DNA of 33,406 nucleotides from Akkermansiaceae bacterium (GTDB taxonomy: Bacteria; Verrucomicrobiota; Verrucomicrobiia; Verrucomicrobiales; Akkermansiaceae): assembly GCA_013001695.1 (NCBI GenBank), contig JABDMC010000237.1, positions 1 to 33,406 on the forward strand, in the 5' to 3' direction. The translations under genes were made by a program, and so were the position numbers. The notes beneath the pieces are model-generated. The model was not told where the DNA came from. It worked only from the letters and a program-made list of their open reading frames with translations, and ran no database searches. Below are positions 1-33,406 of this stretch, piece after piece (position 1 is the first letter of the stretch; each line of letters begins with the position of its first letter).

Positions 1-9
1 CTCCCCCAT

Positions 10-37
10 CGGAACGCGCAAGCGTTCCGCTACAAAT
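10..37 (-). repeat. REP-like palindrome with ATTTGTAG flank
   Basis: Bases 10-17 and 22-29 form a perfect 8-bp inverted repeat around a GCAA loop. On the minus strand the hairpin is preceded directly by ATTTGTAG (positions 37-30). The same octamer precedes a different GC-rich palindrome in the 64-bp repeats at the far end of the window. That shared architecture suggests a dispersed repetitive extragenic palindrome family rather than a gene-specific terminator. There is no T-run after the hairpin on either strand. The window starts too close to see what lies upstream. Confidence 0.5.
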
Positions 38-209
38 CAAGGAAGGCTTGGCCCCATGCGTTCATCCCCTTCCGCTCCGCCCCGCCCCCTCCGCGCCATC
101 CGGACCCGGGGCCCGTTCCGCGCCCTCCCCGGGGCCCGCCCGCCCCGGGCCCCCTTGGATCCAGCCCCCGGCACCTCCTCCCCCGATCGCCGATTGCCCA
201 AGATGCCCC

Positions 210-237
210 TTGCCAAACCGGGGGAATTGCCCTTAAT
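210..237 (+). promoter_or_regulatory. Candidate sigma-70-like promoter of the small basic protein gene
   Basis: A TTGCCA box at 210-215 (five of six matches to TTGACA) and a CTTAAT box at 232-237 (four of six to TATAAT) are separated by 16 bases. They lie in one of the few A/T-containing patches of this intergenic region. A start site near 244 would leave a leader of about 23 nt containing the Shine-Dalgarno. Assignment is by motif only. Confidence 0.4.
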
Positions 238-250
238 TTCCCGCCCCCCG

Positions 251-259
251 AGGAAGGAG
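251..259 (+). promoter_or_regulatory. Strong Shine-Dalgarno of the small basic protein gene
   Basis: The run AGGAAGGAG ends 7 bases before the ATG at 267. It is notable because most other starts in this window have no recognisable Shine-Dalgarno. It suggests strong translation of this short gene and fixes the start codon. Confidence 0.8.
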
Positions 260-266
260 AGCGATT

Positions 267-422
267 ATGTCGAAGCACAACAGCCTTAGATTGAAGGGCG
301 GCGCCACTGGAAAGCGCTCCGTGATGAAGCGATTCGAGCGCATCAAGGTGCTCAAGGAGCGCGGCGAGTGGAAGCCGGGACAGAGCCCCATCGGCCTGCC
401 GAAGACCAAGGCCGAGGAGTGA
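267..422 (+). CDS. Small basic protein, Verrucomicrobia/Chlamydiae type
   Basis: A 51-residue Lys/Arg-rich protein beginning MSKHNSLRLKGG and containing KRFERIKVLKERGEW. From memory this matches the short 'small basic protein' family found across Verrucomicrobia and Chlamydiae. Its molecular role is not established; its charge suggests nucleic acid or ribosome binding, which is inference. The gene is too short to stand out among the longer spurious open frames here. It is supported by a strong Shine-Dalgarno at 251-259, a plausible promoter at 210-237 and a textbook terminator at 450-480, which together make a transcript of about 230 nt with a single gene. It is the best taxonomic marker in the window. 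No catalytic residues or membrane segments are seen. Confidence 0.85.
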   Translation: MSKHNSLRLKGGATGKRSVMKRFERIKVLKERGEWKPGQSPIGLPKTKAEE

Positions 423-449
423 TCCCCCCCACCCCGGACCATTTTTCGA

Positions 450-480
450 GCGGAGCCGTCGACGGTTCCGCTTTTTTTTT
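450..480 (+). terminator. Rho-independent terminator after the small basic protein gene
   Basis: A 10-bp stem with one G-T pair (450-459 with 462-471) closes on a 2-base loop and is followed by nine T residues at 472-480. It ends only 13 bases before the ATG of the downstream pseudouridine synthase gene. That gene must therefore rely on read-through or on a promoter inside or upstream of the hairpin. Confidence 0.9.
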
Positions 481-493
481 CCCAAATCCCGCC

Positions 494-1345
494 ATGGCCG
501 CCGAAGCGACGCGCCTCAACAAGTTCCTCGCCTCGTGCGGCGTGGGATCGCGGCGGCAGTGCGACCAGCTCGTGCAGGACGGCCACGTCACCGTCAACGG
601 CGAGCCGTGCACGAAACCGGCGACGCGCGTCACGGACGGCGACTGCGTCCGGGTGGACGGGAGCCGGGTGGCCGCGAAGGCCACGACCGCCATCCTCTTT
701 CACAAGCCCCGCGGCTACGTCTGCACCCGCAACGACGAATTCGGCCGGGAGACGATCTACGACCTGCTGCCGCCGAAACTCGATCACCTGCGGCACGTCG
801 GGCGCCTCGACGCCGATTCGGAGGGGCTCCTCGTCCTCACCAACGACGGCGACTTCGCCAACCAGCTGACCCACCCGCGGCACAAGACCGAGAAGGAGTA
901 CCTCGTGACACTGGGGAGCGCCTTCGACAACGCCATTCTGCCGAAACTGACGGCGGGCGTGCACACCCCGGAGGGCAAGGCCCGCGCCAAGGCGGTGAAG
1001 CGGCTCTCCCCGCGCCGGATCTCGATGGTCCTCGAAACCGGGCTGAAGCGGCAGATCCGCGAGATGTTCAAGACCCTCGGGCACCGGGTCTCGAAGCTGA
1101 CCCGGGTGCGCATCGGATCGCTGAGCGACCACACGCTCGCCCCGGGGCGGTGGCGCGAACTCGACGAGAACGAGCTGGCGCTTCTCCTGGCGAATCCGGA
1201 CGCGGCGCCGGAAACCGACCCGGCCCGGCCCGCGCGCCGGCAGTCCGCCGCGGCGAAGAAGGCGGCCCGCAAGATCCCCGCCAAGTGGGCTCCGCGGAAG
1301 AAGAAAGCCCCCGCGAAGAAGGCCTCCCGGAGGAGGCCGTCTTGA
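494..1345 (+). CDS. 16S/23S rRNA pseudouridine synthase, RsuA/RluB family
   Basis: A 283-residue protein that isomerises a specific uridine in rRNA to pseudouridine. The N-terminal 60 residues form an S4 RNA-binding domain (RLNKFLASCGVGSRR). The catalytic domain follows with HKPRGYVCT near 70-78 and the GRLD motif, whose Asp106 is the expected nucleophile, followed by SEGLLVLTNDG. The last 60 or so residues are an Ala/Lys/Arg-rich tail, common in RluB-like enzymes. The ATG at 494 is preferred over an upstream frame extension running from 368, because that extension is read through the preceding gene and its terminator and the S4 domain starts right at 494. RsuA, RluB, RluE and RluF cannot be separated safely by eye; the lysine-rich tail leans towards RluB. 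Confidence 0.92.
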   Translation: MAAEATRLNKFLASCGVGSRRQCDQLVQDGHVTVNGEPCTKPATRVTDGDCVRVDGSRVAAKATTAILFHKPRGYVCTRNDEFGRETIYDLLPPKLDHLRHVGRLDADSEGLLVLTNDGDFANQLTHPRHKTEKEYLVTLGSAFDNAILPKLTAGVHTPEGKARAKAVKRLSPRRISMVLETGLKRQIREMFKTLGHRVSKLTRVRIGSLSDHTLAPGRWRELDENELALLLANPDAAPETDPARPARRQSAAAKKAARKIPAKWAPRKKKAPAKKASRRRPS

Positions 1346-1389
1346 GCAGCGATCGCTTCTCGAGGCCGGGGGGGAAATGCGTCTCCCGT

Positions 1390-1434
1390 GGCCGCGGCAT
1401 GCGGCCGGCGCCCGTCGCCGCGCCAAGCGCGGCG
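1390..1434. other. Two adjacent GC hairpins in the rluB-like/acs gap
   Basis: The first hairpin pairs 1390-1395 with 1401-1406 around a 5-base loop. The second pairs 1416-1423 with 1427-1434, a perfect 8-bp stem with a CAA loop. No T-run follows, so these are not standard intrinsic terminators. They lie about 45 bases after the upstream stop codon and about 85 bases before the acetyl-CoA synthetase ATG, so they could be a 3' end structure of the former or a structured leader of the latter. The rest of the gap holds nothing I recognise. Confidence 0.45.
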
Positions 1435-1519
1435 GCATGCCGATTTCCCGGCTCCCCAACATGGGGATTGCGGCGCCGGGGCCTCGCCTGATAGGTCTCT
1501 CCCGACACCACGCAACGCC

Positions 1520-3469
1520 ATGGGAAAATCGATCGAGAGCCACCTTCACGAAGACCGGGTATTCCAACCCCCCAAGGAGTTTTCCCGGAAAGCGCGCATC
1601 TCCAGCATGGCGCAGTACCGGCGGATGTACAAGGAGTCCATCGCCAAGCCCGCTTCGTTCTGGGGGCGGGAGGCCAAGGAACTCGCCTGGCAAAAGCCAT
1701 GGAAGAAGGTCCTGGACTGGAGCGCTCCCTACGCGAAGTGGTTTGTCGGCGGGAAACTGAACGTCACCGAGAGCTGCCTCGACCAGCACCTCGACGGTCC
1801 GCGCCGCAACAAGGCCGCCATCATCTGGGAAGGTGAACCGGGCGAGACCCGGGTCCTCACCTACCAGCAACTCCACCGCGAAGTCTGCCGCTTCGCCAAC
1901 GTCCTCGAGGCCAACGAGGTCAAGTCGCGCGACCGGGTCCTGATTTACATGCCCATGATCCCGGAGGCCGCCATCGCGATGCTGGCCTGCGCGCGCATCG
2001 GCGCGGTGCACTCGGTCGTCTTCGGGGGGTTCTCGGCGGAGTCCATCGTCGACCGCCTCGAGGATTCCGGCGCCACGACGGTGCTCACCGCCGACGGCGG
2101 ATACCGGCGCGGCAAGGTGGTCCCGCTGAAGGCCAACGTCGACGCGGCCCTCAAGAGCCACAAGGGGGTGAAGCGCGTCGTCGTCTACCAGCGAACCGGC
2201 GCGAAGGTGACCATGAAGCGCGGCCGCGACCTCTGGTGGCACGAGGAACTCGAAAAGGTCAGCGCCTCCCACCAGGCCCGGGCCTTCGACTCCGAACATC
2301 CCCTCTTTATCCTCTACACCTCCGGGTCGACCGGGAAACCCAAGGGGATCCTGCACAGCAGCGGCGGCTACCTCCTCGGGGCCTACACGACCTGCAAGTA
2401 CATCTTCGACATGCGCGACGAGGATGTCTACTGGTGCACCGCGGACGTCGGCTGGGTCACGGGACACACCTACATCGTCTACGGGCCGCTCGCCAACGGC
2501 GTCACCCAGGTGATGTACGAAGGGGCCCCGAACTTCCCCGACTTCGGGCGCTTCTGGAGCATCGTCGAGAAGTACGGCGTGACGATCTTCTACACCGCCC
2601 CGACCGCCATCAGGGCCTTCATCAAGGCGGGCGACAAGTTCCCGGCGTCGCACGACCTGTCCTCGCTGCGGCTCCTCGGGACGGTCGGCGAACCCATCAA
2701 CCCGGAAGCGTGGATGTGGTACCACGAGAAGATCGGCGGGGGCCGCTGCCCGATTGTCGACACCTGGTGGCAGACCGAGACGGGGGCCATCATGATATCG
2801 CCGCTTCCGGGGTGCACGCCGACCAAGCCCGGCACCGCGACGCTCCCGTTCTTCGGGGTCGACGCCGCCATCCTCGACGAGAACGGCAAGGAGTGCAAAG
2901 CCGACGAGGGAGGCAAGCTCGTCATCCGCAAGCCGTGGCCGTCGATGCTGCGCACCATCTACGGCGATGCCCGGCGCTACAAGAAGGTCTATTGGTCCGA
3001 CTACGTCGGCCGCTACACCGCGGGCGACGGGGCGCGCCGCGACCGCGACGGCAACTTCTGGATCGTGGGGCGGCTCGATGACGTCCTGAACGTCTCCGGC
3101 CACCGCCTCGGGACGGCGGAGGTGGAATCGGCCCTCGTGGCCCACAAGGCCGTGGCGGAGGCGGCGGTGGTGGGCCGGCCGCACGAAATCAAGGGCCAGG
3201 GGGTGGTGGCCTTCGTGACGCTCCGGGAAGGGGTCAAGACTTCCGGAAGAATCGAGGAGGAACTGCGTAATCACGTCGGAAAGGTCATCGGGGCCATCGC
3301 CAAACCCGACGAGATTCACCTCACGCCGGCCCTTCCGAAAACCCGCTCCGGAAAGATCATGCGCCGCCTGCTCAAGGAACTGGTGGCCACCGGCAAGATC
3401 ACCGGCAACATCACGACCCTCGAGGATTTCGGCGTCATCACCAAGCTCCAGAAGGAAATGAAGAAGTAG
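1520..3469 (+). CDS. acs: Acetyl-CoA synthetase (AMP-forming)
   Basis: A 649-residue cytoplasmic enzyme, the usual family length, that converts acetate, ATP and CoA to acetyl-CoA through acetyl-AMP. Visible motifs are the P-loop [11 protein letters not shown] at about 266-276, the core sequence DTWWQTETG, the hinge region [17 protein letters not shown], and the C-terminal TRSGKIMRR, where Lys612 corresponds to the lysine that is reversibly acetylated in characterised Acs enzymes. The ATG at 1520 gives the family N-terminus; an in-frame extension upstream from 1388 is low-complexity and spurious. No Shine-Dalgarno is evident. The gene stands alone, with a 208-bp gap before the next coding start. 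It probably supports acetate assimilation. Confidence 0.97.
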
Positions 3470-3677
3470 CGTTCCGCCCGTTTCGGACGGACCCCGCGCC
3501 CTCCCCGGGGCGCCGCAGCCCGATCATGCGCCTCCCCCCTCCACCCCCCCAGCATCCAGTGTCCCCCCTTCCGCCGGGACGGGGGGATCGTCGTGGCGGC
3601 GGATGGACGCCGGCGCCGCGGCGCGTGACGGGCGGAGCGGTTTCGGTTCCCCGGCGGCATCAAGTCGTTCCCGCCCG

Positions 3678-4565
3678 ATGACCCCCTCGCGATACGTGTT
3701 GGCACGCCTCGGCCAGGCCTTCGGGCTGCGGTTCGTCGGCTACCATGCCAACAAGGCCGCCACCGAGCTGCAGCTCCTGCGCGAAGCGGAGGAAATCCTC
3801 GGCGGTCTCTCGTGGGCGGACCTCGAGGGCGTCGAGGATCTCTCCGTGGAATACTGGAACCTCCGCAAGCTCGCCAAGGAATACGACGAGCTCACGGAGC
3901 GCGTCGGACAGCTCGAAGGCGTCCTGCAGAATTCCCACGAGCACCGGGCGGTCCTTCTCGAAAAGGTGGTCGACAGCACCAAGGACCTCGTGGCCCAGCG
4001 CCAGAAGATGATCGAACGGGCCGAGCGCCTCGGCGCCGAACGGGACGAGATCCTGCGCGAGGCGCGCACCGTCAAGAGGCGCCACGACGGCATCAAGGCG
4101 AAGCTCGAGGTCCTCGCCGAGGAGGGCCGGGACGACACGCCCCAGTTCATCGAATCGCGGGAGGAACTCGACGAGCTGAAGGTCTATTTCCGGGACCTGC
4201 GGGATGCGCGCAACGACCTTTCGGAACGGCTCGATTCCCTCGACGAGCGAATCGAGTCCATCGAGGAGGAGATCGAACTGCGCCGCAAGGACATGCGCGA
4301 AGAGGCGCAGGGCAGCTACCAGGACATCGGGAAAGCGAACCGCGACATCTCGAACTACCGCGCCGAGCTGGGCGTCCTCGACAAGGAGATCGCGAACCTT
4401 TTCGGGGAGATCGGCCGCTACCTCTCGGCGAATGTCGACAAGGCGCCGTGCCGCAAGGCGCTCCGTGGCCGCCGCGGGCTCGTCGGCCAGATCAACGCCC
4501 TGCGCACCTCGATCGTCCTCAACAACCGCCTCGCGGGACGCGAAATCCCGCAAACCGTGGAATAA
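3678..4565 (+). CDS. Coiled-coil protein of unknown function
   Basis: A 295-residue soluble protein that I do not recognise. After a short N-terminal segment (MTPSRYVLARLGQAFG) it is almost entirely charged heptad-like helix from about residue 50 to 260, with many Glu/Arg/Leu repeats and short helix-breaking stretches near 150 and 190. The C-terminal 40 residues contain a conserved-looking segment (PCRKALRGRRGLVGQINALR). There is no signal peptide or membrane segment. The start at 3678 is chosen because residues encoded upstream in the same frame (from 3603) are Ala/Ser/Gly-rich filler. A structural or scaffold role is possible but nothing in the context specifies it. The 3470-3677 gap contains a 6-bp stem (3496-3501 with 3508-3513) and is otherwise C-rich and featureless. 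Confidence 0.75.
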   Translation: MTPSRYVLARLGQAFGLRFVGYHANKAATELQLLREAEEILGGLSWADLEGVEDLSVEYWNLRKLAKEYDELTERVGQLEGVLQNSHEHRAVLLEKVVDSTKDLVAQRQKMIERAERLGAERDEILREARTVKRRHDGIKAKLEVLAEEGRDDTPQFIESREELDELKVYFRDLRDARNDLSERLDSLDERIESIEEEIELRRKDMREEAQGSYQDIGKANRDISNYRAELGVLDKEIANLFGEIGRYLSANVDKAPCRKALRGRRGLVGQINALRTSIVLNNRLAGREIPQTVE

Positions 4566-4650
4566 AGGGGCTGCGGGCCCGTGCCGGCCCATCCCATATC
4601 GGGGCCATTCCGAGGTTTCCAACCCGCGCGAGGGGCCCTAAGGTTGGTCA

Positions 4651-6321
4651 ATGCCCTGCATCGGCCCCCATCTCCCCCGCGCCTCGCTTCCCGGCGTCCT
4701 GCTCGTGGCGGCGGCGGCGTCGCTCGCCCCGGCGGAGACGTCCGTCAAGGCCCACACCCTCTTCGCGGAGTCCACCGGCAGCCGCTTCAAGCCCATCGGC
4801 ATCTACAACGACGGCCAGTCAACGACGGCCCTCGAGGTGCGGCGGGCCACCACCGGCGGGACGATTTCGGGGACCTTCACCAACTCCGGGTCCGCGCTCC
4901 ATATTGCCGGGGACAATGCGCCCAGCGTCGCGGTGGTGCTCCGGGATGACGGGACCCAGGGCGACGTCGTGGCCGGCGACGGCATCTACACCCTGTGGCC
5001 GATCACCTCCGCCAAGGCCACCGACCAGTTCGAGAATCGCCTGCACTGGAACACCTACCATCTCTCGCTCGACGGGGGCGGGGGCACGATCTCCACCAAG
5101 CTCGGGATCGTGGACAGCGGGATCAGCTACGCCACCCGGGTGCTCGGCACCGACGTCGACGGCCACCTCATCACCTCCTCCGACTTCATCGTCAACATCC
5201 AGGACGACGCCCTCGTGGACGGCTCGCTCAGCGGCAACGTATCCGAGAATCTCGGTGCCATCACCGACAAGCTCTACTCGGTCTTCGACGACCGCTTCGA
5301 TTACCTCGTCTTCATCTCGGTCCTGAAGACCGACAACGGCACCAATACCTACTTCGGGTTCCGCAACGAGGTCTCCGGCCTCGGGAATTCGGGCTTCGGA
5401 CCGCCCTACGACAGTACCGGCCTCTTCGGGATCCCGCCGGCCGAGAAGAATTCCGGCGTCTTCAACGGGATCGCCTATATCAACGACGGCGGATCGAGCA
5501 TCTACGGGGCGCTCCACCACGAGCTCATGCACCGGTGGGGCGTCAGTTTCGGCTCCGAGCTCGGGTTCCCGTTCGGCTCGCACTGGAACGGGGTGCCCGC
5601 CCCCGGCGAGGCCTACGTGGCCGCCTTCGTCGGCGCCCTGGGCGGGGCCGAGGTCACCGAGAACGGCGACAACACCATCACCATCCGGGCCGTCCCCGCC
5701 ACGGTCTACCCCCCGCTGGAACTCTACCTGATGGGCCTCATCGGCCCCGGCGAGGTCCCCGACACCACCTATTACCGCTACAACCAGTCCGACCAGAGCA
5801 TCATCGAGATCTTCCACCTCAGCATCGACGACATCACCACCACCTTCGGCCCGCGGAATCCGGGGGTGGCCGATTCGCAGAAGGAATTCGCGGCCGCCTT
5901 CGTGGTGATCACCCCGCCCGGGGAGCCGCTCACCGCCGCCGAGACGGCCATGTATTCGGTGGCGGCGGAGCACTTCGGCTCCGACGCGCCCGGTGACGGC
6001 GCGGTCTCGGGGGCCTTGATCAGGACCCCCGCGTCCTTCGCCTGGGGCACCGGCTTCCGGGGCACCATGAACACCACCCTCTTCGTGCGGCCCTCCCCCG
6101 TCATCCGCACGGTCACGGTGGATGCCGGCACGGTTTCGCTCGGCATCACGGGGGCCGCCGCCACCGCCTACGACGTCTACCGGTCCCCCGACCTCGTCAC
6201 CTGGGGCACCCCCATCGGATCCGCCACCACCAGCAACCAGGGCGACGGCACCGGCACCGGAACCTACGACGACACCACCGCCGGCGCCGGGACCCTCTTC
6301 TACCGCCTCGCGGAACAATAG
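4651..6321 (+). CDS. Secreted putative zinc metallopeptidase with HExxHRW and ELYLMGL motifs
   Basis: A 556-residue exported protein. Residues 1-29 form a signal peptide with a likely cleavage after APA. The middle region contains HHELMHRWG, an HExxH zinc-binding motif at His290-Glu291-His294, followed by SHW at about 310-312 and PLELYLMGLIGPGEVP at about 355-370. Glu357, 62 residues after His294, is a plausible third ligand of gluzincin type; this is inference. From memory, large bacterial secreted proteins with HExxHRW, a later HW, and a LYLMGL..EVP segment form a recurrent but poorly named group. The last 75 residues look like a fibronectin III or Verrucomicrobia-type beta domain (YDVYRSPDLVTW, FYRL). 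No PEP-CTERM anchor is present. An AAGG 6 bases before the ATG may serve as a ribosome binding site. Substrate is unknown. Confidence 0.8.
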   Translation: MPCIGPHLPRASLPGVLLVAAAASLAPAETSVKAHTLFAESTGSRFKPIGIYNDGQSTTALEVRRATTGGTISGTFTNSGSALHIAGDNAPSVAVVLRDDGTQGDVVAGDGIYTLWPITSAKATDQFENRLHWNTYHLSLDGGGGTISTKLGIVDSGISYATRVLGTDVDGHLITSSDFIVNIQDDALVDGSLSGNVSENLGAITDKLYSVFDDRFDYLVFISVLKTDNGTNTYFGFRNEVSGLGNSGFGPPYDSTGLFGIPPAEKNSGVFNGIAYINDGGSSIYGALHHELMHRWGVSFGSELGFPFGSHWNGVPAPGEAYVAAFVGALGGAEVTENGDNTITIRAVPATVYPPLELYLMGLIGPGEVPDTTYYRYNQSDQSIIEIFHLSIDDITTTFGPRNPGVADSQKEFAAAFVVITPPGEPLTAAETAMYSVAAEHFGSDAPGDGAVSGALIRTPASFAWGTGFRGTMNTTLFVRPSPVIRTVTVDAGTVSLGITGAAATAYDVYRSPDLVTWGTPIGSATTSNQGDGTGTGTYDDTTAGAGTLFYRLAEQ

Positions 6322-6638
6322 CGCCCCGGAGCGGATGGCTCGCGGCTTTTGACCCCCGCCCTTCCCGCATCCCTGCGCACCCGGGCCGTCAGCAACATGA
6401 TCCCGCGCGAGGGGAGGTCAAATTTTCACGATCTGCGGCGGCGGCAAGGCGCCAGCGATCAGCGCCGGCGCCGGGACCGGCGGATTGACGAGCCCTTAGC
6501 CATTCCACTCGGTGATGCGCGGGCCGCGGTGCGACGAGGGCCTCGGGAAGGTCTGCCCGAATCCGGCCCGCCACCGGCCGGTCGTCGCGGAACAGGACCC
6601 ACTCATATCGACCCGACCACATCCGCAGCGCCCGCAGG
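6322..6638. other. 317-bp gap between convergent genes
   Basis: This lies between the stop of the secreted HExxH gene and the stop of the convergent mpl gene. I see no convincing terminator, with no hairpin plus T-run on either strand. It holds one marginal minus-strand frame, listed separately at 6389-6622. The rest is GC-rich and without recognised features. Confidence 0.6.
6389..6622 (-). CDS. Marginal small open frame downstream of mpl
   Basis: A 77-residue frame starts with ATG at 6622, 16 bases after the mpl stop codon. Its first 40 residues (MWSGRYEWVLFRDDRPVAG and onward) look more protein-like than typical random GC-rich translation, with mixed hydrophobic and charged residues. The second half becomes Ala/Arg/Gly-rich and less convincing. 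Third-position GC is about 79 percent in the first part, below the surrounding genes, and there is no Shine-Dalgarno. It could be a small gene, a decayed gene remnant, or chance. No function can be proposed. Confidence 0.2.
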   Translation of the reverse strand: MWSGRYEWVLFRDDRPVAGRIRADLPEALVAPRPAHHRVEWLRARQSAGPGAGADRWRLAAAADRENLTSPRAGSCC

Positions 6639-8036
6639 TCACGCCGGGGCCCCGGCGCCGAGCTGGTCGAGGAGGAGGTCGTGCAGGCCGCCGAATCCGC
6701 CGTTGCTGAGGATCGCGACGACATCGCCCGCCTCGGCGTGGGCCGCGACGTGGGCCGCGATGGCTTCCACGGTCGGCAGGAAGTGGGCCGCCCCTCCGCG
6801 CGCCGCGACGTCGGCGACCAGCTTTTCCGGGTCGAGGCGATCCTGCGGGTCGAACTTCTCGGCGTCGGCGATGGCGGGGACGATGGCGATGTCCGCCGCG
6901 GCGAGGGCCTCCGCCAGTTCCTCCTGGAAGATGCTGCGCCGCGTGGTGTTGGAGCGCGGCTCGAAGATGACCCAGAGGCGCTGGCCCGGGTAGCGCTGGC
7001 GCAGGGCCGCGGCGGCCTGGTGGATGGCGGTGGGATGGTGCGCAAAGTCGTCGATGACCTTCACCCCGCGCACCTCCCCGCGCAATTCCTGGCGGCGCGC
7101 GATGCCGGAAAAGGCCGCGAGTCCGGTGCGCAGTTCCCCGGGAGCGAGGCCCCCGAAGCGTCCCGCGGTGACCGCCATGGCGGCGTTGCGCACGTTGAAT
7201 TCCCCCACCATCGGGATCGTGTAGCGCTCCCCCTCGAGGGTGAAGCTGCTCCCGTCCGGCTGGTAGTCGATGTCCCCGATGCGCAGGTTGCACGCCTCGC
7301 CCAGCCCGATGGTGCGCACCGGGCACGGGGCGCCGTCCGCGACTTCAAGGCAGTTCGAATCGTCGCCGTTGACGAGGGCCAGCCCGCTCCGCGGAACGAT
7401 GTTCAGGAGCCGCCGGAAGGTCAGCTTGATCTCGTCCAGCGAGTCGTAGATGTCGGCGTGGTCGAACTCGATGTTGTTCACCGTGACGACCTCCGGAAGG
7501 TAGTGGAGGAACTTCGAGCGCTTGTCGAAGAAGGCCGTGTCGTACTCGTCGCCCTCCAGCACCACGAACTCGGAGTCTCCGAGGCGGGCTCCCCGCCCGA
7601 GGTTGCGCGGCAGGCCGCCGATCATGAAGCTCGGGTCGCGGCCCGCGGACTCGAAGAGCCACGCCAGGATGGCGCTGGTGGTGGTCTTGCCGTGGGTCCC
7701 GGTCACCACGAAATTCCGCCGTCCCCGCAGAAACTGCTCCTTGAGCACCTCCGGGAGCGAGAGGTAGAGGAGCTTCCGGTCGAGCACCTCCTCGGCCTCC
7801 TCGTTGCCGCGGCTGATGGCGTTTCCGATCACGATGACCTCCGCGCCCGCCGGAATGTGCTCGCGGCGGTATCCCTTGAAGATCTCCACCCCGCTCTCCT
7901 CGAGGAAGGTCGACATCGGCGGGTAGACGTTCTGGTCGGAACCGGTCACGGTGAACCCGCGGGCTTTCATGGCGGCCGCCACGGACCCCATGGCGGTGCC
8001 GCAGATCCCGATGAAGTGGTAGTGTTGCTTGGGCAT
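6639..8036 (-). CDS. mpl: UDP-N-acetylmuramate:L-alanyl-gamma-D-glutamyl-meso-diaminopimelate ligase
   Basis: A 465-residue cytoplasmic Mur-family ligase that attaches recycled murein tripeptide to UDP-MurNAc. It begins with the Rossmann-like FIGICGTAMGSVA, has the ATP-binding GTHGKTTTSA at about 113-122, EGDEYDTAFFD, the NIEFDHADIY segment with the typical HAD pattern of Mpl rather than MurC, GEFNVRNAAMAV, and DDFAHHPTA. Length and motifs fit Mpl (about 460 residues) better than MurC. The ATG at 8036 gives the correct N-terminus. It is last in a minus-strand run after the HAD hydrolase (58-bp gap) and the YfcH-like gene, probably one operon. It indicates peptidoglycan recycling and meso-DAP type murein. 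Confidence 0.95.
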   Translation of the reverse strand: MPKQHYHFIGICGTAMGSVAAAMKARGFTVTGSDQNVYPPMSTFLEESGVEIFKGYRREHIPAGAEVIVIGNAISRGNEEAEEVLDRKLLYLSLPEVLKEQFLRGRRNFVVTGTHGKTTTSAILAWLFESAGRDPSFMIGGLPRNLGRGARLGDSEFVVLEGDEYDTAFFDKRSKFLHYLPEVVTVNNIEFDHADIYDSLDEIKLTFRRLLNIVPRSGLALVNGDDSNCLEVADGAPCPVRTIGLGEACNLRIGDIDYQPDGSSFTLEGERYTIPMVGEFNVRNAAMAVTAGRFGGLAPGELRTGLAAFSGIARRQELRGEVRGVKVIDDFAHHPTAIHQAAAALRQRYPGQRLWVIFEPRSNTTRRSIFQEELAEALAAADIAIVPAIADAEKFDPQDRLDPEKLVADVAARGGAAHFLPTVEAIAAHVAAHAEAGDVVAILSNGGFGGLHDLLLDQLGAGAPA

Positions 8037-8094
8037 GGCGTCAGTTTTCAGCTTGGCCTCCGCTGCCTTGGCGGAGGAAAGGTGGACGATGGCA

Positions 8095-8976
8095 TCAGAA
8101 TCCCGGGGCCGCGACGGTGGCGTTCTCCCGCTCGGTCTTGCGATGCTCGAGGATGCGGTCCGCGATTCCCCGCATCGTCTCCTCGAGCAGGAGCCGCAGG
8201 TGGCTCCCCTTCCGGTAGTCCGCGGGGGCGATGTGCTTCACGCGGTCGGCGTGGGTGCACAGCTGGAAGCACTTCCGGAAACTCCGCCCGGTGGGATCGT
8301 CCGGGTTGTAGACCGCGATGGCGTGGCCGCCGTTCTTCTTCATGACCGTGAAGCACGGCACATCGGTGGGCCCGTCGCCCACGTAGACCATGTTCTCGAA
8401 CGGGATGGGCCGCAGGTCGGGCGGCATGTGATCGTTGACGTCGTCCTCGTAGCTCAGCATCCCCTTGTTGATGCGGAAGAGGAACTGCGTCTTGGTGGTG
8501 TGCGAGATGGTCCGCTTCGGGAAGCTGATGCGCCCGTCGGAATCGACCCCGAACTCGCAGCCGAACATGGCCCGCACGTGTTGCTTGAGGCTGCTGCCGT
8601 CGAGGAGGGCCTTGAGCCCCGAGGAGATGATGTAGTGCTCGACCTTGATCCCGGCGGCCTCGTGCTCGGGCCGGATCACCTCCGCGGGGATCTCGTCGAA
8701 GAGTTCCGGGACCCCGGGGTAGTAGCGCAGCCCGTGGCCGAGGGCGGTGAGGCGCTCGTTGGTGACGCCGTCCATCTCGAGGTAGTCGAGAAGGCACTTC
8801 ATGTAGGCCAGCTCGCCGTCCCACCCCTGCTCCTTGACGAGGGCGTTGCACTTCCGCCAGAACTGTTCGGGATCGATGCCGAACTCGGGGAAGAGGACGT
8901 CGTCCTGCATGTAGCTGGGACTGAGCGTCTGGTCGTAGTCGAAGACCAGGGCGATGGTGTTGTGCGGGGCGGCCAT
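8095..8976 (-). CDS. HAD-superfamily hydrolase (phosphatase-like)
   Basis: A 293-residue soluble protein with all three HAD motifs. Motif I is DYDQT, with Asp13 the expected nucleophile and Asp15 the acid/base. Motif II is IISSG, a Ser after a hydrophobic strand. Motif III is [11 protein letters not shown], with the two Asp residues for Mg2+. A sizeable helical cap lies between motifs I and II. The ATG at 8976 is preferred because it places motif I about 12 residues from the N-terminus; a TTG at 9021 would add 15 unstructured residues. The substrate cannot be told from sequence. It lies between the YfcH-like gene and mpl on the same strand with short gaps, so it is probably co-transcribed, but a link to murein recycling is only suggested by location. 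Confidence 0.88.
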
Positions 8977-9037
8977 GGAATCGGCGGGTGGTAAGGTCGC
9001 AAGGCCCCGCCCGGGCGACAAGGAAAACGTCCGGGGG

Positions 9038-9940
9038 TTACTCGCACAGGGCCGCCAGGGCTTCCGGCACGCGGCGGAAGCGAAACTCGAATCCCGCGGC
9101 CTCGAGCTTTTCCGGAATCATGCGATAGCTCGCCAGGACCGATCCCGCGAATTCCCCGAGCACGATTTTGAGCGCGAAGCCCGGCACCGGCAGGATCGCG
9201 GGACGGCGCAGGACCTTGCCGAGTTCCCTGGTGAACTCGCGGTTCCGCACCGGCTCGGGCGCGCCGAGGTTCACCGGCCCGCGCAGCTCCGGGTTGCCGA
9301 GGGCGAACTCGATGGCCCGCACCTCGTCCTCGAGATGGATCCACGGCATGAACTGGCGGCCGGTGCCCAGCGGTCCGCCGAGCCCGAGGGAAAAGAGGCG
9401 CCGCATGCGCTCCCAGGCGTCTCCCCCGGAACCGAGCACGATCCCCGTGCGCACCGCCACGACCCGCACCCCGTGTCTTTCCGCGGCCCCGGCCGCCGCC
9501 TCCCAATCACGGCACACCCCGGCGAGGAAGTCGCTTCCCGCCGCGGCGTCCTCGGGGAGCGGGTGATCGCCGCCGGGCGCGTAGTATCCGCTCGCCGACG
9601 CGTTGACGAGGGTCCGGGGACGGTCCGGCGGCGCGAGACGGCCGATCGCGTCGACGACCTCGGTGGTGAGATCGATGCGGCTGCGCCGGATGCGCTCCCG
9701 GGCCGCGGGCGTCCAGCGCTGGGCCACGGATTCCCCGGCGAGGTTCACCACCGCATCGAGTCCCGCGAGATCGAGCGGAGGCCGCGCGCTGCGCCAGCCG
9801 TCCTCGCCCTCCGGCGGGTTCCGGCTGAAGCGGACCACCCGGTCGCCGGCGGCGGCGAGATGCGTGGCGAGGTGCCCCCCGATCAGGCCGGTGGCGCCCA
9901 GAATTCCGACCGTGCGGCTCGATTCCCCTTCCCTGCTCAT
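9038..9940 (-). CDS. TIGR01777/YfcH-like NAD(P)-dependent epimerase family protein
   Basis: A 300-residue short-chain-dehydrogenase-like protein. The dinucleotide-binding motif GATGLIGG lies at about 15-22, followed by [25 protein letters not shown] and [11 protein letters not shown], which together are typical of the YfcH/TIGR01777 group. The C-terminal domain of about 50 residues ([20 protein letters not shown] and following) is the characteristic YfcH tail. Family members are structurally sugar-nucleotide epimerase-like but their substrate is not established. The ATG at 9940 is the only sensible start; no Shine-Dalgarno is evident. It is the first gene of a minus-strand run that continues to the HAD hydrolase and mpl. 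Confidence 0.9.
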
Positions 9941-9973
9941 CGTGTTCCGGCCGGCACGCTGCCAGCTGGGCCG

Positions 9974-9988
9974 CCCGGTGCAACCGGG
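9974..9988. other. Short perfect inverted repeat near the YfcH-like gene start
   Basis: CCCGGT at 9974-9979 pairs with ACCGGG at 9983-9988 around a 3-base spacer. It lies 34 bases upstream of the minus-strand ATG at 9940, in a GC-rich region where such palindromes arise easily. It could be an operator or leader hairpin for the YfcH-like operon. Confidence 0.25.
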
Positions 9989-10052
9989 AAAGCGGACCCC
10001 GGCCCCGGCGCGCCCCGGATGTTCGTCCCCCCGGGCCGTCCCGGGCGCCCCT

Positions 10053-10075
10053 CCAGCGGCTCCCGGGACCGCTGG
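10053..10075. promoter_or_regulatory. 23-bp dyad, candidate operator
   Basis: CCAGCGG at 10053-10059 and CCGCTGG at 10069-10075 form perfect 7-bp arms around a TCCCGGGA palindrome. The whole 23-bp site is symmetric except for one C-C mismatch pair. It lies about 45 bp upstream of the -35 box at 10119 of the PEP-CTERM gene, in the divergent intergenic region. The size and symmetry suit a dimeric regulator. GC-rich background raises the chance of coincidence. Confidence 0.35.
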
Positions 10076-10118
10076 ATTCGGCCTGGTGGCTGTGACAGGC
10101 GATTGCGGAAATTTAAGA

Positions 10119-10147
10119 TTGCTTAACTATGTTAGCAACCTTACTAT
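10119..10147 (+). promoter_or_regulatory. Promoter with overlapping inverted repeat for the PEP-CTERM metalloprotein
   Basis: TTGCTT at 10119-10124 and TACTAT at 10142-10147 are separated by exactly 17 bases, in the only clearly AT-rich island of this part of the window (about 10110-10147). Within the spacer region an inverted repeat, TTGC(T)TAAC / GTTAGCAA (10119-10138, one bulged T), overlaps the -35 box and could be a repressor operator. A start near 10154 would leave a leader of about 22 nt. Confidence 0.5.
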
Positions 10148-10175
10148 CCCCCCCGTCCCTGCCGGAATCCCCACT

Positions 10176-11045
10176 ATGCATCGATTTGCCGTTTTTGCCC
10201 TCGGCTGGGCTGTCGGGCTCAGCCTGCCGCTCAGCGCCCAGCTCATCGAGCTGCACTTTGACAACGACGCCGACGGCTCCCTGAGCGCCGGGGAGCGGGC
10301 CATTTTCCAGTCTGCGGCCGACACGTGGAACGGGATCATCACGGGCTATGCGCCCGGGATCACCAAGACCACCCTCACCATCGACGCCCACGACGAGTTC
10401 AGCGACGGGGTCGGGGGGATCCTCGCCACGGCCGGCCCGAACCAGGCCGTTTCGTGGGGCGGCTACATCATCACCCACTTCAACAACCCGGGCCCGGGCG
10501 ACTACGACGGCTTCATGGAATTCGACTCGGCCGACGTCGATGTCATGTTCGCGGACGGGGTGGGCTGGGAAAACGCCCTCTTCCAGACGGTCCTGCACGA
10601 GATGGCGCACGTCCTGGGATTCGGAACCCTCTGGGAATTCAACAACGTTTACGACGCATCCGGGGCCCCCGGACAATACACCGGCGCCGCCGGACTCGCC
10701 ACCTACCAGGCCGAGTTCAACCAGCCGGCGGCCGCCTTCGTCCCGGTCGAACTCCAGGGGGGGGCCGGCACGGCCCACGGCCACTGGAACGAGGAATTCA
10801 CCCCGCCGTCCGGCCCGCACCCGCCCAACGGGATCACCGACGCCTTCGGGCGCGACCTCGGCGACGACATCCTGACGGGATGGACCGGTCCCGGCAGCAC
10901 CTCGCAGCAGTGGTTGAGCGAAACCTCCGCCTACTCGCTCGAGGACATCGGTTTCCTGATTGCCTACAGTGCCATGCCGGAGCCCTCGCTCCCGGCCCTC
11001 CTGGCCCTCGCGGCCTTCTCCCTGGCGCTGAACCGCAAGCGCTAA
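10176..11045 (+). CDS. PEP-CTERM leishmanolysin-like (M8-type) metzincin
   Basis: A 289-residue exported protein. Residues 1-22 are a signal peptide ending LSAQ. The zinc motif HEMAHVLGFGTLW places His141, Glu142 and His145, followed by the Gly typical of leishmanolysin-like peptidases. The third ligand should be His203 in GTAHGHW, which matches the GT..HW pattern of bacterial M8-like proteins. The later ILTGW segment sits where these proteins normally have a Met-turn (LMTG), so Met is replaced by Leu; activity may be altered. The C-terminus MPEPSLPALLALAAFSLAL plus NRKR is a PEP-CTERM sorting signal: PEP box, hydrophobic helix, basic tail. This implies processing by an exosortase encoded elsewhere. 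The ATG at 10176 gives the signal peptide; the longer frame upstream from 9603 is antisense noise. Monocistronic, with its own promoter and terminator. Confidence 0.88.
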   Translation: MHRFAVFALGWAVGLSLPLSAQLIELHFDNDADGSLSAGERAIFQSAADTWNGIITGYAPGITKTTLTIDAHDEFSDGVGGILATAGPNQAVSWGGYIITHFNNPGPGDYDGFMEFDSADVDVMFADGVGWENALFQTVLHEMAHVLGFGTLWEFNNVYDASGAPGQYTGAAGLATYQAEFNQPAAAFVPVELQGGAGTAHGHWNEEFTPPSGPHPPNGITDAFGRDLGDDILTGWTGPGSTSQQWLSETSAYSLEDIGFLIAYSAMPEPSLPALLALAAFSLALNRKR

Positions 11046-11076
11046 GCAACCCCTTACATGCATCGCGCAAACAAAC

Positions 11077-11102
11077 GGGCGGGGGCATTCCCGCCCTTTT
11101 TT
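11077..11102 (+). terminator. Rho-independent terminator after the PEP-CTERM gene
   Basis: GGGCGGG at 11077-11083 pairs with CCCGCCC at 11090-11096 across a 6-base loop, followed by six T residues (11097-11102). It isolates the PEP-CTERM gene from lptD downstream. Confidence 0.92.
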
Positions 11103-11137
11103 GTTGTCCCTTGATCGTGGATGACCCTCTATATGCC

Positions 11138-13552
11138 ATGCCGCTGGGCAGGGGTTGGGCAGGAAGGATGGCGCTTTCCGGCCGGGTGCTGATCGGCGCC
11201 GGGCTGCTGGCCGCGGCGGTGAGCGTTGCCCCGGGGGCCCCGGAAGACCCGCCCCCCGGCGAGGCCGAACTGCTGCTCCTCCCGGGACCGGACGCCCTCC
11301 CCCGCCCCTCCGCCGATCCCCTCGATCCCTTCGCCATCATCCCCACCCTGCCGGACAACATCAAGGTGCGCAACGACGGCGCCATCGACTGGCGCCAGGA
11401 CACCGGGGTGATCCGCTACCGCGGGGACGTCATCGTCGAGACCGACACCGGCATCCAGTTGTTCGCCGACCTCGCGGAGGTCGACACCAGGAACAAGATC
11501 GTCCGCGTCATCGGGAATGTCAGCGTCTACCAGGGCGCGGTGCTGCACCGCGGCGACCGGGCCGAGTTCCACTACGACACGAACCACCTCGAAACCCGGG
11601 ACCTGCGGACCAGCATCGACCCGGTCCTGCTCGAGGCCGACAGCTTCCGCGCCGTGGAGCGCGACGGGCGCCGCTACTTCGTCGGGGAGAACGCCGGGCT
11701 CACCACCCACGACGAGGAGGACCCCTCCTACTGGTTGCGCGCCGACCGCACCACCGTCATTCCCGGCGACCGCATGATCTTCCGCAACCTCAAGCTCTAT
11801 GTCGGCGACCGCCAGGTCTTCTGGCTGCCGTATCTCTCCCAGAATTTCGACGAGCGCCTCGGCTACCTGATCACCCCCGGGGCCCGGTCCCACCTCGGAA
11901 TCTACGCCCTGAACCGATACGGCGTCCTGCTGGGCGGGGAGGTCGATCCCGAAACCGGCGAGAAGACCGACGCCTGGCTGCTCGCCCAGCTCCGCGCCGA
12001 TCTCATGAGCAAACGCGGGGTGGGCACCGGGGTCGACTTCTTCGACACCCGCCTCGACGACAATCCCAACCTCGGCTGGCTGAAGTTGTACTACCTCAGC
12101 GACCTCGACCCCTCCCAGCAGCGCGGGGGCGAAATCCGGGCGCGGGTCAACGAGGACCGCTTCCGGGCCCAGCTGCGCCACCGCCTCGGCCTCGACTGGT
12201 TCGACGCAGGGGAAACCCACCTCGACACCGATTTCACGCTGCTGAGCGACCGCTACTACCTGCAGGACTTCGAGCCGGCCACCTTCCGGACCGAGCCGAC
12301 CCCGGACAACAAGCTGGCGCTCACCCACCAGCGCGGGCGCGACCTCTACACCGCCTCGGCGCGCATCCGCGGCAACGACTTCTACCAGTCGGACACGCGC
12401 CTGCCGGAATTGACCCTCGACCAGATGCGTCATCCCCTCGGGGAGGGCCCCCTCCTCCACGAGGGCCAGGTGACGTGGGGCCTCTACGATGAATACCTCC
12501 CCGACTTCAAGGCGCGCAACCTGCGGGCCGAGGCCGCCATGCTGCCCATGGGCGACCCGCGCCGCGCCGCGATCAACGCCCTCCTCGCGGACCGCGGCTT
12601 TTCGCGCTTCCACCTCTACCAGGAGCTTTCCCTCCCCTTCAAGGTCGACCCCGGCATCACCATCGTTCCGCGGGCCGGCTTCGGCTACACGAACTACTCC
12701 TCGGTGGAAGGGCCGTCCCCCTCCACCGACCGGTCCCTGTCCTTCATCGGCGCCGACGCCTCCATGAAGTTCTCGCGGTCCTACGACGACATCCACTCCG
12801 AGGAGTGGGGCCTCGACGGCCTCCTCCACATCGTGCAGCCCTACTCGACGCTCTCCCACGTGGTCACCAACGAGCTCGATTCATCCTTTCCGCGCATCGA
12901 CCGCCTCACCGCCACCACCCGCCCGCGACCGCTCGGCGTCGGCCGCTTCACCGCGGTCGACGACCTCGAAAGCTGGTCCATCCTGCGCCTCGGGGTGCGC
13001 AACCGCCTCCTCACGCACCGCAACGCCGGCACGCACGAGTGGCTGACGATGAACACCTACGTCGACTGGTTCCTCGAGGACCCGGAGTTCGACCGGGAGT
13101 TCTCCAACCTCTACAACGACATCGCGTGGAGCCCGGTCCCGTGGATCAACCTCATCCTCGAAACGCAGTTCCCGGTGGCGGACAGCGGCCCGGACTTCAT
13201 CGAGATCGCCAGCGGCCTGCGCTGGATGCCCGACGACGACGTCGAGGTCACCCTCAAGCACCGCTACCTCGACAACCATCCCATCCTCCGGAACTCGACG
13301 CGCGTCGAACTGCAGGCCTACGCCCGGCTCAACGACGAATGGGGCGCGGGCTTCACCCACCTGTGGGAGTTCGACGACGGCACCCTCGAACTCCAGCAAT
13401 ACTCGCTGCACCGGAACTTCGACAGCTGGGCGGTGTCGCTCGGCCTCTTCCATCGCGACAACCCGATCCAGGACGAGTTCGGCTTCGTCCTCGGCTTCAC
13501 CCTCAAGGATTTTCCCAGCGCCTCCTTGCCATTGCGGATCGATGCGGAATAG
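11138..13552 (+). CDS. lptD: LPS-assembly protein LptD (OstA/Imp)
   Basis: An 804-residue outer-membrane protein that inserts lipopolysaccharide into the outer leaflet together with LptE. A signal peptide is visible (hydrophobic stretch GRVLIGAGLLAAAVSVAPGA). Residues of about 70-240 form the periplasmic OstA/LptA-like beta-jellyroll (IRYRGDVIVETD, GNVSVYQGAVLHRGDRAEF, RNLKLYVGDRQVFWLPY), and the remainder is a beta-barrel with alternating hydrophobic strands. Two starts are possible, ATG 11138 and ATG 11168; both keep the signal peptide. The protein has no cysteine at all, so the disulfide-dependent maturation known in E. coli cannot apply. It ends in RIDAE rather than an aromatic residue, with a possible beta-signal further in (FGFVLGFTL). 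It is followed 6 bp later by the nitroreductase gene. Confidence 0.92.
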   Translation: MPLGRGWAGRMALSGRVLIGAGLLAAAVSVAPGAPEDPPPGEAELLLLPGPDALPRPSADPLDPFAIIPTLPDNIKVRNDGAIDWRQDTGVIRYRGDVIVETDTGIQLFADLAEVDTRNKIVRVIGNVSVYQGAVLHRGDRAEFHYDTNHLETRDLRTSIDPVLLEADSFRAVERDGRRYFVGENAGLTTHDEEDPSYWLRADRTTVIPGDRMIFRNLKLYVGDRQVFWLPYLSQNFDERLGYLITPGARSHLGIYALNRYGVLLGGEVDPETGEKTDAWLLAQLRADLMSKRGVGTGVDFFDTRLDDNPNLGWLKLYYLSDLDPSQQRGGEIRARVNEDRFRAQLRHRLGLDWFDAGETHLDTDFTLLSDRYYLQDFEPATFRTEPTPDNKLALTHQRGRDLYTASARIRGNDFYQSDTRLPELTLDQMRHPLGEGPLLHEGQVTWGLYDEYLPDFKARNLRAEAAMLPMGDPRRAAINALLADRGFSRFHLYQELSLPFKVDPGITIVPRAGFGYTNYSSVEGPSPSTDRSLSFIGADASMKFSRSYDDIHSEEWGLDGLLHIVQPYSTLSHVVTNELDSSFPRIDRLTATTRPRPLGVGRFTAVDDLESWSILRLGVRNRLLTHRNAGTHEWLTMNTYVDWFLEDPEFDREFSNLYNDIAWSPVPWINLILETQFPVADSGPDFIEIASGLRWMPDDDVEVTLKHRYLDNHPILRNSTRVELQAYARLNDEWGAGFTHLWEFDDGTLELQQYSLHRNFDSWAVSLGLFHRDNPIQDEFGFVLGFTLKDFPSASLPLRIDAE

Positions 13553-13558
13553 TCGGTC

Positions 13559-14209
13559 ATGCCCAACGTGACACCCGCAGGCGCCGTGGCCAGCCTCCGC
13601 TGGCGCTATGCCACCAAGGCCTTCGACGCCACGCGCACCATCCCGCCCGAGACCTGGGACGCCCTCGAGCAGAGCCTCGTCCTGGCCCCGTCGTCCTTCG
13701 GCCTCCAGCCGTGGAAGTTCATCGTGATCACCGACCCGGCCCTCAAGGAGGAGCTCCTCCCGCATTCGTGGAACCAGCGGCAGGTGGTCGACTGCTCGCA
13801 CTATGTCGTCTTCGCGGCGCCGACCGAGATCGGCCCCGGGGAGGTCGATGCCTTCCTGCGCCGCACCGCCGACGTGCGCGACGCGCCGCTCGAGTCCCTC
13901 GACGGGTACCGCAAGGTGGTCCTCGGGTTCCTCGACGGCCTCGACGCCGCGGCCCGCATCGATTGGTCCATCCGCCAGATCTACATCGCGCTCGGCCAGT
14001 TGATGACCACCGCGGCCTTCCTGGAGATCGACGCCTGTCCGCTGGAGGGCTTCGTGCCCGAGGCCTACGACCGGATCCTGGACCTGCCGGGCGCCAAGCA
14101 CACCGCGGCGGTGTGTTGCGCCCTCGGCTTCCGCCACCCGTCCGACAAGCACGCCGCCCTGCCGAAGGTGCGCTTCCCGCGGAGCGAGGTGGTGGTGCCC
14201 CGGCAGTGA
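13559..14209 (+). CDS. NAD(P)H-dependent nitroreductase family oxidoreductase
   Basis: A 216-residue flavoprotein of the NfsB/nitroreductase type, expected to bind FMN as a dimer and reduce nitro compounds or quinones with NAD(P)H. The N-terminal RWRYATKAFD and the APSSFGLQPWKFIV segment, which contacts FMN in the family, are clear. ALGQLMTTAAFLEIDACPLEGF and the C-terminal ALGFRHPSDKHA..PKVRF are equally typical. The ATG at 13559 lies 6 bp after the lptD stop, so the two are probably translated from one transcript, although no functional link to LPS assembly is known. It converges on the Wzz-like gene, with 13 bp between the two stop codons and no room for a terminator. Confidence 0.93.
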   Translation: MPNVTPAGAVASLRWRYATKAFDATRTIPPETWDALEQSLVLAPSSFGLQPWKFIVITDPALKEELLPHSWNQRQVVDCSHYVVFAAPTEIGPGEVDAFLRRTADVRDAPLESLDGYRKVVLGFLDGLDAAARIDWSIRQIYIALGQLMTTAAFLEIDACPLEGFVPEAYDRILDLPGAKHTAAVCCALGFRHPSDKHAALPKVRFPRSEVVVPRQ

Positions 14210-14222
14210 GCCCCCCGCGGAA

Positions 14223-14663
14223 CTATGGTCCCCGCGGCGCCGGGATCACGCCGCCCTGCCGGCGCTTGGTCTCCACGTACGATTTGTTGATGGCCTGCAG
14301 GATTTCCATGGCGCGGTCCTGGTTCCGGTCGCGGTAGATGACCCGCACCCGGCCCGGCGCCGAGCCCGGGAACATCTTGAGCTTCTCGCGCATGTGGTCC
14401 AGGGCCTCGTCCTCGGTTTCCATCCCCCAGCGGTTGACGAGGTCGAGGTCGGTGATGATGGGCTTCAGGATCGACGGCGACACCATCAGTTCCCGCTCGG
14501 CCTTGATGGCCTCGCTGAAGTTGATGCCCGGGGCGCCCTGCATGCGGTAGGTCCCCATCGCCACCCGGTCCCGGGTGAACCACATGAACGCCAGGGTCCC
14601 GGCGGCGATCGCTCCCAGGAGGAAGATCACCGCCATGATTGTGAACACGGCCCTGCGGTTCAT
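14223..14663 (-). CDS. Short Wzz/chain-length-determinant-like membrane protein
   Basis: A 146-residue protein with one N-terminal membrane helix (about 6-29, AVFTIMAVIFLLGAIAAGTL) and an extracytoplasmic domain. The stretch ELMVSPSILKPIITDLDLVNRWG, followed by a helix, a strand (RVRVIYRDRNQDRAMEILQAIN) and NKSYVETKRRQGG, resembles the N-terminal periplasmic repeat of Wzz/GumC polysaccharide co-polymerases. It lacks the long coiled coil, second membrane helix and tyrosine kinase domain of that family. The start at ATG 14663 is fixed by the membrane segment. A much longer minus-strand frame continuing upstream to 17171 is antisense to the M16 gene and not real. It may be a dedicated short regulator of surface polysaccharide or a remnant; the reading frame is intact. 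Confidence 0.75.
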   Translation of the reverse strand: MNRRAVFTIMAVIFLLGAIAAGTLAFMWFTRDRVAMGTYRMQGAPGINFSEAIKAERELMVSPSILKPIITDLDLVNRWGMETEDEALDHMREKLKMFPGSAPGRVRVIYRDRNQDRAMEILQAINKSYVETKRRQGGVIPAPRGP

Positions 14664-14765
14664 ATCGCTTCTTACCCGCTGCGCCCGCGCCCGCCAAGCG
14701 ATTCCTCCAACCAATTCGGCGCAATCTCGCTTGCGGCCCCGGCCCGGTGCGCACAGCTTTCCGGC

Positions 14766-17285
14766 ATGCAGTTTCCGCCCACCACCGCCACGCAGCACGA
14801 TCTCCCCGGCGGGCTGTGCGCCATTCTCCACGAGGATCACGCGGCCCCGGTGGTGAGCGCCCAATTCTGGATCGAGACGGGCAGCCAGCACGAGGGGCAC
14901 CTCGCGGGCAGCGGGGTCTCCCACCTCCTCGAGCACATGGTCTTCAAGGGGACCCAGACCTTCCCCGGGAACGAACTCGCCACGGTGGTGAATTCGGCGG
15001 GCGGCCACTGGAACGCCTACACGAGCTTCGACCGCACCGTCTACTACATCGACGGCCCCTCGGTTTCGCTGCCGGTGTTCCTGGACGTCCTCTTCGACCT
15101 GGTCTACCGGCCGGCCCTGCCGGTGAACGACTTCGAGACCGAGAAGGACGTCATCCGCCGCGAGATCGACATGGGCGAGGACGATCCCGACAGCGTGGCC
15201 ACGAAGCTCCTCTTCCAGACCTTTTTCCAGCGCGACTCCCGCCGGCACCCGGTCATCGGCCACCAGGCGCTCTTCGACCGGGTGACCCACGGCGACATGA
15301 CGCGCTACCACCGCGAACGCTACCTGCCCTCGAACAGCTTCGTGGTCGTGTCGGGCGACTTCGACGCCCGGGAACTGCGGGACAACCTCGAGGTCCGGGC
15401 CACCGGCCTGCCGACCCACCCGGTGGTGGAGGCGGCCCGCAGCACCGAGCCGCAGCAGCTCGGGAGCCGCGTGGCGCGCCGGCCCTTCGCGGTGCCCACC
15501 AGCCACACGACCCTCGCCTGGCAGACGCCCGGGCTCGACCACCCCGACGCCCCGGCGCTGGAGTTGCTCTCGGCGGTGATCGGCGGGGGACGATCCTCGC
15601 GCCTCTACCAGACGCTCCACGAAGAGCGCGGCCTGGTGCACCACGTCGGGTCGTGGTTCTGGTCGCCGCCGGAAAGCCCCGGGATGATCTCGGTCTCCGC
15701 CGAGGTGGACCTCGAGAACCGCGACACCGCGGAATCCGCGGTCCTCGACGAGCTCGCCAAGCTCTCCCGCAACGGCCTCGACGGCGAGATCGAGAAGGCC
15801 CGGCGCATGATCTCCGCCGAGCAGTTCAAGAGCCTCTCGACGGCCTCCGGCCGCGCCAGCGACCTCGCCTCGAACTGGCACGAAGCCCGCCACCTCGACT
15901 TCACCCGCCTCTACCTCCAGCAACTGCAGGCCGTCACCACCGACGACCTGCGCCGCGTCGCGGACCGCTACCTGCGCGAGGAGGGCCTCACCCTCACGTC
16001 CCTCGACCCCGAGCACGCCCCCGCCCCCCCGGCCCGCAGCCCGGCTGCCACCCGCTCCCCCGGGGAGGTGATCTCCCACCGGCTCTCGAACGGCCTCACC
16101 CTCGTCCTGCGGGCCGACCCCCGCGTGCCCACCATCTACGCGCAGGCGGCCTTCCGCACCGGGCTTCCCGCCGAATCCCCCGCCACCGCCGGGATCAACA
16201 CCATCCACGCCGCCCTCCTCACCAAGGGCACCACCCGCCGGTCCGCCACCGAGATCGCCGTCGCGGTCGAATCCCTCGGGGCCTCGCTCCGCGCCGGCGC
16301 CGGCAACAACACCAGCATCATCTCCGCCTTCTGCCTCCGCGACGATCTCCCCGCCATCCTCGAACTGACGGAAGATGTCCTGGTCAACCCGGCGTTCCGG
16401 GAGGAGGCCCTCGAGCGGCAGCGGGAGGTGCAGCTGGCGGACCTGCGGGAAGCGCAGGAGGATCCCGTGAAGACCGCCTTCCGGCTGATGCGGGCCCGCC
16501 TGTTCGGCGACCGCCACTACGGGTTGCCGCGCCTCGGGACCGCGGACTCCCTGGGGGGGCTCGATCGGGACGCGCTGGGGGCGCACCACCGGCGGTTCTT
16601 TCACGCGGGCAACGGGGTCCTGGCGCTCTTCGGGGACCTCGATCCCGCGGAGGCCATCGCCTCGTGCGAGGAGCGCCTCGCGGGCTTGCCGGCGGGCGAG
16701 GCGGTTCCGGAGGCGGACTGCGCGGCGGAGGGCACCGGGGAAGTGGAAGCGCGCCTCGACAAGCAGCAGGCGGTGCTGGCCATCGGTTTCCCCGGGGCCA
16801 CGGTGGACTCGCCCGACGTGCCGGCCCTCGAAATGCTGCACGACTACTGCGCGAACATGGCGGGCCCGCTCTTCATGCGCATCCGGGAGGAACTCGGGCT
16901 GGCCTACTTCGTGAACGCCACGCAGTTCCACGGGCAGGGCACCGGGCTCTTCGCCTTCTACCTCGGCACCTCCGCGGCGCAGGTCGAGCTGGCCCGCCGC
17001 GAACTGCTCATCGAGATCGAGCGCCTCGCGATGGGCGGGATCCCCGAGGAGTTCTTCGAGGCGACCCGCACCAGCGTCCTCTCCGCCGACGCCCTCGAGG
17101 GCCAGTCGAACCGGACCATGGCCCAGACCTGCGCCCTCGACACCCTCTTCGGGCTCGGCCCCCACCATCACCTCGACGCCGCCAAGCGGATCCGGGCCCT
17201 CACCCCCGGGGAGGTCCGCGAGACCGCCGCCAAATACTTCGGCCGGCGCGAACCGGTCATCGCCACGGTGCTCCCCGCCGACTAG
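14766..17285 (+). CDS. M16-family zinc peptidase (two-domain, pitrilysin-like)
   Basis: An 839-residue protein made of two M16 units. The first has the inverted zinc motif HLLEH (His53, Glu56, His57) and a third ligand at Glu133 (RREIDMGEDDP), spaced as HxxEH-75-E. The second half, from about residue 430, repeats the fold (NGLTLVLRADPRVPTIYAQA) but lacks HxxEH, as expected for the inactive C-terminal half of bacterial M16B fusions. R/Y residues near the end (EELGLAYFVNA) match the family substrate-binding region. No signal peptide is evident from the ATG at 14766, which suggests a cytoplasmic enzyme. It starts a tight plus-strand run, with DUF1844, kdsA, lptC/A-like and lptB following. The longer frame upstream is antisense to the Wzz-like gene. 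Confidence 0.93.
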   Translation: MQFPPTTATQHDLPGGLCAILHEDHAAPVVSAQFWIETGSQHEGHLAGSGVSHLLEHMVFKGTQTFPGNELATVVNSAGGHWNAYTSFDRTVYYIDGPSVSLPVFLDVLFDLVYRPALPVNDFETEKDVIRREIDMGEDDPDSVATKLLFQTFFQRDSRRHPVIGHQALFDRVTHGDMTRYHRERYLPSNSFVVVSGDFDARELRDNLEVRATGLPTHPVVEAARSTEPQQLGSRVARRPFAVPTSHTTLAWQTPGLDHPDAPALELLSAVIGGGRSSRLYQTLHEERGLVHHVGSWFWSPPESPGMISVSAEVDLENRDTAESAVLDELAKLSRNGLDGEIEKARRMISAEQFKSLSTASGRASDLASNWHEARHLDFTRLYLQQLQAVTTDDLRRVADRYLREEGLTLTSLDPEHAPAPPARSPAATRSPGEVISHRLSNGLTLVLRADPRVPTIYAQAAFRTGLPAESPATAGINTIHAALLTKGTTRRSATEIAVAVESLGASLRAGAGNNTSIISAFCLRDDLPAILELTEDVLVNPAFREEALERQREVQLADLREAQEDPVKTAFRLMRARLFGDRHYGLPRLGTADSLGGLDRDALGAHHRRFFHAGNGVLALFGDLDPAEAIASCEERLAGLPAGEAVPEADCAAEGTGEVEARLDKQQAVLAIGFPGATVDSPDVPALEMLHDYCANMAGPLFMRIREELGLAYFVNATQFHGQGTGLFAFYLGTSAAQVELARRELLIEIERLAMGGIPEEFFEATRTSVLSADALEGQSNRTMAQTCALDTLFGLGPHHHLDAAKRIRALTPGEVRETAAKYFGRREPVIATVLPAD

Positions 17286-17312
17286 GCTCCCCGCCAGCCG
17301 CTCCCCGATTCC

Positions 17313-17576
17313 ATGGAACCCGATTCCCGCTTCTCCGACTTTGTGCTCCTGCAGGCCCAGAATGCCGGCCTCTTCCTGGGACAGATCCCCAACCCCGCCA
17401 CCGGCGAAAGTTCCGTCAACCTGAAGGCGGCCCGCACCGTCCTCGACTCCCTCGAGATGCTGGCCAGGAAGACCAAGGGCAACCTCACCGCCGAGGAGGA
17501 AAAGCTCCTCCGGTCCGCGGTCCTCAACATCAGCACCCTCTACGCCAACATCGAGGCCCAGCAGAACCCCCGCTAA
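17313..17576 (+). CDS. DUF1844 family protein
   Basis: An 87-residue soluble protein matching DUF1844. FSDFVLLQAQNAGLFLG is followed by PNPATGESSVNLKAARTVLD, then LEMLARKTKGNLTAEEEKLL, the family's characteristic order. Function is unknown; the fold is a small helical bundle. It lies 27 bp after the M16 peptidase gene and 12 bp before kdsA, so it is almost certainly co-transcribed with both. No Shine-Dalgarno is evident. Confidence 0.9.
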   Translation: MEPDSRFSDFVLLQAQNAGLFLGQIPNPATGESSVNLKAARTVLDSLEMLARKTKGNLTAEEEKLLRSAVLNISTLYANIEAQQNPR

Positions 17577-17588
17577 TCACATCACGCC

Positions 17589-18422
17589 ATGACACCGCCC
17601 GGCATGCCGCCCCCCTTCAAAATCCAGGACATCGAGATCGGCGGGGGCCGCCTCTTCTTCCTCCTCGGCCCCTGCGCCCTCGAAAGCGAGGAGTTCGCTT
17701 GGGAAATGGCCCGCGGGATCAAGTCCATCTGCGACCGCCTCGAGGCCCCCTTCTTCTTCAAGGCCTCCTACGACAAGGCCAACCGCACCTCGGTGGATTC
17801 CTTCCGCGGACCGGGCGTGACGGAAGGGTGCCGCATCCTCGGCGAGATCGGAAAGGACCTCGGGGTGCCCGTCACGACCGACATCCACTCCGAGGCGGAA
17901 GCCGGAATCGCGGCGGAGCACATCGACCTCCTGCAGGTCCCCGCCTTCCTCTGCCGGCAGACCAGCCTGCTCGAGGCCTGCGCCAAGTCGGGGCGTCCCG
18001 TGAACGTCAAGAAGGGCCAGTTCCTCGCCCCGTGGGACGTGGTCCACATCGCCGGGAAGCTGCGGGCCTTCGGGTGCGACGACTTCGTCATCACCGAGCG
18101 CGGATCCTCCTTCGGCTACAACAACCTCGTCACCGACATGCGGTCCCTCTACTGGATGCGCCAGGAGGGCCTGCGGGTCATCTTTGACGCCACCCACTCC
18201 GTGCAACGTCCCGGCGGCCTGGGGGGGACCACCGGCGGGGACCGCGAGCTCGCCCCGGTGCTGGCGCGCGCCGCGGTGGCCACCGGCGTCGACGGGGTCT
18301 TCATGGAAACCCACCTCCGCCCCGACGAGGCGCTTTCCGACGGCCCCAACCAGATTCCTCTCAACGAGTTGGAACAAGTCCTCGCCTCGCTCCTCAAAAT
18401 ACACGACACTTGCCGATCGTGA
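17589..18422 (+). CDS. kdsA: 3-deoxy-8-phosphooctulonate synthase (metal-dependent type)
   Basis: A 277-residue cytoplasmic enzyme that condenses phosphoenolpyruvate and arabinose 5-phosphate to Kdo-8-phosphate, the committed step of Kdo synthesis for the LPS inner core. Motifs in order are GPCALESEE, FKASYDKANRTS, FRGPG, TTDIHSE, PAFLCRQTSL, VNVKKGQFLAPWD, ERGSSFGYNNLV, DATHSVQRPGG and VFMETH. Cys29 in GPCALES aligns with the metal-binding Cys11 of the Aquifex enzyme, where E. coli has Asn, so this should be the metal-dependent class; the other ligands would be the His of DATHS, the Glu of METH and the Asp of LSDGP. Its 3' end overlaps the following gene by about 4 bp, indicating translational coupling to the LPS export genes. 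Confidence 0.97.
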   Translation: MTPPGMPPPFKIQDIEIGGGRLFFLLGPCALESEEFAWEMARGIKSICDRLEAPFFFKASYDKANRTSVDSFRGPGVTEGCRILGEIGKDLGVPVTTDIHSEAEAGIAAEHIDLLQVPAFLCRQTSLLEACAKSGRPVNVKKGQFLAPWDVVHIAGKLRAFGCDDFVITERGSSFGYNNLVTDMRSLYWMRQEGLRVIFDATHSVQRPGGLGGTTGGDRELAPVLARAAVATGVDGVFMETHLRPDEALSDGPNQIPLNELEQVLASLLKIHDTCRS

Positions 18423-19720
18423 ATCTCCCGCCCCTCGTTGCCGCGGTGGTTCTGGCCCCCGGCCTGCTCGTCGCCCAGGACGGCGCCCCGGAGGAGCCGC
18501 GCCGCAAGCGCGCCAAGCTCTCCCCGGCGCTCGACCTCCTCCCGGAAGGCAGCACCCTCAAGAAGGTCCGCATTCCGCGCTTCGACGAGGAGAAGCGGCC
18601 CTCGGCCCTGCTCCGCGCCGGTCTCCTGCGGGTCGTCACGGAAGACGAGGTGATCGGGGAAAACATCGACCTCTTCATCTTCACCCCGGCGGGCGCGGAA
18701 CGTCTCCGGGTCCACATGGGCACCGCCGCCTACACCGTCTCGCGCGGCATCCTCGAAGCCCACCACGAGTTGACCCTCGAGGGCGAGGGATTCAGCGCCT
18801 CGGGAGCCGGCGCCGTCTTTCAATTGGACTCCCGCCGGGGGTTCCTGCATGGTCCCGTGACCAACACCTTCGCGGTCGACCCCCGCAAGACCACCTCCGC
18901 CATGACCCCCGAGCCGCTCCACACCGTTTTCGCGCTGGCGTCCCTCCTGGTCGCCGCCCCGGAACCCCTCACCCCCGCGCAGTTGCAGGACCAACGCGAC
19001 ATGGCGCGCTCCGCGGCCCCCCGGGTCGACGCCGAGTCCGCCCCGACCCGCGAGATGATCACGCGGAACGACCAGCTCTCGAAGGCCGCCAGCCTCGGCT
19101 TCCAGACCTTTGCGAGTGAAATCAGGCGGCCCCGGCTCCTCACCCTCGCGGCCGCCGGCGCGGTCGTCGCGGAGGCCCCCAAGCCCAACCCCGGCGGCAT
19201 CCGCATCACCTGCGATGGCGGCATGTATTTCGATGCCGAAAAGGGCCACGTCGTCTATCTCAAGAACATCGTCGTCACCGACCCGACCTTCACCTTCGAG
19301 TGCCAGAAGGAACTCAAGATCATCCTCGAACGGAAGGCCGTCGAGAAGAAGGAGCCCGCCGGGGCGAAGGGGAAGGACGGGGAGAACGCGAACGCCGGGG
19401 AGAAGAAGAAGGGCCTCGTCGGCCCGGAGTCCTTCGGGGATGTCCAGAATATCATCGCCACCGGGGGAGTCCGCGTGGTGCGCCGCGATCCCAAGGGCCG
19501 CGACATCATCGCCTCCGCCGACACCGCCTCGTATGACGCCAGGAGCGGCGACGTCGTGCTTCGCGGCGGATTCCCGACCGTCATCCAGGGAAAGAACTTT
19601 CTCCGCGCCCGCGAACCCGGCCTCTACATCCGCCTCTATGACGATGGAAACGTCTACTGCGAGCCGGGCAAATGGGAAACCGATGTCGCCAGCATCGAGG
19701 ATCTGAAAAAGAAGAAGTAG
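18419..19720 (+). CDS. LptC/LptA-like periplasmic LPS transport protein (probable composite)
   Basis: A 433-residue protein with a signal peptide or N-terminal anchor (LPPLVAAVVLAPGLLVAQ). Residues of about 40-155 contain a beta-rich segment (KKVRIPRFDEEKRPSALLRAG, then alternating strands) that resembles LptC. Residues of about 255-430 are LptA/OstA-like (ITCDGGMYFDAEKGHVVYLK, VQNIIATGGVRVVRRD, ADTASYDARSGDVVLRGG), interrupted by a Lys/Glu/Gly-rich linker near 312-335. In other Gram-negatives lptC and lptA are separate neighbours of lptB, and this single gene occupies that place. The GTG at 18419 overlaps the kdsA stop as GTGA and is preferred; a TTG at 18410 is also possible. lptB begins 7 bp later. 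The assignment rests on position and fold pattern rather than strong motifs. Confidence 0.72.
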   Translation: MNLPPLVAAVVLAPGLLVAQDGAPEEPRRKRAKLSPALDLLPEGSTLKKVRIPRFDEEKRPSALLRAGLLRVVTEDEVIGENIDLFIFTPAGAERLRVHMGTAAYTVSRGILEAHHELTLEGEGFSASGAGAVFQLDSRRGFLHGPVTNTFAVDPRKTTSAMTPEPLHTVFALASLLVAAPEPLTPAQLQDQRDMARSAAPRVDAESAPTREMITRNDQLSKAASLGFQTFASEIRRPRLLTLAAAGAVVAEAPKPNPGGIRITCDGGMYFDAEKGHVVYLKNIVVTDPTFTFECQKELKIILERKAVEKKEPAGAKGKDGENANAGEKKKGLVGPESFGDVQNIIATGGVRVVRRDPKGRDIIASADTASYDARSGDVVLRGGFPTVIQGKNFLRAREPGLYIRLYDDGNVYCEPGKWETDVASIEDLKKKK

Positions 19721-19727
19721 AATCCCG

Positions 19728-20510
19728 GTGGAAGCCAGTGCCGCCCATAGTCCGGGTTCCGGAACCGCCGCCTCCGGACCGGAGGATGTCCTCGACGTCC
19801 ACAACCTCCGCAAGGTCTACGGAGGGCGCCCGGTGGTCGAGAACGTCTCGGTGCGGGTCGCCCCCCGCGAGGTCGTCGGGCTCCTCGGCCCGAACGGCGC
19901 CGGCAAGACGACCACCTTCTACATGATCGCCGGCCTCGTCCCGCCGGACGGCGGCACGGTCTCCATGAACGGGCGGGACGTGACCCGCCTGGCCATGCAC
20001 CGGCGGGCCCGCCTCGGCCTCGGCTACCTCCCCCAGGAGGAATCCATCTTCCGCAAGCTGTCCGTCGAGCAGAACCTCCTCGCCGTCCTCGAAACCCGCC
20101 GCGACCTGAAGCGCCGCCAGCGCCGCGAGAAGTGCGACGAGCTCCTCGCCCGTTTCGGCATCGAGCACGTTCGCCGCTCCGCGGCCCTCACCCTCTCGGG
20201 CGGCGAGAAGCGGCGCCTCTCGATCGCGCGCTCCCTGTGCACCGATCCAACCCTGCTCATGCTCGACGAGCCGTTCTCCGGGGTCGACCCGCTCGCCGTC
20301 CTCGACATCCAGAAGATCATCACCCAGCTCCGCGAAGAGGACGGCCTGGCCCTCCTCATCACCGATCACAACGTCCGCGAAACCCTCCAGATCGTCGACC
20401 GGGCCTATCTTCTCCTCGAAGGCCGGGTCGTGCTGGAAGGACCTTCCGAACAGCTCGCCAACGACCCCCTCGCCCGGCGCCATTACCTCGGCGAGAACTT
20501 CAGCCTGTAG
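19728..20510 (+). CDS. lptB: LPS export ABC transporter ATP-binding protein LptB
   Basis: A 260-residue ABC ATPase that powers LPS extraction from the inner membrane with LptFG (not in this window). Walker A GPNGAGKTT begins at residue 54, the signature LSGGEKRR at about 156-163, Walker B is LLMLDEPFSGVDP, and the switch is ITDHNVRETL. The sequences YLPQEESIFRKLSVEQNLLAVLE and ENFSL at the end are typical of LptB. The GTG at 19728 is the start; the first 20 residues are a poorly conserved extension before DVLDVHNLRKVYG. It follows the LptC/A-like gene by 7 bp and ends the operon that began with the M16 peptidase gene. Confidence 0.96.
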   Translation: MEASAAHSPGSGTAASGPEDVLDVHNLRKVYGGRPVVENVSVRVAPREVVGLLGPNGAGKTTTFYMIAGLVPPDGGTVSMNGRDVTRLAMHRRARLGLGYLPQEESIFRKLSVEQNLLAVLETRRDLKRRQRREKCDELLARFGIEHVRRSAALTLSGGEKRRLSIARSLCTDPTLLMLDEPFSGVDPLAVLDIQKIITQLREEDGLALLITDHNVRETLQIVDRAYLLLEGRVVLEGPSEQLANDPLARRHYLGENFSL

Positions 20511-20626
20511 GACAGGATCCGCCCCCCGCGCGGTCCGCCCCCCATGGCCCGCGTTCGGCCCGACGCCGCCGGGCTCCGCATATTCTGCCCGATTTAGCGC
20601 CTCCCTTCCGAACCGGCAATTCGCAC

Positions 20627-20656
20627 TTGGCGTTTTTGCCACCGGCGGCATACACT
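20627..20656 (+). promoter_or_regulatory. Candidate sigma-70-like promoter of hpf
   Basis: TTGGCG at 20627-20632 (four of six) and TACACT at 20651-20656 (four of six) are spaced by 18 bases. They precede the hpf ATG at 20710 by about 55 bases. A sigma-54 reading was considered because of TTGGC and TTGCC, but the GG-to-GC spacing is too short. This promoter would give hpf expression separate from the lpt operon. Confidence 0.35.
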
Positions 20657-20709
20657 CTTGACGCTTGGAAAGACCTTTGCGGGCCCGAGCCCATACCACC
20701 CCAAGAATC

Positions 20710-21324
20710 ATGCAATCAGCCAACGTCGATCCCACCATCACCGTTACTGTCCGCCACGAACAAGTCACCGACGCCCTCCGGGACTACGCCCACAAGAAGA
20801 TTGAAGGCATCCACCTCGATTACCCCCGGATCATCGAGGCCAAGGCCATCCTCGACGTCCAGAAGAACCGCCACGTCGCGGAGATCATCCTCTTCTGCGC
20901 GAATCACATCACGATCGATGCCTCCTCCGAAACGGACGACATGTACAAGAGCATCGACGAGACCATCGACAAGATCGCGCGGCGCATGCGCAAGCACAAG
21001 ACGCGCCTGCTCAAGAAGCACCGGCCGAAGCCCGAGAACACCATCAAGCACCTCGACGAGAAGGTCTTTGCGGCCGACTTCCTCGACACCTTCCCGATCG
21101 CGGAAGGAGAGAACGAGGGCCCGGAGCCCGTCCCGATCAATATTCACCGCGAAGCGTTCCGTCTCCGCACGCTGTTCAAGGAGGAAGCCATCATGGAACT
21201 CGAGCTCAGCGACCGGCCCTTCGTGCTCTACAAGAACGCCCGCCGCGACGTCCTCCAGATCGTCTACCGCCGGCAGGATGACGGCGAATACTCGGTGATC
21301 GAACTGGACCCCGAGAAAATCTGA
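20710..21324 (+). CDS. hpf: Ribosome hibernation-promoting factor, long form
   Basis: A 204-residue protein that binds the 30S subunit to inactivate ribosomes under low growth. Residues of about 10-110 form the HPF/RaiA domain (ITVTVRHEQVTDALRDYAHKK, DMYKSIDETIDKIARRMRKHK). Residues of about 145-204 are the long-form dimerisation domain (FRLRTLFKEEAIMELELSD, NARRDVLQIVYRR, DGEYSVIELD). Long HPF alone dimerises 70S ribosomes into 100S in the species studied. The ATG at 20710 is chosen over an upstream in-frame start at 20665, since the latter adds residues unlike the family. Its place after lptB recalls the enterobacterial lptB-rpoN-hpf order, but rpoN is missing. Confidence 0.95.
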   Translation: MQSANVDPTITVTVRHEQVTDALRDYAHKKIEGIHLDYPRIIEAKAILDVQKNRHVAEIILFCANHITIDASSETDDMYKSIDETIDKIARRMRKHKTRLLKKHRPKPENTIKHLDEKVFAADFLDTFPIAEGENEGPEPVPINIHREAFRLRTLFKEEAIMELELSDRPFVLYKNARRDVLQIVYRRQDDGEYSVIELDPEKI

Positions 21325-21502
21325 TGGTGGCGGGCGCCCTCCGCGGCGCCTTCCCTCGCGCCGCCGGGATCCCATCCCGCGCGGGCCATTCCGCGGCACG
21401 GTGACCGCAGGCCGCACCCTGCCGCGGCGAGGCGAATCGGGTTCTTCACAATCGGGCCACCAGTTGAGCCTTTCCGAGTCCGGGGTGTGCAGGGCATGAT
21501 GC

Positions 21503-22054
21503 GTGGCGGTGACCGAGATCCTGAAGAGGTCCGAGGCCGTGGCGAACTCGCTCGCCGCCCTGATGCGCCATGATGTCGAGACCGCGGTCGACCTGAGCAG
21601 CAGTTACTTCGGGGGCGCCGGATCCCTCTACGAACGGGAAACCAGTTCGGTGGTCCGCTTCATCCTCGACCATGAGTGGTCGCCGGATCCCGCCATTCCT
21701 CCGGAAGTCCTCGCGCCCCTGCGGGTCGTCGCGGCCGCCATGGAACTCTGGGGACAGTGCGAAATGAGTGCCTTCGCGGAGGTCTCCGGCGTCTGGGCCT
21801 ACGCCCACGATGCCGAAACCGTGACCAGTCTCCTCTATGCCGCGGGCGTCGAGCAGCACCGCCTGCAGCACCTGGACGCCCTCGGGGTGGAGCGGGTCGA
21901 GATCCGCTCCTCCGAGCTGCGCCCCGCCCCGGGATGCCGGGCGACCCTCGGCCAATCCTTCCCGACCCGCCAGGCGCCCCTCCTCCCCCACGACGACCCC
22001 CGCTGCCAATGCAGCTACCAGGCCGCCCGCCCGGTGGTCTCCGCCGCGATGTGA
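21503..22054 (+). CDS. Protein of unknown function with a Cys/His-rich tail
   Basis: A 183-residue soluble protein that I do not recognise. It is mainly helical (residues 5-30, 40-60, 70-140), with no signal peptide or membrane segment. The C-terminal 45 residues carry PGCRATLGQSFP, a short spacer, then LPHDDPRCQCSY. This pattern of spaced Cys/His with 'PH..PRCQC' faintly recalls C-terminal metal-binding motifs of phage minor head (SPP1 gp7-like) proteins, but length and context differ. Translation would start at GTG 21503, since in-frame ATG codons near the start are lacking. It lies between hpf (178-bp gap) and the fadL-like gene (99-bp gap). Composition matches its neighbours, which supports it as real. 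Confidence 0.65.
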   Translation: MAVTEILKRSEAVANSLAALMRHDVETAVDLSSSYFGGAGSLYERETSSVVRFILDHEWSPDPAIPPEVLAPLRVVAAAMELWGQCEMSAFAEVSGVWAYAHDAETVTSLLYAAGVEQHRLQHLDALGVERVEIRSSELRPAPGCRATLGQSFPTRQAPLLPHDDPRCQCSYQAARPVVSAAM

Positions 22055-22091
22055 CCGCCCCTTGCTCACCCATCCGGACGAGGGGCCTTCT

Positions 22092-22105
22092 GGAGTCTTG
22101 ACTCC
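22092..22105. promoter_or_regulatory. Inverted repeat upstream of the fadL-like gene
   Basis: GGAGTC at 22092-22097 and GACTCC at 22100-22105 form a perfect 6-bp inverted repeat with a 2-base centre, 48 bases upstream of the ATG at 22154. It contains TTGACT, a possible -35 box, but no matching -10 box is seen at the expected distance. Candidate operator. Confidence 0.3.
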
Positions 22106-22153
22106 GCGGGTGGCTCCCCGAACCCTGCCCGGAACCCGTTCCCTCCCCACTCC

Positions 22154-23404
22154 ATGAACCATTCCCATCGATTCCTCCCGGCCGGCGCCGCCGCGCTCCT
22201 GCTGACCTCCCCGCTGCTCCCCGGCGGTGGTTTTCAGATCGGAGAACGCTCCGCAGCCGGCCTCGGCCGCGCCTTCTCCGGTGAAGCCGCCATCGGCGAC
22301 GACGCCACCATCATCGGCTCCAATCCGGCCGGAATGATCCTCCTGCAGGACGACTACGAGTTCTCGGTCGGCGCCAGCGCCATCCTGCCCGACGGCGATG
22401 TCTCGGGCCGCTCGTTCCTCCCCGGCACCCTGCCCGCCGGAATCCCGGCGTCCGACACCGATATCGCCCCGGACGTGGCGGTGCCCTACCTCTACGGCGC
22501 GCACCGCCTGACGGACAACTTCAGCGTCGGCCTGGGCGTCCTCGGACGCTACGGCCTGAAGACCGATTACTCGGATGCCTTCGCCAACGCCGCCATCACC
22601 GACTCCAGCGAACTGATCACCCTCACCATCAACCCCTCGGTGGCCCTCCGCGTGAACGAGAAGCTCACGCTGGGCGCCGGGCTCGATGCCACCTATGCCG
22701 ACGCGACCCTCACCGGAACCTTCGAGGGGTTTCTCGGCCCGGGAGCGGTCCTGCGGCTCGAGGGTGACGGCTGGGGATTCGGCTTCAATCTCGGAGTGCT
22801 CTACGAACTGTCCCCGGCCACCCGCTTCGGGCTGCATTACCGGTCGGAGGTCGACATCGAACTCGAGGGCAGCGGCGTCAACCCCACGGAGTTGATTGTC
22901 ATGACCACCGCCGCCTCCGCGGACGTCACCCTTCCCGACAGCATCGAGTTCAGCGCCTACCATGAGCTCAACAGCCGGTGGGCGGTGCACGGCGACGTCC
23001 TCTGGACCGACTGGTCGGACTTCCAGGAACTGCGGGCCACCACCTCGGGCGGCGACCTCCTCCTCTTCAACCGCGAGGAATGGAAGGACGCCTTCCGCCT
23101 CGCCGCCGGGGTGACCTACAAGCACAACGACAAATGGACCTTCCGGGCCGGGGCGGCCTTTGACGAATCCCCGGTCCCCGACGGCGACCGCCGGACCCTG
23201 CGCATCCCCGATGGCGACCGCTACTGGCTGTCCGCCGGCCTCACCTGCCGCCTGAACGCCTGCTACACCGTGGACGTCGGTTACGCCCACCTCTTCCAGG
23301 ATGACGCCACCATCAACGAACCCGGCGCCGACAACGGCACCTTCGTGGGGGTCGCCGAAGGGGGGGTTGACATCCTCTCGGTGGGCGTCAACGGCAGCTT
23401 CTAA
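22154..23404 (+). CDS. FadL/TodX-family outer-membrane channel
   Basis: A 416-residue outer-membrane beta-barrel that lets long-chain fatty acids or other hydrophobic compounds cross the outer membrane. A signal peptide (about 1-24) is followed by the N-terminal hatch FQIGERSAAGLGRAFSGEAA and the diagnostic NPAGM (SNPAGMILLQ). The rest alternates barrel strands, including GLGVLGRYGLKTDY, WGFGFNLGVLYEL, HYRSEVDIELEG, and LSVGVNGSF with a terminal Phe as a BAM recognition signal. The ATG at 22154 is the first codon of the signal peptide. A rho-independent terminator follows at 23429. It is slightly shorter than E. coli FadL (about 446), within the family range. Confidence 0.92.
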   Translation: MNHSHRFLPAGAAALLLTSPLLPGGGFQIGERSAAGLGRAFSGEAAIGDDATIIGSNPAGMILLQDDYEFSVGASAILPDGDVSGRSFLPGTLPAGIPASDTDIAPDVAVPYLYGAHRLTDNFSVGLGVLGRYGLKTDYSDAFANAAITDSSELITLTINPSVALRVNEKLTLGAGLDATYADATLTGTFEGFLGPGAVLRLEGDGWGFGFNLGVLYELSPATRFGLHYRSEVDIELEGSGVNPTELIVMTTAASADVTLPDSIEFSAYHELNSRWAVHGDVLWTDWSDFQELRATTSGGDLLLFNREEWKDAFRLAAGVTYKHNDKWTFRAGAAFDESPVPDGDRRTLRIPDGDRYWLSAGLTCRLNACYTVDVGYAHLFQDDATINEPGADNGTFVGVAEGGVDILSVGVNGSF

Positions 23405-23428
23405 CATCCTCCCCCGGATTTTCCCAGG

Positions 23429-23452
23429 GGCGCGGGGCAACCCGCGCCTTTT
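23429..23452 (+). terminator. Rho-independent terminator after the fadL-like gene
   Basis: GGCGCGGG at 23429-23436 pairs perfectly with CCCGCGCC at 23441-23448 across GCAA, with TTTTC following. The T-run is short but the stem is very strong. It separates the fadL-like gene from hprK, whose ATG is 31 bases after the hairpin. Confidence 0.8.
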
Positions 23453-23482
23453 CATTCGGGCATCCTCCGCTAAGCTCGTCCC

Positions 23483-24445
23483 ATGGCGAACCGCACGGTC
23501 AAAGTCTCCTCCATCAGCGTCGGCGAGTTTTACGATCGCCACCGCGAGATCCTGGGCCTCGAACTCGTCGGTTCGGATGAAGGGTTCGACCACGCCATCC
23601 GGGAACCGGCCCCGAACCGCCCGGGTCTCGCCCTCTCGGGGTTCTTCACCTACTTCGCCAAGAAGCGCATCCAGGTCCTCGGTAATTCCGAGATCTCCTA
23701 CCTCAAGAAGCTCGCCCCCGACATCCAGATCAAGCGCTTCGAGCAGCTCTGCGAACAGGACGTGCCCTGCTTCGTCCTCGCCCGCCAGCACACCCTCCCC
23801 CCGAAGCTCGGGAAGGTCGCCGCGGAGAAGAAGATTCCCGTCTTCACCACCCCGATGGTCACCATGAAGTTCCTCAACCTCGCGTCCATCCGGCTCGAGC
23901 ACGAGTTTGCGGAGTCCACCTCCCTGCACGGGTGCATGGTCGACTTCCGCGGCGTGGGCGTCCTCATCATGGGCCAGAGCGGCGCCGGGAAAAGCGAAAC
24001 CGCCATCGGCTTGCTGGAACGGGGCGGCGCCCTCGTCGCCGACGACCTCGTCCGCTTCCGCAACCTCGGCGGTGAGTTGATCGGGGCGGCGCCCAAGCTG
24101 GCCCGCGGGTACATCGAGATGCGCGGCATCGGCATCATCAACGCCGCCAACCTCTACGGGCTCTCCGCGATCCGCCCCGAGAAGCGCCTCGACCTCGTGG
24201 TGACCCTCCTCCCCGAGACCGACCTCAACAAGGTCGATCGCCTCGGCATCCAGCGAAAGAAATTCAAGGTCCTCGGCGTGGCCGTGCCGCAGGTCGAGAT
24301 TCCGGTGGCGGCCGGCCGCGACACGGCCCGCATGGTGGCGGTGGCCGCCCTCGATCTCCAGCTGCGGCGCCTCGGCTACGATATGGCGGACGAATTCAAC
24401 CAGAAGCTCCTCGAAAAGATGTCCCGGGACCGCCCCCGGATGTGA
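23483..24445 (+). CDS. hprK: HPr kinase/phosphorylase
   Basis: A 320-residue bifunctional enzyme that phosphorylates HPr on Ser46 with ATP or pyrophosphate and reverses the reaction by phosphorolysis. The N-terminal half (about 1-130) is the MurF-like HprK_N domain. The C-terminal half holds HGCMVDFRGVGVLIMGQSGAGKSE, in which His149 is the likely general acid/base and the Walker A is GQSGAGKS at 164-171. Further on are DDLVRF and the HprK signature IEMRGIGIINAANLYG, then RLGIQ and VPVAAGRD-type C-terminal elements. The upstream fadL terminator suggests a new transcription unit with HPr and EI downstream. Confidence 0.96.
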   Translation: MANRTVKVSSISVGEFYDRHREILGLELVGSDEGFDHAIREPAPNRPGLALSGFFTYFAKKRIQVLGNSEISYLKKLAPDIQIKRFEQLCEQDVPCFVLARQHTLPPKLGKVAAEKKIPVFTTPMVTMKFLNLASIRLEHEFAESTSLHGCMVDFRGVGVLIMGQSGAGKSETAIGLLERGGALVADDLVRFRNLGGELIGAAPKLARGYIEMRGIGIINAANLYGLSAIRPEKRLDLVVTLLPETDLNKVDRLGIQRKKFKVLGVAVPQVEIPVAAGRDTARMVAVAALDLQLRRLGYDMADEFNQKLLEKMSRDRPRM

Positions 24446-24460
24446 TTATTCCCCGGAATT

Positions 24461-24475
24461 GGGGCCTCGGGCCCC
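24461..24475. other. Hairpin between hprK and ptsH
   Basis: GGGGCC at 24461-24466 pairs with GGCCCC at 24470-24475 around TCG, 15 bases after the hprK stop. No T-run follows immediately. It may reduce read-through or protect the mRNA end, but could be a product of GC-rich composition. Confidence 0.3.
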
Positions 24476-24545
24476 GCGACCCAAAAAACCCTTTTCCCCT
24501 CCCCGCTCCGCCCCCTACAGTTTCCCCGCGTTGACTGACACCAGA

Positions 24546-24812
24546 ATGCCCAGCCGCGAGCTTACCATCGGCAACAAACTTGGCATCCACGCCAGACCCG
24601 CCGCTCAGTTCGTCAAGATTGCGAGCCGATTCTCCGCCGAAATCCGGGTGGAGAAGGACGGCGAGGAAGTCGACGGCAAGAGCATCATGGGCCTCATGAT
24701 GCTGGCTGCCGGCCACGGCTCGGTGCTGGTCATCAGCGCCGAAGGATCCGATGCCGACGAAGCCCTGAAGGCCCTCGAGGAACTGGTCGCCCGGAACTTC
24801 GAGGAGGACTGA
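24546..24812 (+). CDS. ptsH: Phosphocarrier protein HPr
   Basis: An 88-residue PTS carrier. His15 in LGIHARPA is the EI-dependent phosphorylation site and Ser46 in GKSIMGLMML is the HprK site; both are at their canonical positions. The C-terminus ALEELVARNFEED is typical. With hprK upstream and ptsI downstream in the same orientation this forms a compact PTS signalling module. The ATG at 24546 is fixed by the family N-terminus (MPSRELTIGNKLGIHARP). Confidence 0.97.
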   Translation: MPSRELTIGNKLGIHARPAAQFVKIASRFSAEIRVEKDGEEVDGKSIMGLMMLAAGHGSVLVISAEGSDADEALKALEELVARNFEED

Positions 24813-24817
24813 TTGTT

Positions 24818-24831
24818 GGCCCCATGGGGCC
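24818..24831. other. Palindrome between ptsH and ptsI
   Basis: GGCCCC-AT-GGGGCC at 24818-24831 is a perfect 14-bp palindrome directly after the ptsH stop codon. No T-run follows. It could be an mRNA hairpin that adjusts the ratio of HPr to EI, or a chance GC-rich palindrome. Confidence 0.3.
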
Positions 24832-24887
24832 CCGGCATCCGGGAAGCATTGACCGCTCCCCCGCCCCCCCTACACTCCGGGCGGTAA

Positions 24888-26669
24888 ATGCCACCCGAGG
24901 GCCAGGAAAAGGAGATCGTCTACGAAGGGACACCGGTTTCGCCGGGGATTTCCTTCGCGCCGCTCCACGTGGTGGCCCGCGGGTTCGCCTCCCCCGAGGT
25001 CTACAACATCCCCGAGGCGATGGTCCCCCGCGAGCAGCAGCGCTTTCGCGAGGCCCTTGAACTCACCAAGGACCAGCTCGACAGCCTCCGCACCCAGATC
25101 GAGCAGATCTCCGGGGAGGAGGAGGGGCGCATCTTCGAGGCCCACCTCCTGGTCCTCGAAGACCAGACCGTCCTCGACCGGGTCTTCGCGGCCATCACGG
25201 AACGCCGCCAGAACGCGGAGTACTGCTTCTACGCCGTCGTGCAGACCTTCCTCGAGGCGATGCGGCGCATTCCGGACCCCTACCTGCGGGACCGCACCGC
25301 CGACATCGAGGACGTCTGCAAGCGGGTCCTGCGCAACTTCTCCCCCGAGGAGGACGAGGAGGAGGAACCGGATCATCAGCACATCCTCGTGGCCTACGAC
25401 CTGAGCCCGTCGGACACGGCCGCGATCGACCGGAACCGCGTCCTCGGCTTCGTCACCGAGCAGGGGAGCAACACCTCCCACACCGCCATCCTGGCGCGCT
25501 CCCTCGGCATCCCCGCGGTGGTGGGCATGCGGAACGCCATCTTCAATCTCCGGACCCTCACCCCCGCCATCATCGACGGCTACGAGGGCCGCCTCATCGT
25601 CTACCCGTCGGAGAGCACCTCCCGGCACTACCGGAAGCTTCTCAACGAGAAGGCGCAGATGCGCCTCGCCCTCGACGAGATCCGGGACACCGAAACCGTC
25701 ACCACCGACGGGAGGCGCCTCACGCTCTCGGCCAACATCGAGTTCGAGCATGAACTCGAGGTGGTGAAATCCTCGGGTGCCGAGGGTATCGGGTTGTTCC
25801 GCACCGAGTTCTTCCTCCTCGAGCGCGAGGAGGCCCCCGGCGAGGAGGAGCAGGCCGCCCTCTACAAGCGCGTCGCGGAGAGCGTCGCGCCCCACGAGGT
25901 CATTTTCCGGACCCTCGACGCCGGCGGCGACAAGGTCCCCGGCGAACCGCTCAGCGAACCGGAGCCGAACCCCTTCCTCGGCTGGAGGGGAATCCGCTTC
26001 TCGCTGGCCCGCCGCGACCTCTTCAAGGAACAGCTCCGGGCCATCCTGCGGGCCGGGGCCAGCGGCCGGGTGGGCCTCATGTTCCCGCTCGTTTCGGGCG
26101 TCACGGAAGTGCGGGAGGCGAAAAAACTCGTCGCGGAGTGCATCGAGGAACTCGAGCAGCGCGGCGAGGAATACAGTGCCGACGTCGAGGTGGGCGTCAT
26201 GATCGAGGTCCCCTCCGCCGCCATGGTGGCCGCCGACATCGCCGCCGAGGTCGATTTCCTGTCCATCGGCACCAACGACCTCATCCAGTACACCGTGGCG
26301 GTCGACCGCATCAACCCGCGCGTCGCCAGCCTCTACAAGTCGACCCACCCCGGGGTGGTGCGCCTCATCAAGGCCACCGTGGATGGCGCCTCGAAGCACG
26401 GCATCTGGACCGGCGTGTGCGGCGAGATGGCCGGCGACCTCGAGTTGCTTCCCCTCCTCGTCGGCCTCGGCATCGACGAGTTGTCGGTCGGCACGCACCT
26501 CGTCCCCGCCGTGAAGCGCGCGGTGCGGTCCCTGAACTACGCCGACTGCGCCAGCCTCGCCACCAAGGCCCTGGCGTGCGGCGAAAGCCGCGTCATCCTC
26601 GAGATGTGCCGCACCGCCGCCGAGGCCGCCTACCCGGACCTGCTCAAGCAGACGCGGCGCTCGACCTGA
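24888..26669 (+). CDS. ptsI: PTS Enzyme I (phosphoenolpyruvate-protein phosphotransferase)
   Basis: A 593-residue soluble enzyme that transfers phosphate from phosphoenolpyruvate to HPr. The N-terminal domain has the HPr-binding helices (15-150) and the phosphohistidine motif GSNTSHTAILARSLGIP, with active His198. The C-terminal PEP-binding barrel shows GIGLFRTEFFLLER, FRTLDAGGDK, NPFLGWRGIRFSL, IEVPSAAMVA, SIGTNDLIQY and GVCGEMAGD with Cys511, all in the expected order. Compared with E. coli EI (575) it is slightly longer, partly from an acidic insertion near 160-172 (SPEEDEEEEPD). No EII genes lie nearby. It converges on the VWA gene. Confidence 0.97.
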   Translation: MPPEGQEKEIVYEGTPVSPGISFAPLHVVARGFASPEVYNIPEAMVPREQQRFREALELTKDQLDSLRTQIEQISGEEEGRIFEAHLLVLEDQTVLDRVFAAITERRQNAEYCFYAVVQTFLEAMRRIPDPYLRDRTADIEDVCKRVLRNFSPEEDEEEEPDHQHILVAYDLSPSDTAAIDRNRVLGFVTEQGSNTSHTAILARSLGIPAVVGMRNAIFNLRTLTPAIIDGYEGRLIVYPSESTSRHYRKLLNEKAQMRLALDEIRDTETVTTDGRRLTLSANIEFEHELEVVKSSGAEGIGLFRTEFFLLEREEAPGEEEQAALYKRVAESVAPHEVIFRTLDAGGDKVPGEPLSEPEPNPFLGWRGIRFSLARRDLFKEQLRAILRAGASGRVGLMFPLVSGVTEVREAKKLVAECIEELEQRGEEYSADVEVGVMIEVPSAAMVAADIAAEVDFLSIGTNDLIQYTVAVDRINPRVASLYKSTHPGVVRLIKATVDGASKHGIWTGVCGEMAGDLELLPLLVGLGIDELSVGTHLVPAVKRAVRSLNYADCASLATKALACGESRVILEMCRTAAEAAYPDLLKQTRRST

Positions 26670-26675
26670 TGGCGT

Positions 26676-26701
26676 GGCGCGCCCCGGGCCCCCGGCGCGC
26701 C
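26676..26701. terminator. Possible bidirectional hairpin between ptsI and the VWA gene
   Basis: Two copies of the palindrome GGCGCGCC (26676-26683 and 26694-26701) can pair into an 8-bp stem with a 10-base loop, in the 46-bp gap between convergent stop codons. No T-run flanks it, so it would be an atypical terminator. Confidence 0.4.
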
Positions 26702-26715
26702 GGAACGGCCGGCCG

Positions 26716-27846
26716 CTAGTCCTTCTCCTTGTCCTTGTCCGGCTTCTTGCCGTCGGCGTCGAGGACCAGCTGGCGCTTGCCCCCCTTGTGCACCACCGTG
26801 AACTGGCCCTTGGTGCGCTTGGCGAGTTCTTCCATCGCATCCACCGCCTTGGGCACCATCATGGCGACACAATTGACGATGATTCCCTTGCGCTTCGCGG
26901 CCCGCCCGATGTCCTCCGCGGTGTCCATCGCGGACCTCCCGGTGCTCCCGTCGGTCATGAAGTAGATCACCTGCGGCGGCGGATCCATCGAGAGCGCCAT
27001 TTCGAGCGGCGGACGCCAGATCGTTCCCCACTGCAGCTGCGTGTTCTTGACGATCTTCTTGCTCTCCCGGAGGCTTGATTTGCTGACGTCCATCCACTGG
27101 GGGACCTGTTTCTTGCCGTCGTGGTCCCATCCGCTGGCGCCGCCCCCGGTCTTCCACTTGAATTCTCCATCGCCGCTCTTCACGAAGGCCCGCTTCGTCG
27201 TTCCGGTCACCTTCCCCCCGCCGGGAACGGCCTGCACCTCGTCCCCGCCGACCCAGGCCGGACCGGCGAAGAAGATCATCTGGTACTTGGTGCCTTCCGT
27301 GAGCTTCCCGATCGAGTCCGAGAGCTCCTTCCGCATCAGGGCCTCCCGGTCGCCGCCCATCGACGCCGAGTAGTCGATGACGTAGCAGATGCGCTCGGCG
27401 CTCACCTTCTGGCCGAAGAAGGTCGTCCCCCCGCCGGGGCCGCCGGATCCGCCGCCGCTCCCCCACCCCTCGCCGAAGTCGTTGCCGTCCCCGAAGCTCA
27501 CCGACGGGTCCGGGACGTTCACCTCCGGCACGGGCACCGCCGTGGGGGTGGGAGTCGTCGAGGCGATCACGCGCGCCATGGCGGAGCTGGGCGCCGACGG
27601 CTTGCGCTGCACCTGGGTGTTCACCTCCCGCTTCTGGACCTCCTCCTCGCCCGGGTCCTGGCTCTGGTAGGCCACGATCGTCGGCGACTCGAAGAAAAAT
27701 CCCGGAATCAGGATCAGCATCAGCAACAACCCGAGCAGAACGATCACCAGGATGGAGATCACCACGCTTGTGATGGTGGCATTGGTCCGCTGACGCCGCA
27801 GCGCCGCTTGCGCCGAGTCGGATGCGTAAGAACTGACGATACTCAT
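26716..27846 (-). CDS. Membrane-anchored VWA-domain protein
   Basis: A 376-residue protein with one membrane helix at about 26-50 preceded by a short cytoplasmic N-terminus. A Pro/Thr/Gln-rich and then Gly/Ser-rich linker (60-140) leads to a C-terminal von Willebrand A domain (about 150-360). The MIDAS metal site is intact: DYSAS (Asp158, Ser160, Ser162), a Thr near 275 in GTIW, and MTDGSTG (Asp299). An insertion of about 60 residues after the second strand (GGDEVQAVPGGGKVTG onwards) is Lys/Gly-rich. The extreme C-terminus is highly charged (KKPDKDKEKD). Likely role is protein-protein contact in the periplasm, partner unknown. A promoter is seen at 27877-27904. It looks monocistronic. Confidence 0.88.
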   Translation of the reverse strand: MSIVSSYASDSAQAALRRQRTNATITSVVISILVIVLLGLLLMLILIPGFFFESPTIVAYQSQDPGEEEVQKREVNTQVQRKPSAPSSAMARVIASTTPTPTAVPVPEVNVPDPSVSFGDGNDFGEGWGSGGGSGGPGGGTTFFGQKVSAERICYVIDYSASMGGDREALMRKELSDSIGKLTEGTKYQMIFFAGPAWVGGDEVQAVPGGGKVTGTTKRAFVKSGDGEFKWKTGGGASGWDHDGKKQVPQWMDVSKSSLRESKKIVKNTQLQWGTIWRPPLEMALSMDPPPQVIYFMTDGSTGRSAMDTAEDIGRAAKRKGIIVNCVAMMVPKAVDAMEELAKRTKGQFTVVHKGGKRQLVLDADGKKPDKDKEKD

Positions 27847-27876
27847 GGGTTTTTCCGGTCGGCTGTTACAACGTGC

Positions 27877-27904
27877 TTTATGACCGGTCTCTTATCACAA
27901 TCAA
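27877..27904 (-). promoter_or_regulatory. Candidate promoter of the VWA-protein gene
   Basis: On the minus strand TTGATT (27904-27899) and CATAAA (27882-27877) are separated by 16 bases, in an AT-rich patch 31-58 bases upstream of the ATG at 27846. An 8-bp palindrome GACCGGTC (27882-27889) sits in the spacer next to the -10 box and could bind a regulator. Confidence 0.45.
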
Positions 27905-27973
27905 GGCAAAGTGGCCGGTTGGCAAGGGCCTCCTTTCCCTTGCCCCGGCCGGAAATCGCCTGTAGTCCGGGGC

Positions 27974-29470
27974 ATGAGCGCATACGAGGATCTCTGCGGG
28001 CTGGCCCGCGAACGGGCCATTTTGAGCACCACCGCGGCCATTCTCGGCTGGGACCAGGAAACCCACCTCCCCGCCGCGGCGGTCCCCTACCGGGCCCGGC
28101 AGTTGTCGACCCTCTCCGGGAAGATCCACGCCCTCTCGACTTCGGACCAGTGGCGGGAACGGCTCGAGGGCGCCGAGGAGAACCCCTCCGGCGACCCGGT
28201 GGAGGCCGCCAACCTCCGCGAGTTCCGGCACCACTTCGACCGCGCCACGAAACTTCCCCGGGAGTTGGTGGAGCGGGCCTCGGAGGCGGCCTCGCTGGCC
28301 AAGGCCGCCTGGGCGGAGGCGCGCGAGAACGCCCACTTCCCGACCTTCGCGCCGCACCTCGATACGCTTCTTTCCATCGCGCGCGAGAAGGCGGAGTGCT
28401 GGGGATATGCCGATGAACCCTACGACGCCGTCCTCGAGAACTACGAGCGGGGGGCGCGCACCAGCGAGGTCGACGCGGTCTTCTCCAAGCTCCGCAAGCC
28501 CATCAGCGAAATCGCCCGGGCCGCGGTGGCGCGCTCGGCCGCCGTCCCGGCCGACGCCCTGCACGGGTCCTACCCGGTCGCCGCGCAGAAGACCCTCAAT
28601 CGCGAGATCGCGGAATCACTCGGATTCGACTTCGAGGCGGGGCGCATCGACACCGTCACGCATCCCTTCTGCACCCACCTCGGCCCGCACGACACGCGAT
28701 TGACAACCCGCTACGACGAAGCCGACTTCACCTCCTCGCTGTTCGGGGTGATGCACGAGGCCGGTCACGGGCTCTACGACCAGGGCCTGCCGGAGGACCA
28801 CCACGGCCTGCCGTCCGGGGACGCCATCTCCCTCGGGATCCATGAATCGCAGTCGCGCCTGTGGGAGAATCACGTCGGCCGGTCCCGCCCCTTCTGGCAA
28901 CGCTGGTTGCCGCGCGCCGCGGAGTTGTTCCCGTCCCTCGCCGCGATCAGCCTCGACGATTTCCTGGGCGCCATCAATCGCGCCGAGTTCTCGTGCATCC
29001 GCGTCGACGCCGACGAGGCCACCTACGACCTCCACATCCTCCTGCGGTTTTCCCTCGAGCGCCGCATGCTCAACGGCGACCTCGCCGTGGAGGACATCCC
29101 GGCGGCGTGGAACGCCGAGTTCGAGGAGCTCTTCGGCTTCGTCCCGCCCGACGACAGCCACGGCTGCCTCCAGGACATCCACTGGTCGATGGGCGGACTG
29201 GGTTACTTCGCGACCTATTCCCTCGGAAACCTCAACGCCGCCCAGCTGTTCGCCACCGCCATGCAGGACGCCCCGGTGGCGGCGGGCTTCGCCCGGGCCG
29301 ACTATCTTCCCCTCCTGGCGTGGATGCGCGACCGGGTCCACACCCCGGGCTCCACGCTCCTTCCGCAGGACCTCATGAAGGCCGCGACGGGAGCAGGCAC
29401 CCATCCCGAGCCCTACCTCGCGCATCTCCGGGAGCGCTTCCTCGCCGGCGCCCCGGCCGCCACGGCGTAG
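27974..29470 (+). CDS. Carboxypeptidase Taq (M32) family metallopeptidase
   Basis: A 498-residue cytoplasmic zinc carboxypeptidase, the standard M32 length. The zinc motif HEAGH (His261, Glu262, His265) is followed by the M32 signature HESQSRLWEN, in which Glu291 (26 residues after His265) is the third ligand. Other typical segments are the N-terminal LGWDQETHLP, THPFCTHLGPHDTRLTTRYDE, RVDADEATYDLHILLRF and QDIHWSMGGLGYFATYSLGN. The ATG at 27974 gives the family N-terminus; an upstream in-frame codon at 27911 adds unrelated residues. It converges on the next gene with a 17-bp gap. Role: broad removal of C-terminal residues from peptides. Confidence 0.96.
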   Translation: MSAYEDLCGLARERAILSTTAAILGWDQETHLPAAAVPYRARQLSTLSGKIHALSTSDQWRERLEGAEENPSGDPVEAANLREFRHHFDRATKLPRELVERASEAASLAKAAWAEARENAHFPTFAPHLDTLLSIAREKAECWGYADEPYDAVLENYERGARTSEVDAVFSKLRKPISEIARAAVARSAAVPADALHGSYPVAAQKTLNREIAESLGFDFEAGRIDTVTHPFCTHLGPHDTRLTTRYDEADFTSSLFGVMHEAGHGLYDQGLPEDHHGLPSGDAISLGIHESQSRLWENHVGRSRPFWQRWLPRAAELFPSLAAISLDDFLGAINRAEFSCIRVDADEATYDLHILLRFSLERRMLNGDLAVEDIPAAWNAEFEELFGFVPPDDSHGCLQDIHWSMGGLGYFATYSLGNLNAAQLFATAMQDAPVAAGFARADYLPLLAWMRDRVHTPGSTLLPQDLMKAATGAGTHPEPYLAHLRERFLAGAPAATA

Positions 29471-29487
29471 CAACGGCCCGGCCGGCC

Positions 29488-30345
29488 CTACTTGATTTCC
29501 ATGCCGGTCTTCGCGTAGACCCACTTCTGGACCTTGCCGTTCTGGATGAGCGCCTTGGCCTGCACGGTCTTCACCCCGAAGATGGTCTCGGCCTTGTAGG
29601 CCGCCAGCCCCGTCTGGTAGGTCTCGCCGTCGATGTTCTCGTCCGCGCCGGCCTTCCAGCCTTCCACCTGCGGGAAGGTGAACTCCTTGATCTCCCCATC
29701 CTTGACGCTCTTCTGCATGGCCGCCACGAGGCCGTCGGCATCCAGGGTCTTCGGCGCCTCGGGCTCCGGTTCCGGTTCGGGCTCCGGCTCCGGCTCCGGT
29801 TCCACGGGCGGCGGCTTCGGCGGATCGACCTGCGCCACGGCCGGCGGTCCCCCCTGCGGGGGCGTCCGGCCCGGGGGCCTCGTCCCCGGCCCCGGCTGCG
29901 GCGGATCGTTCTGCGCCACCGGAACGCCCGCCATCTGCATGACGCGCGCCTTGGCGACCTGCTCGACGAGATCGGTGGCGGTCAGGGCGGCGATCCCCTC
30001 CAGCGGCCCGGCCATCGCCGCAATCGTCAGGGTGTTCCCCTCCCGGCTCTTCACGAGGACCTTCGCCCCGGCTTCCAAAAAGATCGGGTCCTGCCCCTCG
30101 GCGCTCACCTTCACCCGCTTCTTCAGGGTCACCCGCTCGGGCAGTTCCGCGTCGGTGATCTCCGCCAGCTTCACGATCACCGTCATGCGGCCGCCGGGGC
30201 CCTGCACCACGACTTCCTTCTCACCGGGCCGCTGGGATCCGGCGGAATCGCGATCCCCCACGAGGGCCGGGGCCAGCGGCTCGTACATGACGCGCCCCAG
30301 GACAAATGAGCCAAGAACCAGGAGCACCCAGAAGACGTATTTCAT
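29488..30345 (-). CDS. Single-pass membrane protein with Glu-Pro repeats, unknown function
   Basis: A 285-residue protein with an N-terminal hydrophobic segment (MKYVFWVLLVLGSFVLGRV) acting as anchor or signal. Residues of about 45-140 form a compact beta-rich domain (TVIVKLAEITDAELPERVTL, FLEAGAKVLVKSREGNTLTI). A Pro-rich linker follows, with seven Glu-Pro units near 180-195, and then a C-terminal domain of about 85 residues (LVAAMQKSVKDGEIKEFTFP, TIFGVKTVQAKALIQNGKV) ending GMEIK. The Glu-Pro spacer resembles periplasm-spanning linkers in TonB-type proteins, but there is no TonB C-terminal motif that I can identify. A promoter is visible at 30370-30398. It is divergent from polA. Confidence 0.8.
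   Translation of the reverse strand: MKYVFWVLLVLGSFVLGRVMYEPLAPALVGDRDSAGSQRPGEKEVVVQGPGGRMTVIVKLAEITDAELPERVTLKKRVKVSAEGQDPIFLEAGAKVLVKSREGNTLTIAAMAGPLEGIAALTATDLVEQVAKARVMQMAGVPVAQNDPPQPGPGTRPPGRTPPQGGPPAVAQVDPPKPPPVEPEPEPEPEPEPEPEAPKTLDADGLVAAMQKSVKDGEIKEFTFPQVEGWKAGADENIDGETYQTGLAAYKAETIFGVKTVQAKALIQNGKVQKWVYAKTGMEIK
29762..29803. repeat. Hexanucleotide repeat coding for Glu-Pro units
   Basis: Seven tandem copies of GGCTCC/GGTTCC-type hexamers (one ending G) lie within the minus-strand gene. They translate as alternating Glu and Pro. Because the unit is six bases, copy-number changes would alter linker length without shifting the frame. Confidence 0.85.
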
Positions 30346-30359
30346 ATGATCGCGGCGTC

Positions 30360-30377
30360 GCTAGGGCTGATACTAGC
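30360..30377. other. GCTAG/CTAGC inverted repeat in the divergent promoter region
   Basis: GCTAG at 30360-30364 and CTAGC at 30373-30377 flank an 8-base spacer and overlap the -10 box of the minus-strand promoter. It may be an operator for the Glu-Pro protein gene. CTAG is generally rare in bacterial DNA, which makes two copies in 18 bases notable. Confidence 0.35.
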
Positions 30378-30398
30378 ATTCCCGGGCCGGTTTGTCAG
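30370..30398 (-). promoter_or_regulatory. Promoter of the Glu-Pro repeat protein gene
   Basis: On the minus strand CTGACA (30398-30393, five of six) and TAGTAT (30375-30370, four of six) are separated by exactly 17 bases. The predicted start is about 20 bases upstream of the ATG at 30345. This is the best sigma-70-like match in the window. Confidence 0.6.
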
Positions 30399-30445
30399 CC
30401 TCCGTAAACCATTGACCTCGGGGCGCGGGGCCCGAATTCTCAGGA

Positions 30446-33235
30446 ATGGCAGCGCAACGGCTCTTTCTCCTCGACGGCATGGCCCTCGCCTACCGCGCCC
30501 ATTTCGCCCTGATCCGGAACCCGATCGTGACCTCCCAGGGGGTCAACAGCTCGGCCCTCTTCGGCTTCACCAACACCCTCCTCACCATCCTCGAGAAGGA
30601 GGAGCCGACCCACCTCGCGGTCGCCTTCGACACCTCCGCCCCGACCGGGCGTCACGAGGCCTACCCCGAATACAAGGCCCAGCGCGAGGACATGCCGGAG
30701 GACCTCGCCGCGGCCCTGCCGAACCTCAAGCGCCTCTGCGCCGCCTTCCGGATCCCGGTCCTCGAACTCGACGGCTACGAGGCCGATGACATCATCGGGA
30801 CGCTCGCGCGCCAGGCCGAGGCCGCGGGCGATTTCGAAACGTTCATGGTCACGCCCGACAAGGACTTCGGGCAGCTCGTCTCGGAATCGACCAGGATGTG
30901 GAAGCCGGGGCGGAAGGGATCCGAGCACGACATCATCGACCTCGCCCATCTCAAGGATCTCTGGGGGATCGAGAAGCCGTCGCAGGTCATCGACATCCTC
31001 GGCCTCATGGGCGATGCCTCCGACAACATTCCCGGCGTCCCCGGCGTGGGCCAGAAGACCGCCGTGAAGCTCGTCACGCAGTTCGGCTCGGTCGAGGAAC
31101 TGCTGAAGCGCACCGATGAGCTGAAGGGAAAGCTCAAGGAGCGCGTCGAGGAGAACGCCGCGCAGGCCCGTCTGTCGAAGGAGCTCGCCACCATCATCAC
31201 GGACGTCCCGCTCGACTACGCGCCGTCGGGCCTCGTCGTGAAGGACCGGGACGACGACGCCGTGAAGTCGCTCTTCACCGAGTTCGAGTTCAACGCCCTC
31301 GGGAAGCGCCTCTTCGGGGACGATTTCGTGGCGGGCCGCGGGAAGGGCGTGGAAACCGCGGCTGCCGCCGGCGGGGGGGCGGAGGTCCTCGAGGCGAACC
31401 TCAAGAAGATCGGCGATGTCGACCACAGCTACCACTTCGCCAACACCGCCGCGAAACGGAAGAAACTCCTCGGGGCGCTCGCCAAGCAGGAGCGCTTCTG
31501 CTTCGACATCGAGACGACCTCCCTCGACCGCTTCGAGGCGAAGCTGCTCGGGATCGCCTTCGCGTGGAAGGCGCACGAGGCGTGGTTCCTCCCGGTCGAC
31601 GACCCGGAGGCGGCCCGGGAGGAACTCCGGGACATCCTGGCGGGCCCCGCCGAGAAGATCGGCCACAACCTCAAGTACGACCTCGCGGTCCTCCTGAACC
31701 ACGGGTTCACCGTGGCGGGCCCGTTCTTCGACACCATGCTGGCGCACACCATCCTCAACCCGGACCAGCGCCACACCATGGACTACCTCGCGGAGTCCCT
31801 CCTCGGCTACACCCCGGTGAAGCTGGCGGACCTCGCCGCCGAGGCCGCCCCGGCCGACGACCTCTTCGCGCAGACCAAGACGGCGGAGATCGAGATGTCC
31901 GCCATCCCCGCCGCGAAGCTCGCCGATTACGCCGCGGAGGACGCCGACGTGACCCTGCAACTCGCGGATCATCTCGCCCCGCAGCTCGCCGAGCAGAAGC
32001 AGGAGCGCGTCTTCTACGACATCGAGGCGCCCCTCCTCCCGGTGCTGGTCGCCATGGAACACGAGGGAATCTCGATCGACCTCTCCATCCTCGAGGAGTC
32101 CGGGAAACAGCTCCAGGGCCGCATCGACGAACTCACCGCCGCCATCCACGACGCCGCCGGCCGCGAGTTCAACCTGAACTCGCCCAAGCAGCTCGGCGAG
32201 ATCCTCTTCGGGGAGATGCAGCTCGTCGAGAAGCCGAAAAAAACCAAGACCGGCCAGTTCAAGACCGACGAGCAGACCCTCGCGGCCCTCGCCGCGAGCC
32301 ACCCCATCGTCGCCCGGATCCTCGAATACCGCGAGGCGTCGAAGCTCAAGTCGACGTACATCGACGCCCTGCCGGGCCACGTCGCGTCGAAGACGGGGCG
32401 CGTCCACACCCACCTGCACCAGCTCGTGGCGGCCACCGGGCGGCTGGCCTCCACCGAGCCGAACCTGCAGAACATCCCGGTGCGTTCCGAGGCCGGGCGC
32501 GAGATCCGCAAGGCCTTCGTCCCGCGCGGCGAGGGCTTCACCCTCCTCGCCGCGGACTACTCGCAGGTCGAGCTCCGCATCATGGCCGCCATGTCCGGCG
32601 ACCCGGGGATGATCGAGGCCTTCGCGCAGGACCTCGACATCCACCGCGCCACCGCCGCCAAGGTCTACGGGGTGACCCTCGACGAGGTCCTGCCCGAGAT
32701 GCGCAGCACCGCCAAGATGGTCAATTTCGGCATCATCTACGGCATCTCCGCCTTCGGGCTCAGCCAGCGCCTCGGCATCCCCCGCGGGGAAGCCGCCGAG
32801 ATCATCGACACCTACTTCGAAAAATACCCGGGCGTGAAGGAGTTCATGGACCAGACCATCGCCACGGCCCGCGAATCCGGGTTTGTCGAGACCCTCACCG
32901 GCCGGCGCCGCTACATGCGCGACATCAATTCGTCCAACAAGACCGTCGCCGGCAACGCCGAGCGGGCCGCCATCAACACCCCCATCCAGGGGTCCGCGGC
33001 CGACATGATCAAGCTTGCCATGATCCACATCGACGCCCACCTCCGCGACGCCGGGGCCCGCACCAGGATGATCCTGCAGGTCCACGACGAACTCGTCTTC
33101 GACCTGCACCAGGACGAGGAAAAGGACCTCGTCCCGGAGATCGTGGCCCGCATGCAGGACGCCCTCCCCCTCCCCCACGGCGTCCACGCCAAGGTCGACA
33201 CCGGGACCGGCGCCAACTGGCTCGAGGCGCATTGA
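30446..33235 (+). CDS. polA: DNA polymerase I
   Basis: A 929-residue polymerase for repair and Okazaki fragment processing. Residues 1 to about 300 form the 5'-3' exonuclease (LFLLDGMALAYRA, GYEADDIIGTLA, GDASDNIPGVPGVGQKTA). The 3'-5' proofreading domain is intact: Exo I Asp354-Glu356 (CFDIETTSL), Exo II Asp412 (HNLKYD), Exo III Tyr495/Asp499 (YAAED). In the polymerase domain, motif A is DYSQVELR (Asp704), motif B is KMVNFGIIYG with Phe rather than Tyr at the sugar-selectivity site, and motif C is QVHDELVF (Asp881, Glu882). Length is nearly identical to E. coli PolA (928). The ATG at 30446 starts the conserved N-terminus. A weak TTGACC box lies at 30412. It is followed by tandem repeats. Confidence 0.98.
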   Translation: MAAQRLFLLDGMALAYRAHFALIRNPIVTSQGVNSSALFGFTNTLLTILEKEEPTHLAVAFDTSAPTGRHEAYPEYKAQREDMPEDLAAALPNLKRLCAAFRIPVLELDGYEADDIIGTLARQAEAAGDFETFMVTPDKDFGQLVSESTRMWKPGRKGSEHDIIDLAHLKDLWGIEKPSQVIDILGLMGDASDNIPGVPGVGQKTAVKLVTQFGSVEELLKRTDELKGKLKERVEENAAQARLSKELATIITDVPLDYAPSGLVVKDRDDDAVKSLFTEFEFNALGKRLFGDDFVAGRGKGVETAAAAGGGAEVLEANLKKIGDVDHSYHFANTAAKRKKLLGALAKQERFCFDIETTSLDRFEAKLLGIAFAWKAHEAWFLPVDDPEAAREELRDILAGPAEKIGHNLKYDLAVLLNHGFTVAGPFFDTMLAHTILNPDQRHTMDYLAESLLGYTPVKLADLAAEAAPADDLFAQTKTAEIEMSAIPAAKLADYAAEDADVTLQLADHLAPQLAEQKQERVFYDIEAPLLPVLVAMEHEGISIDLSILEESGKQLQGRIDELTAAIHDAAGREFNLNSPKQLGEILFGEMQLVEKPKKTKTGQFKTDEQTLAALAASHPIVARILEYREASKLKSTYIDALPGHVASKTGRVHTHLHQLVAATGRLASTEPNLQNIPVRSEAGREIRKAFVPRGEGFTLLAADYSQVELRIMAAMSGDPGMIEAFAQDLDIHRATAAKVYGVTLDEVLPEMRSTAKMVNFGIIYGISAFGLSQRLGIPRGEAAEIIDTYFEKYPGVKEFMDQTIATARESGFVETLTGRRRYMRDINSSNKTVAGNAERAAINTPIQGSAADMIKLAMIHIDAHLRDAGARTRMILQVHDELVFDLHQDEEKDLVPEIVARMQDALPLPHGVHAKVDTGTGANWLEAH

Positions 33236-33251
33236 GGTGCGGCTGCATGGC

Positions 33252-33406
33252 AGGGCGGGCGCTCCGCCTGCCGACGGCCCATCCATTCCCGCCCACCGGA
33301 ACGCCAACGATTTGTAGGGCGGGCGCTCCGCCTGCCAACGGCCCATCCATTCCCGCCCATCGCAGCGCCATTCATTTGTAGGGCGGGCGCTCCGCCTGCC
33401 AACGGC
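33252..33406. repeat. 64-bp tandem repeat with REP-like palindrome, truncated by window end
   Basis: Two full copies (33252-33315 and 33316-33379, 57 of 64 bases identical) and 27 bases of a third (33380-33406) follow polA. Each copy starts with AGGGCGGGCGCTCCGCCTGCC, which contains the inverted repeat GGCGG/CCGCC (for example 33318-33322 with 33328-33332). Copies two and three are preceded by ATTTGTAG (33310-33317, 33374-33381), the same octamer that flanks the palindrome at the start of the window. No T-run follows, so this is not a standard terminator for polA. The array continues beyond the window. Confidence 0.85.

Follow-up and report, generated by a model that had tools for sequence, protein, structure and literature searches.

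The 556-residue protein P0001, encoded in the 33,406-nucleotide stretch of an Akkermansiaceae contig analysed here (the window), belongs to a real and widespread family that is unlabelled in Pfam and NCBIfam. Judged by its sequence, the protein is most likely a secreted zinc endopeptidase, and the family a new one of a known kind of enzyme, within the zincins. We give a probability of roughly 0.6 to the reading in which His290, His294 and His311 would surround one zinc, with Glu291 as the general base. An earlier note on this DNA had proposed a distinct, poorly described secreted HExxH family, and the 85 distinct domain sequences now collected, with no credible match in the libraries, agree with it.

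Gene and protein layout

The open reading frame and the HExxH, SHW and LELYLMG segments named in the earlier note are all present in the translation: HELMH spans residues 290–294 and is followed by R295 and W296, SHW spans 310–312, and PLELYLMGLIGPGEVP spans 355–370 (Table 1). GC at codon positions 1, 2 and 3 is 0.597, 0.513 and 0.937, and the third-position values of the neighbouring acs and mpl genes are 0.899 and 0.931, compared to 0.591 for an antisense ORF at the same locus. Because its GC by codon position resembles that of acs and mpl, unlike that of the antisense ORF, we take this frame to be the coding one. By eye, the N-terminus resembles a Sec signal peptide, in line with the signal peptide claimed earlier, and the only cysteine of the protein is residue 3. 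The FN3/Ig likeness modelled for residues 479–556 is a weak statement, this being a common fold. The neighbouring genes in the window say nothing about the function of P0001: they encode an acetyl-CoA synthetase, a Mur ligase and a coiled-coil-looking protein that has no Pfam family. Elsewhere in the window, at 10569–10793, a weak Peptidase_M8 match (E 0.0055, below the cut-off) lies in a 486-residue open frame that is possibly a shadow frame.

Table 1. Features of the P0001 gene and its product, with positions in the window
Feature	Positions	Strand	Basis
Whole gene, encoding a modular, secreted protein that carries an HExxH domain	4651..6321	+	ORF, 556 aa plus stop; GC3 0.937
Signal-peptide-like N-terminus, about residues 1–28	4651..4734	+	Hydrophobic stretch after arginine, by eye
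Choice-of-anchor X (choice_anch_X) segment, residues 97–115	4939..4995	+	NCBIfam NF041940.1, 29.8 bits, cut-off 25
Conserved, putatively catalytic domain, about residues 198–475	5242..6075	+	Profile of the other 84 sequences; structure model core
HELMHRW, residues 290–296: two zinc His, general-base Glu, invariant Trp (predicted roles)	5518..5538	+	85/85 distinct sequences, partly forced by scan pattern
His311-Trp312: candidate for the third zinc ligand, and an invariant Trp	5581..5586	+	85/85; outside scan pattern
LELYLMG, residues 356–362: acidic Glu357, invariant Tyr359 and Gly362	5716..5736	+	Column counts, 85 sequences
GPRNPGVADSQKEF, residues 400–413, second conserved block	5848..5889	+	G 82, R 84, P 84, Q 81, F 82 of 85
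C-terminal FN3/Ig-like beta-sandwich (modelled), residues 479–556	6085..6318	+	VIA-align Z 7.3, rmsd 2.1–2.6 Å, 71–76 residues

Extent of the family

A first genome scan with P0001 alone as query gave no match. Scanning genome contigs with a six-sequence alignment matched 140 stretches, of which 112 were confirmed and the best 80 of these 112 kept, and the domain is present by profile in all 80 kept loci; as the scan demanded one HExxHxW pattern, the family count is a lower bound. The collection came to 87 domain sequences, reduced to the 85 distinct ones by dropping L018 and L024, which are copies of L004 and L014. Against a profile made from the 84 remaining sequences, P0001 reaches 133.0 bits (E 8e-37, calculated for one million sequences), compared to 6.5 bits for the only one of 500 shuffles that was listed, so that the likeness of P0001 to its relatives is not due to chance; the reversed sequence was not listed at all.

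The tree, from which the partial L083 and the frame-shifted L091 are absent, comprises 83 rows and carries 12 phylum labels, with 33 rows from Acidobacteriota, 13 from Bacteroidota, 10 from Gemmatimonadota and 8 from Pseudomonadota, and a further 8 unlabelled. The branch of P0001 is long (2.2) and its position next to the Acidobacteriota-rich side has 90/64 support, though we are unsure of this placement and make no claim of transfer. Within the taxonomic family of the window genome the domain family is rare and patchy: it is carried by 5 of 260 genomes and is absent from all 14 other genomes of the genus. Across the phylum, a protein query found 8 of 387 genomes, in several cases by the C-terminal module only, and a profile found 6 of 387, as did a larger profile. 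As for mobile elements, the plasmid search gave a single relative, from Granulicella tundricola (WP_013572926.1, plasmid pACIX901; 31% identity over residues 290–425), and a plasmid search with L072, a relative of P0001, gave none; there was no phage match and none in viral contigs. The Granulicella protein, annotated as hypothetical, belongs to the same family as P0001 but has a different N-terminal part, lacks the FN3-like tail and lies behind a DPP-IV-type gene. In Persicirhabdus sediminis a shorter copy adjoins an intact gene (L018:3271-4170, the end of which is also L004:2-685); it retains the domain's first third, as far as HE, together with the C-terminal strand, and is without the stretch bearing H294, HW and YLMG.

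The libraries offer no name for the domain. With an E limit of 10, P0001 matches neither a Pfam family nor, by phmmer, a PDB chain, and the conserved domain has no credible match in Pfam, NCBIfam or PDB sequences. Among 48 members, with E allowed to reach 0.1, four weak names came from Pfam (best 0.013) and 11 scattered ones from NCBIfam (best 0.0033), none of them a peptidase family and none common to more than three members. Other matches that we took as chance are a COG3793 tellurite resistance PDB chain at profile positions 196–273 (best E 0.049, with E 1.9 for the other alignment), the likeness of the Granulicella protein to Ntox46 (E 0.17) and that of L072 to a PADLOC entry (E 0.014). 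Searches of a PMC library with motif strings, the accession and wider topics brought up no paper that, by its title or the start of its abstract, seemed to describe the family.

Conservation of the putative active site

Eight residues are invariant in all 85 sequences: H290, E291, H294, W296, H311, W312, Y359 and G362. The invariance of HExxHxW in the 80 scan loci is by construction; H311, W312, Y359 and G362 lie outside the scan pattern, and the same eight residues are invariant in the seven members that were found without any HExxH scan pattern. A member found later by profile only (L148) keeps HExxHxW, HW and Y-L-A-G, and has Asp at position 357. Nearly invariant are R402 and P404 (84 of 85), D214, D217 and G243 (83), G332, G400 and F413 (82), and Q410 (81).

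The earlier note had put forward Glu357, separated from H294 by 62 residues as it stated, as the third zinc ligand of a gluzincin-like enzyme, and had listed it for invariance with His290, Glu291, His294 and His311. The latter four hold in 85/85 (80 of the loci having been collected with a pattern that included HExxHxW), whereas Glu357 holds in only 45; the column otherwise reads Asp in 37, Gly in two and Ser in one, and is thus acidic in 82 of 85. With His311 found in every sequence, Glu357 as third ligand is not favoured. The two Gly357 copies (L044 and L056, both Gemmatimonadota) keep all other motif residues, as does the Ser357 copy (L016), and L044 and L056 are under purifying selection, with dN 0.071 and dS 1.377 over the 297 codons of the domain and dN 0.137 and dS 1.30 over the whole ORF of 751 codons (Nei-Gojobori; dS is near saturation). 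Because position 357 varies, including to Gly in maintained genes, while H311 is constant, the sequences favour His311 as the better candidate. The Gly357 evidence does not settle the matter, as selection can maintain a protein that is not catalytic, and the column is acidic in most members. The gap between H294 and H311 is variable, with 11 to 29 intervening residues (16 in P0001) between two fixed ends, as would be expected of a ligand on a loop.

Structure models

The AlphaFold2 model of L072 (48 sequences; mean pLDDT 91.7, pTM 0.86) has a helix at 63–76, strands at 83–88, 101–105 and 132–136, and then a helix at 147–156 that bears H149, E150 and H153. A helix, three strands and then the HExxH helix is the order of the zincin N-terminal half, which the predicted elements fit. 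In the same model H180-W181 (equivalent to H311-W312) lies outside helices and strands of at least three residues, and E229 (equivalent to E357) and Y231 lie in a helix at 227–232. The P0001 model (71 sequences) has a mean pLDDT of 63.2, with values of 70–95 through most of 201–450 and of 71–76 around HExxH and HW. Foldseek with the L072 model found no PDB chain at E 0.001 or better (best 0.74), VIA-align on 865 of the Foldseek-listed chains reached a best Z of 4.0, and a BFVD structure search gave nothing at E 0.001; the full P0001 model also gave nothing at E 0.001 and aligned only via its C-terminal residues 479–556. By the tool's own note, such an absence of structural matches is not proof of a new fold.

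Comparison with known metallopeptidases

As in zincins of clan MA, the His, Glu and His of HExxH are invariant, which is independent of the search pattern only for the seven non-scan members, and the sequence columns offer candidates for a third ligand C-terminal to HExxH, either H311 (85/85) or Glu/Asp357 (82/85). For comparison with individual families by hhalign, sequences of M1, Reprolysin_4 and Peptidase_M6 were taken from 39 related genomes. As parents, Reprolysin_4 (probability 49.1%, over 15 motif columns) and M1 (23.4%, 23 columns) were rejected; M6 gave 6.5% over 22 columns, on only five M6-like sequences, as one of six loci (L139) is without HExxH and was dropped. Known cousins compared in the same way gave 80.5% for M1 with Reprolysin_4 (12 columns), 75.2% for Reprolysin_4 with M6 (21) and 17.7% for M1 with M6 (31), so the method is not very sensitive here. 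M43 sequences were found in none of the 39 related genomes, and a search for M8 sequences in 288 genomes gave two, both under the cut-off and neither usable.

A metzincin-like enzyme, in which HExxHxxGxxH would carry a leishmanolysin-like insertion ahead of the third His and YLMG would be the Met-turn, appears unlikely to us. P0001 does read HExxHxxG, with H311 16 residues past H294, and by analogy leishmanolysin (M8) offers a precedent for a third His moved onto a loop, being a secreted or surface enzyme in which HExxHxx is also followed by a variable stretch before a later His; a 62-residue insertion lies there between the Gly and the third His and leaves the geometry of the site unchanged (PMC5572447, PMC11957388). 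However, the strict Gly is replaced in most members (Ala 44, Gly 25, Ser 16), neither His nor Asp is among the seven commonest letters of the residue-300 column (V 36, A 17, I 16, G 8, L 4, M 2 and F 1, covering 84 of 85 rows), and P0001 itself has Phe at this position, the missing third His having been remarked on before. The Met-turn candidate, judged from its sequence column alone, is Met361 in 68 members but Ala in 15 and Leu in two. For M8 (PF01457), P0001 has no match at E 10 and the 48 members none at E 0.1, and M8 has 19 Cys (PMC11957388) compared to the one in P0001. Some M12B-type Reprolysin_4 (PF13583) proteins of related genomes come near to the HExxHxWG of P0001 in reading HExxHNWGxxH, though their third His at +6 has no equivalent in the P0001 family, and the hhalign score against them covers few columns. 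Three Reprolysin_4-type loci of related genomes (L132, L133 and L136) carry an HExxHNW much like the HExxHxW of the family, with His at +6. Doubtful, in turn, is a gluzincin-like peptidase in which Glu357 (Asp in relatives), on the LELYLMG helix, would be the third ligand and H311 would belong to the second shell. In gluzincins the third-ligand Glu lies on a helix downstream of the HExxH helix, and both models, of L072 and P0001, place 357 in a short predicted helix so located; the acidic residue could still be a ligand in most members, and a mixture of Asp and Glu as third ligand is on record for mini-zincins of the Acel_2062 type (PMC3890501). Against this stand the lack of a strict Glu, the better conservation of H311, and the Gly and Ser copies that keep the other motif residues, the Gly pair under purifying selection. 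M1 aminopeptidases (PF01433) share HExxHxW with the family, but their Glu comes 19 residues after the second His (HExxH, 18 residues, Glu), where P0001 has Asn (residue 313), and the family, with its varying loop length after H294, has no Glu at a fixed distance.

We also considered a surface-binding or adhesive domain with a metal site and no cleavage, or a hydrolase of another bond. Adhesive modules do occur in relatives, and activity in the family is so far a prediction; however, the general-base Glu291 and both His are invariant in 85/85 (partly through selection by the scan), and we regard this reading as quite improbable. Returning to His311 as the third ligand, we suggest only tentatively that the family could form a separate zincin branch and a new subclan, spread over at least 12 phylum labels, with the ligand supplied by His-Trp on a loop of free length and a C-terminal half unlike those of metzincins and gluzincins.

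Proposed function and gene context

We infer zinc binding, the assignment of ligands, proteolysis and the substrate. Judging from its N-terminus the protein would be exported, and its one metallopeptidase domain, of about residues 198–475, would bind one zinc through the two histidines of the HExxH helix, His290 and His294, with His311 on the variable-length loop as the most likely third ligand. Glu291 would activate the zinc-bound water, and Tyr359 and the acidic residue 357, on the short helix reading YLMG, may line the site or brace it. The predicted enzyme would cleave proteins outside the cell, and accessory modules would place it on a surface or on its substrate (choice_anch_X and FN3-like here; LRR, dockerin, Kelch, FG-GAP, Big_2 and Por tails in relatives). 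The modular context is observed directly: among ten full-length relatives searched with Pfam, six have modules (LRR, CARDB, FlgD_ig, dockerin, FG-GAP, HYR, Por_Secre_tail, Kelch and Big_2) and four have none.

Five of the 80 scan loci, all from Acidobacteriota (L060, L061, L069, L071 and L094), have the gene directly behind a DPP-IV-type gene or ORF on the same strand, and the Granulicella plasmid (L003:1-3576) shows this arrangement as well. The neighbour is confirmed by profile as DPPIV_N plus Peptidase_S9 for L060 and L061 only, and by BLAST linkage for the other three; in L021 a DPP-IV-type gene lies just downstream instead. An S9 neighbour is found in a minority of loci only and not in the window of P0001, and the acidobacterial pair is possibly a peptide-breakdown operon.

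If the proposed function is true, the secreted metallopeptidases known from soil-dwelling and marine bacteria (Acidobacteriota, Gemmatimonadota, Bacteroidota, Verrucomicrobiota and others) would gain a further family. As the family is without a label in the curated libraries searched, its genes would be missed by surveys of extracellular protein breakdown. It would also provide a clean test case for the distance over which an HExxH enzyme can shift its third zinc ligand.
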